Of a DNA stretch of 64,000 nucleotides, positions 1-64,000 are shown one piece after another. The DNA comes from Nitrososphaerota archaeon (GTDB taxonomy: Archaea; Thermoproteota; Nitrososphaeria_A; Caldarchaeales; Calditenuaceae). Both the position numbers and the translations under genes were made by a program. Under the pieces are notes generated by a model, which saw only the letters and a program-made list of their open reading frames with translations, did not search any database and was not told the origin of the DNA. The stretch is from NCBI GenBank assembly GCA_009889515.1, contig WUQR01000068.1, positions 62,001-126,000 on the forward strand. The letters run 5' to 3'. Every line of letters starts with the position of its first letter. Position 1 is the first letter of the stretch.

Positions 1-1
1 G

Positions 2-535
2 CGTGGGCTTTACCTCGGGCTCGCATCCATGATGAGTTCGGTCATAATTCCATTGTGGGCCAGGGAGATCGCCACGCTGGGCGAGGCCCAGCTCTCATTC
101 ATATTCGCCATAGAGGCGGCCATCTACTCCATACTTGCGCCAATAGGTGGTAGGCTAGTTGAGTCTCAGAGATGGTGGCTTCGACTCAGCCTACTCGAGC
201 TTCTGATAAAGATCCCCGCCCTACTCATTCTTATCTCTGCTTCAACTTTTCTCCAGCTCCTCCTCGTCATGTTGCTGGACTCGGGGCTGGCCATATTTAT
301 CATACCTGCTCTTGACTCTCGCCTCTCTTCCGGTCTTGCAAGCATACACCGGGGCGCCATCTGGGGCCTACAACAGTCCATCACCTCGGCTGCCACAATC
401 GCCCTCATACTGGTTGGCGGGTATGCGTGGGAGCTGTTAGGCCCCATGAGAACAGTCCTCATGTTCTTGGCCTATCCGGTAGGAATGATGCTGTTGATTC
501 TTGCTTTGGCTAGGGCTGGCGGTGAGGGCCGGTAG
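2..535 (+). CDS. MFS-type transporter, C-terminal part (cut by window start)
   Basis: The frame is open from the first bases of the window, so the gene starts upstream and only about the last 177 residues are seen. They form roughly five hydrophobic helices separated by short charged loops (for example GRLVESQRWW and ARAGGEGR at the end), the pattern of the C-terminal half of a major facilitator superfamily carrier in the membrane. The substrate cannot be told. The stop is followed by a 112-base gap holding the promoter of the next gene. The family call rests on the helix and loop pattern only. Confidence 0.65.
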   Translation, partial: RGLYLGLASMMSSVIIPLWAREIATLGEAQLSFIFAIEAAIYSILAPIGGRLVESQRWWLRLSLLELLIKIPALLILISASTFLQLLLVMLLDSGLAIFIIPALDSRLSSGLASIHRGAIWGLQQSITSAATIALILVGGYAWELLGPMRTVLMFLAYPVGMMLLILALARAGGEGR

Positions 536-647
536 TTTTTCCGGCTCGCTGAATCATCAGGCTAATTGTTTGTGAAAAGGATAATCAGTAAACAGTAAGC
601 TAAATATCCCTTGGAGTCAGCCGGCAGAATGGCGATTAACAGAAGAG

Positions 648-1544
648 GTGTATGCGTTGGGGCTTGATGTGAAAAGGCAGGAGGCCAGTCTTCTAGCAGG
701 CGTTGACCCCGCCCTTCTAGCAGGCTTCATTAGGCGTGTTCTCAACTACCTAGGTGTAACAGTTCTGAGGCCGAGTATCAACAATAGAAATGGTGGCAGC
801 AGGATTGTCTATCCTCAGGCTGACGCGTTATTCAGGACTAGCGGGGAGGAGACTGTCAGGATGCTTGAAGCCCTAACATCGATGGGGGTCTTTAGAAGGA
901 TGCTCTTGGAGGTTGTCAAGGTCTGCCCGAACTGTGGCTCACCCTCTATAGAGATGAGGGAAAAATGCCCCTCCTGTGGTGCAGAGACAACGATACAGTT
1001 CTTCGCGGGAGCTATGCCTGCCTGCCCCTCCTGCGGGGAGAGGCTGGACGGGTCAACGGCTCTAATGACTTGTAGGGGCTGTGGATCAAGCTTTACGCTC
1101 CAGAGCTGCAGGGATGTCCCGCTCTACATGTATGTCCTAGCTAGCCCGTCTGAGGAGCAGCGGAGTGTTTTGGCCGAGTGGGCTGGGCGGGGCCGAAACT
1201 CTGAGAGCCTCTCCATAGAGATGGTCAAGGTTATTGACGCCTTTGCAGAGAGGCTGGACAAGATCCTAGACGAGTACTTCAAGGCGCGGCCGATGTATCA
1301 GGTGTCCCAAACCACATCTGTCCAGCCGCAGGGCGGAGTTACACAGATACAGCTGGCACCACACCTCGCAAAGACTTACCAAGTCGTGAGAAATAAGGGC
1401 AAAGTCACCGCCCTCGACGTCTCGATAGAGACCGGCCGATCTAGGCCCTTAGAGAGTGTATACTTGAACCAGCTCGTGGCTCTTGGATTGGTCGCGAAGC
1501 ATAGGGTGGGTAGGAAGCTATACTTTACACCGAAGGCGCAGTAG
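648..1544 (+). CDS. Zinc-ribbon regulator resembling TackOD1 output-domain proteins
   Basis: 298 residues. After an N-terminal helical part come four CxxC pairs (Cys93/96, 107/110, 126/129, 142/145), which should make two zinc ribbons. The stretch LEALTSMGVF followed by VCPNCGS and then KCPSCG resembles the TackOD1 domain of thaumarchaeal signalling proteins. Residues about 230-298 look like a winged helix that would bind DNA. A role as a transcriptional regulator is inferred from this architecture. The start is a GTG; a TATA-like TAAATATCC lies at 601-609. It is followed after 42 bases by a HAD phosphatase. No sensor domain is visible, unlike many TackOD1 proteins. Confidence 0.6.
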   Translation: MYALGLDVKRQEASLLAGVDPALLAGFIRRVLNYLGVTVLRPSINNRNGGSRIVYPQADALFRTSGEETVRMLEALTSMGVFRRMLLEVVKVCPNCGSPSIEMREKCPSCGAETTIQFFAGAMPACPSCGERLDGSTALMTCRGCGSSFTLQSCRDVPLYMYVLASPSEEQRSVLAEWAGRGRNSESLSIEMVKVIDAFAERLDKILDEYFKARPMYQVSQTTSVQPQGGVTQIQLAPHLAKTYQVVRNKGKVTALDVSIETGRSRPLESVYLNQLVALGLVAKHRVGRKLYFTPKAQ

Positions 1545-1586
1545 GGTTACAATTATAACGCGGGTTCTCCCGGACTCTACTAAGGA

Positions 1587-2237
1587 ATGCCTCGGCTTGG
1601 AGTAATCTTCGACCTCGATGGGACCCTGATAAGGTTTCCTGAGCCTTGGATAAGGGAGGCTAGGATGGAGTTTCTAGACTGGCTTGTAAAGACTTTCCCG
1701 GTGGATGTCGAGGCTATAGATGAGCTTTCCATCCCGCAGATAATCGAGAAGGTCGCTAATGGTGACCGCTCGAGGTATAGGCATCTCCGCGAGGTTGCCA
1801 ACTCGATATATGTTAGGCGGGAGATGGAGGCTGCTGAGAACGCGGCTGTCAGGGAGGGGGTTGTCGAGCTGTTGGAGGAGCTTAGAAGGATGGGCGTGTC
1901 GATGAGCATAGCAACCAACAATTGTAGGGATGCTGCCATACTCTCGCTGGACACAGCCGGCATAAGGGAGTACTTCGACTGCGTGGTGAGTAGGAGTGAT
2001 GTGGAGGAGATGAAGCCGAGCCCCGAGATGCTGGTGAAGGCCGCATATGCTACCAACACCCCGCTGAGCATGGGGATGCATGTCGGAGACTCTGTCGTCG
2101 ACGTCCTAGCCGCCCGCTCCATAGGTATGATGGCCATATCCGTCATGGGGGGCGTCCACAGCCTTGAGAAACTACTATCATCCAAGCCACACTTCATCAT
2201 AGAGCGGCCAATCCAGCTTCTCGAGATACTGAGATAG
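1587..2237 (+). CDS. HAD-superfamily hydrolase (phosphatase of the phosphoglycolate phosphatase type)
   Basis: 216 residues, a normal length for a HAD phosphatase with a helical cap. Motif I is DLDGT near residue 10 (nucleophile Asp), motif II is the Thr in IATNN, the conserved Lys is in EEMKPSPEM and motif IV is GDSVVD. The enzyme should remove phosphate from a small soluble metabolite in the cytoplasm; the substrate is not set by sequence. The glycerate 2-kinase downstream makes phosphoglycolate or another glycolytic phosphate a reasonable guess, no more. Confidence 0.85.
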   Translation: MPRLGVIFDLDGTLIRFPEPWIREARMEFLDWLVKTFPVDVEAIDELSIPQIIEKVANGDRSRYRHLREVANSIYVRREMEAAENAAVREGVVELLEELRRMGVSMSIATNNCRDAAILSLDTAGIREYFDCVVSRSDVEEMKPSPEMLVKAAYATNTPLSMGMHVGDSVVDVLAARSIGMMAISVMGGVHSLEKLLSSKPHFIIERPIQLLEILR

Positions 2238-2276
2238 GCCCAGCCTATAAGCCACCTCTACCGCCGGTATCGTGGG

Positions 2277-3656
2277 TTGGCGGCAGGGCATTCTATCGTC
2301 AAGAACTTGGCTGAGCTGGAGGACCTATTCAGGGGTAGGGAGAAAGCTCTCGCTGACCTGCTCAGAGTGATAGAGTCTGCCCTAGCTGCAGTCGAGCCTA
2401 GGAGGCTGATCCGGCGAAAGGTGAGGGTGAGGGGAGATGAGCTGATTGTTGGTGGAGAGTCTCTACGCCTAGACGGGTTTAGGGAGGTGTGGGTGGTCTC
2501 TGTGGGTAAGGCTGCCCCACTTATGGCGCGGGGAATGCTTGACGTCTTGGACAGGCCTGTTGGAAAATGTATCGTGATAGCTCCGGCCGGGTCTGACACA
2601 TCGATCATCGAGGACGATGCGGAGGTTCACCTAGCCTCACATCCTATACCGGACGAGTCGGGGCTAAGGGCCACGGCCCGGCTCCTCGAAGAGCTGCGCA
2701 AAGCATCCCGCGACACGCTGATAATCCTCCTGCTCTCGGGAGGGTCGTCAGCCCTCCTCCCCGCACCCGCAGCCGGACTCACACTAGAGGATGAGGCCGA
2801 GGTCTCTAGGCGTCTCATGAATGCTGGGGCCACGATTGAGGAATTGAACATCGTGAGGAAGCACATATCGTCTATCAAGGGCGGGCAGCTTGCCAAGGCG
2901 ATGATGCTCGCAAGGGTGCTTTGCCTCATACTCTCGGACGTCCCCGGCGACAGGCTTGACGTGGTGGGCTCGGGCCCAACCCTCCCAGACCCCTCGACCT
3001 TCAGGGACGCCTACAACGTCCTAGTCCGGAGAAATGTCTGGAAAGACGCGCCGCCGAGGGTTAGGGAGAGGATTGAGGCGGGGATGACGGGTGCTATTGA
3101 TGAGACACCTAAGCCCGGAGACCCTGTCTTCCAGCGGGTCACCAACATCTTGATAGGCGGTGTGGGGGATGCCTGTGAGGCTGCTGCCCAGGCGGCTAGA
3201 GAGATGGGGTATGATGCCGTGATACTTTCGCGGAGTTTTGAGGGTGAGGCATCATCACTGGGTCTACTCTTAGGTTCTGTGGCGCTGGAGCTTGGGGGGA
3301 GGCCCGGAACCCTCTATGTTCTCGGAGGGGAGTCGACTGTGAGGGTTAGGGGAGGTGGCGTTGGTGGTAGGAACCAGGAGCTAGCGCTGGCCGCCCTCAC
3401 CAAGCTGAGGAGAGATAGTAGATGCGTGTTGGCCTCGGTTGGGACTGACGGTGTGGACGGGCCCACAGACGCCGCAGGCGCGGTCGCCTGCTCCGAGCAA
3501 GTGGCGAGGGCGGAGAGCCTCGGACTAGACCCCCGAGACTACCTAGGAAGGAACGACTCCTACACATTCTTCAAAAAAGTCGGAGGCCACATAGTCACAG
3601 GCCCCACGGGAACAAACGTAGGCGACATAGTGCTGGTTCTATCGCCCAAGGATTGA
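2277..3656 (+). CDS. Glycerate 2-kinase (MOFRL family)
   Basis: 459 residues, typical for archaeal glycerate 2-kinase, which converts D-glycerate to 2-phosphoglycerate with ATP and feeds lower glycolysis. Visible signatures are the glycine-rich LLSGGSSALLPAP near residue 155, KGGQLA, LSDVPGD, and the C-terminal MOFRL part with GGEST, GGRNQELALA and SVGTDGVDGPTDAAGA. The start is a TTG; the TATA element CCTATAA at 2244-2250 lies about 27 bases upstream, fitting a leaderless mRNA. The stop overlaps an upstream alternative start of the hemerythrin gene. Confidence 0.9.
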   Translation: MAAGHSIVKNLAELEDLFRGREKALADLLRVIESALAAVEPRRLIRRKVRVRGDELIVGGESLRLDGFREVWVVSVGKAAPLMARGMLDVLDRPVGKCIVIAPAGSDTSIIEDDAEVHLASHPIPDESGLRATARLLEELRKASRDTLIILLLSGGSSALLPAPAAGLTLEDEAEVSRRLMNAGATIEELNIVRKHISSIKGGQLAKAMMLARVLCLILSDVPGDRLDVVGSGPTLPDPSTFRDAYNVLVRRNVWKDAPPRVRERIEAGMTGAIDETPKPGDPVFQRVTNILIGGVGDACEAAAQAAREMGYDAVILSRSFEGEASSLGLLLGSVALELGGRPGTLYVLGGESTVRVRGGGVGGRNQELALAALTKLRRDSRCVLASVGTDGVDGPTDAAGAVACSEQVARAESLGLDPRDYLGRNDSYTFFKKVGGHIVTGPTGTNVGDIVLVLSPKD

Positions 3657-3691
3657 ACAAGTTTAATAGGCCCGGGAAAAATCAGCAGTCG

Positions 3692-4258
3692 ATGCATCAC
3701 CATCATGCCCACGGACACGCGCCGGCAGGATTGACAGGCTCCCTCATCGCGGATCATGAGACAATTCTCACAGCCCTTGAAAGGCTTGAGCTGAGGCTCG
3801 GCGATATGAAGAGAAGAGGGGTGGTTGATGTTGAGACTGTTAACAAGTTTCTCGTCTTCGCCCGGTCCTTCATTGATAGGTGTCATCACGGGAAGGAGGA
3901 GAGGTGTCTCTTCCCCTGCCTCGAGAGGAGGGGGATTCCGCGAGAGGGTGGGCCGATAGGAGTCATGCTCTATGAGCACGAGCTGGGGCGTAAACTAGTG
4001 AGAGAGCTGGACGGGCTCTTGAAGTCTTATAGCGAGGGGAAGACGGGTCCAGAAGCCGTTTTCAACAAATGCGAGGAGTATATCCAGCTCCTCAGGCAAC
4101 ACATAGCGAAGGAGAACAATGTTCTGTTTCCAGCCGGCGAATCTGTAGCGGAGAGTGAGGATGTCAGAGAGGTTACTGAGTGCTATGAGGCGATCGAGGG
4201 AAAAGAGGTTGGGCATGAGGTCCACGAGGAGCTGGAGAGGCTAGCCAAAGAACTCTAA
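3692..4258 (+). CDS. Hemerythrin HHE-domain protein with His-rich N-terminus
   Basis: 188 residues from the ATG at 3692; a TATA-like TTTAATAG at 3661-3668 lies about 27 bases upstream, so the TTG at 3653 was not used. The protein opens with a His-rich tail (MHHHHAHGHA) and then carries the four-helix hemerythrin pattern: ADHETI, HHGKEE followed by LFP, YEHELGRKL and HIAKENNVLFP supply the expected His and Glu/Asp ligands of a di-iron centre. Such proteins bind oxygen or nitric oxide or sense iron and redox state. The His-rich tail could bind metal; that is inference. Confidence 0.85.
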   Translation: MHHHHAHGHAPAGLTGSLIADHETILTALERLELRLGDMKRRGVVDVETVNKFLVFARSFIDRCHHGKEERCLFPCLERRGIPREGGPIGVMLYEHELGRKLVRELDGLLKSYSEGKTGPEAVFNKCEEYIQLLRQHIAKENNVLFPAGESVAESEDVREVTECYEAIEGKEVGHEVHEELERLAKEL

Positions 4259-4453
4259 AAACCCTAGGGACTTTCACCAGACTTGGGTTAGGTGATACGC
4301 TGTTAAACCTCCATCCATCAACAGCAAGTCCTGATGAATGGTAGAGAAGTCTTTAAGAATCGGTCTGTAGGACACTGAAAGGCGTGGCATAGTGGGCCGT
4401 ATTAAATTTATTTATGGATGCTGGTTGAATAGAGGGAGTGCTGGTAGGCCTTC

Positions 4454-5086
4454 ATGGTGTCGCAGGCTCGAGTAGCTGGGTCTATTATTGCGGCCTTCGG
4501 TGGGGCTGTCCTCGCCCCACTGTTAGTGTATCTTGGCATCAGCGTGCCCTTCCCGGCTACTGCTCTAGGGCTGGTGGTTGCGGCCCTTGTCCCGGCGATA
4601 CTCTGCAGGTCGTTCACAACCGCCTCAATAGCCTCTATAGCCGGTATCCTAGCGGGCCTGATAGTCTGGCTTACCCTCATTTATAACCCGGTTATTGACG
4701 CCCTCGTAGGCGCAGTTGCGGGAAGCCTGCTCGTAGACCCCACACTGGCCTACATCCTCCTCCTAGCCGCCATGGCCCCCCTCTCAGGTGTTTTGGGCCT
4801 CGCCCTCTCACCGCGCGGTGAGGTGATAAAGGCTACCTTGGAGCGGGGTCCCGAGGAGGCGGCCGCAGCAGAGACGCCAGCCGAGGCGGAAGGTGGTGAG
4901 AAGGTGGCGGGAGGCGAGGCCGAGACCGTGGTAACAACTCGCGAAGAAGCGCCTGCAGAAGCGGCTGAGGTTGAGGCCCCCGCTGCTGGCGAGGAGGTGG
5001 TTTATGTCAAGTGTATACACTGTGGCGAGCCTGTTCCAGAGGAGGCGGTCTACTGCCCCCACTGTGGCAAAAGGGTTAAGACGTGA
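4454..5086 (+). CDS. Membrane protein with C-terminal double-CxxC zinc ribbon
   Basis: 210 residues. Residues 1 to about 118 form four or five hydrophobic helices; then follows an acidic Ala/Glu-rich linker (about 125-180) and a terminal zinc ribbon, CIHCGEPVPEEAVYCPHCG. The ribbon should face the cytoplasm and mediate a protein or nucleic acid contact. No catalytic family is recognised. The AT-rich TTAAATTTATTTATG at about 4402-4416 could hold its promoter. Similar membrane-plus-ribbon proteins are common in archaea and mostly uncharacterised. Confidence 0.75.
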   Translation: MVSQARVAGSIIAAFGGAVLAPLLVYLGISVPFPATALGLVVAALVPAILCRSFTTASIASIAGILAGLIVWLTLIYNPVIDALVGAVAGSLLVDPTLAYILLLAAMAPLSGVLGLALSPRGEVIKATLERGPEEAAAAETPAEAEGGEKVAGGEAETVVTTREEAPAEAAEVEAPAAGEEVVYVKCIHCGEPVPEEAVYCPHCGKRVKT

Positions 5087-5094
5087 GCATCACG

Positions 5095-5328
5095 CTAAGA
5101 GGGTTTACGCCTCTGTTGGAGGAGCGCTACACCCATCCAAGCTATGAAGACCACCATCCCCGAGACCGAGGCCAGGACTAGGAGCCTAACGTGCAGGGGC
5201 CTCCACACCTCACTCGGCGGCTCGAAAAAGATTAAGAGGTAGGCCACCGCCAGCGCTAGGGCCAGCCCTATCAGCGAGTATCCGACAATGCCCAGCATCC
5301 TTCCCTCCCCGGCCAACCCCTCTAACAC
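5095..5328 (-). CDS. Small two-helix membrane protein, unknown
   Basis: 77 residues from a GTG, or 67 from the ATG at 5298. Two hydrophobic helices (about residues 12-32 and 48-68) are joined by a Pro/Glu/Arg loop, and the tail is basic (QQRRKPS), placing it inside by the positive-inside rule. It is convergent with the zinc-ribbon membrane protein, 8 bases away, and divergent from the Lhr helicase. No family recognised. It is called a gene because it fills the gap without overlapping another frame and has a clean two-helix pattern. Confidence 0.55.
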   Translation of the reverse strand: MLEGLAGEGRMLGIVGYSLIGLALALAVAYLLIFFEPPSEVWRPLHVRLLVLASVSGMVVFIAWMGVALLQQRRKPS

Positions 5329-5385
5329 AATCTCCCAAGCTAGGTATTACGAATAGGTTATGAGTCTGGACGTGGCGGATAGTGT

Positions 5386-8214
5386 GTGGAGGGCTTGTCT
5401 GAGGACGTGGAAGGGCTTCTCTGCCGCCCGGTGATTGAGGCGGTTAGGGAGAGGTTTGGGGGGCTGGCCGAGACGCAGAGGCGTGCTATCCCCCACATAC
5501 TCAGGGGTGAGAATGTCTTAATAGTATCGCCGACCGGCACGGGGAAGACCGAGGCCGCCCTCCTACCAATACTCAGCACGATACTAACCGACCCCTCAGT
5601 CAAGCCCATCTCAACGCTCTACATTACGCCTCTGAGGGCCCTGAACAGGGATCTTCTCGACAGGCTTGAGTGGTGGTCGCGCCGCCTCGACATCTCCGTT
5701 TCGGTCAGGCATGGTGATACATCTCAGCGTGAGAGGAGAATTCAAGCACTCAGCCCTCCACAGATAATGATAGTCACTCCCGAGGCTCTCCAGTCTCTCC
5801 TGATAGGCCGCGTAATTAGAAGGAGCTTTGCGAACTTAAGATGGGTAGTGGTGGATGAGGTCCACGAACTCGCGACGGATAAGCGTGGGGCGCAGCTCGC
5901 AGTGGCGCTCCAGAGGCTGAGGAAGATTTCGGGCAGGCCGTTCCAGCTGATCGGCCTCTCGGCGACTGTGGGCGAGCCTGAGGAGGTTGCGCGCTTCCTT
6001 GTGGGGCCCAAGGGGAGGTTTGTGGTTGTGGAGACGAGGATGCCGAGGGCTCTCGAGGTGGATGTTGTATTCCCCGAGCCTAGCAGGGCTGACGTGGAGA
6101 TGGGTGAGGCGATAGGTGTTGCACCAGACGTCGCCGCCAGGATGAGGACCATAGTAGAGCTCATATCAAACCACTCCTCCACACTCATCTTCACCAACAC
6201 GAGACCCCTCGCAGAGGCCCTCGCAAACAGGTTCAAGGCATGGGACGAGACACTCCCAGTCTCAATCCACCACGGCTCGCTCTCCAGAGACCACAGAGTA
6301 AGGGCTGAGAAAGACCTGAAGTATGGAGAGGTACAGGGGCTAATCTGCACCTCAAGCCTCGAGATGGGCATAGACGTGGGGAGGATCGACCTATGCATCC
6401 AGTATAACTCGCCGAGGGAGGTGACTAGGCTGATACAGAGGATTGGGCGCAGCGGCCATAGAATTGGGGGGACTGCCCGCGGCGTCGTCATAGTGATGGA
6501 CTCGGATGATGCTCTCGAGGCGGTTGTCATAGCCAGAAAGGCCAAGGAGGGGGAGCTTGAGCCAGTCAGAGTTGTGAAGAACAGCCTAGACGTCGCAATG
6601 CACCAGATAGCCGGCCTCCTCCTCGAATACGGCCGCCTCTCAAGAGAAGAGATCGCATCACTCCTCAGAGAGACATACAACTTCGCAAGCCTCGAAGACT
6701 CAGACCTCGACATGCTGCTCAAATACATGGAGACGCTCGGAGTTGCCAGAATAATCGACGGGACAGTTACAAAACCCATCAAGGCTAGACGACTAATCGA
6801 ATACTACTTCGACAACCTCTCAATGATCCCAGAGGAGAAGCAGTACCTAGTCGTGGAGGAGGCGAGCGGAGAGCCTGTGGGCATCTTGGACGAGGCGTTC
6901 GTCGCGGAGTATGGTGAGGTGGGAACACGCTTCATCCTCGCTGGGAGGGCATGGGTGATACTGAACCTCTCCGGAAATAGGATCTACGTTGCTAGGCTGA
7001 AGGAGGGTGAGGGCGCGGTGCCGTCCTGGGTGGGCGACGAGATTCCTGTTCCTCTCGAGGTTGCGATGGAGGTGGGCTCCATCAGGAGGAGGTACTTGGA
7101 GGCGAGGATGAGGGGTGTGGGGCCAAGTGAGGCGGCGGCCTCGCTAGCGTCGGCTTATGGTGTCTCGCAGCATTTCATAGAGAGGTCTCTCAGAGAGGTT
7201 GAGCAGCACATCGAGATGGGTATCCCAGTCCCCACCGACAAGCTCGCAGTGGTTGAGGAGACGGGCGAGTACGTCGTCCTCCACATAACGGGAGGTCTGA
7301 GAATCAACAGAACCCTAGCCCGCCTCCTCTCAGTATATTTGGCAGAGCGTATAGGGGCGCCGGTCTCAGCCCAGTCAGACCCCTACAGGGTGGTGCTCAA
7401 GTCCAAGAACCTAGACGCCTCAGACGTGGAGAAGGCCCTCACACAAATTTTGGACGAGGAGCTGCTCAGGAGGGCTGTAGAGTCCTCCGGCGTCTTCAGG
7501 AGAAGGCTAGTCCACGTGGCTAGGAAGATGGGCGTCGTGGGTAAGGACGTCAGCCTCCTCGACGTGAGCGCCCAGATGCTTGTGGAGTCTCTTAGGGGGA
7601 CACCGGCCTACTTGGAGGCCCTCAGATTCACCATCTTCACAGACTATGACTGGGATGGTGTAAAGACGCTTCTGGGAAAGATAAGGAGCGGGGAGATAGG
7701 TGTGGTAGCCTGTATACTGGAAAAGCCAAGCCCCCTAGCCTCCCTAACGATCAACAAATACCAGTACGAATACGAGACCTACACCCCTGAGAGGATGCAC
7801 AAACTCATCATAAACGCCGTCCGCGGAAGAATAAACAGCGAGCTAGTGGTCCTAGCCTGCCTAGACTGTAGGAAATACGTGGAGACGGTTGAGGTCGGTG
7901 AAATGGACAACAAACCCGTTTGCCCAAATTGCGGCTCAAGCCGTATAGGATTTGTGAGCGTCGGAGGGCGCGAGGATGTGGAGAAGGCTATGCGGGGAAA
8001 GACAGCAGAGTCGCGGAGATTCTGGAGGGAAGCTGAGAAAACAGCACCACTGGTCGAGAAGTATGGGAAGGCCGCCGCCTTCGTACTCTCAGCCCGAGGA
8101 GTGGGTCTCAAGGAGGCGGAGCAGCTCCTCAGCGAGGAGCCTCGAATATCGCCCAAACTAATCGAGAAGCTAATAGAACTAGAGAAAAAAGCCCTCCTAA
8201 GAGAGTTTAGCTAG
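5386..8214 (+). CDS. lhr: Lhr-family superfamily 2 DNA helicase
   Basis: 942 residues, the length of archaeal Lhr-type helicases, which unwind DNA and RNA:DNA hybrids with 3'-5' polarity in repair and replication restart. Motif I is SPTGTGKTEAAL near residue 48, motif II is DEVHE, motif III is SAT, and motif VI is QRIGRSGHR; the Lhr winged-helix and C-terminal parts follow. Near the C-terminus is a zinc ribbon, CLDCRKYV followed by CPNCGSS. The start is a GTG. The 3' end overlaps by 8 bases the convergent KITE-like gene of the SMC operon. Confidence 0.92.
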   Translation: MEGLSEDVEGLLCRPVIEAVRERFGGLAETQRRAIPHILRGENVLIVSPTGTGKTEAALLPILSTILTDPSVKPISTLYITPLRALNRDLLDRLEWWSRRLDISVSVRHGDTSQRERRIQALSPPQIMIVTPEALQSLLIGRVIRRSFANLRWVVVDEVHELATDKRGAQLAVALQRLRKISGRPFQLIGLSATVGEPEEVARFLVGPKGRFVVVETRMPRALEVDVVFPEPSRADVEMGEAIGVAPDVAARMRTIVELISNHSSTLIFTNTRPLAEALANRFKAWDETLPVSIHHGSLSRDHRVRAEKDLKYGEVQGLICTSSLEMGIDVGRIDLCIQYNSPREVTRLIQRIGRSGHRIGGTARGVVIVMDSDDALEAVVIARKAKEGELEPVRVVKNSLDVAMHQIAGLLLEYGRLSREEIASLLRETYNFASLEDSDLDMLLKYMETLGVARIIDGTVTKPIKARRLIEYYFDNLSMIPEEKQYLVVEEASGEPVGILDEAFVAEYGEVGTRFILAGRAWVILNLSGNRIYVARLKEGEGAVPSWVGDEIPVPLEVAMEVGSIRRRYLEARMRGVGPSEAAASLASAYGVSQHFIERSLREVEQHIEMGIPVPTDKLAVVEETGEYVVLHITGGLRINRTLARLLSVYLAERIGAPVSAQSDPYRVVLKSKNLDASDVEKALTQILDEELLRRAVESSGVFRRRLVHVARKMGVVGKDVSLLDVSAQMLVESLRGTPAYLEALRFTIFTDYDWDGVKTLLGKIRSGEIGVVACILEKPSPLASLTINKYQYEYETYTPERMHKLIINAVRGRINSELVVLACLDCRKYVETVEVGEMDNKPVCPNCGSSRIGFVSVGGREDVEKAMRGKTAESRRFWREAEKTAPLVEKYGKAAAFVLSARGVGLKEAEQLLSEEPRISPKLIEKLIELEKKALLREFS

Positions 8215-8815
8215 GCTTCGCCTCTTCACCTGTGCCGGTCTCCTCGGACTCCTGTCCTACAGTCTCCCCTGTGCTGAGTGAGGCGAAGGCTTTGAGCAGC
8301 TCCTGTTTATCCACTTCGACGAGTGTCCTCCACCCAATAGACACCACACCCTCCTCTGTCCTGTTGAGATAACCTCTCCTAGCGAGCCTCTCTAGGGCGG
8401 CCTCCACCCGCCACTTCGGATACTTCGTCTCCAGCATCTCTACGACCTCCTTCTCTGAGGCGCTGCCATTCTTCGCGAGCAAGTATGCAAGGGTCGCTGA
8501 GAGTATTGCGAGCTCGTCTAGGCTGTAGCCGAGTGTCTGCACGTCTGAGAGGGTGAGTGGGTCTGAGAGGACGATGTAGAAGCGGGCCCTATCTAGGTCA
8601 TCTGGCCCCGCCTCGGGGTCTGGGACAATCTTAACCCGCAAGCCTATCTGCTTCAGCCTCGAGTCCAAGGAGTTTATTATCTTGGGGAAGTTTTTGCCGA
8701 GCCTCCTCCTCAGCTCCCAGCCCCGCACACCCGGAAGCCTATGCCCCGATGCGAGAATCAGGGCTACCGCCTGCGCCATCTTCTTCTCCAGCTTACCCAG
8801 CTCCTCACCGCTCAC
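8207..8815 (-). CDS. KITE/Nse3-like tandem winged-helix protein, third gene of SMC operon
   Basis: 202 residues in two apparent winged helices (about 10-85 and 95-175) and an acidic tail. The middle, ILSATLAYLLAKNGSASEKE then VVEML, and the later LARRGYLNR and SIGWRTLVEVDK parallel the MAGE-homology pattern of eukaryotic Nse3 (hydrophobic helix, ATEEE-type turn, KYLEY, then WGPRAY-type end). ScpB has the same general KITE layout. It follows the kleisin-like gene by 7 bases and so should be its dimeric partner bridging the SMC heads. The assignment rests on pattern and context, not on a search; a plain tandem winged-helix regulator is the alternative. Confidence 0.6.
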   Translation of the reverse strand: MSGEELGKLEKKMAQAVALILASGHRLPGVRGWELRRRLGKNFPKIINSLDSRLKQIGLRVKIVPDPEAGPDDLDRARFYIVLSDPLTLSDVQTLGYSLDELAILSATLAYLLAKNGSASEKEVVEMLETKYPKWRVEAALERLARRGYLNRTEEGVVSIGWRTLVEVDKQELLKAFASLSTGETVGQESEETGTGEEAKPS

Positions 8816-8822
8816 TTCTCCA

Positions 8823-9548
8823 TCATCTGCCGATGGTTAGCGCTAGGGATGTAGTTCTAGGCTCGTCTGAAACCTTTTCCGCCACCTTTATCCATATCTC
8901 GCCGCTTAAAGTGTTAACCCTCACTTCAACCTCGCCCCTCGAGATGAGGTAGCTCAGAAGATATGCCCTATTCTTCCTATCCCCCCTCATGTTGACGAAG
9001 TCCCAATACCTCACCCAGCCGCCGATCGATGAGAGCTCGGCTAAAAGCTCCCCGAGCTCGCGGCTTATCTGGCTCTCAATAGCCTCGTAGGCGCTGGGAC
9101 TCCCCACAGCGAGCTGTACAGCCTCTAGACCGGCTGAGCCCCTGGTCGGCCTTGAGAGGAAGTGCTGATACCCCCTCAATAGCAGGTCTATCGAGATCTG
9201 CTCAAGCCTAACTATCGGCCTCCAAGCCTGGAGAAGGGCTGCAACGAGGGACTTGGGGTCCGCACCCACTATCTTGGAGTAGATCATGCCCGCGTCGATG
9301 AAGAGCGAGGAGGCCCTCTCCCTAATCCACCTCTGCTGGAGCCCCAGCACCACCGAGACCCTGTAGAGCGTCTCAGCGTCGAGGCTAATCGTCTCAACAT
9401 CCCTCTCCCTCTCAATTATCTCGCGGAGCCTCGAGAGGAGTGAGGAGACATCGACGCTGAAGGGGTCAAGCCTCCTCGACTCGATCTCGCCGAGGATAGA
9501 GATCATCCGGAGGAGTTCCTCCCTTGGGATCCTGACTACCTTGCTCAT
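8823..9548 (-). CDS. Kleisin (ScpA/Nse4-like) subunit, second gene of SMC operon
   Basis: 241 residues. The N-terminal DPFSVDVSSLLSRLREIIER followed after about 20 residues by a helix of RVSVVLGLQQRW type resembles the N-terminal domain of archaeal ScpA (DPWDIDL, then LAASILLRLK). The C-terminal part (about 170-225: GGWVRYWDFV, LLSYLISRGEVEV, SGEIWIKVAE) looks like the winged helix that kleisins place on the SMC cap. Between them is a helical region where KITE proteins would bind. The start codon overlaps the stop of the SMC-like gene (ATGA), so the two are translationally coupled. Confidence 0.6.
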   Translation of the reverse strand: MSKVVRIPREELLRMISILGEIESRRLDPFSVDVSSLLSRLREIIERERDVETISLDAETLYRVSVVLGLQQRWIRERASSLFIDAGMIYSKIVGADPKSLVAALLQAWRPIVRLEQISIDLLLRGYQHFLSRPTRGSAGLEAVQLAVGSPSAYEAIESQISRELGELLAELSSIGGWVRYWDFVNMRGDRKNRAYLLSYLISRGEVEVRVNTLSGEIWIKVAEKVSDEPRTTSLALTIGR

Positions 9549-11317
9549 CCAACCTCCACCGAGCTGGTAACGAAGGAGGACCCGGCCACGTTCTGGACGA
9601 TTATGAGGTTGAAGCCGTCTGTGATTGGTAGCCTCCCGGGTGTGATGAATAGGAACTGGGTTGAGGGGTAGGAGCGGGCGATCTCGACAAGCATTTTGGT
9701 AACCATCTCCCTGTTCAGGGGGTCTAGGTGTACGTCGAACTCGTCTACGGCTCTTATGGGAGACTTGACGTAGCTCTGGAGGGCTAGGAGGAATGCGATG
9801 GTTGCCACAACCCTCTCGCCACCGCTGTGCGTGTGTGCGTCAACTATCATCGGCTCCATCCCCCTGAACCCGGCCATCAGCTCCAAGCTAGCAGTGACAG
9901 GGTCGTCGAGGCCCCTGATCCTGATATACCCTCTCCCGCCTACCGCCTCCAAGAGCCTCTGATAAACCGGGTTAATATCATCGATAATCTCCTTAAGCTT
10001 GTCCCTCCAGATCTGCCTCCTCTTCTCAACTTCTTCAATCGCCTTCTTCACGTTCTCCTCAACTTGTCTAGCCTTCAGCTCAACCTCCCTGAACCTTGAG
10101 TCTGCTAGGAAATACATGGTCTCTGCGTCGGGGATTACTTTGCCGAGGGAGGCAATCTCGAGGGTGGTTAGCTTCAGGTCCTCAAGCACCGCTGAGGGCT
10201 CCCTCTCGGTCGCGACCTCCTCTCCCTTCTCGGAGGCTGCCGCCCTCCTCTCCTCAAACTCCCTCAAGAGGCTGTTGATCTCCGACTGGGTCTCAGAGAC
10301 CTCCCTCTCTAGGCTCGAGACCCTATACCGCCTCACACCCTCCTCAACAGCGGCCTTCACCAAGAGGTCGACGGCTTCCAAGACCTCTTCTGGACGCCCG
10401 GAGGCGTAAAGGCTCTCCCGAATCCTCTCCCTTAAGGAGGCCGCCTCGGCACCGTAGGCTGCAGCCTCCTCCTCAAGCCTCGCCTTCTCCTTCAACATCC
10501 TCTCAAGGACCAGCCGCCTCCTCTCGAGGCTCCTCCCAACCTGGTGGACTAGGCTCCACGCATACTCTAGCTCTAGGCTCTTCCTCCTCTCCTCGAGCTC
10601 CTTTAGGTGTTGGAGCTTCTGGAGCTCCTTCCGCCAGTACTCTACGGCCTCTTCTGCCTCTGAGAGGAGACGCTTGACGGACGCTTCCTCTGATCTGAGG
10701 CTGTTTAGCCTGCTCTCGGCCTCGAGCAGTCTCTCCCTGAGATGTGAAAGTCCTACTGCGTCCTCCATCGCCCTGAGCTTCTCGACGTTATCCCTGGAGG
10801 CGAAGTTCTCTATCATGTTCTGGTGCATTATTATGAGGGCGTTGTTGGGGTTGATTCCAAGCCTCCTTAAGAGCTCCTCAAGCTCGGCCTTGGGCGTGAA
10901 CCTGTTGTTGACATAGTGCCAGTATTCGCCGCTCTTCTTGATGTAGCGGGTGACAGTTATCTCGTCCGACTTGATGGAGGAGACTGGCCGCTCCCCATCT
11001 ACTGGAGAATTGTCTAGGACTACTGTGAGCCTTGCGGCCTCTTTCCCCCTCCTTATAAGGTCGCTCAGCCTCTGCCCCCTCTCAGTATAGGTCTGGCCCA
11101 GCGCTACAGAGAGGCCGAGCAGGATTGAGGACTTGCCCGAGCCGTTGGGCCCGGTGATGACGTTAAGCCCGGGCTCAAGCCTTATTCGGGAATACTCGTG
11201 GGACATGAAGTTCTCGAGTATGACTTCGCGTATGTGAGTTGGTCTCGCCTCGACCCCCACCTGCCCCAACCGAGCCCTAGCCAACCTCTCCAACCCTTCA
11301 GAGAAGGCCAGCCACAA
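9545..11317 (-). CDS. Compact SMC-type ATPase with SMC5/6-like head motifs
   Basis: 590 residues, about half of a normal SMC. Head motifs: VILENFMSHEYSRI at about 32-45, Walker A GPNGSGKSS at 56-64, Q-loop IIMHQN at 162-167, ABC signature HSGGER at 497-502 and Walker B IRAVDEFDVHLD at 521-532. ENFMSHE and SPIRAVDEFDVHLD are closest by eye to SMC6 (NFMCH; SPFRCLDEFDVYMD), while SGGER followed by VATIAFLLALQ recalls SMC5. Two coiled-coil arms (about 190-310 and 330-440) flank a short non-coil at 303-328; no hinge domain of about 150 residues is present. TTG start; TTG 11293 or GTG 11260 are possible. RecN- or Rad50-like ATPases are the alternatives. Confidence 0.75.
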   Translation of the reverse strand: MWLAFSEGLERLARARLGQVGVEARPTHIREVILENFMSHEYSRIRLEPGLNVITGPNGSGKSSILLGLSVALGQTYTERGQRLSDLIRRGKEAARLTVVLDNSPVDGERPVSSIKSDEITVTRYIKKSGEYWHYVNNRFTPKAELEELLRRLGINPNNALIIMHQNMIENFASRDNVEKLRAMEDAVGLSHLRERLLEAESRLNSLRSEEASVKRLLSEAEEAVEYWRKELQKLQHLKELEERRKSLELEYAWSLVHQVGRSLERRRLVLERMLKEKARLEEEAAAYGAEAASLRERIRESLYASGRPEEVLEAVDLLVKAAVEEGVRRYRVSSLEREVSETQSEINSLLREFEERRAAASEKGEEVATEREPSAVLEDLKLTTLEIASLGKVIPDAETMYFLADSRFREVELKARQVEENVKKAIEEVEKRRQIWRDKLKEIIDDINPVYQRLLEAVGGRGYIRIRGLDDPVTASLELMAGFRGMEPMIVDAHTHSGGERVVATIAFLLALQSYVKSPIRAVDEFDVHLDPLNREMVTKMLVEIARSYPSTQFLFITPGRLPITDGFNLIIVQNVAGSSFVTSSVEVG

Positions 11318-11361
11318 TAAAGAGTATCTCCAGTAGAGTGAAAGTGTAATACACGATGTGG

Positions 11362-11378
11362 CACCCCCTGGGGGGGTG
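11362..11378. repeat. Perfect 7-bp inverted repeat in a divergent promoter
   Basis: CACCCCC at 11362-11368 and GGGGGTG at 11372-11378 are exact reverse complements with a 3-base spacer. The element lies between the SMC-like operon (minus) and the 145-residue protein (plus), where a repressor could act on both promoters, or where RNA could form a hairpin. There is no direct evidence of function. Confidence 0.5.
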
Positions 11379-11420
11379 TTAAAAGGGCTATGAGCTGAAC
11401 GTTTAAGGGCTGCGGGCTCC

Positions 11421-11428
11421 TGTTATAT
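11421..11428 (+). promoter_or_regulatory. TATA box for the 145-residue protein gene
   Basis: TGTTATAT, part of TTATATAG, is centred about 23 bases before the ATG at 11448, the spacing of a leaderless archaeal promoter. Confidence 0.55.
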
Positions 11429-11447
11429 AGGCTGGAGAGGGGCTGGC

Positions 11448-11885
11448 ATGGAGCTTGACGTTAAGACGGCGCTGGAGCGCTTCAGGATGTTCATCATCTA
11501 TAACACCTGCCTTAGCCTCATTCCGAGAGGGTATCTGAAGGACCCGACAATCTTCCCGGAGAGGGACCCGGATAAGGGCGAGATCTATGTGGAGGCGGCC
11601 AGCAAGATCGAGTTGGCCAAGATCAGGGATATCAGGTTTGTGAAGGCAGCAGATATACTAGGCGTGATATACAGGTCTAAGACGGGGAACACCTACCTCA
11701 AGTGGAGGCAGATCCGGGGGAATATAGGGAGGCTGACAGGCGTAGCCTCCCCAAACTCCATAGTCAACCTGCTAGAGGCAAAGGTCCTGACCAGAGAATA
11801 CCTAGAGGAATATCTGAAGCAGAGGGGCGAGACAGCCAAGACGGAGGACCAGGGCCAGCCAAGCACCACAACCACACCCCAATAA
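11448..11885 (+). CDS. Conserved-looking protein of unknown function, divergent from SMC operon
   Basis: 145 residues: a folded part of about 120 residues, then a Gln/Thr/Pro-rich tail. It is basic and mixed helical (for example KWRQIRGNIGRL, with NSIVNLLEAKVL after it), with no transmembrane segment or metal motif. It has a good TATA box and an ATG start. I recognise no family. It shares its upstream region with the SMC-like operon, so joint regulation is possible, but a DNA-related role is only a guess from position. Confidence 0.7.
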   Translation: MELDVKTALERFRMFIIYNTCLSLIPRGYLKDPTIFPERDPDKGEIYVEAASKIELAKIRDIRFVKAADILGVIYRSKTGNTYLKWRQIRGNIGRLTGVASPNSIVNLLEAKVLTREYLEEYLKQRGETAKTEDQGQPSTTTTPQ

Positions 11886-11988
11886 ACAGCCGATAGCACC
11901 CACACACCACTCAAAGCATGGGAATATTCGCCAGGCGGCCTGATGCTACTCTCCCCACACCAGTTATTCCTGCTTTTTGCTTGGGTGG

Positions 11989-12489
11989 CTATTTATTGAG
12001 TAGGGCTCGGCATTTGGGGCAGGGTTCCATGCCTTTTAGGTCTGTGTCGAGGATGCTGTTGCTGAAGAACATGACGCATCGGGGGCTGGGGCAGTGTTTT
12101 AGGCCGAGCATGTGGCCTACCTCGTGGGCGACCTCCTTCCTAAGCCTCTCAAAGAACTTCTCGGCGTTTGGGTGTTTTAGCCTGTAGGTTGAGACGACGG
12201 CGGAGCGGCTTGATGCGAGGCCGAAGCAGAAGTTGAACCTGTCGAAGTATATGTCGAGCCCTGTGATGTGTAGGTGGTAGTGGTTTCCGCTGTACTCTCT
12301 TGCGAGGGCTTCTACCAGCCTCAGGGCTTCCACCTGCCTCCGGATCGGGTTGACATGGTTTAGGGCGGGGTCCCTCTCAAGCTCCAGCTCCTCTGTGGTG
12401 AGCCCATAGACGATTGCCGCAGTCTCCGCCGCTATGCCCCTCTCACGGCTGAGACTCCTCGGCGAAGAGACGACAAGTCTCGCCGGCAA
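11989..12489 (-). CDS. amzA: Archaemetzincin-type metalloprotease
   Basis: 166 residues. The zinc-binding and structural signature of archaemetzincins is complete: HEVGHMLGLKHC, then four residues, CVM, and a distal CPKC. The first His pair and the third His bind catalytic zinc, Glu is the general base and the four Cys bind a second zinc. It should be a soluble aminopeptidase or small protease with unknown natural substrate. Start TTG at 12489; ATTTATCA about 30 bases upstream is a plausible TATA box. The N-terminus is somewhat short for the family, so an upstream start cannot be excluded. Confidence 0.9.
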   Translation of the reverse strand: MPARLVVSSPRSLSRERGIAAETAAIVYGLTTEELELERDPALNHVNPIRRQVEALRLVEALAREYSGNHYHLHITGLDIYFDRFNFCFGLASSRSAVVSTYRLKHPNAEKFFERLRKEVAHEVGHMLGLKHCPSPRCVMFFSNSILDTDLKGMEPCPKCRALLNK

Positions 12490-12786
12490 GCCAAGATAAA
12501 TCCCTGCGCGGGCTCTGATAAATGTGAAATGGTCGGGTGTGATTGCCTCCGAGCTCGCCCCATGTAAGCCTCTCTCTAAATCTGGTCTTCCCCCGGCGTT
12601 GGATGGTGTAGGGGCTTCTGGGTGGGCTTTCCAAGGCCTCGGGGGTTGGATAGGTTAGGTGGGTCTATGCGGGATGGGCTCCGTTTATTTTTGGAGATAG
12701 TGTCTTCAGAGACGTAATTGGTGCTGGTTTTGGGGGTTGCCTGCTCTCTCATGTTCTAAGGCTTTTATATCCTTTTTTCAAACAAT
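12490..12786. other. Intergenic region between amzA and the Tat-signal gene
   Basis: 297 bases of G/T-rich sequence on the plus strand. It holds the divergent promoters of its two flanking genes (ATTTATCA near 12516-12523 on the minus strand, TTTTATAT at 12763-12770 on the plus strand). No tRNA, C/D RNA or convincing small ORF was found in it. Confidence 0.6.
12763..12770 (+). promoter_or_regulatory. TATA box of the Tat-signal protein gene
   Basis: TTTTATAT is centred about 20-30 bases before the candidate starts TTG 12787 and GTG 12796; the usual 26-28 base spacing favours the GTG. Confidence 0.6.
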
Positions 12787-14703
12787 TTGGCTAGCGTGGA
12801 TGTAGGGGGGATGGAGGGGCTTAGTAGAAGAAAGTTTTTAGCATTAACGGCCTCTCAGTCGGCTGGCATAGCTGTTGGTGCTGCTCTAGCTGGTGGGATA
12901 GGGGGATATTTGCTTGGCCTTAGAAGCGGAGGAGAAGGAACCGTAACTAAAACAGAAACCGTGACACAGGAAAAAACTATCGTCTCAACCACAACCATCA
13001 CTCAGAAAGAAGTATACACCACAACCCAAATAATACCAACCACAAAAATCATCTACGGCCCCAAACTAGATACAGCCGAATTTCTCAAGGTATATTCAGG
13101 AAACAATTTAGAAGTTTCTGCCAAGCTAACATTTAACCCCAGAAGTGAAGTTATTACTGCAGATTTAGCTTTTATTTATCCCCAAGAAGCTACTTTCAAA
13201 TTAGAAAGAAAAGAACCAAATGTTTATGTAGGTAGAATTTCCATATACAATCCAAAACCTGTGTATTATTTAGCAGTATGGGATGCTACTACAAAAGAGG
13301 GTGTAAAGGCTTCTAATGGATTAAGGGAAAATGATAGAACTGTAAAAATGCAGATGCCTTTAAGAAGGGAAGAGTATGAACCTTTTAAAGAATTGGCTGA
13401 TTCATTGTTTGAATATACTCTCGGTTTAGATAGACTAAATCCTGAAAAGACTTTTAAAATAAGTTTTGATGCGTTAGTTCAAACTAATAATACTAATGTT
13501 GATCAAAAAATCAGGGAAGCTGTAGTAAAATATGCGTTAAATGTGACAAAATATAATTTGCAGCCCTATGAATTAAGTGCTTTAGCAGCTTTTACTTCAA
13601 ATTTTCAAAATCTGCTAACACAATATCCAACTATATTGGATTCAGAAAGATCAGCCCTTCAGCAATTAAATGAACAACAAGAATATTTGGAAAAATACTA
13701 CTTTTATCCTTATTTAATAAGCAATATACCTGAATTACAGAAATATCGATTTTTTGCTAATGCCGCAGCTTTACATTCAGCTAGAATAATTAAAGATTAT
13801 CTATCCTTAAATTTGGCTAATTCTAATGATAGAGAAAAAGCTTTCTTAGTTTTAGATAAAGTTATTATTCCTAGAGTAAAAGCTAGAATAGATTGGTTTG
13901 AAAAAGGAGAAACTGTATTACCAATTACTGGGAACGATTTAATAGATTTAATGGGAAGTGAAAAAGTTGCTTTAGTAAAACTTGCTGATATAGTAACACA
14001 TGCAGATTTTCAATTTTATTCATTTAGAGATATAAATAAAGATAATGTTTTAATGCCAATTAAACCCCAATCTACAACTGAACAAGATGATTTTATCAAA
14101 AATGCAATTTACAATACAGAAAATATGTTAAATGGAAATACTACTATAAGCCATAAAAAAGTGTGGCGAGATATACACGATCCAGAAAAAATTAAAATTT
14201 ATTTAGAGGGTAATGCTTCAATTCCTGATCCATCACATCCGTATTATGAACTTTATAAATTTTGGGCAGAAGTTTATATGCCATTTATTTTGCAAAATGG
14301 AACAAATAGCGACAGAATTGCTTTATTATGGTTTAGGTACGGTCCGCTAAATTTATTAAAAAAATCTAATGGTGAATATATTCACGAAGAAAATAGAAAA
14401 TATATATCACAAATGGCAGCAGAATCTGTTGGTGAGTCGGTTTATGTCACCGATCAGACTCTTCCATTCAGACCTACTCTTCATGGTGATATAATGATTT
14501 CCTTATCTGAAAAAATATGGAAGAGCATTCTAAACAATAAAGAGAAATTTTTAACTCCTTTTTATGTTGAAATAGTTAATGGTATTCCAAATGCGTATGG
14601 AATAAAAGAGAAATGGCTTGAGCCATTTAGAAAATATGGTACTAAACCCTGGTTTGTTTGGTATACTTCTCCTGCAACTCAGTTAGTCATATATCAAGAG
14701 TAG
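12787..14703 (+). CDS. Large Tat-exported protein of unknown function, chimeric base composition
   Basis: 638 residues from TTG 12787 (GTG 12796 and ATG 12811 are alternatives). It begins with a twin-arginine signal, LSRRKFLAL, and a Gly/Ala-rich hydrophobic core, then a Thr/Val linker (TVTKTETVTQ), so it should be exported folded; TatA is encoded at 45.5 kb. The remaining 530 residues are rich in Asn, Lys, Tyr and Phe and match no family I know. The first ~95 codons have the GC-rich usage of the neighbours; from about 13060 the DNA is very AT-rich (14 G+C in 60 bases at 13681-13740). This suggests a foreign domain joined to a native signal. Confidence 0.8.
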   Translation: MASVDVGGMEGLSRRKFLALTASQSAGIAVGAALAGGIGGYLLGLRSGGEGTVTKTETVTQEKTIVSTTTITQKEVYTTTQIIPTTKIIYGPKLDTAEFLKVYSGNNLEVSAKLTFNPRSEVITADLAFIYPQEATFKLERKEPNVYVGRISIYNPKPVYYLAVWDATTKEGVKASNGLRENDRTVKMQMPLRREEYEPFKELADSLFEYTLGLDRLNPEKTFKISFDALVQTNNTNVDQKIREAVVKYALNVTKYNLQPYELSALAAFTSNFQNLLTQYPTILDSERSALQQLNEQQEYLEKYYFYPYLISNIPELQKYRFFANAAALHSARIIKDYLSLNLANSNDREKAFLVLDKVIIPRVKARIDWFEKGETVLPITGNDLIDLMGSEKVALVKLADIVTHADFQFYSFRDINKDNVLMPIKPQSTTEQDDFIKNAIYNTENMLNGNTTISHKKVWRDIHDPEKIKIYLEGNASIPDPSHPYYELYKFWAEVYMPFILQNGTNSDRIALLWFRYGPLNLLKKSNGEYIHEENRKYISQMAAESVGESVYVTDQTLPFRPTLHGDIMISLSEKIWKSILNNKEKFLTPFYVEIVNGIPNAYGIKEKWLEPFRKYGTKPWFVWYTSPATQLVIYQE

Positions 14704-15060
14704 AAAACATTTTTTATATATTAATTCCCTCAAATAATAATTAATGAGAAAAGGGCAAAAGGAGTTTAAAATTAAAATAAATATCTTTTATTTTGTTTTG
14801 CCCATAACTTTTTATTTAATTTACATTTTTAATTTTCACTTAGTACTTTTTCAATCTTTGCTATCAAAAACTTCAGTTTTAATTTTAATTCCAATATGGA
14901 GTTTTACATTTTTAGCATTAACAAAAGGAAAGTTTGTTTTATTCTATAATGTGAGAAAATAGTACTGACCTAGTGTGAAATATTGCGCGTTAAATTTAAG
15001 ATTTCTGGGGTATGAAATTAGTGTATAGTTTTTGTGTGTTTGTATGGCTCTTGAGATGTT
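13060..15060. other. AT-rich island, probably transferred DNA
   Basis: Base composition falls sharply inside the Tat-signal gene and stays low through a second small ORF until about 15060. A sample at 13681-13740 has 14 G+C of 60, while one at 15361-15420 just outside has 35 of 60. Codon use is A/T-ending throughout. No integrase, tRNA target or terminal repeats were seen at its edges. Confidence 0.7.
14744..14962 (+). CDS. Small hydrophobic protein in the AT-rich island
   Basis: 72 residues from an ATG: a basic start (MRKGQKEFKIK), then two strongly hydrophobic segments (about 13-35 and 44-60) and a basic end. A two-helix membrane protein is the simplest reading. It starts 40 bases after the Tat-signal protein and shares its AT-rich composition, so the two may have arrived together. 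AT-rich DNA easily yields hydrophobic frames, so the gene may not be real. Confidence 0.4.
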   Translation: MRKGQKEFKIKINIFYFVLPITFYLIYIFNFHLVLFQSLLSKTSVLILIPIWSFTFLALTKGKFVLFYNVRK

Positions 15061-15325
15061 TTCGGAGGATTATATTCCGTGGTTTGTGGTAGATGGGGGG
15101 AGGTGTAGAGGGTCTATTGGTCTTCTCGAGGATGTTTAGGTTTTTCTCGTCTCCTCGGATATGACCACCGCAGAATAGGTGTGTCGTCAAACTATCTCTA
15201 TATAAGCCTCCCCCACTTCTTAGATGGGATGAAGTCAGACTCGTTAAACACCAACAGGACTAGATTGTCAACCACACCCACCCGTCACAGATAGTGTCAG
15301 GATAAGGAGGGTATCGGAAGGCTTG
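14963..15325. other. Intergenic region at the island edge
   Basis: About 360 bases in which composition returns to the genome norm. The plus strand is G/T-rich to about 15120. A TATA-like TCTATATAAG lies at about 15196-15205 without a clear gene after it. A 64-codon minus-strand frame (14996-15190) ends in a CGG...NLNIL stretch that faintly recalls a TnpB C-terminus but is too weak to call. Confidence 0.5.
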
Positions 15326-15886
15326 ATGAAGGCATACCTCGTGGCTGGGACGCCCGGCGTGGGCAAGTCCACCGTAGCATCAGGGCTAGCGGAGAGGATA
15401 GGTGCGCTTATGCTTGAGCTTAGAGAGCTGGCAGACCCCGGCGAGCTTGAAGTCCACCCCGCAAAGCTGTCTGCGAGGGCGGGCGCCAGGATTAGGAGGG
15501 CGGGCAGGGACGCGGTGATAGCCACACACATTATCTTCAAGCCACGCGGCATTCCTATTGGTGCTGTTATTGTTTTGAGGCGGAGCCCACTGAAGCTCTT
15601 GGAGGAGCTGAGGCTTCGAGGATACCCGGAGGAGAAGGTGCTTGAGAATGTTGAGGCAGAGCTGCTGGGCGTCGTGTATGTTGATGCGCTCCGAAAGATG
15701 GGTGAGGGGCGCGTATTCCAGATAGATACTACTGTGAGAGGGGTTGCGGAGACTGTGGACCTAGCCTACCGGGTGCTGCGGGGTGAGTGGGGTGGTGAGG
15801 AGGTTGACTGGGTCTCGCAGCTGGAGAGGGATGGTAGCCTTCAGGGGCTCCTGTCCAAGCTCTCAGCCAGAGGTGCGAGGGCCTAG
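15326..15886 (+). CDS. Adenylate kinase of the AK6/Fap7 family
   Basis: 186 residues from the ATG; a TTG three bases upstream is in frame. The P-loop is GTPGVGKST near residue 8. LRLRGYPEEKVLENVEAELL matches the lid-adjacent stretch of AK6 (RGYSEEKIRENVEAE). These broad-specificity NMP kinases, called Fap7 in eukaryotes, also act as ATPases in late maturation of the small ribosomal subunit. In archaea they are normally single genes near translation functions. The 3' end overlaps the convergent dehydrogenase gene by 4 bases. Confidence 0.85.
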   Translation: MKAYLVAGTPGVGKSTVASGLAERIGALMLELRELADPGELEVHPAKLSARAGARIRRAGRDAVIATHIIFKPRGIPIGAVIVLRRSPLKLLEELRLRGYPEEKVLENVEAELLGVVYVDALRKMGEGRVFQIDTTVRGVAETVDLAYRVLRGEWGGEEVDWVSQLERDGSLQGLLSKLSARGARA

Positions 15887-16929
15887 AGGCTGTCGAATAT
15901 CTTCACGGCCTCCCTCGCAATGGCGTCGGCCATCTCCAGCGTGCTTGCGTTGCCGTTAAGGTCGTAGGTTACAGTCTTCCCCTCCTCAATCACCTTCTCC
16001 GTCGCGGCGAAGATGCTCTTAGCGTATCTATGGTAGCCGAGGTAGTCTAGCATCCAGGCAGCCGAGAGGATTGTTGCTGTGGGGTTGACCTTGTAGAGGC
16101 CCTTATACTTGGGAGCGCTCCCATGTGCAGGCTCAAACATCGCGTATCTATCCCCAATGTTCGCTGAGTATACGAGGCCTATGTTCCCTATCAGTGAGGA
16201 GGAGAGCTCCGAGATAACGTCCATGAAGAGGTTCGTGCTTAGGAGAACAGTCTGGTTAAACCTCTGGGGATTCTTGACCAGCTGCTGAGCCATATTATCT
16301 ATGTAGTATTCCTCGAGCTCGATTCCCGGGAACTCTTTAGACACCGCCTCGACGCTGTTCCAGAAGACCGAGTCCGTCAGCCTCAGTATGTTACGCTTCG
16401 TGATGGCGATGACCTTCTTGTATCCTCGGTTGACAGCCTCTCTGAACGCGACCCGCGCAATCCTCTCCGAGCCCCTCCTCGTTATCTTCCTGATGGCTAT
16501 CGCCGTGTCCTGGTCAAGCATGACCTCAGCCCCTATGTAGAGGCCCTCAGTCGCCTCCCTGACGCATAGAAAGTCCACCTCCCCGAGCGGGCCAACCCTC
16601 CCCTTGAACGTCTTAATCGGTCTCAGGTTGGCGTAGAGATCCATCCTCCTCCTAATGTTTACTGCCACGCTTCCAGGTGCGTTGGGGTCTGGAGGGGTCG
16701 TGGTCGGGGCCTTGAGACACGCGTCACTGTTCATAATGGCCTCCCAAGTCTCAGGCGGTATAAGGTTAGGGAGGTTGGGCTTCCCGGCTGAGAGCCACCA
16801 CTCATACCCCGCCTCACACCGCACAACCTCAATATCAGGGCGGAGAGCATCTATGACACGAAGCGCAGCCTCGGCAAGCTCTGGACCAGTCCCATCACCA
16901 TTAATAACAACAACCCGCTTCCTGGCCAT
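15883..16929 (-). CDS. Isocitrate/isopropylmalate dehydrogenase family enzyme
   Basis: 348 residues, full length for the NAD(P)-dependent beta-decarboxylating dehydrogenases. Visible are INGDGTGPEL, LYANLRPIKTF, the REATEGLYIGAE loop, and the C-terminal FEPAHGSAPKYKG cofactor region. The substrate loop reads GSVAVNIRRRMDLYANLRP: Ser of the isocitrate signature is kept, the usual Asn two residues later is Ala. Isocitrate (TCA cycle), 3-isopropylmalate (leucine) or homoisocitrate (lysine) are all possible. The short NAD-type form and the retained Ser favour an isocitrate dehydrogenase; I would not commit. Confidence 0.9.
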   Translation of the reverse strand: MARKRVVVINGDGTGPELAEAALRVIDALRPDIEVVRCEAGYEWWLSAGKPNLPNLIPPETWEAIMNSDACLKAPTTTPPDPNAPGSVAVNIRRRMDLYANLRPIKTFKGRVGPLGEVDFLCVREATEGLYIGAEVMLDQDTAIAIRKITRRGSERIARVAFREAVNRGYKKVIAITKRNILRLTDSVFWNSVEAVSKEFPGIELEEYYIDNMAQQLVKNPQRFNQTVLLSTNLFMDVISELSSSLIGNIGLVYSANIGDRYAMFEPAHGSAPKYKGLYKVNPTATILSAAWMLDYLGYHRYAKSIFAATEKVIEEGKTVTYDLNGNASTLEMADAIAREAVKIFDSL

Positions 16930-16973
16930 TCAGCTCAACATTAGAACCCTTCTTAACTAATTTTTCTCCGCGG

Positions 16974-18254
16974 CTAGGCCTTCGGCTTTAGAACGGTCCT
17001 CCCCCTCATGTAGGGCTGGAGGACCTCAGGAATCTCAACCGAGCCATCCCTCCTCTGATAATTCTCCAATATCGCAACAATAGTCCTCTCCGTGGCTATG
17101 GCCGTGCTGTTGAGTGTGTGGACATATTTAGTCTCCTCGACGTGGGGTGCCTCCCTATACCTGATCCTAAGCCTCCTAGCCTGGTAGTCCGTGCAGTTGC
17201 TGCAGGAGACAACCTCGCGGTATCTCCCCTGAGCAGGCATCCAAACCTCCAAGTCATACTTCTTGGCCGCTATGGGTCCCAGCTCCCCGACACAGATGTT
17301 AACAACCCTGTAGGGCAGGCCGAGCGACCTGTAGAGCTCCTCAGCATTACTGATCAAGAACTCATGCTCCTCCCAGGACTGGTCCTCCCTGCAGAAGCTG
17401 AACTGCTCTACCTTCTCAAACTGGTGAACCCTGAATATACCCTTAGTATCCTTGCCGTGGGCACCCGCCTCCTTCCTGAAGCACGGGCTCACACCAGCGT
17501 ACCTCAAGGGAAGGATCCTTCCGTCGAGTATTTCATCGGCGTGTAGGCCCGCTATTGCGTGCTCAGCGGTGCCTATGAGGTAGAGGTCCTCCCCCTCAAT
17601 CTTGTAAATCATGTCCTCAAAGTCCTTCAGCGAAATTGCACCCGCTAGTATATCCCTCCTGATCATGTAGGGTGGTTGGATGATCCTGAAGCCCTTGGCG
17701 GCTAGGAAGTCGAGTGCGTAGTTTATGAGTGCTAGGTTCAGGAGGACGATATCGTCGAGAAGGTAGTAGAATCTGGCCCCCGCCACCTTTGCAGCACGCT
17801 CCAGATCGGCCATGGCTAAAATGTTGAGGAGGTCGACGTGGTCTCGCAGATAGTCATCCGAGCGCGGCTCCCCCCAACTCCTAACCACGACATTATCCTC
17901 CTCAGAGGTCCCATCTGGTACAGACTCGTGGGGGATGTTAGGCAGGTTGAAGAGAGTGTCTCTCAGGAAGCCCTCCACCTCCTCCAACTCCTTCTCCAGC
18001 CTCTCAATCTCGACGCCGATCTGGCTGCTCCTCGCCCTCAACTCTTCAACCCTAGCCTCGTCGCCTCTAGCCTTCCCTATCTCGGCCGCGATCCTGTTCC
18101 TCTCATGTCTCAGCTCCTGCAGGCGCTTTATCAAAGCCCTCCTAGCCGCATCCCTCTCAATGATAGTATCCACTATCGAGGGGTCGATGCCCCTCCTCGC
18201 CAGTCCGGCCTTGAAATAATCAGGTCTCTGCCGGATCTGCTTAATGTCTAGCAA
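16974..18254 (-). CDS. serS: Seryl-tRNA synthetase
   Basis: 426 residues from TTG 18254, which gives the family start MLDIKQIRQRPDYF; a TATA box (TTTAAATA on the minus strand) sits about 30 bases upstream, so the longer frame was rejected. The N-terminal coiled-coil arm that holds the tRNA-Ser long arm spans about 30-100. Class II motif 2 is in FRKEAGAHGKDTKG and motif 3 in NSTAIATERTIVAIL. It is the bacterial/eukaryotic-type SerRS, not the rare methanogen type. The promoter lies inside the end of the upstream HD hydrolase gene. Confidence 0.95.
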   Translation of the reverse strand: MLDIKQIRQRPDYFKAGLARRGIDPSIVDTIIERDAARRALIKRLQELRHERNRIAAEIGKARGDEARVEELRARSSQIGVEIERLEKELEEVEGFLRDTLFNLPNIPHESVPDGTSEEDNVVVRSWGEPRSDDYLRDHVDLLNILAMADLERAAKVAGARFYYLLDDIVLLNLALINYALDFLAAKGFRIIQPPYMIRRDILAGAISLKDFEDMIYKIEGEDLYLIGTAEHAIAGLHADEILDGRILPLRYAGVSPCFRKEAGAHGKDTKGIFRVHQFEKVEQFSFCREDQSWEEHEFLISNAEELYRSLGLPYRVVNICVGELGPIAAKKYDLEVWMPAQGRYREVVSCSNCTDYQARRLRIRYREAPHVEETKYVHTLNSTAIATERTIVAILENYQRRDGSVEIPEVLQPYMRGRTVLKPKA

Positions 18255-18280
18255 CCCTAAGAGACTGTCGGTCCAGCTGT

Positions 18281-18288
18281 ATTTAACA
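18281..18288 (-). promoter_or_regulatory. TATA box of serS
   Basis: The minus strand reads TGTTAAATAC around here. Its centre is about 30 bases before TTG 18254 and it partly overlaps the stop of the HD hydrolase gene, giving serS its own promoter and fixing its start. Confidence 0.65.
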
Positions 18289-18825
18289 TAGTTCCGCCTC
18301 TCCGCGGAGTAGGCTCCTGAGGCCTGGGTCTCTGATCTCTTGGAGTGCTGACCGGGTAAACTCCTCTGCCAAGCCCTTCGCAGCCCTCCCCTCTCTCTCA
18401 TAGGCTATGGCCTGAAGCGCCATCTCCAGCTTGTCCAGCTGTTTGACAAGCCTCGCCTCCTCGCTCGACTGAAAAGCATACTCGTTGTATAGCTGAAGTA
18501 TGAGGGCGCCGACTCCCGATGGGACTTTCTCAGCTATCCTCTTCATGGCTTCCTTTTCTGCTTCCACGTAGTCCATGTTCGACCTCTTCTCGCTGGGGGG
18601 TATGTCCCCTGTCACAGCCTCTGCGAGGTCGTGAACTATTGCTATCGCGGCTGTTTTGAACGGGTCTAGGCCCCGCTCCGCTGCGAGGAGCATCGAGAGT
18701 AGTGCGAGGCTGTAGGAGTGGTCGGCTACGGATTCAGGCTCCCTGACACCCCTCCTAACCCAGCCCTCCCTCCTCAACCCCTTAAGCGCCGCAGCCAGCC
18801 CAAAGATGGTGGCTACCCAGCTCAC
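18283..18825 (-). CDS. HD-domain 5'-nucleotidase (YfbR/HDDC2 type)
   Basis: 180 residues. The HD metal-site pattern is complete: ESVADHSYSLALLSM (His), IVHDLAEAVTGDIP (His-Asp) and KQLDKLEMALQA (distal Asp). Family members remove phosphate from deoxynucleoside monophosphates. GTG start, 6 bases after the nop10 stop, so it is the third gene of the aIF2-alpha/nop10 operon. The link between nucleotide turnover and the translation operon is positional only. Confidence 0.88.
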   Translation of the reverse strand: MSWVATIFGLAAALKGLRREGWVRRGVREPESVADHSYSLALLSMLLAAERGLDPFKTAAIAIVHDLAEAVTGDIPPSEKRSNMDYVEAEKEAMKRIAEKVPSGVGALILQLYNEYAFQSSEEARLVKQLDKLEMALQAIAYEREGRAAKGLAEEFTRSALQEIRDPGLRSLLRGEAELC

Positions 18826-18831
18826 TCCACA

Positions 18832-18984
18832 TTAACCTCTCTCCACACCCTCACTGGCTCTCAGCTCACTCTCGCTCAGCATTCTGGAGGGCGGGTGTGG
18901 ATTGACTAGGTCTCCGCCGCATACTGGGCACTTGTCTGTCCGTAACGTGTAGCGCCAGCAGACCGCGCATCTCCGAAGCCTCAT
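18832..18984 (-). CDS. nop10: H/ACA RNP component Nop10
   Basis: 50 residues. The N-terminus MRLRRCAVCWRYTL, then CPVCGG and VNPHPPSR, is the Nop10 signature: a zinc ribbon followed by the NPHPP linker and a C-terminal helix. With Cbf5, Gar1 and L7Ae it forms H/ACA RNPs that make pseudouridine in rRNA. Its ATG overlaps the stop of aIF2-alpha (ATGA), the arrangement known across archaea. One oddity is Trp in place of Gly after the second Cys. Confidence 0.93.
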   Translation of the reverse strand: MRLRRCAVCWRYTLRTDKCPVCGGDLVNPHPPSRMLSESELRASEGVERG

Positions 18985-19763
18985 TTCTTCTCCTCTTCAA
19001 TTGCTGCTACGCCGCCGTGTTCCGACATGATCTGCGCCATCCTGTTCAGCGCCTGTTGTTTAAGCTCTTCCACCCGCTCAGGTGTTGCAGCCTCGACCCT
19101 CAAGAGATACCTCGGCGGGCCTACCACCGTTATTGATAGCTTCTCGCCGCTCCCTGCAAGGTTCATCGCCTCTTGGGCCGCCCTCCTGATAACTTCAACA
19201 CCACTCCTCCCGGCATAGAGCCTGACAAATACTTTCGAGACGCTCACTGTCTTCTTGATCTCTTTCCTACAGAGCTCGACTAGGGCGTCCTTAACCTCTT
19301 TTGGAAGGTTCACCCACTGGGGCACCTCGTCCCCAGAGGCTATGTCCTCCATAAGCCCATACAGGTCTACGTGCCTCTCGGCCGCGGGCTTGACCAGCCC
19401 CTCCTCTATCACCGTCTTGTCAACACCTGTCTTCTCTGCCAGGATTGAGAGCATCTTAGAGACCTTCACGACCCTGTTCCACTCAGCCATCTTCTCAGCC
19501 CTCTCCTTCAGCGTAACCCGCCTCAGCGAAACATCGACCTGGAGGTTCTCAGGCGAGCTCCTAACCACCCTGAAGACCGTCCTCTGACCCTCCCTCAGAT
19601 AGTCCCTGATGTTTCGCACCCACTTCATCGAGATCTCCGAGAGTGGGACGAATGCCTCTAGCCCATCATACTCCTCGAGTCTAACATTAACCCCATGCCT
19701 CATCACCCTAGTGACCGTCCCTATGACCAGCTCTCCCTGTTGAGGAAACCTCTTAACGCTCAC
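18981..19763 (-). CDS. Translation initiation factor 2 subunit alpha
   Basis: 260 residues from the GTG at 19763, preceded by GAGGGA and giving MSVKRFPQQGELV; earlier in-frame starts reach 19784. An S1/OB domain comes first (GELVIGTVTRVMRHGVNVRL, then FVPLSEIS), a helical domain next (about 85-170) and an alpha/beta domain last (SITVVGPPRYLLRVEA). The factor is part of the aIF2 trimer that brings initiator Met-tRNA to the ribosome. It leads the operon with nop10 and the HD hydrolase; the usual partner S27e is not upstream here. Confidence 0.95.
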   Translation of the reverse strand: MSVKRFPQQGELVIGTVTRVMRHGVNVRLEEYDGLEAFVPLSEISMKWVRNIRDYLREGQRTVFRVVRSSPENLQVDVSLRRVTLKERAEKMAEWNRVVKVSKMLSILAEKTGVDKTVIEEGLVKPAAERHVDLYGLMEDIASGDEVPQWVNLPKEVKDALVELCRKEIKKTVSVSKVFVRLYAGRSGVEVIRRAAQEAMNLAGSGEKLSITVVGPPRYLLRVEAATPERVEELKQQALNRMAQIMSEHGGVAAIEEEKK

Positions 19764-19802
19764 TCCCTCAACACCACCCTTCAATTAGGAGACCCTAGGC
19801 TT

Positions 19803-21029
19803 TTAGCCCTTCGACCCCAGGCCGCGCCCCAGCCTCATGTGTGCCTTGACGAGGTGGTGTGCTGCAAGTGCAGCGACGAGTGATACCTCACCAGCCAAGA
19901 CGGTTGCAGCCACTATTTCCGCCATCTTCAGCGCGTTGGCTCCCACAGGGTCGCCCGGCCCCGCCACACCCATCAACTCCAAGGCCGCTCTCTGTGCCGG
20001 CAGCCAAGTCCCTCCGCCGACCGTCCCAAGCTCTAGGCTGGGAAGCGTGACTGAGACGTAGACCCCCTCCTCGAGAGCCTCAACCATCGTGAGGCAGAAG
20101 CTTGACTCGACGACTTGGGCCGGATCTTGGCCGGTTGCGAGGAATATCGCTGCGATTACGTTTGCAGCATGGGCGTTGAAGCCTCCGAGCACCCCAGCCC
20201 TAGCCGAGCCCAGGTAAAACTTTGTCATCGCAACCTTCTCCATCGCCTCGGGTGTCGTCTTGAGTCTTTCTTCAACAATCCTCCGCGGAATCGTGACCTC
20301 AGCCGTTACCGTCTTCCCCCGACCCAGTATCCAGTTGACCGCCGCCGCCTTCTTATCCGTGCAGAGGTTCCCGCTCAGGGCTATGTGTCTGGCCCAAGGG
20401 TTGGCCTCCACTATTTTCTCGGCCACGCGCTCCGCCCCCCGGGTTACCATGTTCATGCCCATGGCGTCGCCTGTCCTAGCCTCTATCCTGAGAAAGAGGT
20501 ATCTTCCTACGACGAATGGCTTTAGGTCGAGCATCTCGCCGTGGCGCGTTGTCTCGCCGAACGCCTCCTTGAGCCTCTCCTGCTCCCTCCTCACCCAGCC
20601 TGCAAGCTCCACACTATGCTTCACGCTGGGCGTCTCGAAGACGGGCGCTCTGGTCATCGCGTCGGCGACGACAGCTGCACTGGCGCCCCCAGCCTCCCTC
20701 ACAGCGGCGCAACCTCTGTTCACACTGGCGACCAGAGCGCCCTCGGTCGTGGCGAGGGGGACATAGTATTCGCCGCGAGCGTATGTGCCCTCGACCTTTA
20801 TGGGCCCAGCAACGCCTACAGGAATGCTCACAGCGCCGATCGTGTTCTCGCAGTTCCTCCCTACTATCTGGTCGAAGGGAAGGTCTGACTTGAGTGCCGA
20901 GAGGTCCTTACCCAGCCTCTTCTCTAGAAACCTCCTCCTAGCCTCCGTCGCCTTCACACTGCTTCCGAGAAGCTCGTCCAGCTTGTAGAGGGCGATCTCC
21001 CCCCTCTCAAGCGCTTCCTCTACATCCAT
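19803..21029 (-). CDS. hmgA: HMG-CoA reductase (class I)
   Basis: 408 residues from ATG 21029, which a TATA box at 21055-21060 favours; GTG 21038 is also in frame. It makes mevalonate for isoprenoid lipids. The catalytic residues are visible: Glu in TTEGALVAS, Lys in LCTDKKAAAVNW, Asp in GQDPAQVVESS and the C-terminal His in AAHHLVKAHM. DAMGMNMVT is the NADPH-site pattern of class I. No other mevalonate gene is adjacent. Confidence 0.95.
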   Translation of the reverse strand: MDVEEALERGEIALYKLDELLGSSVKATEARRRFLEKRLGKDLSALKSDLPFDQIVGRNCENTIGAVSIPVGVAGPIKVEGTYARGEYYVPLATTEGALVASVNRGCAAVREAGGASAAVVADAMTRAPVFETPSVKHSVELAGWVRREQERLKEAFGETTRHGEMLDLKPFVVGRYLFLRIEARTGDAMGMNMVTRGAERVAEKIVEANPWARHIALSGNLCTDKKAAAVNWILGRGKTVTAEVTIPRRIVEERLKTTPEAMEKVAMTKFYLGSARAGVLGGFNAHAANVIAAIFLATGQDPAQVVESSFCLTMVEALEEGVYVSVTLPSLELGTVGGGTWLPAQRAALELMGVAGPGDPVGANALKMAEIVAATVLAGEVSLVAALAAHHLVKAHMRLGRGLGSKG

Positions 21030-21054
21030 ACCCCACACATCCTGCCCGGCGCGG

Positions 21055-21060
21055 CTTATA
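21055..21060 (-). promoter_or_regulatory. TATA box of hmgA
   Basis: TATAAG on the minus strand, about 27 bases upstream of ATG 21029, indicating a leaderless transcript and deciding the start. It lies against the stop of the DNA ligase gene, so hmgA is transcribed on its own. Confidence 0.65.
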
Positions 21061-21061
21061 G

Positions 21062-22660
21062 TTATGCCGGGTCAACGTCGTCTATGGGCCGCCCCTTCTT
21101 CTCAAACTGCCTCTGATACAGGGTCCTGAGGCGTTGGAGTGTGTCGACCTCTAGTGGACCTTTGTCGCTCCTTATTCTGACTATCCTGGCGAACCTGAGG
21201 GCGAGGCCACTCTCGTAGTGTGGGCTCTTCTGAATCTCGTTGTAGGCGACCTCGACGACTATCTCGGGCCTAACCGTGACTCCCCACTCTGTCTCACCCG
21301 TCTTTATCGAGAGGAGCCGCTCAGTCATTTGTTGGAATTCCTCATCTGTCAGACCCTTAAACGTCTTCCCCACGACGGCGAAGCTGCCTGTCTCCTCGTC
21401 GAGGACGGCGAGGTGGTAGTTGCTCAGCCACCCCTTCCTCCTGCCATGCCCCCACTCCGCCGCGACTATCACCACGTCGAGCCTATCGGCTGGCTTCAGC
21501 TTAAGCCACTTAGCCCCCCTCCTCCCCGGTGTGTAGATGCTCCTAAGATCCTTCGCAACGACTCCCTCATGCCCCTGCTCCAAAACCCGTTTCAGGAACT
21601 CTTCTGCGGTGGCCGGGTCTCTAACCACGAGGCGGGGAGCGAGTATGTCCTGCTTGACGATTGACTCAAGCCTCCTACGCCTCTCCTCGTAGGGCTTGTC
21701 TATCAGGACCTCGCCGTCGATGTATAGCGCGTCGAATATCCAGAGCTTCAGTGGCAGCCTCCTAACTGCCTCCAGCACATCCCTCTCCCTGCCAACCCTC
21801 CGCATGGTCTCTTGGAATGGCATGGCCCTGCCTGTCTCGTCTACGGCTACAACCTCGCCGTCAAGAACAGCTGAGCCCGCAGACACAGCCCCGCGGACAA
21901 TCTCCACAACGTCCGGAACCCTCTCGGTAATATCGGTTAGGCGCCGGGTATAGATCCTGACCCTCTGGCCCTCCAAGTGTATCTGCACCCTAACGCCGTC
22001 GTATTTCGGCTCTAAGCTAGTTACGCCCCCGTGAATTGTAATAGCATCCTCGACCCTGTCGCACATCTCCGCGAGCATCGGTCTCACCGGCTGGAAGAGA
22101 CGGAGCTCGACGCCCCTTAGCTCACCGGCGACGGCCAGCCTCACGAGCTCGCCGATATCGTTCACAAGCATGTCCACCCTCCTCACAAACTCTGGGTCCG
22201 CCCCGGTCATGAATGCGACAGCCTCGAGCATCAAGCCGTGGTTAACGCCGTGCCTCATCTCGCCTGAGAGAATTCTCAAAACCCATTCAAGCTCATCCCT
22301 ACTACACCTCTGGAAGATGGACTGTAGGACAGCCACCCTCCTAGCCCGCGAGCCAGACCCCTCCATCGAGGCTATGGCCCTGAGCGAGGACCACAGGTCT
22401 TGGAGCGTGAGAGGCTCCTGAACGAGGGTCGAGGTTGGCCTCTGGTTGAGCGCCTCACTGATGGTTGACCAGCCGACACTCAGCGGCCTCCTCCCCCTGA
22501 CATCTGGCGGCAGACCAAGCAGGAGATACGTAGCTATCTTCGCGTCCCCTGGCGACAGCCTCCTCAGATACTCAGAGAGAAGCCTAACCTTTGCATTCCT
22601 ACTACTCGTCGCCTCGAGAGACCTGCAAAGCTCCGCAAGCTCGCTGAAACTGGAGCCCAC
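21062..22660 (-). CDS. lig: ATP-dependent DNA ligase
   Basis: 532 residues, slightly short for archaeal ligase I. The N-terminal DNA-binding domain (about 1-190) is followed by the adenylation domain with the active-site Lys219 in EPKYDGVR, DGEVVAVD, WIFDALYIDGE and the motif V region EGVVAKD, then KWLKLKP and the OB domain. It seals Okazaki fragments and repair nicks. It lies upstream of hmgA on the same strand; hmgA keeps its own promoter. The family and completeness are clear. Confidence 0.95.
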   Translation of the reverse strand: MGSSFSELAELCRSLEATSSRNAKVRLLSEYLRRLSPGDAKIATYLLLGLPPDVRGRRPLSVGWSTISEALNQRPTSTLVQEPLTLQDLWSSLRAIASMEGSGSRARRVAVLQSIFQRCSRDELEWVLRILSGEMRHGVNHGLMLEAVAFMTGADPEFVRRVDMLVNDIGELVRLAVAGELRGVELRLFQPVRPMLAEMCDRVEDAITIHGGVTSLEPKYDGVRVQIHLEGQRVRIYTRRLTDITERVPDVVEIVRGAVSAGSAVLDGEVVAVDETGRAMPFQETMRRVGRERDVLEAVRRLPLKLWIFDALYIDGEVLIDKPYEERRRRLESIVKQDILAPRLVVRDPATAEEFLKRVLEQGHEGVVAKDLRSIYTPGRRGAKWLKLKPADRLDVVIVAAEWGHGRRKGWLSNYHLAVLDEETGSFAVVGKTFKGLTDEEFQQMTERLLSIKTGETEWGVTVRPEIVVEVAYNEIQKSPHYESGLALRFARIVRIRSDKGPLEVDTLQRLRTLYQRQFEKKGRPIDDVDPA

Positions 22661-22795
22661 CAGCCACTAGAATGGGCCCCGCCGCTATTATACAGGCTCT
22701 CCCCTCCAGCCCCCACCCCATCCCCCAGGTGATACCCGCCGTGGATGGGAAGGGATAGTCTTTTATCACCCCGTGATGCGGGTTTATGGCAGTGG

Positions 22796-23299
22796 TTGGT
22801 TAGACCAGAGACGGCCCCGCGCGATATAGGCGTCGTCATCAGGCCAGTTAGGGAGGAGGAGATTCTAACAATCATGAACATCAACAGGATATGCCTCCCA
22901 GAGAACTACTCTTACTCCTTCTTCTACTCCATCTTCAAGAGTAATCCTGAGAGCTTCCTAGTAGCGGATGTGGAAGGAGTAATCGCGGGTTATGTCATGT
23001 GTAGGGTCGAGTGGGGAGGCTCCAAGATAGATACGCTGAGGCTTCGCAAGCTGGGGCACATAGTCTCGATTGCAGTGTTGCCAGAGTTTCGCAGGAGAGG
23101 TATTGGGAGGGCGCTTATGCTGGAGGCGCTCAACGTGTTGAGAAACGTCTACGGGTGCGACGAGGTCTACCTAGAGGTGCGGGTAACCAACACCCAGGCA
23201 ATAAACCTCTACTACTCTCTCGGATTCAAAGTAACGCGGGTCGCCAAAAACTACTATATCGATGGAGAAGACGCATATGTCATGGCCCTCAAATTCTAG
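22796..23299 (+). CDS. Ribosomal-type N-acetyltransferase (Ard1/RimI GNAT)
   Basis: 167 residues from TTG 22796; CTTTTATC at 22758-22765 would be its TATA box, about 30 bases before. ATG 22745 is upstream of that and less likely. The GNAT core is clear: LPENYSYSFFYSIF, GYVMCRVEWG, the acetyl-CoA loop VLPEFRRRGIGRALM and VRVTNTQAINLYYSLGF, all as in the Sulfolobus Ard1. It acetylates protein N-termini. The 3' end overlaps the convergent small gene by 4 bases. Confidence 0.9.
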   Translation: MVRPETAPRDIGVVIRPVREEEILTIMNINRICLPENYSYSFFYSIFKSNPESFLVADVEGVIAGYVMCRVEWGGSKIDTLRLRKLGHIVSIAVLPEFRRRGIGRALMLEALNVLRNVYGCDEVYLEVRVTNTQAINLYYSLGFKVTRVAKNYYIDGEDAYVMALKF

Positions 23300-23619
23300 A
23301 AAGGCCCGAGCCCATGCTCCTTAACCCTGAGGACAAGCACGCTCACATGGTTGGGCTCAAGCGACACACTGTCCCCGAATGAATACTTCCCCGACACTCT
23401 GTCAACATGAATGTACCGTCCACCGGGTGGCGCCGCATCCTTCACGTAGTAGACTATGAAGCCCCCTAGCACACCCCCCGTTACAATGAAATAAGCCCTA
23501 TCAGATTCCGAGTAGTTCAGGAGGGAGAGAGGAAGAGATGATGCCAGAAGAACAATATCCGTCAGGCTCTCCAGCAATACCTTGATGACGGTCGGCCGCG
23601 GCTCTCCAGCTCCTGCCAT
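23296..23619 (-). CDS. Conserved small protein, unknown
   Basis: 107 residues from ATG 23619; a TTTTTATC box about 27 bases upstream makes this start better than the longest frame. The sequence is mixed alpha/beta with a hydrophobic central stretch (VTGGVLGGFIVYYV) and no catalytic motif. It follows the sugar nucleotidyltransferase on the same strand by 49 bases but has its own promoter. I recognise no family. Confidence 0.6.
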   Translation of the reverse strand: MAGAGEPRPTVIKVLLESLTDIVLLASSLPLSLLNYSESDRAYFIVTGGVLGGFIVYYVKDAAPPGGRYIHVDRVSGKYSFGDSVSLEPNHVSVLVLRVKEHGLGPF

Positions 23620-23668
23620 ACTTAGACTCGTCCCCTCTCCAGATAAAAACGTTGAGCCGCTAGCGGAT

Positions 23669-24394
23669 TCAACCCTTAGCCCCGGCTCCACCAATGCTGG
23701 TCAGAAACTTCTCAACCTCTTCTAAATCTTTGTGGGTCTCTATGCTCTTCCAGAAGACATTACTGAATGGAACCGCCCTCAGCCTGCCCAGAGATGAGAG
23801 CTTGGGCAGGACGTCTATCTCGAGAGAGCCGCGCTCAGGCAGAAAATCGAAGATCTCACCAGTAAACCCGTAGACCCCAGCGTTTATCCAGTAGTCCTGA
23901 ATTACCGGCTTCTCCCTAAACTCTTGCACCAGATGTGTCTTTGGGTCGAACTTGACTATGCCGTAAATGGAGGGCAGGGGGACGAGGCTTATGGCGCCAA
24001 CCGCGTCTCCAAGAGCCTCCATGGTCATCACTGGGTTGATATTGGTTATTATGTCGCCGTTAATCACGAGTATCCTATCCTCACCGCTGCAAAGCCTCTC
24101 AGCATTCTTCAACCCGCCGGCCGTGCCTAGCAGCTCCTTCTCAATGGAGTAGTGTATCTCGACCCCCATGCTGGAGCCGTCTCCGAACTTCTCAACAAAC
24201 TTCTCGGCAAGATAGCCCACGCAGAAGACTATCCGCTTAAACCCATGCCTGATGAGCCACTCGAGCTGCCACTCAGCAATCACCTTCCCACCAACCTCTA
24301 TGAGGGGTTTAGGAGTCTTGTCAGTCAAGGGTCTTAAACGCTTCCCCAAACCACCTGCGAGGATGAGAGCTATCAACCGCTCATCAACCTTCAA
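23669..24394 (-). CDS. Sugar-phosphate nucleotidyltransferase
   Basis: 241 residues, only the catalytic domain. ALILAGGLGKRLRPLTDKTPKPLIEVGGK is the nucleotide-binding signature (first 20 residues decisive), followed by GTAGGL, VINGD (metal Asp), EFREKP and NAGVYGF. It transfers a nucleotide to a hexose 1-phosphate, giving dTDP-glucose, UDP-glucose or GDP-mannose; the form without a beta-helix is common for GDP-mannose or related pathways. A PMT-type mannosyltransferase at 27.5 kb could use such sugars after transfer to lipid. The base specificity is unknown. Confidence 0.88.
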   Translation of the reverse strand: MKVDERLIALILAGGLGKRLRPLTDKTPKPLIEVGGKVIAEWQLEWLIRHGFKRIVFCVGYLAEKFVEKFGDGSSMGVEIHYSIEKELLGTAGGLKNAERLCSGEDRILVINGDIITNINPVMTMEALGDAVGAISLVPLPSIYGIVKFDPKTHLVQEFREKPVIQDYWINAGVYGFTGEIFDFLPERGSLEIDVLPKLSSLGRLRAVPFSNVFWKSIETHKDLEEVEKFLTSIGGAGAKG

Positions 24395-24424
24395 AAGCCC
24401 TATGGGCCTCGTCGTAAAGAATCT

Positions 24425-25870
24425 TTATCTCAAAACCCTGAACCGGGGGCCGCTCGCCGTATCCTCCACTTGGATGCCAGCCTCCCTCAACGCCTCCCTT
24501 ATCATGTCCGCCACCTTGAACTCCCCCGCCCTCCTAAACTCCTCCCTCAGCCTCAAAATCCTATCAACCACGAGATAGAGCCTCTCTCCATCACCCTTCA
24601 GCTCAGGCGGCTTAAGGCCTAGGACCTCGAACACGTCTGCGAGGGCTTGTTTAGCCTTTTCCAAGTCTCCGCTGGTTGGAGTCTTTGTCGAGTCTAGGAG
24701 TGCGTTCACTGTTTTGACGAGTTCCATCAGGTATGCGGAGGCGTGGGGGGTGTTGAGGTCCTCGCTGAGGCTGGCCATGAAACCCTCAAAGATGCTGTCA
24801 ACCCTGCCGGCAAACTCTCCGCTCGGCTTACCCTCCACACCACCCTCCACTAGGGCCTCGAGAACCCTCGCATAGCACCCCTCCACCCTCCTCCTGATCT
24901 CCACGAACTGGTCCATAACACCCTCAGAATAGTCCAGAGGGGCTCTGTAATGGGCGCTGAGGATGAAGAGCCTGATGTCGTTGGCCGTGTATCTCCTCAA
25001 AGCGTCTTTTATCGAGACATAGTTGCCGAGGCTCTTAGACATCCTCTCACCATTAACGGTCAAGTAGCCCACATGGACCCAATACTTCACGAAGGGCCTC
25101 TTACCTGTGATGCACTCCGACTGGGCTATCTCGTTCTCGTGGTGTGGGAAGATCAGGTCCTGTCCGCCGCCGTGTATGTCGAGCTGTTCTCCGAGATGTT
25201 TTATGCTCATTATGCTGCACTCTATATGCCAGCCCGGGAACCCCTCGCCCCAGGGACTATTCCATTTCAAGAGGTAGCCGGACTCAGCCTTCTTCCACAG
25301 CGCAAAGTCCGCCGGATTTCTCTTCCCCGGTGCGGGCTCGACCCTATGCTTGACTAGCTCCTCCCTCCTGACCCCCGAGAGCTGCCCATAATTCTCATAA
25401 CTTGAGACGTCGAAGTAGATGTTCCCGTCCACGACGTAGGCGTGTCCCTTCTCTATCAGCTTGCTGATTGCCTCCCACATATCTACGATATGCATCGTTG
25501 CGCGGGGCTGTATCGTCGGCCTCCTGATGTTGAGCCTGTCCATGTCGCTGAAGAAGCTGAACATGTATTTGTCGACGAGCTCCATCGGCGCGAGCCTCTC
25601 CCTCTCCGCACCCACCAAGATCCTATCAACCTGAGTGTCCTCCCTGAGATGCCCCACATCGGTTATATTCCTCACATACTTGACCCGGTAGCCTAGAAAT
25701 GTTAGAAAGCGGTACAAGACGTCGAAGACTATATAGGTCTTAGCGTGGCCCAAGTGGGCGAGGTCCTGCACAGTGGGGCCGCAGACGTACATCTTGACGT
25801 GGGGCGGGTCTAGGGGTTCAAAGGCCTCCACAGACCGGCTGAGAGTATTGTAGATTCTCAGAGACCGCAT
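24425..25870 (-). CDS. cysS: Cysteinyl-tRNA synthetase
   Basis: 481 residues from ATG 25870, giving [17 protein letters not shown] as in the family and preceded by a purine-rich GGGGAGGG. Class I signatures are HLGH in [11 protein letters not shown] and RMSKS in [10 protein letters not shown]; the zinc site is formed by the Cys in YVCGPTVQ, by ECS and by HHENE. The C-terminal helical domain binds the anticodon. It charges tRNA-Cys directly, so the SepRS/SepCysS route is not required. Confidence 0.95.
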
Positions 25871-26010
25871 CCTCGAGCATCCCTCCCCTACCCATCCACC
25901 CCACTCCTTCAAATAATCCTTTACACCCACATACTCGATTAGCGGTAGCTAGGCACTTAACCCACACTGGCCTACGCAATGATTTAAAATCTGACCGGCT
26001 CCACCATCAG

Positions 26011-26538
26011 TTGGGTGGATGCGTGAGGGCGCGGAGTGCTGGAATACTCCTCTACCGGCGGAATGGCGCCCGTATTGAGGTGTTGCTCGTCCATCCTGGG
26101 GGGCCGTTCTGGTCGGGGAAGGATGAGGGTGCATGGTCCATACCTAAGGGTCTCGTAGAGGAGGGTGAGGACCCGTTAGAAACCGCTAAGAGGGAGTTCA
26201 AGGAGGAGACGGGCTTCGAGGTGGATGGCGAATTCATAAGCCTAGGGGAGGTGCGCCTCGCCAGCGGAAAGATAATCCAAGCATGGGCCCTTGAAGGCAA
26301 CATCGACGCCGAAAAAGTCACAAGCAACAAATTCGCGATGGAGTGGCCCAAAGGCTCGGGGAAGACTCAAGAGTTCCCCGAGGTAGACAAGGCGGCCTGG
26401 TTCAGCCTGGAGGAGGCAGCCAAGAAAATCCATAAGGGTCAGCTCGAACTCCTAAACCGACTCAAAAAACACCTCCAAGAGATGGGAGACGGAGAGAAGG
26501 TAGCTGAAGGACAACAGCCACTCGACAGATTCTTCTAA
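26011..26538 (+). CDS. Nudix hydrolase
   Basis: 175 residues. The Nudix box is complete, GLVEEGEDPLETAKREFKEE followed by TGF, preceded by SAGILLYRR and GAWSIPKG. Such enzymes hydrolyse nucleoside diphosphates linked to another group (oxidised dNTPs, ADP-sugars, dinucleoside polyphosphates). The start is TTG 26011, about 27 bases after ATTTAAAA at 25982-25989; GTG 26023 is also possible. The C-terminal QQPLDRFF is unusual and could be a PIP-like peptide for binding the PCNA clamp, which is inference. Confidence 0.9.
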   Translation: MGGCVRARSAGILLYRRNGARIEVLLVHPGGPFWSGKDEGAWSIPKGLVEEGEDPLETAKREFKEETGFEVDGEFISLGEVRLASGKIIQAWALEGNIDAEKVTSNKFAMEWPKGSGKTQEFPEVDKAAWFSLEEAAKKIHKGQLELLNRLKKHLQEMGDGEKVAEGQQPLDRFF

Positions 26539-26665
26539 AATCACTTGAAAAGAGCCTGCTAAATCGTCTCAAGGGTCTTCCCCGGTTAGACGTATAGTAT
26601 TTATCACACCCCTCTTTATTGATGGCTTTGCGGGTTCCAACTCTCACTGGAGGACTGCATATCAG

Positions 26666-27544
26666 TTGGATGACATGAAACTCCCAGAATACTGGGACTG
26701 GGTTGCAGAGCACTCATTCCATCTAAGGCAGCCTAACCCCTCTATAACCGACATCTACTACAGAAAACTCGTACTCACACTAATCAACCAGCTAGGCTCA
26801 GGGAACTGGAGGAGAATCCTCAAGCTTGATGCCTATAACGAGGCCACCAACACGCAATACGGGCTTTACTTCATAAAAGATGGCGGCGACCTCATACTTG
26901 TCGACATCTCCTACGGAATAGCTAGGAAGGCTCTTGTGAAGGCTGCAGAAAAGAGGCTCAGCCACCGCATCCACCTCATAGTGGCCGATTTTCGAAGAAT
27001 GCCCCTGCGCCCTGAATGTGTTGACATGTCATGCAGCTTCGGCAGTATAGAACATGTCCCTGAATACAGCCTAGCCTTCTATGAGCAGGTCCGCGTGGTC
27101 AGGGAGGGCGGCGAAGTATTTGTAGGAGTACCAAACCTTCTCAACTTCTCGCTGAGAGCTCTTTCAGCGAAGATACTCCATATAATGGGTCTTATGACGA
27201 GGATGACTAATCCGGAAAGACACTTCCTCGGATCTCAGCTAATATCCCTCGCCAGAAGCCTAAACTTAGATGATATAGCCCTCACAGGATACCACCTCTT
27301 CCCTAAACAGCTGAGATGGCTAGACTTGTGGATGGCGTACCGAGGTGTAGATACGTTGAAGAGAAGCCGCCTCTTCCGCTGGCTCCTGAAGACATTCACA
27401 TTGATGGAGCTGAAATACTCGTTTGCGAGGGTCTTCGCAGAGATGATTATTGTTAAAGGTGTTAAAAGATGGGGACGGGGTACAGCGCTACGAAGTTTAT
27501 CAGGTGAAGCAATAGATATAGACCAGCAGCCCCAGTCCACCTGA
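26666..27544 (+). CDS. Class I SAM-dependent methyltransferase
   Basis: 292 residues from TTG (ATG 26675 is close). ILKLDAYNEAT replaces the usual glycine-rich motif I, then DLILVDISYGIA (acidic end of beta 2), VADFRRMPL, CSFGSIEHVPE and VREGGEVFVGVPN give the methyltransferase-11 pattern. The C-terminal 90 residues are basic and hydrophobic. The motif I glycines are reduced, so SAM binding may be altered. Its last 83 bases are convergent with and overlap the mannosyltransferase gene; both may act on lipid-linked sugars, but only position suggests this. Confidence 0.75.
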   Translation: MDDMKLPEYWDWVAEHSFHLRQPNPSITDIYYRKLVLTLINQLGSGNWRRILKLDAYNEATNTQYGLYFIKDGGDLILVDISYGIARKALVKAAEKRLSHRIHLIVADFRRMPLRPECVDMSCSFGSIEHVPEYSLAFYEQVRVVREGGEVFVGVPNLLNFSLRALSAKILHIMGLMTRMTNPERHFLGSQLISLARSLNLDDIALTGYHLFPKQLRWLDLWMAYRGVDTLKRSRLFRWLLKTFTLMELKYSFARVFAEMIIVKGVKRWGRGTALRSLSGEAIDIDQQPQST

Positions 27545-28733
27545 CCTTTTGCGTTGCCCACTCCTCCTGTAGGCGGGCTCCAAGATACTGTGAAATAGCT
27601 ATGATGACAGGGGGGAGGAGTGGCAGTAAATAGAAGAGGTAGACAAGGCCCCTGAAGACAGAGTTAACTACTATCCACCCAAACAACCCACCAAACCAGT
27701 AGAAAACTAGGAACATTGCGGCCTGGTCACGCGTTGACCTAAGAAGCGAATAGACCATTACGGGGAGCATGAAGATGATTATCGTCCAACTAACTTGGAC
27801 GAAGTAGGCATATAATACACCTGGGGTTAAGAGTGGGCCTGTAGCTACGTTGGACGGGCTTAGACCTGAGCCTGGCTGCACCCCCACTGCTTTTGTCACG
27901 GGGTAGTTGAAGAACCATTGCCAGATCTCGCTTCGACCGACTGCTCTAGGATTACTTATGCTCAGCCGCGAAACCATCAACATTATCCTCTCAACGATAT
28001 TGGACGCCCTGGGAACCAGTATAACCCACTCAAGGAAATACCACAGTGCAACAATAGATCCTCCAGTAGCTGCAAACAATAAAAGGACTGTCTTCCAATC
28101 ATATCTCAGTGTCTGTCCACCCCTTCTCTTCTTAACCACTTTTAAACCCGTGTAAAGCAACAGAGGAACGACCACCACCAGTACAGCCTCTTTTGCGAGG
28201 AATGAAGCAGCGAAAAAAGGCGCTGAAAATATCTTTCTACGAGGCCGCTCATCGAGTAGGAAGTAGATTCCCGCCAGCAAGAATACGAGCATAAATATGT
28301 CTATGCGCGCAACCCTCGAGAAGTAAAAGGTCAGCGCCTCGAAGGCGAATAGAAAAGAGGCTATAATAGTGGCGAACTCCACCTCTTTTCTGCCGCTGAA
28401 TAAACGCTTGACTGTGAGATAGAATAAAGGAATGGCCGCCGTTCCCGCTATGGCAGACATAATGCGCCAGCCGAATGGTTGATCACCGAATAGAAAGATT
28501 CCAAGCGCAATCAGCATCTTGCCCAAGGGCGGGTGGGCAGGTCGCGGGTCCATTGGGACTCCTTCCTCACCCCATCCAAGTATGCTTCTCGCAGCGGGCA
28601 CATAGTATACCTCGTCACCAATCAGTCTATCAGGTATGTCGAGCCTATGCACCCTTAAGAGTAAGGAGAGGGTGGTCAAAGCGATAATGTAGATAGTGGT
28701 GCGCTTCAAATCCTGCGTAGGGATTGGTACCAT
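27462..28733 (-). CDS. PMT/GT39-family mannosyltransferase (membrane)
   Basis: 423 residues with about ten transmembrane helices. The first extracytoplasmic loop has DRLIGDEVYYVPAARSILGW and HPPLGKMLIALG, the Asp-Glu and His-Pro-Pro-Leu-Gly-Lys signatures of protein O-mannosyltransferases and related lipid-phosphate sugar transferases. It would move a sugar from a dolichyl-phosphate carrier to a protein on the outer side of the membrane. GT39 enzymes are longer in eukaryotes because of MIR domains, absent here. The C-terminal codons overlap the convergent methyltransferase gene. Confidence 0.82.
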   Translation of the reverse strand: MVPIPTQDLKRTTIYIIALTTLSLLLRVHRLDIPDRLIGDEVYYVPAARSILGWGEEGVPMDPRPAHPPLGKMLIALGIFLFGDQPFGWRIMSAIAGTAAIPLFYLTVKRLFSGRKEVEFATIIASFLFAFEALTFYFSRVARIDIFMLVFLLAGIYFLLDERPRRKIFSAPFFAASFLAKEAVLVVVVPLLLYTGLKVVKKRRGGQTLRYDWKTVLLLFAATGGSIVALWYFLEWVILVPRASNIVERIMLMVSRLSISNPRAVGRSEIWQWFFNYPVTKAVGVQPGSGLSPSNVATGPLLTPGVLYAYFVQVSWTIIIFMLPVMVYSLLRSTRDQAAMFLVFYWFGGLFGWIVVNSVFRGLVYLFYLLPLLPPVIIAISQYLGARLQEEWATQKVRWTGAAGLYLLLHLINFVALYPVPIF

Positions 28734-28830
28734 ATCCTTAAAAATCTAATTATTCGGCAGCGCCCCTTTACATGCAATCCAAGCCAACTGACAGCAGCGG
28801 TGGTGTCAGATTTCATTCAAATAGAGTTTC

Positions 28831-29061
28831 TTAAGGCTTTTGAGAAGGTCTGAAAGTAATCTTGGCGCCGCCTATCGGTATTCCAGCTAGCGCCGACTTT
28901 AAGGTCATGCATCGAGCCAGCAGCTCTATTTCCGCTCGCGTGACGTCGCTCTGTATCCTAATTCCACCCCAGCATAGGCCCATTATAAAACAGTCTGCTA
29001 CGAACCATCCGCGAGCGTCTCCGAGATTCAGCTCGAGTACTCTGCCATTAGAGACCAGCAA
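28831..29061 (-). pseudogene. Fragment of glutamate-dehydrogenase-like N-terminal domain
   Basis: 76 residues. WGGIRIQSDVTRAEIELLAR, then MTLKSALAGIPIGGAKITF, aligns with the dimerisation domain of Glu/Leu/Phe/Val dehydrogenases (KGGIRYHPDVT, MTWKNA, PYGGAKGG). The frame stops six codons later, before the catalytic Asp and NAD domain, and the next 90 bases show no continuation in another minus frame. The catalytic Lys positions of the first block are also altered (LCWGGIR). It looks like a truncated relic just downstream of S19; a retained stand-alone domain is the alternative. Confidence 0.65.
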
Positions 29062-29108
29062 ATCCCTCGTTTACACGACGGCCAATACACATATGAGTTT
29101 GTCGGGGT

Positions 29109-29504
29109 TTACTTGAGTGGGACGTACATGCTCGACTTTGTTGCGCCTACGCCGGGTCTGCCGTGCTGTACTCGCTTGTTTGTGATTGCGAACTCGCCCA
29201 GCCTGTGGCCTATCATTTCGGGCTGAATCTCTACGGGTATGAATTCTTTACCGTTGTGTACCCAGATTGTGAGGCCGACCATCTCTGGGAGTATGATCAT
29301 GTCCCTTGCATGTGTTCTGATGGGTTTGTTGATGTTGTTTTGCTTGTATTTTCTTATTTTTATTAGGAGTTTTCGCTGGGCCTCTGTGAGGCCGCGTTTG
29401 AGGCTTCTTCTCTGACGGCTGGGGAGGAGGTTGATGAGCTGGTCTGTAGGCATCTCGAGTAGCTGCTGTAGCGTGTAGCCGCGGTAGGTGAATTCCCTGA
29501 CCAT
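29109..29504 (-). CDS. rps19: Small-subunit ribosomal protein S19
   Basis: 131 residues, normal archaeal length. [37 protein letters not shown] and [18 protein letters not shown] are the S19 signatures; it binds 16S rRNA in the head with S13. It stands alone here, while in most archaea S19 lies between L2 and L22. It is followed by the GDH fragment, 47 bases on, not by ribosomal genes. Confidence 0.97.
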
Positions 29505-29565
29505 CCCTCCTTAACCAAGAAATACTACTCGGTGTCGATATATATTTGTGAGCCGCCTTCCACAG

Positions 29566-30069
29566 CTATTGCCGCGCCCTTACACGGGCTTGTCTCGGAG
29601 GCCAGGCGGTCTCCTCGAGCCTAGAGAGTGGTAGCTTGGTGGTCTCCTTAATGGTTCTAAGTATCAGCTTTGTGTCAGTGGATACGACGCCGTCGAGCCT
29701 GCCGATCTTGTCCAGTAGGGCTGCGAGTTCTTCCTTGGACCGTGTCTTGACCTTTAGTATGGCGTAGTAGTCTCCTGTAACGTCGTGTATCTCGGTTACT
29801 TCTGGGAAGTTGGCGAGCTGGCTTAAGACCTCGGCGTATTTCGAGGGTGTAGCCCTCAGGCCTATGAAGGCTCCTATGCCGAGGTTGAGCTTAGACTCGT
29901 CGAGTATTGCGGTAAACCCTTTGATTACTCCCTCCTTCACTAGCTTGTTGACGCGGGCGTATACTGCCGCCTCGCTTATATTCAGCTGCTTTGCAATGCT
30001 GGAGTAAGATGCCCTACCGTCCTCCTGTAGAATACTTAAAATCTTGACATCCCTCTTATCAAGCTTCAT
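29566..30069 (-). CDS. Lrp/AsnC-family transcriptional regulator
   Basis: 167 residues. The N-terminal winged HTH reads LDKRDVKILSILQEDGRASY and continues with IAKQLNISEAAVYARVNKLV; then comes the RAM ligand-binding domain (FIGLRATPSKYAEV, VTEIHDVTGDYYAILKV). Such proteins form octamers and control amino acid or central metabolism genes in response to small ligands. A basic tail of about 20 residues (RQARVRARQ) is extra. Whether it controls the aldo/keto reductase upstream on the same strand is unknown. Confidence 0.92.
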   Translation of the reverse strand: MKLDKRDVKILSILQEDGRASYSSIAKQLNISEAAVYARVNKLVKEGVIKGFTAILDESKLNLGIGAFIGLRATPSKYAEVLSQLANFPEVTEIHDVTGDYYAILKVKTRSKEELAALLDKIGRLDGVVSTDTKLILRTIKETTKLPLSRLEETAWPPRQARVRARQ

Positions 30070-30159
30070 GCCAGACTATAACAGCTAGGCCCCCCACTAA
30101 TTAAGATTCTGCAGAAAACCTCCAATATTCCTAGAAATCCCTATGAAAGTGAGGCTATA

Positions 30160-31005
30160 CTACCTCCATACACTTGACAATAGTTCATAGTCTTTGGGCG
30201 AGAGGCGCCAGCCGCAGGCCCCCGCATTCTCCTCTAAATGCTCCCTCTTAGAAGCTTTCGGTATTGTTATGACATTCTCCCTCCAGATGACCCAGTTGAG
30301 GGAGATTTGTATTGGGGTCTTCCCGTACCGCTCCGCGAGCTCCTGTAGTATCTCGGTCCTCCTCGTCTTGGCCTTGAGCTCCATAACGATTCTCCCCTGT
30401 CCCAAGGGGCTGTAGGCCGTCACGGTTATTCCATTTCTCTCACAGTATGGGAGAAGGTCATTCTCTATTGACCTGTCGTGGAGGCCGTACTCGACCTGGT
30501 TCGCAACGATCTCTGTGATTGAGAGGTTGCTCTGCGCCTCCTCGATGAGCCGGGGAGAGAAATTGCTTACGCCTATGTATCTAATCTTCCCTTCCTTGTA
30601 GAGCCTCTCCATGGCCTTCATCGTCTCTGAGAGGGGTATTCTCTCGTTTGGCCAGTGGATCATGTAGAGGTCCACGTACTTCACACCGAGCCTCTTGAGG
30701 CTTCTCTCACACGCCCGTAGCACGTCGTCGTAGCGTAGATTTGTGTACCAGACCTTCGTGGCTATGAAGACCTCGTCGCGTGGAAAAACCTTGATCGCCC
30801 TCCCCACAAGCTCTTCAGAGTGCCCGGCCCCATACATCTCGGCGGTGTCTATGTGGTTCATGCCCAGCTCCACCGCATGTCTGATGACCTCGACGGCTTC
30901 TAGGTCGTGAGAGTAGTCCGGCGACATTGAGCCTCCAAGCTTCCAGGTACCTAGGCCTATCGCGGCTATCTTCTCATCTGTCTTTCCGAGGCGCTTGTAC
31001 TCCAT
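30160..31005 (-). CDS. Aldo/keto reductase
   Basis: 281 residues. The tetrad is visible: Asp and Tyr in HIDTAEMYG, Lys in FIATKVW and His in MIHWP; the NADPH site is near IPKASKREHLEENAGA. It reduces an aldehyde or ketone in the cytoplasm; the substrate is open. Start ATG. It faces the deacetylase gene, with about 100 bases between the two starts. Confidence 0.92.
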   Translation of the reverse strand: MEYKRLGKTDEKIAAIGLGTWKLGGSMSPDYSHDLEAVEVIRHAVELGMNHIDTAEMYGAGHSEELVGRAIKVFPRDEVFIATKVWYTNLRYDDVLRACERSLKRLGVKYVDLYMIHWPNERIPLSETMKAMERLYKEGKIRYIGVSNFSPRLIEEAQSNLSITEIVANQVEYGLHDRSIENDLLPYCERNGITVTAYSPLGQGRIVMELKAKTRRTEILQELAERYGKTPIQISLNWVIWRENVITIPKASKREHLEENAGACGWRLSPKDYELLSSVWR

Positions 31006-31103
31006 TTTATCACCACATAATCCATGCCTCTGAGAGGCTTATATTACTGACGTGGTCTGAAGGAGACATGTTTTTATCCCCTATGCGCAGGTGATGTCTT
31101 GGG

Positions 31104-32027
31104 ATGCTATATATTGCTCGTGGAGAGGAGCTGCTGAGATACAGCTTCAGCGGGGCTCATCCCATGAATAAGACTAGGCTCGAGTCCTTCTACAGGGCTC
31201 TTGACGAGTCAGGCGTGAAATACAGCGTATTCAAGCCGGTGATGGCCAGCTTAGAAGAGCTCCGCCTCTTCCATGATGAAGACTACATCAAGTTTGTCCA
31301 GTATGCCTCGTGGCAGGGCTACGGATACCTCGATTACGGAGACACGCCCGCCTACCCCGGCGTCTTCGAGGCAGCATCATACGTTGTCGGCACAACACTT
31401 GGCCTAGTAAAGCTCGTATTGAGGGAGGGTTGCAGGGGCTTCAACCCGATGGGTGGGCTCCACCACGCCATGAGCAGCAAGGCTGGAGGGTTCTGCGTCT
31501 TCAACGACGCCGCCGTAGCCATCAAGTATCTCTTAGAGAGGGAGGGGGTTAGGGCGGTGGCCTATGTTGACATAGACGCCCACCACGGCGACGGAGTTTA
31601 CTATGAGTTTGAGGAGGACCCGCGCGTCATCTTCTTCGACATTCACCAGGACGGTAGGACGCTCTATCCAGGGACCGGATTCAGGTATGAGGATGGGCGC
31701 GGAGCGGGGAAGGGGAAGAAGCTCAACATCCCACTACCCCCGGGTGCGGGCGACGTCGAGTTTAAGAACGCATTTGACGAGGGCCTAGCCTTTCTTGAGA
31801 AGCATGACTTCGACTTTGTTCTCCTGCAGTGTGGGGCCGATGGTATCGAGGGCGATCCTTTAACACGGCTCGAGTACTCCCCCGCGTCTCACAGGTATGC
31901 TGCGACGGCTCTGAGGAAGCTGGCTGCTGAGAAGTGTGGCGGCAGGATAGTGGCTATGGGCGGTGGAGGATATAATCCCGAGAATGTGGCGAGGGCTTGG
32001 ATGGAGGTGGTCCTGTCGCTGGCTTGA
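31104..32027 (+). CDS. Histone deacetylase-family (HDAC/AcuC) zinc hydrolase
   Basis: 307 residues, one full arginase/deacetylase domain. GGLHHAMSSKAGGFCVFND carries the catalytic His pair, DIDAHHGDGV and FDIHQDG provide the charge relay and zinc ligands, CGADGIEGDPL has the third ligand and MGGGGYN the transition-state loop with Tyr replaced only in spacing. The ligand set is complete, so it should be active on acetyl-lysine or acetylated polyamines. Targets could include Alba or the histone-fold protein at 39.1 kb; this is inference. It is translationally coupled to DUF99. Confidence 0.93.
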   Translation: MLYIARGEELLRYSFSGAHPMNKTRLESFYRALDESGVKYSVFKPVMASLEELRLFHDEDYIKFVQYASWQGYGYLDYGDTPAYPGVFEAASYVVGTTLGLVKLVLREGCRGFNPMGGLHHAMSSKAGGFCVFNDAAVAIKYLLEREGVRAVAYVDIDAHHGDGVYYEFEEDPRVIFFDIHQDGRTLYPGTGFRYEDGRGAGKGKKLNIPLPPGAGDVEFKNAFDEGLAFLEKHDFDFVLLQCGADGIEGDPLTRLEYSPASHRYAATALRKLAAEKCGGRIVAMGGGGYNPENVARAWMEVVLSLA

Positions 32028-32632
32028 GCCTTAGAGAGTTCTCCGCCTTTAAGCCCGGATTCAGGGTCTTCGGAGTGGCTGAGAGCTTCAGGCCGGTTTT
32101 AGGCGATAAGTCCTTCCTTGCAGGGGTTGTGATGCGGGCAGACTTTCTCCTCGACGGGTTCGCTGTGGGAAGATGCACTGTGGGAGGGATGGACGCGACA
32201 GACAGCATAATCGAGATGTACAAGATTCTCGATAGAAGTGATATCAACCTCATAATGCTTGGAGGCTGCATCATAAGCCTCTTCAACATAGTCGACCTCG
32301 GCCGGGTCGCGTCTGAGACAGGCGTCCCACTCCTCTGCGTAACATACAACCCCTCCGAGGGGCTCTCCGAGATCATAAAGTCCAGATTTCCCAGCGACTG
32401 GGAGGAGAGGCTCAGGGTCTATGAGTCCAACGGAGCGAGAGAGGAGTATGTCCTCAAGACAGGCTACACAGTCCACGTAAGAAGGATCGGAATCTCCCGA
32501 AGGTCTGCCGAGGTAGTCTTGAACAGGATGACTGTTAGTGGACGAGTCCCAGAGCCCATAAGAGTTGCGAGGCTGCTTGCACGCTCCTTATTGAGGAGTG
32601 AGGCTAAAGCACGTCTCCAGGCTCCGCAGTAA
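32024..32632 (+). CDS. DUF99 protein (endonuclease V-like fold)
   Basis: 202 residues from TTG 32024, which overlaps the stop of the deacetylase (TTGA). FKPGFRVFGVAESF, FLAGVVMRADFLLDG, DATDSIIEMY and LIMLGGCIISLFNIVDL are the DUF99 pattern, related by fold to endonuclease V, although the first catalytic Asp of endonuclease V is Glu or Ser here. A nucleic acid enzyme or RNA-binding role is likely but unproven. The 3' end overlaps the convergent nucleotidyltransferase by 29 bases. Confidence 0.85.
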   Translation: MSLREFSAFKPGFRVFGVAESFRPVLGDKSFLAGVVMRADFLLDGFAVGRCTVGGMDATDSIIEMYKILDRSDINLIMLGGCIISLFNIVDLGRVASETGVPLLCVTYNPSEGLSEIIKSRFPSDWEERLRVYESNGAREEYVLKTGYTVHVRRIGISRRSAEVVLNRMTVSGRVPEPIRVARLLARSLLRSEAKARLQAPQ

Positions 32633-33614
32633 GATAGGGTGGAATAGTGGCGCCGGGAGAGACGATCACTGGCTTCTCGCGGAGGCCCTTTAGCTGGCAT
32701 CCAGCGCCAGTCCTGCCTCCCTCGCCTACGATTGTGTAGGAGAGTCGAGAGCCAGCCTCGACGACTGCTCCCTCAAGCAATACTACTGAATCTAGGGCCA
32801 CGTCCTCGCCAACCTCGACGCCATCCATCAGGACTGAAGACCTCACCTCGACGCGGCTACCCAGCCTAACTCCTCCGCCGAAGTATGAGCCTCGTAGGTT
32901 TAGCTCCTGGAGCGCGAGTAGGTTTGCCTCGAGGTAGCTCGCAGGGGTTCCCACGTCAAGCCAGTATCCATGTGGATGTCTGTAGACCGCGATCCGCCGT
33001 CCTTTCTTCACGAGCCTGGTTATCGCGTCTGTGAGCTCGTATTCACCCCTAGGTGATGGCTCGATCTCTTCGGCTGCCTCTATTATCTCACCTGGCAGTA
33101 TGTAGACTCCGGAGTTTATCAGGGCTGGACCAGATATGTTTTCGGGCTTCTCGACTATGCCTTTCAACAGTCCACCTTCTTCATGCAGCACGCCGAACCT
33201 CCTCGCATCCTCCAGCTGAATGGCCAAGACTCCTCCGTCAAACTCTATTCCAACATGCTCAACCAGTCCCAGGAGCATCCCAGCCTCAAAGAATAGGTCG
33301 CCATAAACTAGGAGAAACTTCTCCTCTCCTTCGACGAAATTCTTGGCGGCGAGGAGTGCGTGTGCCGTGCCCAGCGGCCTCTCCTGTATTCCGCGTCTTA
33401 GGATTGGTCTTTCCACCCCTTTTAGGGCGTCAATGATGCGGTCGCCTGTGGGGCTGGTGATGATGCAGGCCTCGCTCACGCCGGCCCTTTGAAGTGCTCT
33501 GACTGTTCTAAGAATTAGTGGGGTGCCTGCGACGGGTAGGAGGGGCTTGGGCCTATTCCTAGTCAGTGGGTCAAGCCTTCTGCCCTCACCCGCAGCAAGC
33601 ACTACAGCCTTCAA
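32604..33614 (-). CDS. Bifunctional-form sugar nucleotidyltransferase with left-handed beta-helix
   Basis: 336 residues from TTG 33614 (family start MKAVVLAAGEGRRLDPLT); GTG 33653 is also in frame. The nucleotidyltransferase domain has KPLLPVAG, GTAHALL, VYGDLFF, EKPENI and NSGVYI; from about residue 240 there are hexapeptide repeats (VRLGSRVEVRSSVLMDGVEV) ending in a short tail. This is the GlmU-like layout of archaeal UDP-GlcNAc or dTDP-glucose pyrophosphorylases. The helix is short, so acetyltransferase activity is uncertain. Confidence 0.88.
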   Translation of the reverse strand: MKAVVLAAGEGRRLDPLTRNRPKPLLPVAGTPLILRTVRALQRAGVSEACIITSPTGDRIIDALKGVERPILRRGIQERPLGTAHALLAAKNFVEGEEKFLLVYGDLFFEAGMLLGLVEHVGIEFDGGVLAIQLEDARRFGVLHEEGGLLKGIVEKPENISGPALINSGVYILPGEIIEAAEEIEPSPRGEYELTDAITRLVKKGRRIAVYRHPHGYWLDVGTPASYLEANLLALQELNLRGSYFGGGVRLGSRVEVRSSVLMDGVEVGEDVALDSVVLLEGAVVEAGSRLSYTIVGEGGRTGAGCQLKGLREKPVIVSPGATIPPYLTAEPGDVL

Positions 33615-33723
33615 CCTTTCGCCTATCCGGCCTCCTGTGGGAAGATTTTCCACACCCCTCTATATGTCCTTCACCCCCTCTTTTCAGAAGATGCGTTTAT
33701 CACCTCGCCGATAGGTTGCATTC

Positions 33724-34755
33724 GTGGTGCTGAGGCTAGTAGGGCTTGGGCTCGGTCCTCCTGAATATATGACGCTAAAGGCCATCAAGGTGCTTGAGGA
33801 GTCGGATATAGTCTATCTGGACACCTACACAAGCCCCCTGCCCAGCGAGCTGGTGGAGTTTCTGAGGTCGAGGCTGGGGGAGAGGTTGAGGCTGGCTGAT
33901 AGGTCGGACCTCGAGGATAGGGTTACTGAGCTGGTGGAGAAGGCTGCATCCATGAGCGTCGCAGTAGCCGTCCCCGGAGACCCGCTAATCGCCACAACCC
34001 ACATCGCAGTCCTGGTGGAGGCGGCAGTCAGGGGTGTTGGTTTCGAAGTAGTCTACGGCGTGTCCTCCGTCTCGGCAGCCATCGGATCATCCTGCCTCTC
34101 CTCCTACAGGTTTGGCCGCACAGTAACAGTTCCCAGAGACGCCAGCGGCGAGAATCTCAAGACCATCTATAGGAGCATAGAAGAGAATATCGAGGCCGGC
34201 CTCCACACATTAGTCCTCCTAGACGTGGCTGGGGGAGGGCTCACCGCATCCGAGGCCGTGAGGAAGCTGCTTGACGTGGGTGCCGAGATGGGGGGCAGGC
34301 TTGGCCCTGACAGCATCGTAATAGTCTTGGCTAGGCTGGGCTACAGGGACGAGATTAGGGCCCTGTGTAGGGCCTCTGAGGTCTCAAACCTCCAGCTCCC
34401 ACCGCCGCCACACATAGTTATTATTCCGGCCGAACTCCGCTCCTATGAGAGGGATGCAATCAAGAAATTGATGCAAGTAGATGAAGAACTTCTCAAACCC
34501 CATAAGCCTGCAAGCCAGCGCAGGGCTCGGGCCGAGAGATATGTGGCCAAGGCCAGCGGCGCCCTCAACCGACTCCAAATACTCACCAGCGACGCCGAGA
34601 CACTAAAAGTCCTAGAACTCGCCAAGTCATACATCGAAGACGCTAGATTCTTCCTCAACTCAGACATGATTGACGACTCCCTCATAGCCGTATCATATGC
34701 GGAGGGGCTGCTGGACTGTCTTAGAGCACTGGGGAAGGTTGAGTTCACTTGGTGA
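33724..34755 (+). CDS. dphB: Diphthine synthase (Dph5) fused to a DUF357 domain
   Basis: 343 residues; normal Dph5 has about 260. The N-terminal part is the SAM-dependent enzyme that methylates the diphthamide precursor on His of elongation factor 2: LVGLGLGPPEYMTLKA, YLDTYTSP, VPGDPLIATTH, GVSSVSAAIG, YRFGRTVTVP and ARLGYRDE. From residue about 263 a helical domain (RAERYVAKASGALNRLQI; then DARFFLNSD and AVSYAEGLLDCLRALG) matches the archaeal DUF357 family, usually a separate gene. The FAD synthetase gene overlaps by 7 bases. Confidence 0.92.
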   Translation: MVLRLVGLGLGPPEYMTLKAIKVLEESDIVYLDTYTSPLPSELVEFLRSRLGERLRLADRSDLEDRVTELVEKAASMSVAVAVPGDPLIATTHIAVLVEAAVRGVGFEVVYGVSSVSAAIGSSCLSSYRFGRTVTVPRDASGENLKTIYRSIEENIEAGLHTLVLLDVAGGGLTASEAVRKLLDVGAEMGGRLGPDSIVIVLARLGYRDEIRALCRASEVSNLQLPPPPHIVIIPAELRSYERDAIKKLMQVDEELLKPHKPASQRRARAERYVAKASGALNRLQILTSDAETLKVLELAKSYIEDARFFLNSDMIDDSLIAVSYAEGLLDCLRALGKVEFTW

Positions 34756-35219
34756 GAAAGGTTAAGACTGTGCTCACCACTGGCGTCTTCGACATCCTAC
34801 ACCCAGGCCACATATATCTGCTCCGGTATGCGAGCAGGCTGAAGGGAAAGAATGGCCGCCTAGTCGTGATAATAGCGAGGGACGAGACTGTGAGGAGGAG
34901 GAAGAAGAGACCGCCGATCTTCAGCGAGAAGGAGAGACTGATTCTCGTCAGGAGCTTGAAATTCGTCGACGAAGCCCACCTAGGCTACAGGCCTTTCAGC
35001 TTCAGAAAAGTGATTGAACGGTTCCACCCAGACATTGTAGTCTTCGGCTACGACCAGGACAAGATCCGCAACGAGTTTATAGGGGAGGCTGAGAGGGAGG
35101 GGTGGAGGGTTAGAGTAGTTAAGGCGCCTAAAATGTCCTCCGCGAAGCTGAACAGCTCCACCAAAGTCCTCGCAAGAATAGCCAGACTAGTCTCTAGCAG
35201 GAAGCTTAAGCCCCCGTAA
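34749..35219 (+). CDS. ribL: Archaeal FAD synthetase (RibL-type nucleotidyltransferase)
   Basis: 156 residues. TTGVFDILHPGHIYLLRYAS is the HxGH-type cytidylyltransferase signature and FSEKERLILVRSLKFVDE and VVFGYDQ follow; the end is basic. Archaeal RibL moves AMP from ATP to FMN. The start overlaps dphB by 7 bases, so the two are co-transcribed. Close homologues act on glycerol 3-phosphate, but this short basic form is typical of RibL. Confidence 0.88.
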   Translation: MVRKVKTVLTTGVFDILHPGHIYLLRYASRLKGKNGRLVVIIARDETVRRRKKRPPIFSEKERLILVRSLKFVDEAHLGYRPFSFRKVIERFHPDIVVFGYDQDKIRNEFIGEAEREGWRVRVVKAPKMSSAKLNSSTKVLARIARLVSSRKLKPP

Positions 35220-35285
35220 GATTCAACACCACTTAATTGAGCGGGATAATGAGGGGGTTATACAGAGGTCTAAGTTGTGGCTGGC

Positions 35286-36137
35286 CTACACACCACTCTC
35301 ATACTTCCTCCCCCTTATCAACGACGCGACTCTCACCGCCTCAAGGCTTTCACGGACGTTATGCGTTCTAATCACGTCGGCGCCGTTGTAGACCACTAAG
35401 GCTTCTGCAGCGACTGAGCCTATCAGCCTCTCCTCCGGATCCTCTTTCCCAGTCGCTCTGCCTATGAAGCTCTTCCTAGAGACACCTACGCAGATCGGCC
35501 TTCCCAAAACCTCTAACTCTCTCAACCGCCTCAATATCTCTGCATCCACTAAATACCACTCTTCTCGAAGGTTGCGGTGGAAGCCGATTCCCGGGTCTAC
35601 TATGATATGCTCTTGTTCTATTCCCGCTGACAGGGCTTTCTCAACCGCCCACCTCAGCTGGTCGATTATGCCTAAAATTACGTCTTCCGTCCTCTCAACA
35701 TTGTTGGCCATGACGATGAGCGAGGCTGAGTAGTCTTTTACAACCTCTACCATGTCGGGTGAGTGTCTCAGGCCTGATACGTCGTTTATCATCTCGGCGC
35801 CTAGCCGGAGAGCCAGTCTTGCTACACTGCTTCTTGTAGTATCAGCTGATATGGGTATATCGGCAACATTCTTCACAGCCTGCACAGCCATAGCCATTCT
35901 CTCCATCTCTACTTCTTCGCTCACCCACGTCTGTTTATAGGGGGCGCTAGACATCGCCCCAATATCGATGATGTCTGCACCCTCCTCGACCATCCTCAAA
36001 GCTTTCTTCTCGACCTCGCCCTGCGTCAAGCAGACGGAGCCTGGGTAGAAGGACTCCGGGCTCACGTTAATGACGCCCATCAAGCGGACCGGCTGCCCCT
36101 CGCCTACCCACAACTCCCCAACCCGTGCAAGCCGCAA
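35286..36137 (-). CDS. Dihydropteroate synthase family enzyme
   Basis: 283 residues. LMGVINVSPESFYPGS, ADIIDIGAMSSAPYKQ, ISADTTRSSVARLAL, MINDVSGL, VDPGIGFHRN and VGVSRKSFIG map to the pterin and p-aminobenzoate sites of DHPS. In archaea it makes the pterin part of folate or tetrahydromethanopterin. The F420/methanopterin-type enzyme at 43 kb favours methanopterin, by inference. TTG start; AAATAATAG about 30 bases upstream on the minus strand fits a TATA box. Confidence 0.88.
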   Translation of the reverse strand: MRLARVGELWVGEGQPVRLMGVINVSPESFYPGSVCLTQGEVEKKALRMVEEGADIIDIGAMSSAPYKQTWVSEEVEMERMAMAVQAVKNVADIPISADTTRSSVARLALRLGAEMINDVSGLRHSPDMVEVVKDYSASLIVMANNVERTEDVILGIIDQLRWAVEKALSAGIEQEHIIVDPGIGFHRNLREEWYLVDAEILRRLRELEVLGRPICVGVSRKSFIGRATGKEDPEERLIGSVAAEALVVYNGADVIRTHNVRESLEAVRVASLIRGRKYESGV

Positions 36138-36246
36138 TGATACCCCCCTCCTAGAAGGTGCTCTATTATTTGCCCGCTATTTGTAATATCAGTGTTGGGC
36201 AGAAGGGGAGGCCACCACAAGGGTGAAGGGCTGGTGTTGACGAGCG

Positions 36247-37497
36247 TTAGGGGCGCAATCCAAAGACGCTCTTCTCGAGGCTTATTGACTCGAATGCGAG
36301 CCCCAGCTTTTTCGCATACCTGTAGGCCTCGAGTATCTCCTCCTTTGTCGGTCTCCGAGCTATCTCGCTGTAGCGGGGGTCGAATTCGGGGCTTAGGGGG
36401 TCTGCGAAACAGTCGGGGTGGTACTGGTCCATCACGTTGACTGGAGTGCCGGGCATATTCTCCGCTATCCATGAGAGGACCTTCTTGGTGCAGCACTCGA
36501 CGTGGTTGGGCATGACCAAGTGCCTAATCACTATGTCCTCGCCCCAGTCGTAGATTGTCTTGTGGTTGGATGATACGGTCTCCCAGTACCACGGGGTCCT
36601 CGCCAACTTTATGGAGCAGGCGTTACTTCCAAACTTGAAGTCTGGGAGCCAGATGTCTACTAGCTCCCTCAATATCAGGAGGGTCTCCATGCTCATGTAC
36701 ATGTTTGAGTTCCAGAGAATGGGTGTGTTTAGTTCTCCGTCGTAGAGGTACTGGGATGGCTCTAGCCTCCGCCACCTGAGGGCGTCGGGCTTCATCATCC
36801 ACAGGTAGGTCAGCTTATCCCGCGTGGGCTGGACACTGCCTAGCAGGGATATGGCCTCGACTATTGTGTGGAGGTGGATTGTCGGCTCGCCGCCTACCAA
36901 GTTTATGTTGTGACACCCCTCCACCCTTAACTCCCACATCATCATAGCGAGCTGGCTCGGGTCAACTATCAATCCATTATCCTTGTCCTTGCTTATGTCG
37001 CCGTTCTGGCAGAAGCCACACCTCATGTTGCAGGAGGTGAAGAATATCGTCCCAGAGCCCCTAACTCCACGTATCGGAAGCTCCTCGCCTAGGTGGTGAA
37101 AGTATGAGCTTACACGAGAGATATGGTCTAGCATGCAGGCCCCCTTCTTCGAGCCTTCACTCCTATCGACCCTGCACCCCCACCTGCAGAAGTTGCAGTG
37201 CCTCAGCATCCTCTTCACCAGCTCAACCTTCAGGTCCATGAAGCTCTTGCCCGGTCTCTCAAGCTCCCGGAGGGTTAGCTCGCCCTTCTTGATGCCTGTG
37301 TGAATCTGCTGGAATGTCTTTGCCGCCTCCCTATGAGCATCCCAGAGCTCCTCCTCGCTCGCACTGAAATCCACATCAACAGGTATCCTCCGACATATCA
37401 GATACTTTGCAGGCATCTTGTTAGTCGAGACCGCGAGATACCACGACAGCCTCTTTACGACCTGCTCATCACGCCAAATCCAGAGTGTCTCAAGCAT
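36247..37497 (-). CDS. Radical SAM protein of the PflA/AmmeMemoRadiSam-like type
   Basis: 416 residues. The 4Fe-4S motif is CNMRCGFCQ (about residue 154), and NLVGGEPTIH is the GGE SAM-contact. Before it lies a Cys-rich stretch, HCNFCRWGCRVDR, that could bind a second cluster, with CML further on. The family is related to pyruvate formate-lyase activating enzymes. The target is unknown. A TATA-like TTTTAAGCC about 33 bases upstream supports the ATG. Confidence 0.88.
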   Translation of the reverse strand: MLETLWIWRDEQVVKRLSWYLAVSTNKMPAKYLICRRIPVDVDFSASEEELWDAHREAAKTFQQIHTGIKKGELTLRELERPGKSFMDLKVELVKRMLRHCNFCRWGCRVDRSEGSKKGACMLDHISRVSSYFHHLGEELPIRGVRGSGTIFFTSCNMRCGFCQNGDISKDKDNGLIVDPSQLAMMMWELRVEGCHNINLVGGEPTIHLHTIVEAISLLGSVQPTRDKLTYLWMMKPDALRWRRLEPSQYLYDGELNTPILWNSNMYMSMETLLILRELVDIWLPDFKFGSNACSIKLARTPWYWETVSSNHKTIYDWGEDIVIRHLVMPNHVECCTKKVLSWIAENMPGTPVNVMDQYHPDCFADPLSPEFDPRYSEIARRPTKEEILEAYRYAKKLGLAFESISLEKSVFGLRP

Positions 37498-37585
37498 TCC
37501 TCTACCGATTCTGTCCTGAGAGGGGCTTAAAAGATTTGTTTAGCTACAAAAACCCAATCACGGACGTCTTTCCGTGGGGCCGTAG

Positions 37586-37593
37586 CTTTAAAT
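37586..37593 (+). promoter_or_regulatory. TATA box of the RNase J-like gene
   Basis: CTTTAAAT, centred about 28 bases before ATG 37619. This supports the ATG over an upstream TTG at 37598 as the start. Confidence 0.65.
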
Positions 37594-37618
37594 CAGCTTG
37601 CCCAGCTATTCCGAGGAC

Positions 37619-39043
37619 ATGAGGGTGCGGGGGTTCGGGGGTGTGGGCGAGGTTGGGGGGAATAAATTCTACATCGAGGCCCGGGGAGAAGGCATATTCA
37701 TCGACTTCGGCATAAGCTATGCCTGTAGGAGACGCTATTTCGGATTCTTTCTGAGGCCCAAAAAGTTCTCGCTACTTGCCTCGCTAATTGCATCTGGCTC
37801 TGTTCCTCTTATCAGAAACCTCTACGACGGAGAACTCTTCGACCCCACCGGCCTCACAGGCGAGGTCCTTCGCAAGGCCCCAGAACTGAACGTACAGGGC
37901 ATAGTTGTCAGCCACCCCCACACAGACCACATAGGCCACATCTCGCTACTGCGTAAAGACATCCCCGTCTATCTCGGTGAAGGGAGCTATGAGATAGCCA
38001 AGACGAGGGAGATGACCAAGACAGCGAAGACGATAGAAGATAAAATATTCGTTGATGGAGAGAGGCCGGTCCACCTCTTCAGGACGGGCAGCAAGATTAA
38101 GATAGGCTCGTTCGAAGTGATTCCAATACATGTGGACCACTCGGTTCCAGGCTCTTACGGCCTTATAGTACACTCGCCGGAGGGGAGTGTAGCATATTCG
38201 GGTGATCTGAGGCTTCATGGGCCTAAGAGCGAGTTTACAGAGGAGTTTGCAGAGGCCATCGCTTCACAGGGCGTTGACGTGGTGATGATGGAGGGGACCC
38301 GGATAGGCGAGGAGGACCAGGCGACGGAGGCGGATGTGGAGAGGAGTCTAACCCGCAACATTGCGGAGAGGAGGGGATTAGTAGCGGTGCTCACAGGTCT
38401 CCTAGACTACGACCGCTTCCGCTCAATCGTCTCAGCCTCCGAGGCAGCGGGAAGAATAGTCCTCGTCTCACCTAGAATGGCCATGATGCTCAACACCTTT
38501 AGAAATCTCAGAGTCATGCCTGAGGACTTCCTCCCGGGCAAGGGGAAGGTTGAAGTTCTGGTCGAGAGGAAGGGGAGCGGTCTGCTTGACAAGCATGACT
38601 ACCATGGCTGGGAGAGAGAATACTTGGATAAACTCCTAGACAAGGGTTTGCCGTTGCTGACAGACTTGGACGTCGCGGCCTATCAGAACAAGTACACAGT
38701 AGTCCTAAACTCGCCTGACGACGTCTTAGACCTACTACTGATGAGGCCCGTCGAAGACTCCATTTTCATCTACTCGACTAGCGAGCCTCACAACGAAGAG
38801 CAGGAAATAGACAGGGAGCGGATAGACAACTGGCTCTCAATACTTGGCATGAAGAGCGTACAGGCCCATGCCTCAGGCCACGCCGGCAGGGGGGAGCTGG
38901 AACACATAATACAGACTGCCCGCCCCAAGAGGGTAATACCGATACACACCGAGACCCCAGAGCTATTCCAGCCCCTTCTAAGCCGGGCCGCCCCCGGCTC
39001 AACGCTTATAAACCTCCACCCCAAGACCCCAACCACAATATAA
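37619..39043 (+). CDS. Metallo-beta-lactamase fold protein, RNase J-like
   Basis: 474 residues from the ATG (MRVRGFGGVGEVGGNKF). The zinc motif HPHTDHIGH (about residue 100), HVDHSVPGSY and YSGDLRLHG give the hydrolytic core; a beta-CASP-like region follows, with ASGHAGRGEL and IPIHTETPE near the end as in RNase J and CPSF nucleases. It should process or degrade RNA, either by 5' exonuclease or endonuclease activity. Sequence differs enough in the beta-CASP part that a general hydrolase cannot be ruled out. Confidence 0.82.
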   Translation: MRVRGFGGVGEVGGNKFYIEARGEGIFIDFGISYACRRRYFGFFLRPKKFSLLASLIASGSVPLIRNLYDGELFDPTGLTGEVLRKAPELNVQGIVVSHPHTDHIGHISLLRKDIPVYLGEGSYEIAKTREMTKTAKTIEDKIFVDGERPVHLFRTGSKIKIGSFEVIPIHVDHSVPGSYGLIVHSPEGSVAYSGDLRLHGPKSEFTEEFAEAIASQGVDVVMMEGTRIGEEDQATEADVERSLTRNIAERRGLVAVLTGLLDYDRFRSIVSASEAAGRIVLVSPRMAMMLNTFRNLRVMPEDFLPGKGKVEVLVERKGSGLLDKHDYHGWEREYLDKLLDKGLPLLTDLDVAAYQNKYTVVLNSPDDVLDLLLMRPVEDSIFIYSTSEPHNEEQEIDRERIDNWLSILGMKSVQAHASGHAGRGELEHIIQTARPKRVIPIHTETPELFQPLLSRAAPGSTLINLHPKTPTTI

Positions 39044-39098
39044 ATAGGGAACGACGCAGGTAATACCCTCTGCATGGCGGCTAATAGCGCCAGATAAA

Positions 39099-39106
39099 CC
39101 TAAAAA
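39099..39106 (+). promoter_or_regulatory. TATA-like element of the histone-fold gene
   Basis: CCTAAAAA, about 30 bases before ATG 39135, consistent with a leaderless transcript. Confidence 0.45.
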
Positions 39107-39134
39107 GCATCCTTTAGCAGTTTTTACCGAAACC

Positions 39135-39311
39135 ATGCCACGGGAGTTTGTCGTTGTAGAGTCAAAGGTTAGGGAGCTGCTGCCGGAGGGTATTAGACTG
39201 AGCAGTGACGCACTCCAGGGACTCGACGCCGTCGTCAGGCAGGCGATCCAAAAAGCCGTAGAACGCTGCAAGGCAAACAACAGGAAGACAATAATCAAGG
39301 AAGACTTCTAA
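39135..39311 (+). CDS. Short histone-fold protein (DUF1931-like)
   Basis: 58 residues. FVVVESKVRELLPEGIRLS then a long central helix (QGLDAVVRQAIQKAVERCKA) and NNRKTIIKEDF follow the strand-helix-helix-R-K-T pattern of the histone fold; the NNRKT turn before a final acidic helix is characteristic. Proteins of this size in archaea are annotated as DUF1931 or histone-like and probably act as dimers that bind DNA or contact partner proteins. It has its own promoter between the RNase J-like gene and the C/D RNA. Full archaeal histones (about 67 residues) are slightly longer. Confidence 0.78.
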   Translation: MPREFVVVESKVRELLPEGIRLSSDALQGLDAVVRQAIQKAVERCKANNRKTIIKEDF

Positions 39312-39338
39312 ACAGCCCAACAGGCCAAGAGACACCAA

Positions 39339-39347
39339 CATTTATCT
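39339..39347 (+). promoter_or_regulatory. TATA box of the C/D box RNA
   Basis: CATTTATCT, with the RNA's terminal stem starting about 27 bases downstream, so the RNA is probably transcribed from its own promoter. Confidence 0.55.
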
Positions 39348-39369
39348 CCCAAATTTTTAGGCTATACTG

Positions 39370-39424
39370 TGGGTGATGATAGCGGGTATTTCTGAGCTGT
39401 GATGAGGATACCCGCTCTGACCCA
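39370..39424 (+). ncRNA. C/D box guide sRNA
   Basis: All four boxes are perfect: C GTGATGA 39373-39379, D' CTGA 39392-39395, C' GTGATGA 39399-39405, D CTGA 39417-39420, with a 12-base first guide, a 3-base D'-C' spacer and an 11-base second guide. TGGG (39370-39373) pairs with CCCA (39421-39424) as the terminal stem of the kink-turn. Such RNAs bind L7Ae, Nop5 and fibrillarin to place 2'-O-methyl groups on rRNA or tRNA. The guides AGCGGGTAT and ATACCCGCT are reverse complements of each other, which is odd. Targets were not determined. Confidence 0.85.
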
Positions 39425-39566
39425 TAATCAGGCCGCCTATCCTATCCAAACAGAGAGCTATTCAGCCAGCTTATCACTATATTCTGGGTAAAAACTTCAT
39501 CGAGATATTCCTGGAGTCCGTCGCAAAACAATCAAAAGAATCTATGTGGTCGTCAATAGGTTTGTC

Positions 39567-39890
39567 TTACGGGTATATTGTTGGGACTCTGTCTATATCC
39601 TTTACGAGGTCAGCTATTGGTGTGACGAGGTAGATCTCCATGTCAAGGAAGTGGAAGAAACCTGCCTGCATAAGAAAATCTCTGACTGCCTCGGCGCTTG
39701 GTGCTTCAAGCAACATAAGGCCCTTGTGAGCAGGGTCGAGATGAATGTATGGCACAACAAGTTTAACACCAAATTTCTTAGCTACGTTTTCCACCTCTGG
39801 AAATATTTTCTTGAACCATTCTCTTGCACCTTTACTCGCAACTGGGCAATTCCCGGGAGGATGTTCCTGCAGTATAACGTATTGTGGCAT
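39567..39890 (-). CDS. Small conserved protein of ferredoxin-like type, unknown
   Basis: 107 residues. PQYVILQEHPPGNCPVASKG, FGVKLVVPYIHLDPAHKG and LLEAPSAEAVRDFL follow the alternating strand-helix pattern of dimeric alpha+beta barrel proteins (GYD/DUF3303-like). The conserved Cys and His could serve metal or substrate binding. A TATA box (CTTATATAT on the minus strand, about 27 bases upstream) supports the ATG. Function unknown. Confidence 0.75.
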   Translation of the reverse strand: MPQYVILQEHPPGNCPVASKGAREWFKKIFPEVENVAKKFGVKLVVPYIHLDPAHKGLMLLEAPSAEAVRDFLMQAGFFHFLDMEIYLVTPIADLVKDIDRVPTIYP

Positions 39891-40115
39891 GTGGAGCTTT
39901 GTGGCGCATCATATATAAGCCTTGATTAGAGGGACATTTGGGTGTAGGTTAAAAAGTATTATTAACGTCTCCAATTTAGACAGGTTGCGATTCTTGGAAA
40001 CTGTATTATCATTTTGAACTCTGCACGAAGGTTCTTCAGAGTTTTCATACAGCTGGATTTTCTAGCCACAAAATCGTGTCCAGTTAATGGGGTGGTGATG
40101 TCCTTCGCGTTTAAC

Positions 40116-40469
40116 TCATACTTCAATCTCGACGCATACGTCGAGCTTAGAGTAGTACCTCTTAATCGAGGATTCGCCATACTTACTCTTGAACAGCTTA
40201 ACCACCTTCTCTACACTATCCTTATCGCTTAACGGTCTCGCCACCACTGTGAGCCGTTTACCGCCAGCTGCCAGCTCCATAGATGGGTTTGCCAAGAGAT
40301 TCCTATACCAGTTAGTATCCGAGCCCTTCACGGGCAGGAGATAGATCTTTCTATCCTCGTTAACGAACCAAACGGGCAGGCTGATACGCCTCCCACTTCT
40401 CCTACCCACCGTGGTAATCTCCAGCTCATATGTGCTGCGGAGGGCCTTGAGAAATTCTTCAGCGGCCAT
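40116..40469 (-). CDS. F420-type split-barrel oxidoreductase (nitroreductase/DDN-like)
   Basis: 117 residues. ELEITTVGRRSGRRISLPVWF, YLLPVKGSDTNWYRNL and NPSMELAAGGKRL follow the deazaflavin-dependent nitroreductase and FMN-binding split-barrel pattern (the TxGRRSGxxR-type phosphate site). It should use F420 or FMN to reduce a small molecule. ATG start with a CTTTTTATC box about 26 bases upstream. The 225 bases between this gene and the previous one show no convincing gene. Confidence 0.78.
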   Translation of the reverse strand: MAAEEFLKALRSTYELEITTVGRRSGRRISLPVWFVNEDRKIYLLPVKGSDTNWYRNLLANPSMELAAGGKRLTVVARPLSDKDSVEKVVKLFKSKYGESSIKRYYSKLDVCVEIEV

Positions 40470-40567
40470 GTCAGCTAGCCTTACTCGTAGCCGATAAAAA
40501 GTCTTTCCTATGGATACGGCTTGGGAGTAATGCGTATTTAGGTGTGTGGTAACTAGATGTCCTTGAA

Positions 40568-41818
40568 TTGGATGCAGATGTCATTATTGTTGGTGGAGGC
40601 TTCGTCGGCCTGCACACAGCATATCGGCTGCATAAAGATGGGTTCAGAGTAGTTGTTGTCGGCGGTGAGGCGCCGCGTAGGGGGGCCTCTTGGGGTAATG
40701 CGGGTCTGATACATCAGGGCTCGACGACCACTGTGCCGGAGATAATGGGCTTCTGGCGCGTGGTGAGGCTGGCCCTGAGACGTGGATCCTACATATCGTC
40801 GAATCCTTGGGTAGCTTTGCGGGAATCCCTTCCCGGCGGATGGATCTGGAGGTATGCGCGCCTCCTCAAAAAGGAGCAGCTAATCGAGCGCGCGGCGCTG
40901 TTGTCTAGTCTAGTCCGTGAGAGTAAGAGGCTGTGGCTTGAGATAATCAGGGGCGAGGGGCTTGATGCGGAGTTGTTGGAGCGTGGCTCTATTGAGGCAT
41001 ATTTCTCCGAGGAGCTTTTCCGTCTTGAGTCCCGCGTTGTCTCGGAGGAGGCGTCTAGGCTGGGATACCGTGTCCAAGTTCTCGACGGCGAGAAGTGCAG
41101 GGAGATGGAGCCCCTCCTGAGAGAAGGAGTCGCAGGTGGGATCTACTATCTAGACGACGCTTGGGTAAACCCCTCCAAGACGCTGAACTCCTTCATCTCC
41201 GCCCTCCAGCGGCTAGGAGTGAAGATAATGTGGGAGAGGGTTAGAGGGGTTAGAGAGGAGGGAGATGGTGTGAGGGTTGAGGCGGAGAGCGGCGGTCTGA
41301 AGGCGGCGCATGTAGTTTTGGCAGCAGGGGCTTGGACCAGAAACCTACTTAGGAGCATCGGAGCCAAGATACCTCTGATCGCTGGTCGTGGATATCTCGC
41401 AATATCAGAGCCGGTTAGAGAGAGGCTGGCTAGGCCACTATTCTACGCTGACGAGAAGATAGTTGTCGGCCAGACAGCAGACGGCAATTTACGGCTCACA
41501 AGCTATTTCGAACTCAACAACCCGGACGCGCCTCTCGACCGGTCCAAGATAATCCAGATGGTGAGAAAAGTGAAAGAGGCCCTCAAGCTCGAGGGCGAAC
41601 TGCGAATAATTGATGAGTGGGTGGGCTCAAGGCCCTGCATACCAGATGGATTGCCAGTAGTTGGTAGGGTCGGAGGTAGGGGGCGGGTCCTAGTTGCTAC
41701 GGGTCTTTGCAGGCTCGGCCTTACCCTAAGCCCAGCAACCGCTGTGCTCGTCGAGGATATTATAACGGGGCGCGAAAACCCGCTGCTACAACACTTCTCA
41801 CCCGCGAGATTTTCATAA
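40568..41818 (+). CDS. FAD-dependent amino acid oxidase/dehydrogenase (DadA/DAO-like)
   Basis: 416 residues. DVIIVGGGFVGLHTAYRL is the FAD-binding Rossmann motif; GASWGNAGLI, VVLAAGAWTRNLLRSIG and the C-terminal ATGLCRLGLTLSPATAVLVE (with DGLPVVGRV before it) are the D-amino acid dehydrogenase pattern. It should deaminate an amino acid or oxidise a related amine, donating electrons to a quinone or other acceptor. It starts alone between divergent or convergent neighbours; no proline or glycine pathway genes are adjacent. Confidence 0.88.
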   Translation: MDADVIIVGGGFVGLHTAYRLHKDGFRVVVVGGEAPRRGASWGNAGLIHQGSTTTVPEIMGFWRVVRLALRRGSYISSNPWVALRESLPGGWIWRYARLLKKEQLIERAALLSSLVRESKRLWLEIIRGEGLDAELLERGSIEAYFSEELFRLESRVVSEEASRLGYRVQVLDGEKCREMEPLLREGVAGGIYYLDDAWVNPSKTLNSFISALQRLGVKIMWERVRGVREEGDGVRVEAESGGLKAAHVVLAAGAWTRNLLRSIGAKIPLIAGRGYLAISEPVRERLARPLFYADEKIVVGQTADGNLRLTSYFELNNPDAPLDRSKIIQMVRKVKEALKLEGELRIIDEWVGSRPCIPDGLPVVGRVGGRGRVLVATGLCRLGLTLSPATAVLVEDIITGRENPLLQHFSPARFS

Positions 41819-41970
41819 GTAGCGGAGGCACAGTGAATCAACGCTAGGCTTTTTAAACTTTGCACGCTGTGTCAGGCGCGATATATATGCCAGACTCTGT
41901 CTCAGGAGGACTCGAAGACAGGTTTTCAAAAATAGCTTATATCCCACACTCCGAATACTGATTATGGCTC

Positions 41971-42741
41971 TTGCCTAGGCGCCATGAGTTACTGGTCATG
42001 TCGCTTGCAGTGATTCTAGCTTTATTATTCATCCTCTTTAACTCGCCACCCCTATCACTCTCATCATCGAGCGCCATCGCCTATGTATCCAACATAGCCT
42101 CTCCAGTTCAGGGTGGGATCACAGTAAAGGTTAGAGTGACACACCAGATAGGAAATGAGACTCCCAAGCCGCCAATCAACGGGCTGGTTTTCGTCGTCTT
42201 AGGAGGTAATATTGCAGACGTAGACGCTAAAGGTGAGGCGATTTTCAGCTTACCCCCAGGGAACTATAGCCTCATAGTCTCATGGCGCGACGGGATACTC
42301 TACCCGTTCAGAACAATCGTGAAGGTTGAGAAGCCGTTATTGATTCTGGTCTCGTTTAGGGAAGAGAAGATTATCCCCGACTCCTTGGTATTGATGGTAA
42401 ACTACACCACAGACTCCAGCAGGGTTGAAATGCAGTATATGCCGCCATCAGATAAGATTATATACGCTTCAACCCCAATCATAACCACTATAGATCAAAT
42501 GGGTAGAAAGCTTGTCTACCCCACACACGAGACCGTGGCATGGCACATAACCCCCCGCCCCTACTATATCAGTCTACAACCGTCGGCTGTCTACGTCTTG
42601 TACGACGTAGTAGTACCAGTCCTCTCGAGCACAAATACGTTAGTCCCATGGAGCATTTTATCCGTGGTAAGTGACGAGACCTTTATCCCCATCCAGATCA
42701 CCAACGCTACTATAGTTGAAGGAGATATAGAATGGAGCTAG
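41971..42741 (+). CDS. Membrane-anchored extracytoplasmic protein, unknown
   Basis: 256 residues from TTG, about 28 bases after TAGCTTATATCC. A single hydrophobic helix near residues 8-27 follows a basic start (MPRRH), so it is an anchor or signal; the rest is beta-rich (GGITVKVRVTHQ, GEAIFSLPPGNYSLIVSW), like an Ig-type or carboxypeptidase-regulatory domain facing outside. Its stop overlaps the next gene by 10 bases, so the two are one operon. Confidence 0.75.
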   Translation: MPRRHELLVMSLAVILALLFILFNSPPLSLSSSSAIAYVSNIASPVQGGITVKVRVTHQIGNETPKPPINGLVFVVLGGNIADVDAKGEAIFSLPPGNYSLIVSWRDGILYPFRTIVKVEKPLLILVSFREEKIIPDSLVLMVNYTTDSSRVEMQYMPPSDKIIYASTPIITTIDQMGRKLVYPTHETVAWHITPRPYYISLQPSAVYVLYDVVVPVLSSTNTLVPWSILSVVSDETFIPIQITNATIVEGDIEWS

Positions 42742-43157
42742 ACATAATTTATAGTCCTATATTCTGGCTGGTACTCAACATTCTTGTGGCATTCGGGATA
42801 TTAAAGCTGAGGAAAAGCTTGAGCACTGTCTCAAAGGGTAGTGTGGAGGAGTTTGCGGAGGGCCCATTTTGGAGGCTCGAAAGGGCTCTTAGCATGGAAG
42901 TGACCAGTGAGAGGCAAAGAGAGTATCTTAAAAACTGCATCAATATTTTTCTCCAACTGCTAGACGAGCGCAAATTATTAGATGTTAAACCATACTCTAC
43001 GGTCAGAGAGATTCTACAGACCATCAACAGGAGGGAAGCCTTAGAGTTGGTGGAGCTTTATGAAGCCGCCCGCTTCGGCCAGAAGACACTCAGCGAGGAG
43101 GAATTGAAAGTTTTTAGGACGAATCTCAGACACCTTGCGCGTATGATGATCCACTAA
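42732..43157 (+). CDS. Membrane-anchored DUF4129-like protein
   Basis: 141 residues: one N-terminal helix (about 6-23), then a cytoplasmic helical domain. TVREILQTINRREALELVEL continues into YEAARFGQKTLSEEE, which is similar to the C-terminal DUF4129 domain found in transglutaminase-like membrane proteins of the MoxR/DUF58 systems (leucine-rich helices, then YE-ARFG). No transglutaminase, MoxR or DUF58 gene lies nearby. It overlaps the exported protein upstream. Its 3' end overlaps the convergent flavoenzyme by 32 bases. Confidence 0.7.
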   Translation: MELDIIYSPIFWLVLNILVAFGILKLRKSLSTVSKGSVEEFAEGPFWRLERALSMEVTSERQREYLKNCINIFLQLLDERKLLDVKPYSTVREILQTINRREALELVELYEAARFGQKTLSEEELKVFRTNLRHLARMMIH

Positions 43158-44112
43158 TCTCCTTTATAATCTCGTCAAGCAATATCATTGCTTTTCGCGG
43201 AGTTGGGCCTAGGGGTCCGCCAAGAACTAGGCCGTCCAAACCGAGTGACGAGACCTCTTCCAGTCTAGACCTCACATAACTGGGAGTGCCAGCGATCGAG
43301 AACAACTCCACAGCCTCATCAGGAACCACTCTATGAATCTCAAGCCACATCCTAGCCCGAACCATAGATCTTATCTCTTTAAGGATCCCCTCGCTTATCC
43401 GCAGCTCTTCCACCATCTCGGGCGACAAGCCTTGCATGACTACTCCTACGTATGGTTTCACTGTCTTGCGAGCCTTCTCTGGGTCTTCGTGAACAGAGAC
43501 TAGAGCCTCCAGCTCTATAGAAAATTCCGCGCGGCGGCGCCCCGTCTCGTCAAGTGTCTTCCTGATGATGTCGAGGGGTCTTTTAGGGTTTGGGAGCCAA
43601 GAAGTGTTGATTAGGGCCCCGTCTCCCAGCTCGGCTGCGAGTCGAAGCATTTTTGGCCCCTGCGCCGCGATGTAGATCTGGGTCTGTCCCCAGGCTTTGA
43701 AGTCTAGGCCTATGGCCCCGCTGTGGCCCTTATCGCTGAGAAGCTCCCTTACAGTCCTTACAGCCCACCGCACCTTCTCTATAGGTCTCTCCTGAGCAAT
43801 TCCCAGGCTGTCGAGAATATTTCTATCACCCGCTCCAATGCCTATCGAGACTCTGCCGGGCGCCATCTCAGATAGCGAGGCGGCCATTTGCGCCATAGAT
43901 ACAGGGTGATAAATGTAGGGGTTCATGATGCCTAGGCCGATTCTCGCCCTCTTAGTCACCATGCACATGGCAGTCGCTGCTACGGCTATGTTCCGGTTAT
44001 AGTAGTGGTCGCTGAGCCATATCGTGTGGTAGGAGAGAGTGTCTGCGAGGTGGGCGTATATCTGGAGGCGCCAGATAGGGTCTTTGGGCGGGATCTCGAT
44101 AGAATATCTCAT
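43126..44112 (-). CDS. LLM-class F420-dependent oxidoreductase (Mer-like)
   Basis: 328 residues. WLSDHYYNRNIAVAAT, ARIGLGIMNPYIYHPVSMAQ, GRVSIGIGAGDRNILDSLGI and YIAAQGPKMLRLAAELGDG follow 5,10-methylene-tetrahydromethanopterin reductase and other luciferase-like F420 enzymes. The typical Mer reaction reduces methylene- to methyl-H4MPT; specificity cannot be confirmed. It may fit with the dihydropteroate synthase at 35 kb. Its ATG overlaps the stop of the 92-residue gene. Confidence 0.87.
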   Translation of the reverse strand: MRYSIEIPPKDPIWRLQIYAHLADTLSYHTIWLSDHYYNRNIAVAATAMCMVTKRARIGLGIMNPYIYHPVSMAQMAASLSEMAPGRVSIGIGAGDRNILDSLGIAQERPIEKVRWAVRTVRELLSDKGHSGAIGLDFKAWGQTQIYIAAQGPKMLRLAAELGDGALINTSWLPNPKRPLDIIRKTLDETGRRRAEFSIELEALVSVHEDPEKARKTVKPYVGVVMQGLSPEMVEELRISEGILKEIRSMVRARMWLEIHRVVPDEAVELFSIAGTPSYVRSRLEEVSSLGLDGLVLGGPLGPTPRKAMILLDEIIKEISGSSYAQGV

Positions 44113-44387
44113 GTCCCTTGGACGAGTCCGTGGTTCTTGAGCACCTTTAAGGTCTTCTCAGGCTCAGCCTTCAGGCTTAAATCGACTAGCATGTAAACTG
44201 CATCAGGCGAGTCAAGTCCTCCAGCGATAAATTGCCTAACAATCTCCTCTCCCTTCTCGGGAGAGACCACCGAATAGTTGTAAGTGGTCAATAAAATATC
44301 GAGTAGGTCCTCGGCCAAAAGGCTCCTTGATTGAAGCGACCTCAGCCGTGATTTGAACTCATCCGAGTCCACGCCCACCCAGCCCAA
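44109..44387 (-). CDS. Small helical protein co-transcribed with the F420 enzyme
   Basis: 92 residues from TTG 44387 (GTG 44378 and 44372 also in frame). It is entirely helical with no Cys or metal motif; RSLLAEDLLDILLTTYNYSV and SPDAVYMLVDLSLKAEPEKT are typical stretches. Its stop overlaps the Mer-like gene start, so it is the first gene of a two-gene operon. It may be a small partner; no family recognised. Confidence 0.65.
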   Translation of the reverse strand: MGWVGVDSDEFKSRLRSLQSRSLLAEDLLDILLTTYNYSVVSPEKGEEIVRQFIAGGLDSPDAVYMLVDLSLKAEPEKTLKVLKNHGLVQGT

Positions 44388-44396
44388 ATTATATAC
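44387..44396. promoter_or_regulatory. Shared bidirectional TATA element between divergent genes
   Basis: AATTATATAC, with near-palindromic TTATATA, lies between the 92-residue gene (minus) and the acyltransferase (plus), whose starts are about 34 bases apart. One TATA core may serve both directions, giving the minus gene a start at GTG 44372 and the plus gene TTG 44422. Confidence 0.5.
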
Positions 44397-44421
44397 AACC
44401 CTCTAAACCACCTATTATGAA

Positions 44422-45117
44422 TTGTTGGGATATGTTAGTCCCAAGGCCCGGTGTAGAGGCCACATATCTCACGGCTCAATAATCCTCGGAAATACAGAGG
44501 TTGGCGAGGGGTCTTACATCGACTTTAACACGGTGATTGGATATCCTTCAAGAGAGAAGCTGCTGCAGGGACGGCCTACATCGATTAACCAGCTTGACGC
44601 TCTGAGTTCTGGTGCTAGGATTGGTGTGGGATGCTTGATACGGTCTGGCTCCGTGATATATGAGGAGGTGGAGTTGATGGACGGTGTGGAGCTGGGGCAC
44701 AATGTCTTAATTAGGAAGGGGTCAAGAGTGGGGCGTTCTGTGAGGATTGGGAGTGGAAGCCAGCTGGACGGCGAAGTAGTAATCGGAGATGACACCAACA
44801 TACAATCAATGGTCTACCTTCCCCATCTCTCAAAGGTTGGCAGAAAAGTCTTCATAGGTCCTCTCGTATGCGTTACCAATGACCGCTACCCACCAAGCCG
44901 AAAACTAACAGGCGTAACAATAGAAGATGAAGCCGTGATAGGTGCGGGCGCCCTCATAATGGCTGGCGTGACGATTGGCTCAAGGGCTGTTGTCGCGGCC
45001 GGCTCAATAGTTGTGAGGGATGTCGAGCCGAACCAGCTAGTCATGGGCTCGCCGGCAAGGCCTGTCTCAGACAGGGAGATGTTTGAGCAGAAGAAAAAGA
45101 GCTATGAGTCAGGCTAA
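44422..45117 (+). CDS. Left-handed beta-helix acyltransferase
   Basis: 231 residues from TTG. Hexapeptide repeats run through most of the chain (GNTEVGEGSYIDFNTVIGY, VIYEEVELMDGVELG, VRIGSGSQLDGEVVIGDDTN, AVIGAGALIMAGVTIGSRAV), ending in a short helical tail. This is the sugar O- or N-acetyltransferase architecture, close to UDP-amino-sugar and maltose acetyltransferases. The acceptor is unknown; sugar-nucleotide enzymes at 23.7 and 32.6 kb may belong to the same surface glycan pathway. Confidence 0.85.
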   Translation: MLGYVSPKARCRGHISHGSIILGNTEVGEGSYIDFNTVIGYPSREKLLQGRPTSINQLDALSSGARIGVGCLIRSGSVIYEEVELMDGVELGHNVLIRKGSRVGRSVRIGSGSQLDGEVVIGDDTNIQSMVYLPHLSKVGRKVFIGPLVCVTNDRYPPSRKLTGVTIEDEAVIGAGALIMAGVTIGSRAVVAAGSIVVRDVEPNQLVMGSPARPVSDREMFEQKKKSYESG

Positions 45118-45180
45118 ATTCGCTTAACATTTATATCCCTCTAGAGTCCTAAATCTTGCGGAGGGTCTAGGAGAGCAATA

Positions 45181-45489
45181 ATGGCGGAGATATGCCCCAC
45201 TTGCGGGCTCCCCAAGAATCTCTGTGTGTGCAAAACTATAGACTATGAGCAACAACGTGTCAAGATAAAATTGGAGACCAAGAAGTGGAACAAGACTATG
45301 ACGATTATCGAGGGCCTCGATTCAAGCAACATCGACATAGAGGAAGTAGCCTCTATCCTCAAGGCCAAATGTGCCTGTGGAGGAGCAGTGAAGAATGGAG
45401 TAATAATGTTGCAGGGTGACCAGCGCGACAAGGTGCCGAAGATTCTTGTAGATCTTGGTATACCGCCCGAGAACCTAGAGATAATCTAG
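45181..45489 (+). CDS. Translation initiation factor aIF1 (SUI1)
   Basis: 102 residues. The N-terminal CPTCGLPKNLCVC extension is common in archaeal SUI1; the core is VKIKLETKKWNKTMTIIEGL, then KCACGGAVKNGVIMLQGDQR and the final IPPENLEII. It binds the 30S P site and checks start-codon pairing. Purine-rich GGAGGGTCTAGGAG precedes the ATG. The 3' end overlaps convergent tatA by 4 bases. Confidence 0.96.
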   Translation: MAEICPTCGLPKNLCVCKTIDYEQQRVKIKLETKKWNKTMTIIEGLDSSNIDIEEVASILKAKCACGGAVKNGVIMLQGDQRDKVPKILVDLGIPPENLEII

Positions 45490-45794
45490 CTGGACGCCGC
45501 GCCACCGAGCTTCTCATTTATTAGAGATACTATCTCTTCTTTCCTAAGTCCTTCCGTGACGATATTTAGCTTCCTCGCCGCCTCTATGAGCTGCCTATCA
45601 GCTATGTCAACAGCCTCCACACCGGGCTTGATAAGCTCTTTAACATATCTATCCGCCTCCATCCGCGCTTTCTGAATTTCATTCATAAATCTGCCGAGGG
45701 CCCTCGCAATCTCCGGTATCTTCTCCGGATTCCATAAAATCATAACTAGGACTACGCCTATAACCATCACCCACTCAATTCCCTCGATAGGCAT
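45486..45794 (-). CDS. tatA: Twin-arginine translocase subunit TatA/TatB-like
   Basis: 102 residues. One N-terminal transmembrane helix (about 6-24, WVMVIGVVLVMILW), a hinge with PEKIPEIARALGRFMNEI forming the amphipathic helix, and a charged C-terminal region. This is the pore or adaptor component of Tat export; the Tat-signal protein at 12.8 kb is a likely client. TatC is not in the window. Confidence 0.88.
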   Translation of the reverse strand: MPIEGIEWVMVIGVVLVMILWNPEKIPEIARALGRFMNEIQKARMEADRYVKELIKPGVEAVDIADRQLIEAARKLNIVTEGLRKEEIVSLINEKLGGAASS

Positions 45795-45893
45795 CCCTAA
45801 ATCGCCCTATTCTTCAATGGCTTTTATCCTTTACTTAGCCTATTAAAAAAATGTAGGGAGGAAGCCTCCCTTCAGTTAGAGTGTAGGTGGAGA

Positions 45894-46826
45894 CTATACA
45901 GCCTGTGCTGTGCTTTCTAGTGCCTCCTTTAAGCCCTTGAACCTGTTCCTGACCGTTACTTCTGTGACGCCTGCTGCGCGTGCAATGTCCTTCTGGGTTA
46001 TGTTCTGCATTGTCTCTTGGCATGCCATGTAGAGAGCTGCGGCTGCTATGCCCACAGGGTCCTTGCCCACGGTCGCACCCCGAGATGCTGCCTTGTTTAG
46101 AAGGTTCAGTGCCTCCTGTACTGTCCGCTCATCCAGCCCAACCCTAGAGGCGATCTTCCTGACATACAGGCTGGGCTCCACTACAGGTATCTTGATGTTC
46201 AGGTTCTTGACTAGGAGTCTGTAGCCCTGTGCAATGGTTTTTCTCTTCACTAGTGGATAGACGCGCTCAAACTCTCTCAGGTCCCTCGGCATCCCGCTCA
46301 TTCTGCAGGCAGCGTAGGTCGCGGCCGCGACTATGCTCCTGATGGATCTACCCCTGACCAGTCCTGCCTTCAGAGCCTTCCTGTAGATCGACATGGCCAT
46401 CTCTGCCACCGACTGGGGTATGTGGAGCTTGTCGACATAGATCTCGAGGACGTTTGCCGCCTGCTGGAGGTTTCTGTTCTCAGAGGCGTTCACCTGGGAT
46501 GTCTGGTCAAGCTTCTTCAGCCTGAGCATCTTCTCCCTCATCTCTTTGGGGAGACGCCTCCCACCCGCATCCTCGCCAATCCTGTTAATCACAGTCGAGA
46601 GGCCGTGGTCTCTGTACATTATGGAGAGCGGGGCTCCAGTTCTAGCCCTGCTCTGCTGATCATCATCAAGGCTCCTCCACTCAGGCCCTCTGTCAACATC
46701 CTTCGCCAAGAGGACGTATCCACAGTCACCACAGCTTACCTCACCTGTCCTAGAATCGGTAATTATGTTGTCACTACCGCACTCAGGGCAGATGTAACCC
46801 TCTACACGCCTATTAGGAAGTGCCAT
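45894..46826 (-). CDS. tfb: Transcription initiation factor TFB
   Basis: 310 residues from ATG 46826, chosen for the strong SD AGGAGGGAGGTG just upstream (GTG 46832 also in frame). The N-terminal zinc ribbon is CPECGSDNIITDSRTGEV then CGDCG; the B-reader and two cyclin repeats follow (ASENRNLQQAANVLEIYVDK, PVGIAAAALYMACQE). It recruits RNA polymerase to TATA-bound TBP. It is complete and single in this window. Confidence 0.96.
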   Translation of the reverse strand: MALPNRRVEGYICPECGSDNIITDSRTGEVSCGDCGYVLLAKDVDRGPEWRSLDDDQQSRARTGAPLSIMYRDHGLSTVINRIGEDAGGRRLPKEMREKMLRLKKLDQTSQVNASENRNLQQAANVLEIYVDKLHIPQSVAEMAMSIYRKALKAGLVRGRSIRSIVAAATYAACRMSGMPRDLREFERVYPLVKRKTIAQGYRLLVKNLNIKIPVVEPSLYVRKIASRVGLDERTVQEALNLLNKAASRGATVGKDPVGIAAAALYMACQETMQNITQKDIARAAGVTEVTVRNRFKGLKEALESTAQAV

Positions 46827-46863
46827 ACACACCTCCCTCCTGGGGATTGTTTCTGGTGAAAAG

Positions 46864-46871
46864 CTTTAAAC
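46864..46871 (-). promoter_or_regulatory. TATA box of the tfb gene
   Basis: GTTTAAAG on the minus strand, about 41 bases before ATG 46826, leaving a short leader that carries the Shine-Dalgarno sequence. Unlike most neighbours, this mRNA is therefore not leaderless. Confidence 0.55.
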
Positions 46872-46943
46872 CCCTTCACCTCATCAAATATAACCTTTTA
46901 CCGCTTAATATATCTTATGTATATCCGCGACTTAAAACAATAT

Positions 46944-46957
46944 ACAGTATATACTGT
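46944..46957. repeat. Perfect 14-bp palindrome in the tfb/cupredoxin divergent region
   Basis: ACAGTATATACTGT is its own reverse complement. It lies between tfb (minus) and the cupredoxin (plus), within AT-rich promoter DNA. Its symmetric form suits a dimeric regulator, or the core TATATA could itself act as a promoter element. Confidence 0.6.
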
Positions 46958-47036
46958 GGGAATCCAGCCTAAAACGCCGCATTACCCAGCATAAGAGAGG
47001 TCAACGCCGTTTAAAAGTATAAAACGGGTTTTAATC

Positions 47037-47504
47037 TTGCTTCCCGGGGGCAGATTATATTTGAGACCAATCCATGTTGCCATGGCTTCCGTCATAGCTG
47101 TAGCGGTCGTCATAGTTGCTGTCATGTTGTTGTGGGGACAACTCAGCGGAGCTTCCGGGGTTTCAGGCCAGCCTCCTGGAAAAACATATACCATCAGGAG
47201 CATGAAGGGCTCCTATCTTCCACCTGAAGGGTGGAAAGTGGGAGACCCTCCAGTAATTGACGACAAGTATTACAACCCTGCCAGGCTCTCGATAAGGGTT
47301 GGCGACACCGTAGTCTACGTCAACGAGGACGAGGTTCCACATACCTTCACCGCAAGCGAGGTCCCCAGCGGCGCAAGCAGGTTCAGCTCTGGCCCCGTGA
47401 ACCCCGGCGACAGTTATCGCTACACCTTCAGGGTTCCCGGCACCTACAAATACCTCTGCATGCTCCACCCCCATAAAGGCGGAATAATAGAAGTCTCTCC
47501 TTGA
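47037..47504 (+). CDS. Membrane-anchored blue-copper (cupredoxin) protein
   Basis: 155 residues. An N-terminal helix (about 15-33) anchors it; the external domain has the cupredoxin fold with the first His in VPHTFTASE and the Cys-His ligand pair in YKYLCMLHPHKGG. In related proteins of plastocyanin type an axial Met follows (HPWMxG); here the corresponding positions are His, Lys and Gly, so the axial Met is missing. It should shuttle electrons on the outer membrane face. TTG start. Confidence 0.85.
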   Translation: MLPGGRLYLRPIHVAMASVIAVAVVIVAVMLLWGQLSGASGVSGQPPGKTYTIRSMKGSYLPPEGWKVGDPPVIDDKYYNPARLSIRVGDTVVYVNEDEVPHTFTASEVPSGASRFSSGPVNPGDSYRYTFRVPGTYKYLCMLHPHKGGIIEVSP

Positions 47505-47536
47505 ACTTAATCTAACTGGCTGGAGAGGGTTAGGGT

Positions 47537-48325
47537 ATGAGGATAGTTACTCTTTTGACAGATTTCGGAGTCTCAGACCCCTACGTAGCGGAGACCAAGG
47601 GTGTAATCTTGTCTAAGTGCGGAGACGTAGAGGTAGTGGATATAACCCACCAAGTGGAGCCCTTCAACATCAGACAGGGTGCATTCCTACTCTTCCTCTC
47701 CTACAAGTTTTTCCCACCCGGGACGATTCATGTCGCGGTCGTCGACCCGGGTGTAGGTACGGAGAGACGCGGATTGGTTCTAAGGACGCGTAACTACTGG
47801 TTTGTTGGGCCTGACAACGGCCTCCTCTACCCTGCCGCGGTGAGTGATGGGCTTGAGGAGTGCTTCGAGATAATGCTGGAGAAATATCCTCGGATTGGTG
47901 GACACACATTCCATGCGCGCGACGTGTTCGGCCCTGTTGCCGGAGAGTTGGCAGCTGGCTTAAGGCCCGCCCTAAGGGAAATCGACGCCCAATCAATCGT
48001 AAAGCTCGAGCTGGCCACTGCCAAGTTTATAGGCGGGAGGGTTGAGGCTGAGGTTCTACACGTAGACAGATTTGGGAATGCAATTCTTAACATAGATTCA
48101 AGCGGTGTGCCTGAAGGCTTGGAGTTCGGCGATGAGGCTTTTGTAGAGCATGGAGGGCGGGTCTACAGTGTGCGGTATGTGAAGGCCTACGGCGACGCGC
48201 CTTCTGGCTCTCTTCTAATTACTTTCGGCGGGACGGGGCTACTCGAGTTAGCGGTGAGTAGGGGAAGCGCCTCTACGCTACTTGGGCTCAAACCGGGTGA
48301 TAAGGTTCGGATCCGGCTACAATAG
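47537..48325 (+). CDS. SAM hydroxide adenosyltransferase (DUF62)
   Basis: 262 residues. LLTDFGVSDPYVAETKGVI, VDPGVGTERRGL, WFVGPDNGLLYPA and FHARDVFGPVAGELA carry the Asp-Arg-His set of the family that hydrolyses SAM to adenosine and methionine and is related to fluorinase. The C-terminal domain has VDRFGNAILNI. It may limit excess SAM. ATG start, 32 bases after the cupredoxin stop. Confidence 0.92.
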   Translation: MRIVTLLTDFGVSDPYVAETKGVILSKCGDVEVVDITHQVEPFNIRQGAFLLFLSYKFFPPGTIHVAVVDPGVGTERRGLVLRTRNYWFVGPDNGLLYPAAVSDGLEECFEIMLEKYPRIGGHTFHARDVFGPVAGELAAGLRPALREIDAQSIVKLELATAKFIGGRVEAEVLHVDRFGNAILNIDSSGVPEGLEFGDEAFVEHGGRVYSVRYVKAYGDAPSGSLLITFGGTGLLELAVSRGSASTLLGLKPGDKVRIRLQ

Positions 48326-48410
48326 GCATTTAATGAGCTTGGAGGGTGTTGCCCGGCTTAATTAGGCTTATTAGATGGGCTCGCAGAAGTTTTAGAACAG
48401 ACGAGAAGAG

Positions 48411-48800
48411 ATGGTGTCTAAGGACCTAGTGTCCGGCCTCTTCACGACGCTGCAGAATAACGAGGCGGTGCGTAACAAGGAGTGTATATACTATTATTCA
48501 CGGCTAATCGGCGACATTTTGAAGACACTCCAGAGACACTCCTACATCGGCTCCTTCGAGTATATCGAGGATGGCCGGGGAGGCAAGGTGATAATCCAGC
48601 TACTAGGCCGAATCAATAGGGCCGCACCGATTAGACCCAGATACAGTGTCTCGCGGAACGGATACGATAACTGGGCTAAGCTATATCTGCCGGCTAAGGA
48701 CGTAGGGATCCTGATTGTGACAACCAATCAGGGCGTGCTGTCGCATAGGGAGGCGGCTTCCCGCGGGCTTGGTGGAAAGCTTCTTGGATATGTGTATTGA
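48411..48800 (+). CDS. rps8: Small-subunit ribosomal protein S8
   Basis: 129 residues, normal archaeal length. LVSGLFTTLQNNEAVRNKEC, RHSYIGSFEYIEDGRGGKV, RINRAAPIRPRYSV and NQGVLSHREAASRGLGGKLL are S8 signatures; it binds 16S helix 21 and often represses its operon. L6 follows after 13 bases; L5, S14 and the rest of the spc cluster are absent. Confidence 0.97.
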   Translation: MVSKDLVSGLFTTLQNNEAVRNKECIYYYSRLIGDILKTLQRHSYIGSFEYIEDGRGGKVIIQLLGRINRAAPIRPRYSVSRNGYDNWAKLYLPAKDVGILIVTTNQGVLSHREAASRGLGGKLLGYVY

Positions 48801-48813
48801 GGTGGGGTGAGCG

Positions 48814-49383
48814 GTGTTGGCCCAAGAGTCTATTTCTAAGATGAAGTTTCAAGAAGACACGGTCAAGATTCCTCAGGACATAGAGGTTGAGCTAACCCCT
48901 CCAGCTCGGGTGAAAATTAAGGGGAAGCTGGGTAGTATTGAGAGAGACTTCGGCCATGCTGGTGCCGAAGTTAGCTTGGACGGCGATGTATTGCGTATAC
49001 GGGTCTATGGGAGGGGGCGGAGGTGCCTTGCGAGGCTAGGAACAGTGAAGGCAACTATTAGAAACATGATAATAGGTGTAACACAGGGTTTCACATACAA
49101 GCTGAAAATAGTTCAGAGCCACTTCCCCATGAGTGTTAAGGTTCAGGGGAGTAATTTGATCGTCGAGAACTTCGCAGGGGAGAAGTATCCGCGGGTAATC
49201 AATCTCCCCGAGGGCGTAAAGGTTCAGGTAAAGGGAGACGACGTAATAGTCACGGGAATTGACAAGTACCTAGTAGGCCTCGCAGCAGGCCGCATAGAGC
49301 AGGGGACGCGGATAACTCGGAAAGACCTCAGAAAGTTCCTCGACGGAATATATGTCTACGAGAAAAAGATTGGCATAGGTTAG
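48814..49383 (+). CDS. rpl6: Large-subunit ribosomal protein L6
   Basis: 189 residues from TTG 48814, close behind GGTGAG; ATG 48841 (MKFQEDTVKIPQDIEVEL) is a good alternative and matches the family N-terminus better. KGKLGSIERDF, MIIGVTQGFTYKLKIVQSHF, KYPRVINLPEGV and RKDLRKFLDGIYVYEK give the two-domain L6 pattern. Coupled to rps8 as in other archaea, although the cluster stops here. Confidence 0.96.
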   Translation: MLAQESISKMKFQEDTVKIPQDIEVELTPPARVKIKGKLGSIERDFGHAGAEVSLDGDVLRIRVYGRGRRCLARLGTVKATIRNMIIGVTQGFTYKLKIVQSHFPMSVKVQGSNLIVENFAGEKYPRVINLPEGVKVQVKGDDVIVTGIDKYLVGLAAGRIEQGTRITRKDLRKFLDGIYVYEKKIGIG

Positions 49384-49451
49384 CGAGGACTGGTTTTTCG
49401 GCAATTGGTTAATATTTCCCTACCACATATTACAGTTAATGGTGGTGTTAT

Positions 49452-51251
49452 ATGGCGAAGGCTATCGGCATTGACCTCGGAACCAGCAACTCGGCCGCGG
49501 CCGTGGTTATTGGCGGCAGGCCGACGCTGATTCCGAGCGCCGAGGGTGTCACACTTTATGGCAAGGCTTTCCCCTCCTATGTCGCGATAACTAAGGATGG
49601 TCAGCTCTTAGTCGGTGAGCCTGCCAGGCGGCAGGCTGTCACCAACCCTGAGGGTACTGTCACTGGTTTTAAGAGGAAGATGGGCACGGACTACAAGTAT
49701 AAGCTGCACGGCAAGGAGTTTACTCCCCAGCAGCTCTCCGCCTTCCTCCTCCAGAAGATTAAGCGCGACGCTGAGGCCTACCTAGGCGAGGAGGTTAAGG
49801 AGGCCGTCATAACTGTGCCCGCCTACTTCAACGACAACCAGAGGCAGGCGACGAAGGATGCTGCCGAGATAGCTGGGTTGAAGGTTCTTAGGATAATTAA
49901 TGAGCCCACGGCCGCCGCACTAGCCTATGGTCTCGATAAGTTGGAGAAGGAGATGAGGATTCTAGTTTTTGATTTGGGCGGTGGGACACTCGACGTCACG
50001 ATAATGGAGTTCGGCGGCGGTGTTTTCGAGGTGAAGGCCACTTCAGGCGATACCCAGCTAGGAGGCAGAGACATGGACGAGGCAATAGTCAACTACCTAG
50101 TCGAGACATTTAGGAAGGAGACAGGGATCGACCTGACAAAAGACCCGGTAGCCATGAATAGGCTCCGGGAAGCCGCTGAGAGGGCCAAGATAGAGCTATC
50201 AAACGTATACGAGACGGAGATAAACCTGCCATTCATAGCCCAGGACGCCAGCGGGCCGAAACACTTCACCCACGTCCTGACGAGGGCTAAGCTCGAGGAG
50301 CTGATAGCACCTATTGTCGAGAGGTGCAGGGGGCCGATAGAGCAGGCGCTGAGGGATGCCAAGCTCAGGCCCGAAGACATAGACAAGATCATCTTGGTTG
50401 GTGGTCCTACGAGGATGCCGATTATAAGGGAATTTCTAAAGAAGACGCTTGGCAAAGAGCCTGAGCGTGGGATAGACCCGATGGAGTGTGTTGCTGCGGG
50501 CGCGGCGATTCAGGCCGCAATACTGACCGGGGAGCTGAAGGGCAAGGACATAGTCCTCCTAGACGTTACGCCGCTAACGCTTGGTGTCGAGGTGCTGGGC
50601 GGGCTTGTCGAGCCGCTAATAGAGCGGAACACAACAATACCAGTCCGGAGGAGTAAAATCTTCACGACCGCCTCCGACTTCCAGACATCGGTGGAGATAC
50701 ATGTTGTTCAGGGTGAGAGGCCGATGGCTGCAGACAACGTGTCGCTTGGCAGGTTCATACTGGATGGCATTCCACCAGCCCCGCGCGGTGTTCCGCGAAT
50801 AGAGGTTACGTTCGACATCAACGCTGATGGAATTCTGACCGTTACGGCTAAAGACTTGGGTACGGGAAAGGAGATGAGTGTGAAGATAACCGCTCCACAC
50901 AGGCTCTCTCGCGAGGAGATTGAGCGGATGATCAAAGAGGCCGAGCAGTATGCGGAGCAGGATAGGCGCAGGAAGGAGGAGGCAATGCTGAAGAACGAGG
51001 CCGAGTCCCTACTCTACACGGTAGACAAGGCGATGAGCGAGTATGGCTCGAAGCTCAGCGAGGAGACAAGGAACAAGATAAAGGAGGCCTCTGACAAGCT
51101 AAGGGATGCGCTGAAGAAGTCCGACATACAGGGAATAAAGTCTTCAATGGAGTCCCTGAGGAAGGTTGCGCAGGAGATAGGCGCAGTAATCTATCAGCAG
51201 AGCAGTAGTAGCAGTAGCGCGGCTGGCAAGGAAGAGCAGAAAGGACAGTGA
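49452..51251 (+). CDS. dnaK: Chaperone DnaK (Hsp70)
   Basis: 599 residues. The ATPase domain has [34 protein letters not shown] and [15 protein letters not shown]; the linker [14 protein letters not shown] and substrate-binding domain follow. The end is Ser/Gln-rich without EEVD, as in bacterial-type DnaK. The protein refolds denatured proteins using ATP, normally with DnaJ and GrpE, neither of which is adjacent. Patchy presence in archaea points to an old acquisition from bacteria. A TATA-like TTAATATTT lies at 49408-49416. Confidence 0.96.
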
Positions 51252-51259
51252 CGCCCTAA

Positions 51260-51652
51260 ATGCCCCTCAGGTCCTCCACACAGATCAGAATCCAGATTGA
51301 GGGTGGCGTTGAACTGCAGGGGGAGCTTAACAGGTATTTGGCTCCGATGACTTATGACCGGTTGGTCAGGGCTCTGCCCCTGAGTGGCGCTCTGGCACTG
51401 TCAGGCGGGCTTGCATACTTCCAGGTCGAGATAAAGAGGGGGGCTGAGAAGGAGGCCAAAAAAGTTGAGCCTGGGGACATTCTCTACTGGCCCGCGATCC
51501 CAGCCATCGCCTTCGTGGTGGAGCCGATAGCGCCTCCAATGCAGGCGGTCAGGATTGGTAGGCTGACTAGCGATCCCAGCAGTCTCAAGAACCTGAAACA
51601 GGGTGCACGAATAGTAGTCGCGGAGGTTAGGGGTGAGTCTATTTCTTCTTAG
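51260..51652 (+). CDS. Cyclophilin-like fold protein (TM1367-like)
   Basis: 130 residues. IRIQIEGGVELQGELNRYLA, FQVEIKRGAEKEAKKVEPGD and ILYWPAIPAIAFVV match small cyclophilin-like proteins of the TM1367/DUF369 type; prolyl isomerase residues are not obvious. It begins 8 bases after dnaK, so the two may share an mRNA. A role in protein folding is suggested only by position. The 3' end overlaps convergent S25e by 14 bases. Confidence 0.78.
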   Translation: MPLRSSTQIRIQIEGGVELQGELNRYLAPMTYDRLVRALPLSGALALSGGLAYFQVEIKRGAEKEAKKVEPGDILYWPAIPAIAFVVEPIAPPMQAVRIGRLTSDPSSLKNLKQGARIVVAEVRGESISS

Positions 51653-52022
51653 GCTTAGCGGCCTTCCCCTTGGCTTTTTTCTTAGCCCCAGTGTCCACAA
51701 CTCCTTCTTCTCCTTCAACTGGTTGTGCGGCGGTCTGAGGCTTGTGTGGAGTGATCTTAACCTCGGTTGTTGGTACGTATAGCTTTAGTCTCGTGACGCC
51801 TTCAAGTGGTCTTAGAATCCCTTTCTCGGCCAACTCTCTCAGAAACTTCTTAGCCACAGAAAGTCTGACACCAAACCTCTCTGCAATCAGGTATGGGGTG
51901 AGGTAGGGCTGGGATTTGGCGAAGGACTCGACCTCGGCGACATTACTTACAGATAAGCTGAGCACGCGCTTCTCCGCTGCCTTAGTCTTTTCCGCCTGTC
52001 TGGTCTGCTGTTTCTGAGACAA
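51639..52022 (-). CDS. rps25e: Small-subunit ribosomal protein S25e
   Basis: 127 residues. The winged-helix core is PYLTPYLIAERFGVRLSVAK, with the next residues KFLRELAEKGIL and a final strand RLKLYVPTTEV; the C-terminus is a Lys/Ala-rich RNA-binding tail (KKKAKGKAAKPKKK). S25e is present in eukaryotes and in TACK/Asgard archaea and absent from most Euryarchaeota, so it is informative about lineage. The N-terminus is also basic. Confidence 0.88.
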   Translation of the reverse strand: MSQKQQTRQAEKTKAAEKRVLSLSVSNVAEVESFAKSQPYLTPYLIAERFGVRLSVAKKFLRELAEKGILRPLEGVTRLKLYVPTTEVKITPHKPQTAAQPVEGEEGVVDTGAKKKAKGKAAKPKKK

Positions 52023-52062
52023 CTACCTACCTTCTAGCCGGCCCCTATATAGGTGTTAATCT

Positions 52063-52536
52063 CTAAGTAGGCACGACTATATCGCCCACCACGCCGCCGG
52101 TCAGCCTCTGAATATCGGCCGGAGAAATCTCGACTAGTGCGTTCTGGCTTCCCCCACCACCATAGACCCTATCGAGGCGTACAACCTCGGAGTCGATGAC
52201 CACGCGAACGCTCGGCCTCAATCCCACTGGAGGAACAGCACCAATCTCGTAGCCCGTGTGGGCCAGAGTCTCTTCCGGCGTTGCAATCCTGACACTCCTC
52301 GCACCAATCAGTCTAGCAAGCTTATACTCGCTCACCCTCCTGTCGCCTCGAACAACGGCGAGGACAGGCCCACCCTTATCATCTATGAACAGGATACTCT
52401 TGATTATTCGCTCGGCCCCCACGCCCAGCCGCTTAGCCGCAGCGGCCACAGTCTTCACATGTCCCTCAAAAAATATCAGGCGGGCATCCACCCCATGCTC
52501 CTTCAAGTAATCCTCAAGCGGGGTCGTCGCCCTCAA
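52063..52536 (-). CDS. YbaK/ProXp-type aminoacyl-tRNA deacylase
   Basis: 157 residues. VKTVAAAAKRLGVGAERIIK, then SILFIDDKGGPVLAVVRGDR (Lys before SILF is catalytic), YEIGAVPPVGLRP and GGGGSQNALVEISP define the family. It clears mischarged tRNA-Pro (Cys or Ala) or similar. It is separated from the divergent taw2 gene by 18 bases. Confidence 0.9.
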   Translation of the reverse strand: MRATTPLEDYLKEHGVDARLIFFEGHVKTVAAAAKRLGVGAERIIKSILFIDDKGGPVLAVVRGDRRVSEYKLARLIGARSVRIATPEETLAHTGYEIGAVPPVGLRPSVRVVIDSEVVRLDRVYGGGGSQNALVEISPADIQRLTGGVVGDIVVPT

Positions 52537-52554
52537 AGCTATCGCCTACTCTGT

Positions 52555-53394
52555 ATGCGGCCCCAAGATTTTTCCTTTTCCAGATCGAGGGGTTACGGTT
52601 TTATCTATGGGCCCGGGTTAAGTGTTTTTGGAGTGGTTAAGCTGTTTGGCGGCGTGGCATTGGTTAGGCCGGAGGAGTCGAGCGACGTCGAGGAGACAGT
52701 CAGGCGGATACTGGAGAGGCATCCGAACGTTAAGGCGATACTGAGGTACTGGGGGGTGGAGGGTGAGTATAGGAGGCCGAGAATAGAGGTTCTCTGGGGC
52801 GCCACACCCGACTCAATAGTTTATCGAGAGTATGGCGTGGAGTTTGAGCTCGACCCCGCCAGCCTGATGTTTTGTCTTGGAAACAAGTTTGAGAGGATTA
52901 GAACCGCTGCCATGGTCAGGAGCTGGGAGGTGGTCGTAGACATGTTTGCAGGCGTGGGACAGTTCAGCATCCCGATAGCCTACCACGCCAGGCCCAAGAG
53001 GGTATATGCAATCGAGATTAACCCAGCCGCATACGGATTTCTCGTCAAGAACATTGAGAGAAACAAGGTCTCGGAGATAGTTGAGCCCCATCTCGGAGAC
53101 TGCAGGGAGGTTGCCAGGCAGATAGGTCAGGTAGCGGACAGGGTCATCATGGGGTATCTCCACGACACAGTCAGCTTCCTCCCATATGCACTGGGTATGC
53201 TCTCACCCGCTGGAGGAATAATTCATCTCCACAGCCTAGCCGTGAGGGGGAGAGAGGATGACCTGGCAGCCAACGCCCTATCCACTGCCGAGAGGCTGGG
53301 ATACAAGGCGAGGCTCCTAGGCCGGAGGGTCATTAAGAGCTACTCCCCATCAAAACTCCACATAGCCGTCGAACTCTTCGCCATCAAGCAGTAA
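52555..53394 (+). CDS. taw2: tRNA-guanine37 side-chain transferase Taw2 (TYW2-like)
   Basis: 279 residues from ATG 52555; a TATA-like TTTTATC at 52593-52599 leaves GTG 52633 as an alternative start. PRIEVLWGATPDSIVYREYG, LDPASLMFCLGNKFERIR, DMFAGVGQFSIPIAYHA and IEINPAAYGFLVKN are the Trm5/TYW2 pattern; MGYLHDTVSFLPYAL and GGIIHLHSL, in place of the Trm5 NLP motif, favour TYW2. It transfers the aminocarboxypropyl group of SAM to imG-14 or m1G37-derived bases of tRNA-Phe in wyosine synthesis. Confidence 0.85.
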   Translation: MRPQDFSFSRSRGYGFIYGPGLSVFGVVKLFGGVALVRPEESSDVEETVRRILERHPNVKAILRYWGVEGEYRRPRIEVLWGATPDSIVYREYGVEFELDPASLMFCLGNKFERIRTAAMVRSWEVVVDMFAGVGQFSIPIAYHARPKRVYAIEINPAAYGFLVKNIERNKVSEIVEPHLGDCREVARQIGQVADRVIMGYLHDTVSFLPYALGMLSPAGGIIHLHSLAVRGREDDLAANALSTAERLGYKARLLGRRVIKSYSPSKLHIAVELFAIKQ

Positions 53395-54277
53395 GCACAG
53401 CCCTGATGAGCGTGAATTCTTTAAGACTCTCAATAACTTTCGACAACGCCACAAACAATGTATAGACCCGGCAATCTTCCACCCCTCTGCCTGTCAAAAC
53501 CTCCTCCACCTTCTCCCCCACCCTCTCTAACGCCTCATAATCACCGCCGATGGCGTCTGTGAGCTCGGAGACAAGCGTAGCAAAGGTCTCGACCAAATGT
53601 GAGAAGCCTCCCCTGCCTACAGTCGCAACATCTTCAAAAGCCTCGCAGAGGTCTAGCATCCGGGCTGAGACCAAGCTAGCTAGTGGAAGGGCTCGAACTA
53701 CCAAGTCTCTAGAGGGTTTTGTTATCAGCCCCGAGGCGTATCTGAAGAGGGCGAGGGCGTATAGGCGGCAGTCGGCCAGCTCATCTGGTAGAGAAGCGCT
53801 GTCCCCAGAGCCCACATTTTTCGCAGCCGATTGGGCGGCTGAGACAAGAGTCGTCAAAAACACCCTGATGCCTTGTTCTAGACTTGCGAAGACCTCGTCA
53901 GAGAATGAGGCCAGAACCTCGTTCTCGCTGGGGGCGGTGGCGATGAGGCCGTGAACCTCCCCCCTCATCCTCCTAAGCCTACCAATAACCTGTTGAGTTG
54001 GACCGCGGGTCCTAAACCTCACCTGACCCACACCGATCTTATACAAGGCCCTAGTCAACTCCTCAAGCCTCCCCACACCTATTACGTCCAACTCCACATC
54101 CACTAAAGGTCCGACAGCCCTCTCCCCCGGAACAACTATCAGGAGCCCCGGCTCCGTGAGTAAGAAAACACTAGACCCTTTACCGAGCCCCAGCTCCTCC
54201 ACCCAGTCCTTCGGGAGTGTCAAAACATACGAGCTTCCCCGGAGTTGCTGTAGCCTCCTCTCCTCAAGCCTTGGCAT
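53384..54277 (-). CDS. AbrB-type DNA-binding/PhoU-like regulator (first copy)
   Basis: 297 residues. The N-terminal swapped-hairpin domain reads RRLQQLRGSSYVLTLPKDWV then LGLGKGSSVFLL; the rest is helical in two three-helix bundles as in PhoU (acidic pattern EAFEDVATV, VGEKVEEVL). Such SpoVT/AbrB-PhoU fusions are common in archaea and are thought to regulate phosphate uptake or respond to it. The first 11 bases overlap the convergent taw2 end. No Pst transporter is in this window. Confidence 0.8.
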   Translation of the reverse strand: MPRLEERRLQQLRGSSYVLTLPKDWVEELGLGKGSSVFLLTEPGLLIVVPGERAVGPLVDVELDVIGVGRLEELTRALYKIGVGQVRFRTRGPTQQVIGRLRRMRGEVHGLIATAPSENEVLASFSDEVFASLEQGIRVFLTTLVSAAQSAAKNVGSGDSASLPDELADCRLYALALFRYASGLITKPSRDLVVRALPLASLVSARMLDLCEAFEDVATVGRGGFSHLVETFATLVSELTDAIGGDYEALERVGEKVEEVLTGRGVEDCRVYTLFVALSKVIESLKEFTLIRAVLTA

Positions 54278-54428
54278 GCAATAACTATTCTTGCACCAGT
54301 GTTATAACGCTTATCCCGCGACAAGCCCTAACCCACAGAGGCTAGGATACCAAGGTCTCAATACATCAAGCTATGAGAAAACTTTTCTACCCTTCTAAAT
54401 AAAAAATTCAGGTTAACGGTGGCTTAGA

Positions 54429-54563
54429 CTATACTTCCTCCTCTTCCTCTAACTCCTCCTCTTCCCACTCTTCTTCCTCCCACTCTTCCTCCTCTTCCTC
54501 GAAGTCTTCCTCCCACTCCTCCTCTTCTTCCCACTCCTCTTCAGAGAACCTGATGTGGCTCAT
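54429..54563 (-). CDS. 44-residue glutamate/tryptophan-rich peptide
   Basis: The frame starts with MSHIRFSEEEWEEEEEW and continues in the same way; 29 of 44 residues are Glu and 4 are Trp, spaced 6, 11 and 5 residues apart. It has an ATG, a GGTGAT SD-like sequence just before it, and TTTTATATT about 35 bases upstream, between AT-rich flanks. The polypurine codons (GAG/GAA) are mixed, not a simple repeat, as expected for selection on protein. It could be a DNA-mimic-like or nucleic-acid-protein-binding acidic tail. No family recognised, and simple-sequence DNA remains possible. Confidence 0.6.
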   Translation of the reverse strand: MSHIRFSEEEWEEEEEWEEDFEEEEEEWEEEEWEEEELEEEEEV

Positions 54564-54593
54564 AATCACCGTGCCTGAAGCTCACTAATCTCC

Positions 54594-54602
54594 TGAATAT
54601 AA
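54594..54602 (-). promoter_or_regulatory. TATA box of the acidic peptide gene
   Basis: CTTTTATAT on the minus strand, about 35 bases before the ATG at 54563, giving a leader of about 10 bases that contains GGTGAT. Confidence 0.5.
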
Positions 54603-54716
54603 AAGTATTGTGAGCCAGTAGAACCGCGAAGGACGCCAGAATTAAAGCCTTATCCATTCTATCGGCCTAACGGCCAGCGCAACATACACCGTGCGCCATG
54701 CCCTTGGCCAAACCAT

Positions 54717-55586
54717 CTATCTCCACTCCCTAGGATACCTCCAGTCAGACCCATGCGATCTAGCACTGAGCCTGAATATCTCGGGCAGCTGCCTCTTATG
54801 CTGTGTCTGCTTCACCATTCTCATGACCTTATCCACAACCTCTCTATCAATCCCTAGGCGTGATGCGACCTCCTCCTCGCTGAGCCAAGCGTCAAACCTG
54901 AGATATAGGATGCTGTCGAGCAGGTCGTATGACATCCCCAGCTCAGCCTCTGCGGTTTGTCCAGGCCAGAGGGCTGGTGATGGCGGCTTCACGATAATCT
55001 CTTCGGGGACACCAAGGTATCTTGCAAGCTGCCTGATCTGGGTCTTGTAGAGGTCGGCGAGGGGCATTACATCCACTCCCGCGTCCCCGTACTTCGTGAA
55101 GTAGCCTATGGTTAGCTCCGACTTGTCGCTTGTGCCTATGACGAGGCAGTTATGCTTCGCCGCCTGTGCGTGGAGTATAATCATTCTAACCCTCGCGGCT
55201 ATGTTTCCGACTATGAGGGGGTTCTCGGCCCTGAGCCTCTCAGCGAATGCTCTCACAATGTCGTCGATGTTTATCAGCTCGTAGTTGTCCTCAGGTATTC
55301 CAAGCTCTTCTATTACTGTCTGGGCAAGCCGTATGTCGTGTTGCGGCGTGGCCGATGTTGGGAGAATATAGCAGAAGAGGTTCTCGGGCTTTAGTGCGCG
55401 GGCCGTGAGATAGGCGGCGGTAGACGAGTCTATCCCACCACTCAGACCTATAACCCCTCCCCGCCTACCAGCGTACTCGAAGACATAGTGTCTGAGCCTC
55501 TCACAGAGGTAGTTGGTAACCCTCTCAGCATCGATCTCCAACTCTTTGATTGGGATACTCACCCTAGTGGCCAATTCTCCCTTCAT
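54717..55586 (-). CDS. nadE: NAD synthetase (ATP pyrophosphatase domain)
   Basis: 289 residues. The PP-loop is GLSGGIDSSTAAYL; LVIGTSDKSELTIGYFTKYG, DVMPLADLYKTQIRQLA and KPPSPALWPGQTAEAELG follow as in NadE. It amidates deamido-NAD to NAD using ammonia. It has no glutaminase domain; the amidase encoded 52 bases upstream on the same strand may supply ammonia. It ends only about 150 bases from the acidic-peptide gene. Confidence 0.95.
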   Translation of the reverse strand: MKGELATRVSIPIKELEIDAERVTNYLCERLRHYVFEYAGRRGGVIGLSGGIDSSTAAYLTARALKPENLFCYILPTSATPQHDIRLAQTVIEELGIPEDNYELINIDDIVRAFAERLRAENPLIVGNIAARVRMIILHAQAAKHNCLVIGTSDKSELTIGYFTKYGDAGVDVMPLADLYKTQIRQLARYLGVPEEIIVKPPSPALWPGQTAEAELGMSYDLLDSILYLRFDAWLSEEEVASRLGIDREVVDKVMRMVKQTQHKRQLPEIFRLSARSHGSDWRYPREWR

Positions 55587-55638
55587 CCAACGATTCCAGC
55601 CTCAGCGGGCTTAAAAATATGCCTATGTGAGAAAGTTT

Positions 55639-56475
55639 CTAGAGCTTAGATAACGCGTGATGGAACTCCCTGAGGTGCATCCTGAAAGAGCTGAACCTTC
55701 TCGCCCTCGCGTTTTCTGAGAGGTCTATCTCGCAGATTTTAAAGTCCTCCTCCATGGTTTTGCATTTGGCCAGCTCTACACCGTTTGGCCCCACAATCCT
55801 TGACCCTCCCCAGAAGAACTCCTCATCCTCCGGCCCAGCCCTATTTACGAAGACCACGTGAACTGCATGCGTCAGTGCGGTTGCATTTAGTATCGAAGTC
55901 CATGCGTGGTCGATCCACGGCCTACCCTCCACTGGACTATTCAGTCCCCGAAGAGGAGATGATGCTATACAGATAAGCACCTCGGCCCCCAGTCTTACGA
56001 GGGCCTCAGCAGGCTCCGGATGCCAAAGGTCCTCGCAGATCAAGACTCCAAACCTGTCATCAAAGATTTTGAGGTCCCTGAGAGGGTCGCCGGGCATGAA
56101 GTAGCGCGCCTCCTCGAAGAGTCCGTAGGTCGGCAGATAGAATTTCGGCACTACACATTTTATCTCTCCATCGCCTATGATGGCTGCCGCGTTTTGTATG
56201 ATGCCCGGCCTAACCTCTCTAACCATCCCTATTACTGCGTGAATGTCGCGGCAGGCCCGTTTAATCTCCTCTAGGGCTTTGCTACAGGTGTGGGGGACCT
56301 CGTAGGCGACGTCTTTCAGCAAGTAGCCTGTCAGCGATAGCTCGGGGAAGACGATTAGGTCCGCTCCCTCCCTCCGTGCCCTCTCGATATACTCTATATG
56401 CTTCTCCTTATTCGCCTCGATGTCGCCTATTCGTGTCGAGACTTGCGCGAGAGCTATCTTAACTCTTCCGGACAC
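55639..56475 (-). CDS. Nitrilase-superfamily amidase, likely NAD synthetase partner
   Basis: 278 residues from GTG 56475 (TATA-like TTTATATT about 25 bases upstream). The Glu-Lys-Cys triad is visible: FPELSLTGY, PKFYLPTYG and LICEDLWHPE. In bacteria and yeast such a domain is fused to NadE as glutaminase; here it is a separate gene directly upstream of nadE. FPELSLTGYLLKDVAY resembles the NadE glutaminase domain (LTGYPPEDL). It may act on glutamine or on another amide. Confidence 0.85.
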   Translation of the reverse strand: MSGRVKIALAQVSTRIGDIEANKEKHIEYIERARREGADLIVFPELSLTGYLLKDVAYEVPHTCSKALEEIKRACRDIHAVIGMVREVRPGIIQNAAAIIGDGEIKCVVPKFYLPTYGLFEEARYFMPGDPLRDLKIFDDRFGVLICEDLWHPEPAEALVRLGAEVLICIASSPLRGLNSPVEGRPWIDHAWTSILNATALTHAVHVVFVNRAGPEDEEFFWGGSRIVGPNGVELAKCKTMEEDFKICEIDLSENARARRFSSFRMHLREFHHALSKL

Positions 56476-56581
56476 CGATATGTAACAACGTAAACCAATA
56501 TAAAGCATATACTACCTGCGGAGCTGTGCATAAGCTCGGGATGGTTTAAGAGCCGGTGATGCCCTCTAGCCTGAAAAGCAC

Positions 56582-57394
56582 TTGAACAGCCGGGTCATTC
56601 TAATTTCAAGGGCCGACAGCTCGTCAATGCTGGTCAGGAAGTGTCTTGTGGAGAGGTTTGGGTTTGAGCCCGTTCAGACGTCGGGTGTGGAGATGCTGCG
56701 CGGCCGCCCAGTCTCAGCGATAGTCGTCGATAAACACCACCTCTACCTCGAGGAAGAAGAGATACTGGGGCTCGGCGCAGACCTCATCGTAGTTGCCTCC
56801 TCTCATAGGTCTGAGAGTGGGCAAAAAGCCCTCACCACGCATGCAACCGGCAACTGGACTGGTGATGTGAGCATGGGAGGCAGACCGCGCGCACTATCCC
56901 TAACACTAGCCGGCGCCATTAGGGCGGCCTACAACTCTCTTAGACGCGGTATCGAGGAGAACAGCAGTCTGAGGGACTGGTGGGTGGGTCTCGAGGTAAC
57001 GCACCACGGCCCCTACTCGCCCGTACCGATGGTTTACGTTGAGTTCGGTGGCCCTGTCGAGGCCAGGGCTGACGAGAGGGCGGCAGAGGTTGTCGCTGGA
57101 GCGTGTATTGAGGCCTGTCTTGCGGGGCCGTCAAGGTCTGCTGCCATAGGTGTGGGTGGAGGACACTACGCACCCACCTTCACCCGGCTGATGAGTCTCG
57201 GCGAGTATGACTTTGGACATATACTCCCAAAATACTTCATTCCTGAGGCGGTCGACCTTTTGGGGGAGGCTGTTAGGAGTGTTGTTGACGGATGTGGTGT
57301 GGCGGTTATTGACTGGAAGGGCATCCAAGGTCAGTATAGGGGGCTTGTGGTTGAGAGGCTCCAGCAGCTTGGTGTCGAGATAGTTAAACACTAA
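56582..57394 (+). CDS. dtdA: D-aminoacyl-tRNA deacylase DtdA
   Basis: 270 residues. VASSHRSESGQKALTTHATG, LEVTHHGPYSPVPMVYVEFG, IGVGGGHYAPTFTRL and FGHILPKYFIP are the complete pattern of archaeal/plant DtdA (formerly DUF516), a zinc enzyme that removes D-amino acids from tRNA. TTG start; GGTTTAAGAG at about 56541 could be its TATA region. Confidence 0.95.
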   Translation: MNSRVILISRADSSSMLVRKCLVERFGFEPVQTSGVEMLRGRPVSAIVVDKHHLYLEEEEILGLGADLIVVASSHRSESGQKALTTHATGNWTGDVSMGGRPRALSLTLAGAIRAAYNSLRRGIEENSSLRDWWVGLEVTHHGPYSPVPMVYVEFGGPVEARADERAAEVVAGACIEACLAGPSRSAAIGVGGGHYAPTFTRLMSLGEYDFGHILPKYFIPEAVDLLGEAVRSVVDGCGVAVIDWKGIQGQYRGLVVERLQQLGVEIVKH

Positions 57395-57470
57395 AACTTC
57401 TGCATAGAGTGCCCTGTACCGGCATCTTTAGTCCATAAAAGATTTTAATGTATTATGTTATGGAAATGGT

Positions 57471-58652
57471 TTAATCTACTTCCTCGTGGGCTTCTTTCTT
57501 CTTTGCGGCTGGTGCCTTCGCGGTTGGCTTCTCCTCGTATGGCTTAAACCTCGGCTTCAATGTCTCTAGGATTGAAGGTAGTGTGGTGTACTCCATCTCC
57601 TCGTGGCCGAGGCGTGCAGGCTCAAACTCACCCATCGTCCTCAGATAAATCGCCAGCTCGGCTGCCTTATGCCTCACATAGTCCCAGAATGGGTCGGCGA
57701 ACAGGTCTGCAGGCTCTTCACCGTCAACACCTATCAGCTTGCCGTTACTCACCTGCCAGCCCATCGCAATCACCCTCGGCGGACCATCAAAGTACGAGAC
57801 GACGTTCTGCCCATTCTTGAACGAGACAGGCATCAGTGGACCTCTATGCGAGCCTCTCATCCATCCACTCACTATCGGTGGAACAGCGAAGGCGGCCAGT
57901 ATCTCTCCTACTGCGGGGAATCCGGACTGAGCCCTAACCACAAGCACCGGGTCATCCTTGCCCACATAGCGCCCAGCAATCAGACTCAGCCTCGTAGTGC
58001 TGGCTGCGGCTGCGGGCTCTCCATCAGCGGCCCGCCTGACGCGGGCCACGGCGTAGCGGCCAGGGGTCCCAAGCAGTCCAAGGAGCATGTAGAGCTCCTC
58101 GGGGGTCTTCAGCTCCACAATCTGGCTCTCGTATAGGTCGAGGACCTCGAAGATGAAGCCCTTCTGGAGCTGTGGGTCGATGACTAGGCCTGCCGTGTTG
58201 TCGGGTGAGGCGAATATCCTGTAGAGCGGTAGGTTCCAGGCGCCTGGCTCGGTCTTGTCGGCTGCGAAGACTACTACGGGGTCCGATCTCCTCTCCTCGA
58301 ACTCTATCTCGGCAACGCCTGGGCCGAGGCCTCTCACGTTGCCGCTAAAAGCGTCGCTTAGCAGGTCTTGGCCGGCTCCGTAAAGCTTCATAGGCTTTGC
58401 CACGTTTTCGGTTATCTCTTTGAAGATTCTCCAAGCGAGGCCGTGAATCTCAGCATCATTCTCACCCCTATTATGTGTCATGACTAGTATTATGTCGTCT
58501 CCTGCGTGGGTTACGTATCCGCTGTTGATGAGACCTGTTGTCTTGGCCTCATTCAGCTTCTTCTGGGCGTAGCGCAGCATCTCGTTGTGTGGCTTGTAGT
58601 GCCCGGATACGCTTCCGACATCCGCCTTAATGACGGAAAGAGTTGTCTTCAA
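57471..58652 (-). CDS. fbp: Fructose 1,6-bisphosphate aldolase/phosphatase
   Basis: 393 residues from TTG 58652, giving MKTTLSVIKADVGSVSGHYK as in the family; the longest frame reaches 58751. VTHAGDDIILVMTHNRGEND holds metal ligands, GRYVGKDDPVLVV carries Tyr and the Schiff-base Lys at the spacing Y-V-G-K, and SGWMRGSHRGPLMPV follows. The enzyme makes fructose 6-phosphate from triose phosphates and is the main gluconeogenic step in thermophilic archaea. The basic tail (KAPAAKKKEA) is an extension. Confidence 0.95.
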   Translation of the reverse strand: MKTTLSVIKADVGSVSGHYKPHNEMLRYAQKKLNEAKTTGLINSGYVTHAGDDIILVMTHNRGENDAEIHGLAWRIFKEITENVAKPMKLYGAGQDLLSDAFSGNVRGLGPGVAEIEFEERRSDPVVVFAADKTEPGAWNLPLYRIFASPDNTAGLVIDPQLQKGFIFEVLDLYESQIVELKTPEELYMLLGLLGTPGRYAVARVRRAADGEPAAAASTTRLSLIAGRYVGKDDPVLVVRAQSGFPAVGEILAAFAVPPIVSGWMRGSHRGPLMPVSFKNGQNVVSYFDGPPRVIAMGWQVSNGKLIGVDGEEPADLFADPFWDYVRHKAAELAIYLRTMGEFEPARLGHEEMEYTTLPSILETLKPRFKPYEEKPTAKAPAAKKKEAHEEVD

Positions 58653-58779
58653 CCTATTTTCAACCTCTTTTTCGGCACTAGGGCGGACGTGGCTCAATTT
58701 TAGTTTTCCCCCAATCCTCGGTGGATGGTGGCTGAAGACTGGGCGATACACTCATTTACCCGCCGCTAGTCCTGATAAG

Positions 58780-59799
58780 ATGTTGAAAGCAGTAGTCCTT
58801 GAGCGGTACGGACCGCCTGAGGTTCTCGAGTATAAGGATGTGGCAGACCCAGTGCCGGCGGGGGGAGAGGTGCTTGTCAGAGTTGCGGCAGCAGGCGTCA
58901 ACAGGGTCGACGTGTGGATTAGGACTGGGAAATACCAGGTAAAGCTCCCCCACGTCTTGGGGGTTGACGTTGCTGGCGAAGTTGTCTCTTCGACGGCACC
59001 AAACCTCAGGAAGGGTGATAGGGTAGTGTTGTTCCCCGACATGCCCTGTGGCAAGTGCAGATACTGTCTAACTGGGCGCTTCCAGCTCTGCAGGAACGGC
59101 TCAAGGCTCGGCTCTACACGTTGGGGAGGGTATGCGGAGCTGGTGGCTGCGCCTGCATCGACAGCAATTCCCCTCCCGAGTGGGGTCAGCCTAGAGGAGG
59201 CCGCCGCCCTCCCAGTAAACTATTCAACGGCTTGGAGGGCACTGGTCACGGATGCTGCCGTCGGTCCGGGGATGTGGGTTCTAGTTGTTGGTGGTAGTAG
59301 TGGGGTTGGTGTGGCTGCTACGCAGATTGCCCGCCTGTCAGGGGCAAGGGTGATATCTGTTGTTGGGGATGACTGGAAGGAGGAGCGTGCCTACAAGGCC
59401 GGCGCGGACTATGTAGTTAACCGCAACAAGAAGGATGTGGTTGAAGAGGTTTTGAAGACGACGGGCGGCGAGGGTGTGGACGTAGTACTAGAAATGGCTG
59501 GGACTCCTTTCTGGGAGAAGGCCCTACAATGCCTCGCGCCAGGCGGCACACTCGTAGTGGTGGGCGCGACAGCAGGCGACCAAGTCTCATTCAACGTGAG
59601 GCCCTTCTTTAGAAAATACCAGCGGATAATCGGGAGCGGTGTAGGCACTCAAGGCGAGTTTCTCAGAATCATAGAACTCTTCTCCCAAGGCAAGCTCCGC
59701 CCAGTTATCGATAGAGTCTTCAGCCTCAAGGATGCGGCCGAGGCCCATAAGAGGTTGGAGGCCGGCGAGCACTTCGGGAAAATATTGTTGAAGCCATAG
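58780..59799 (+). CDS. Zinc-binding medium-chain alcohol dehydrogenase
   Basis: 339 residues from ATG 58780 (MLKAVVLERYGPPEV). The structural zinc lobe is intact (CGKCRYCLTGRFQLC), and VVGGSSGVGVAATQIA is the NAD(P) site. The catalytic Cys and His are not in their usual places (AGVNRVDVW; LPHVLGVDVAGE), so this is closer to quinone- or enoyl-type reductases of the family than to classical alcohol dehydrogenase. It is divergent from fbp and followed after one base by the aIF2B-like gene. Confidence 0.88.
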   Translation: MLKAVVLERYGPPEVLEYKDVADPVPAGGEVLVRVAAAGVNRVDVWIRTGKYQVKLPHVLGVDVAGEVVSSTAPNLRKGDRVVLFPDMPCGKCRYCLTGRFQLCRNGSRLGSTRWGGYAELVAAPASTAIPLPSGVSLEEAAALPVNYSTAWRALVTDAAVGPGMWVLVVGGSSGVGVAATQIARLSGARVISVVGDDWKEERAYKAGADYVVNRNKKDVVEEVLKTTGGEGVDVVLEMAGTPFWEKALQCLAPGGTLVVVGATAGDQVSFNVRPFFRKYQRIIGSGVGTQGEFLRIIELFSQGKLRPVIDRVFSLKDAAEAHKRLEAGEHFGKILLKP

Positions 59800-59800
59800 A

Positions 59801-60670
59801 ATGTTGGAGAAGGTGTCTGAGATAGTTTTTGATAGGCGGGGCGGCTCCTCCCAGATAGCAGTGAACCTCCTCAGCTATCTGGCGGAGGCTGCGCCTGAGG
59901 GGGAGCCTGACGTCGTCAGATTTTTCCTCGAGGAGCTGTATGCGACTGTCCTTAAACGGAGGAGCCTCATAGCACCGATAAACCTCGTCAGCATCCTGAA
60001 GCAGGCCTACACCACCTCGCTGGGGGAGAGCGAGACTAGGCCATATTTGCGGGAGATGATACGTGGGCTGCTCCGAATGTATGAGGCGGTCCTCGAGGCT
60101 GCTTTGAGGGCTGCTGAGAAGAGGCTTGCACAATACGACACAATACTCACGCTCAGTAAGAGCTCACAGGTGATATCGACGTTGAAGAGGATTGCACCTC
60201 GCGAGACTAGGGTCTTGGTGGGCTGGCCTCTAATGGATGGTCTAGCAGCCTATAGAGAGCTCAAGGCCGCAGGCATAAACACCGTCCTACTCCCCGACCT
60301 CTCAATCCATGAAGCCCTCAAAGACGTTGACGTCCTTCTGCTGGGATGTGATGCGGTGTTACCTGACGGCTCAGCCGTCAATAGGTCCGGCTCGCGCATA
60401 GCAGCACTGGCCGCCCACGAGGCCGGGGTCCCCACACTCATAATCTGCGACTCAACCAAGCTCGACATAAACAATCTATGGACAGCAGAGAAGTGGAGCC
60501 TAACAGTTGAAGGGGCTACGGTAGAGTTCCAAGTATTTGAGAGAATCGACTCCGGTTTAGTTACAGAGTATATCTCGGAGCTCGGCTGCCTCGCTCCAGC
60601 CCTCTTTGTAGATGCGGCAAGGGAGGAGGTGGGTTCTTGGCCGAGAAGGCTAACCGCCCAGCAGCGATAG
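59801..60670 (+). CDS. aIF2B-like/ribose-1,5-bisphosphate isomerase family protein
   Basis: 289 residues. The C-terminal Rossmann part has VLLGCDAVLPDGSAVNRSGS and PTLIICDSTKLD, the signature of the eIF2B alpha/beta/delta family. In archaea the proteins are either regulatory IF2B-like factors or sugar-phosphate isomerases such as R15P isomerase and MtnA. The CDAV...NRSGS pattern is that of the eIF2B group. It follows the dehydrogenase by one base. Confidence 0.88.
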   Translation: MLEKVSEIVFDRRGGSSQIAVNLLSYLAEAAPEGEPDVVRFFLEELYATVLKRRSLIAPINLVSILKQAYTTSLGESETRPYLREMIRGLLRMYEAVLEAALRAAEKRLAQYDTILTLSKSSQVISTLKRIAPRETRVLVGWPLMDGLAAYRELKAAGINTVLLPDLSIHEALKDVDVLLLGCDAVLPDGSAVNRSGSRIAALAAHEAGVPTLIICDSTKLDINNLWTAEKWSLTVEGATVEFQVFERIDSGLVTEYISELGCLAPALFVDAAREEVGSWPRRLTAQQR

Positions 60671-60707
60671 GTTTAGCTCAAAGCCTAGAGCCTCTGGAGG
60701 ATTAGAC

Positions 60708-61331
60708 GTGGAGAAGGTCTACTACGTTAGTGTAGGACCCCTGAGAAGTAACTCCTACCTGCTTGTCGACGGTGGCAGCGGCGAGGCTGTGATCATAGAC
60801 GCGGGCGACGAGCCTCACAAAATACTTGGAATGCTCAGGACCGGCGTCAGGGTCAAGAAGATAATAGCGACGCACGGGCATTTCGACCACGTCCTAGCCG
60901 TGGATGATATTAGAGAGGCTCTCGGGGTTGAGTTTCTAATCCACCGCGCAGACCAAGCAGTGCTAGACATCCTGCCCCAAAGCACCCTCCGGGTCCTTGG
61001 AGTAAGCCTGAAGCCGCCTAGGCCTGACGGCTACTTGGAGGACGGTGACACAATCCAAGTCGGGGGGCTGCAGCTAAAGATTATCCACACGCCGGGACAC
61101 TCACCCGGAAGCTCCTGCCTCCTGACAGGCAAGACCTTGTTCAGCGGGGACACACTCTTCCAAGGCACAATAGGCAGGACAGACATACCACTGGCAGACC
61201 CCCAGAAGATAATAGAGTCGATAAAATCGAAGCTATACACCCTACCCGACGACACTCTTGTATATCCGGGGCACGGGCCATCCACAACTATAGGCTATGA
61301 GAGGCGGAACAACCCGTTCGTCAGGGCATGA
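60708..61331 (+). CDS. Metallo-beta-lactamase hydrolase (glyoxalase II-like)
   Basis: 207 residues. The zinc motif ATHGHFDHVLAVDDI, HTPGHSPGSS and FSGDTLFQGTIGRTDIP, plus VYPGHGP near the end, are the metallo-hydrolase set of glyoxalase II and related thioester hydrolases. It should act on a thioester or lactone in the cytoplasm. GTG start. The stop overlaps the uracil-DNA glycosylase start by 4 bases. Confidence 0.92.
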   Translation: MEKVYYVSVGPLRSNSYLLVDGGSGEAVIIDAGDEPHKILGMLRTGVRVKKIIATHGHFDHVLAVDDIREALGVEFLIHRADQAVLDILPQSTLRVLGVSLKPPRPDGYLEDGDTIQVGGLQLKIIHTPGHSPGSSCLLTGKTLFSGDTLFQGTIGRTDIPLADPQKIIESIKSKLYTLPDDTLVYPGHGPSTTIGYERRNNPFVRA

Positions 61332-62053
61332 AGCCCCAAGACCAGCCTGAGAAGAGACTGGCCGAGATAAGGGGCAGGATAGTCTCATGCACTAGGTGTC
61401 CCAGACTCGTGAGGTACAGGCAGGAGGTTGCGCGACACCCTCCAAAGAGATACGCGGCCGAGACCTATTGGGCCAAACCCCTACCGGGCTTCGGAGACCC
61501 TAACGCCTCCATCCTCGTAGTAGGCCTAGCACCTGCAGCGCATGGAGGAAATAGGACGGGCCGAATGTTCACTGGGGACAGCGCCGGCAACACTCTAGTC
61601 AGAGCCCTCTACGCAAACGGTCTGGCAAATATCCCCCACTCGGTAAGCCGCGACGATGGGTTGAGACTGACCAGGTGCTTCCTGACAGCTGCCCTACGAT
61701 GCGTTCCACCACATAATACGCCGCTTAAGGAGGAGCTGGAAAACTGCTATGGATATCTAAGCGAGGAGTTCGATGTGCTTGGAGGGGTAAAAGCAATTGT
61801 GGCGCTGGGAGGACTGGCATTCAGCACGTCTGTGAGACTCCTACGGGATAAGGGATTCACACCAGAGGGTGGTAGACCCGTATTCAGACACGGCCAAGTC
61901 TACAAATTTACTCAGGGGCAAGGTGGACGCATTGTCTGGCTACTTGCGACATATCACCCGAGTAGGAGGAACACGCAGACACGACTATTGACCCAGAAGA
62001 TGTTAAACAACGTGTTTAGACGAGCAGCTAGGCTCGCAGGTGTTAAAACATAG
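61328..62053 (+). CDS. Family 5 uracil-DNA glycosylase (UDGb)
   Basis: 241 residues. Motif 1 is GLAPAAHGGNRTGRMFTGD and motif 3 is the His in ATYHPSRRN; the 4Fe-4S ligands include CTRCPR near the N-terminus and the later Cys residues in RCFLTAALRC and ENCY. Family 5 enzymes, found in archaea and some bacteria, remove uracil and hypoxanthine from DNA and lack the polar residue used by family 4. ATG overlaps the upstream stop. Confidence 0.93.
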   Translation: MKPQDQPEKRLAEIRGRIVSCTRCPRLVRYRQEVARHPPKRYAAETYWAKPLPGFGDPNASILVVGLAPAAHGGNRTGRMFTGDSAGNTLVRALYANGLANIPHSVSRDDGLRLTRCFLTAALRCVPPHNTPLKEELENCYGYLSEEFDVLGGVKAIVALGGLAFSTSVRLLRDKGFTPEGGRPVFRHGQVYKFTQGQGGRIVWLLATYHPSRRNTQTRLLTQKMLNNVFRRAARLAGVKT

Positions 62054-62057
62054 CTGT

Positions 62058-63107
62058 TTAGGGAGGGTTAACTGCTTGGACAATATTCGTGTTCATTCTC
62101 ACAAACTTGTTCAACGCAACTTCCGCAATCATCCTAACCGAGTCCAGTATTGCCGAGAAGTGCATCAGTGAGACCCTGAGGGAGAGGGATAGCTCGACAT
62201 CACTCACCTCCTCAATCAACTCGCGCTCGGTTGACTCGATCTCGTCAGCCATATTCTCCAAGGAGTCGAGGACACTATTTATCGTCTTGAGGTCGAGTGT
62301 CAGGAAGGCGTTGACGCCATTTGTGAGGAGGCTCTGGATATCTTCTGCCAGAGAGACGAGCCTATCTACAATCTTTTTCTTAGTTGGTGCTCCCTTATGC
62401 CTGATGTTGAGGCTCTCTTTAGCTAGTGCGATTGCATGTTGTCCTGCTTCTTCGAGAGCCTTTGCGACAAGCCTGTATCCCAGTACGGCGATTGGCATGT
62501 CGATTCCTATCGTGTGTGCGAGTGATGGGTTTCTGAGGGCGAGGATTAGCTGCCTAACGGCTATGGAGTAGAGCTCCTCGAGCTTCTTTCCCGTGCTAAT
62601 GACATCTCCAGCCTTCTCAGAGATTCCGCGGACAAGCGAGTCTATTGCAACACCTAGCATCGATATGACCAGAACGTTAAGGCGTCTGATTATGGCTTCG
62701 ACCTTAAACCTCGCCGGGTCAATTATTGCCTGTAAGACTATCTGCCTCGGAGTCTGCTCAATAACCTCAAAACCTGGAAGAGACTCAACCGCAGCCAGTA
62801 TGGCTTGGGATTGACTACCCGTGAGCCCCATGTTGGATGTGACCTTGACTATGTCGTATCCCTGTAAGAAGCAGGAAGTTACTATCCTAGCCAGAACCTC
62901 GGGCTTCTCCACCTCGTCGGCGTTTATTACCACCGACGCAGGCTCACGTACGACTTCTCTACTATGTATGGTGAGGTTGTCTCCGTTTACCTCTATGTAG
63001 ACTATGTCGCCGGGCTTCAGTCTCCTCTCGGCCACCCACTGTTTAGGCAGTGATACTACGAGTGTGGTCGTGCCTAACCTCTGAAGCCTCCGGGGATAAA
63101 TGGTCAT
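62058..63107 (-). CDS. AbrB-type DNA-binding/PhoU-like regulator (second copy)
   Basis: 349 residues. YPRRLQRLGTTTLVVSLPKQ then VAERRLKPGDIVYI is the AbrB swapped-hairpin domain; after an alpha/beta part (about 60-140) come two PhoU bundles with acidic ends (NMADEIESTERELIEE). It is the longer version of the 53.4 kb protein. Two copies in 9 kb suggests either two phosphate or metal regulons or an older duplication. ATG start. Confidence 0.85.
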   Translation of the reverse strand: MTIYPRRLQRLGTTTLVVSLPKQWVAERRLKPGDIVYIEVNGDNLTIHSREVVREPASVVINADEVEKPEVLARIVTSCFLQGYDIVKVTSNMGLTGSQSQAILAAVESLPGFEVIEQTPRQIVLQAIIDPARFKVEAIIRRLNVLVISMLGVAIDSLVRGISEKAGDVISTGKKLEELYSIAVRQLILALRNPSLAHTIGIDMPIAVLGYRLVAKALEEAGQHAIALAKESLNIRHKGAPTKKKIVDRLVSLAEDIQSLLTNGVNAFLTLDLKTINSVLDSLENMADEIESTERELIEEVSDVELSLSLRVSLMHFSAILDSVRMIAEVALNKFVRMNTNIVQAVNPP

Positions 63108-63193
63108 TTGCCTGTATATGTAATGTATATACTATTTAAGCATAACGCTTATCAAAACAGCGGGCCACATCATAACCGTAAGAGGTGAGGGAT

Positions 63194-63397
63194 ATGGCAT
63201 CCCTACAAGAAACAGAGACCGTAAGAATCCCAGCCAGGAGAAGCTATGCCGCCGGTTATAAATACTGTAGCAGATGCAGGACATACCACCTAACAGACAG
63301 CGTAAGGTGCCCCTACTGCGGAATACTACTGAGGAACTCGCCGAGGAAGAAGAAGCCAGTCGACTCGTCCAAATACATTCAAGCGCCGATAGTGTAG
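63194..63397 (+). CDS. Small zinc-ribbon protein
   Basis: 67 residues from ATG 63194, preceded by the SD sequence GAGGTGAGGG; GTG 63185 is in frame but lies inside it. YKYCSRCRTYHLTDSVRCPYCG is the single zinc ribbon (CxxC pairs 16 residues apart), followed by a basic NSPRKKKPVD tail. Nucleic acid or RNA polymerase contact is a common role of such proteins; no more can be said. Confidence 0.75.
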   Translation: MASLQETETVRIPARRSYAAGYKYCSRCRTYHLTDSVRCPYCGILLRNSPRKKKPVDSSKYIQAPIV

Positions 63398-63477
63398 GCT
63401 GGGTGTCCGGGATCTCTTTTTCAGAGAATCCCGCAGTATTATTAGAGGGTAGATCTAGGCTCTGGGGATATAACGGC

Positions 63478-63485
63478 TAAATATA
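63478..63485 (+). promoter_or_regulatory. TATA box of the last membrane protein gene
   Basis: TAAATATA, centred about 29 bases before ATG 63511, fixing the start of the last gene. Confidence 0.65.
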
Positions 63486-63510
63486 CCGCTACTCTCGCAT
63501 GTAAACCTGA

Positions 63511-64000
63511 ATGCTGAGAGGGACACTCGCGGCGGTATCACTTCTGCTCTTGCTGGGTGTATATTATACGGCAGGTGTTCAGCTTCCGGTTTATGACCCC
63601 CAGCGGGCTGTCGTGGGGGAGCTTCTCAAAGCGGTTTTCTTCCACTTAACACCCCTCTCCAGCCTCCTCGGTGGAGGCGTGAAGATAACAGGTGTAAACT
63701 TTGTGCTAAGCTCCAGCTACGGCCCCCTCCCCCTACTATCACTTATCCTGGCTGGGCTTCTTGTGGGGCTTATGAGCCGCTCTCTCCCACAGGCTATAAC
63801 AGCCGCCCTGACAACCTCAATGCTCCTCATGATAATGGCCATAATGCTCATGATCGGCTTTCTACCCACCCTTCCAATGCAGAGTGAGGATCTCAGATGG
63901 CAGATAGACACCGTGTTCTCGACAATTCTCTTGGAGAAGCCGCTCGAACTCCCAGTAATGGTTGCAGCGCCAATAATCGCATCAATCCCAACCGGCATAG
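63511..64000 (+). CDS. Integral membrane protein, N-terminal part (cut by window end)
   Basis: The frame is open from ATG 63511 to the window end (163 residues). It opens with a signal-anchor-like helix (LAAVSLLLLLGVYYTAGV), then an outside loop, two hydrophobic helices near residues 70-110 (LLSLILAGLLVGLMS; MLLMIMAIMLMIGFLP) and more. Many leucines and methionines and no catalytic motif. The family cannot be judged from this part. Confidence 0.75.
   Translation, partial: MLRGTLAAVSLLLLLGVYYTAGVQLPVYDPQRAVVGELLKAVFFHLTPLSSLLGGGVKITGVNFVLSSSYGPLPLLSLILAGLLVGLMSRSLPQAITAALTTSMLLMIMAIMLMIGFLPTLPMQSEDLRWQIDTVFSTILLEKPLELPVMVAAPIIASIPTGI

Follow-up and report, generated by a model that had tools for sequence, protein, structure and literature searches.

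The question raised by this locus is why a C/D box RNA of the archaeal family Calditenuaceae (Caldarchaeales) should carry two guides that are complementary to each other. Within the window, which here denotes the whole analysed stretch of 64,000 nucleotides, the sequence-only reading had offered two explanations for this RNA and considered both unusual: either methylation is guided on both strands of one rRNA or tRNA helix, or the guides pair with each other and regulate the RNA. The nine-base complementarity itself is exact, as had been noted (AGCGGGTAT in one guide is the reverse complement of ATACCCGCT in the other), and a 9-bp complement arose in 6 of 200,000 trials with random 12-nt guide pairs. 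The analysis described below strongly favors the first explanation: the element is very probably a double-guide archaeal C/D box sRNA that would direct 2'-O-methylation at A496 and G475 of the 16S rRNA.

The features of the locus are listed in Table 1. The boxes follow the ordered RUGAUGA/CUGA scheme of C/D box sRNAs, and both guides are within 10–12 nt. A direct reading bears out the earlier description of perfect C, D', C' and D boxes, in that all four are exact to the consensus. When both strands of the window were scanned, the strict four-box pattern had this single match, and no further four-box C/D sRNA was found in the window by the strict or two looser patterns. The 4-bp terminal stem that had been proposed is valid insofar as TGGG (39370–39373) can pair with CCCA (39421–39424); however, the C box begins with the last G of TGGG, and some congeners lack the stem.

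Table 1. Coordinates in the window, strand and supporting evidence for the sRNA and its parts
Feature	Position	Strand	Basis
TATA-like promoter element (putative) ATTTAT	39340–39345	+	about 27 nt 5' of 39370; conserved in the genus
C/D box sRNA, including the possible 4-bp terminal stem	39370–39424	+	sequence; sub-threshold Rfam matches over the same span
C box GTGATGA	39373–39379	+	sequence; invariant in the genus save for G/A at the first base
D' guide TAGCGGGTATTT, 12 nt	39380–39391	+	sequence; 16S pairing
D' box CTGA	39392–39395	+	sequence; kept in every homologue collected
Spacer GCT between D' and C' boxes	39396–39398	+	sequence
C' box GTGATGA	39399–39405	+	sequence; genus alignment
D guide GGATACCCGCT, 11 nt	39406–39416	+	sequence; 16S pairing
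D box CTGA	39417–39420	+	sequence; genus alignment

The TATA box reported upstream was recovered as the TATA-like element of Table 1; the TATA-like stretch TTTATCTC is identical across the 6 congeners, and ATTTAT would act as the promoter for transcription of the sRNA. Between this element and the C box, a block AATTTTTA (39352–39359, forward strand) is also invariant in the six congeners, which exceeds the need of a plain spacer. Directly 5' of the sRNA lies a 58-aa ORF (39135–39311, forward strand) with 95–100% identity within the genus. It showed no Pfam or NCBIfam match, but its sequence weakly resembles small PDB chains with a histone fold (8fvx, 8cmp and 9qt0 DUF1931; E-value = 2e-4 to 2e-3), which suggests that the product is probably a small single-histone-fold protein. 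A gene for an RNase J-like beta-CASP protein with Lactamase_B_2 and RMMBL domains is found at 37598–39043 (forward strand). In a different family of the Caldarchaeales, several genomes (loci L110, L112 and L125) encode a homologue of this protein (31–33% identity) less than about 2 kb from the sRNA, in a gene order that differs from the RNase J-like/sRNA neighborhood of the window.

The exact guide 9-mer occurs 25 times in the organism's own 2.1-Mb genome, and one of these occurrences (C139:414475–414483) is within the 16S gene (C139:413485–414976, minus strand). Both guides were scanned against this 16S sequence, oriented as rRNA. The D' guide forms 10 consecutive Watson-Crick pairs with 16S 493–502 (AAUACCCGCU), placing A496 (A535 in E. 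coli) at the N+5 position, opposite the fifth base from the D' box. The D guide forms 8 bp, including one G-U, with 16S 473–480 (CGGGUGUC), with a C-U mismatch at position 2 and G475 (G514 in E. coli) at the N+5 position from the D box. The E. coli numbering was counted from the 530-loop sequence GCCGCGGUAA, by which 16S 485 corresponds to E. coli 524. The two target stretches face each other in helix 18, which forms the stem of the 530 loop (512–515 with 536–539), and the two N+5 sites are separated by 21 nt in the 16S sequence.

Only 7 of 3000 shuffled D' guides equalled the real one anywhere in the 16S and 23S sequences. About 4.5% of the shuffled D guides matched a site of equal quality within 100 nt, and thus the assignment of the D guide rests on family evidence. 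By the target rule of Dennis et al. (PMC4644070), at least nine consecutive Watson-Crick base pairs to rRNA must span the N+5 position, with relaxation permitted for double guides; the D' guide exceeds this length, whereas the D guide alone falls short of it and is accepted only under the relaxed rule. The rRNA search that had been proposed as a check therefore yielded, for the D' guide, a match above the nine-base mark. Among the 44 tRNA genes found, no match of at least 9 Watson-Crick bp was detected, and the best tRNA matches were rejected as short, G-U-containing or on the wrong strand.

The pairing of both guides with helix 18 could be followed in the 28 genomes with both the sRNA and a 16S sequence, since position 4 of the D guide and position 8 of the D' guide had been left free in the search pattern. 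The helix-18 pair 513–538 is G-C in 15 of these genomes, U-A in 12 and C-G in one. Position 4 of the D guide is Watson-Crick complementary to 16S 513 in all 28 (15 C-G, 12 A-U and one G-C), and in every genome position 8 of the D' guide pairs with 538, by a Watson-Crick pair in 27 cases and by G-U in one; the compensatory changes that had been suggested as a test are present in the relatives. In the C-G case, which is separate from the main split, only the D guide follows the rRNA. Because of relatedness among many of the 28 genomes, the co-variation represents only a few independent changes seen repeatedly. All 28 have the same layout of N+5 sites, and A535 and G514 pair with the guides in every one, a count that is not independent because the search pattern fixed those guide positions. 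Comparison of these sequences supports the view that the guides track the changes in helix 18.

Within the genus, six genomes were examined (this one and five others), and each has the sRNA 3' of the 58-aa ORF and the gene for the RNase J-like protein. The sRNA also occurs, with a drifted D guide, in three genomes from a different genus of the family. A scan for the D' half in 84,980 species genomes gave matches in Caldarchaeales (Wolframiiraptor, Calditenuaceae and Caldarchaeum), Sulfolobales and Vulcanisaeta. Bacterial matches, which have no C'/D half, were discarded as chance; two matches in Bathyarchaeota (L102 and L107) likewise have no matching D guide. One uncultured archaeon (L129, 3080–3101) shows a fitting D' half followed by a degenerate D half, TGACGTCAGTACAGA, and this locus is possibly a decayed or divergent homologue. 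The strict dual-guide pattern was found in 42 of 398 Thermoproteota genomes and gave no match in the reversed control; since portions of both guides were fixed in the pattern, the true number is at least 42. Synteny is firmly kept only within the genus, and homologues with the same layout occur across the Thermoproteota, where convergence between lineages is possible. The phylum-wide distribution with a uniform assignment of boxes nevertheless points to common ancestry, which is favored but not proven.

These data bear on other explanations of the locus. A chance arrangement of boxes, with no gene at 39370–39424, would agree with the outcome of the Rfam search, in which no match was found at the gathering threshold (the best, RF00095 snoPyro_CD, scored 38.3 bits, E-value = 6.5e-7, below the gathering score of 45 that membership demands), and with a gene status that is predicted from the sequence. 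Its probability is nevertheless negligible, as zero strict four-box matches appeared in 200 Markov resamples of the window, homologues occur throughout the phylum, and the six genomes of the genus show hardly any variation in boxes and guides, as the sequence-only reading had required of relatives, yet the sequence 3' of the D box has diverged; conservation of this kind already contradicts chance. It is also extremely unlikely that the primary target of the D' guide is 23S 1144–1155 (AAGTGCCCGCTA, N+5 G1148) and the 16S site secondary. In the organism's own genome, to which the evidence on this site is confined, all 12 positions pair with 23S, but two of these pairs are G-U, including the one at the N+5 position, and the site was rejected on this ground. 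Moreover, position 8 of the D' guide varies with 16S 538 across the phylum, position 12, which is needed for the 23S match, varies between homologues, and the D guide has the facing 16S strand as its target.

The second of the two original explanations, in which pairing between the guides yields a hairpin that regulates the sRNA as an assembly switch or by self-inhibition, draws on a fold predicted for the free RNA in which the two guides form a stem (-22.5 kcal/mol at 37 C, z -3.1). According to ViennaRNA, the guide-guide duplex is about as stable as the duplex of the D' guide with its target (-5.9 kcal/mol each at 80 C), and in this genus the bases at D-guide positions 1, 2 and 8 are a better fit to the D' guide than to the 16S target. 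However, the Watson-Crick run between the guides reaches 9 bp only in this genus, is 7–8 bp in most other Caldarchaeales and drops to 3–5 bp in many other homologues (4 bp in one genome of the same family, G002), whereas pairing of the guides with their targets is retained. In one congener (G008) one of the nine pairs is lost, and in another genome (G324) the D guide tracks a changed 16S base at the cost of guide-guide pairing. Where they can be distinguished, changes in the guides follow the rRNA rather than the partner guide. We consider such regulation very unlikely, and the comparison of homologues does not support it as a conserved function. Read as a double guide for helix 18, the element owes the mutual complementarity of its guides to targets that face each other in a single helix, although helix 18 in itself accounts for no more than five Watson-Crick pairs between the guides. 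It is conceivable, if quite improbable, that the D guide of this genus has drifted toward the D' guide and that the hairpin has been co-opted to keep the free sRNA inactive or to pass the rRNA strands to each other.

The proteins with which a double-guide sRNA would function are encoded in the genome: the fibrillarin gene (C139:998176–998838) adjoins that of Nop5 (C139:997406–998080), and there are two genes of the L7Ae family. The sRNA would assemble with L7Ae, Nop5 and fibrillarin into an RNP, in which the D' guide is predicted to direct 2'-O-methylation of A496 and the D guide that of G475. In helix 18, at the decoding center, each strand would carry one of the two putative methylation sites. 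By gripping both nascent strands before helix 18 closes, the sRNA may also act as a chaperone of folding.

The description of the arrangement as unusual was overstated, as the dual-guide design for helix 18 is already known from other archaea and the sRNA of the window is a well-supported, ordinary addition. Dennis et al. (2015; PMC4644070, Fig. 3b) described four sRNAs of Crenarchaeota, Tte sR114, Iho sR21, Pca sR28 and Sac sR115, in which the D' guide is directed at A512 (E. coli A535); in three of the four, the D guide is directed at G491, at a distance of 21 nt. G491 corresponds to E. coli G514 as derived from A512 = A535 (the published legend prints G515). Matched on the published description, the sRNA of the window has the same D'/D order, sites and spacing, with the D' N+5 at A535 and the D N+5 21 nt 5' of it. 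It differs in that helix 18 of its host has G-C rather than U-A at 513–538, a change matched in both guides, and in that the guide-guide complement is as long as 9 bp. The published double-guide sRNA is thereby extended from Crenarchaeota to Caldarchaeales. Dennis et al. left it undecided whether their four cases reflect a common ancestor or convergence and suspected that simultaneous pairing of both strands is under strong selection, a suspicion supported by guides that follow the pair 513–538. In Rfam, RF00095 snoPyro_CD and RF01139 sR2 (35.2 bits against a gathering threshold of 42) align over the full length of the box architecture (39369–39423) with sub-threshold scores. Further counterparts are N. 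equitans sR15 and sR17 (PMC4644070, Fig. 5; also PMC7994747), which likewise have two guides to opposite strands of one 16S helix and for which a chaperone role was proposed (PMC4644070, Fig. 5). They differ from the sRNA of the window in that for sR15 and sR17 the helices are 28 and 30 and the strands are distant in sequence, whereas the sites of the sRNA described here are 21 nt apart.
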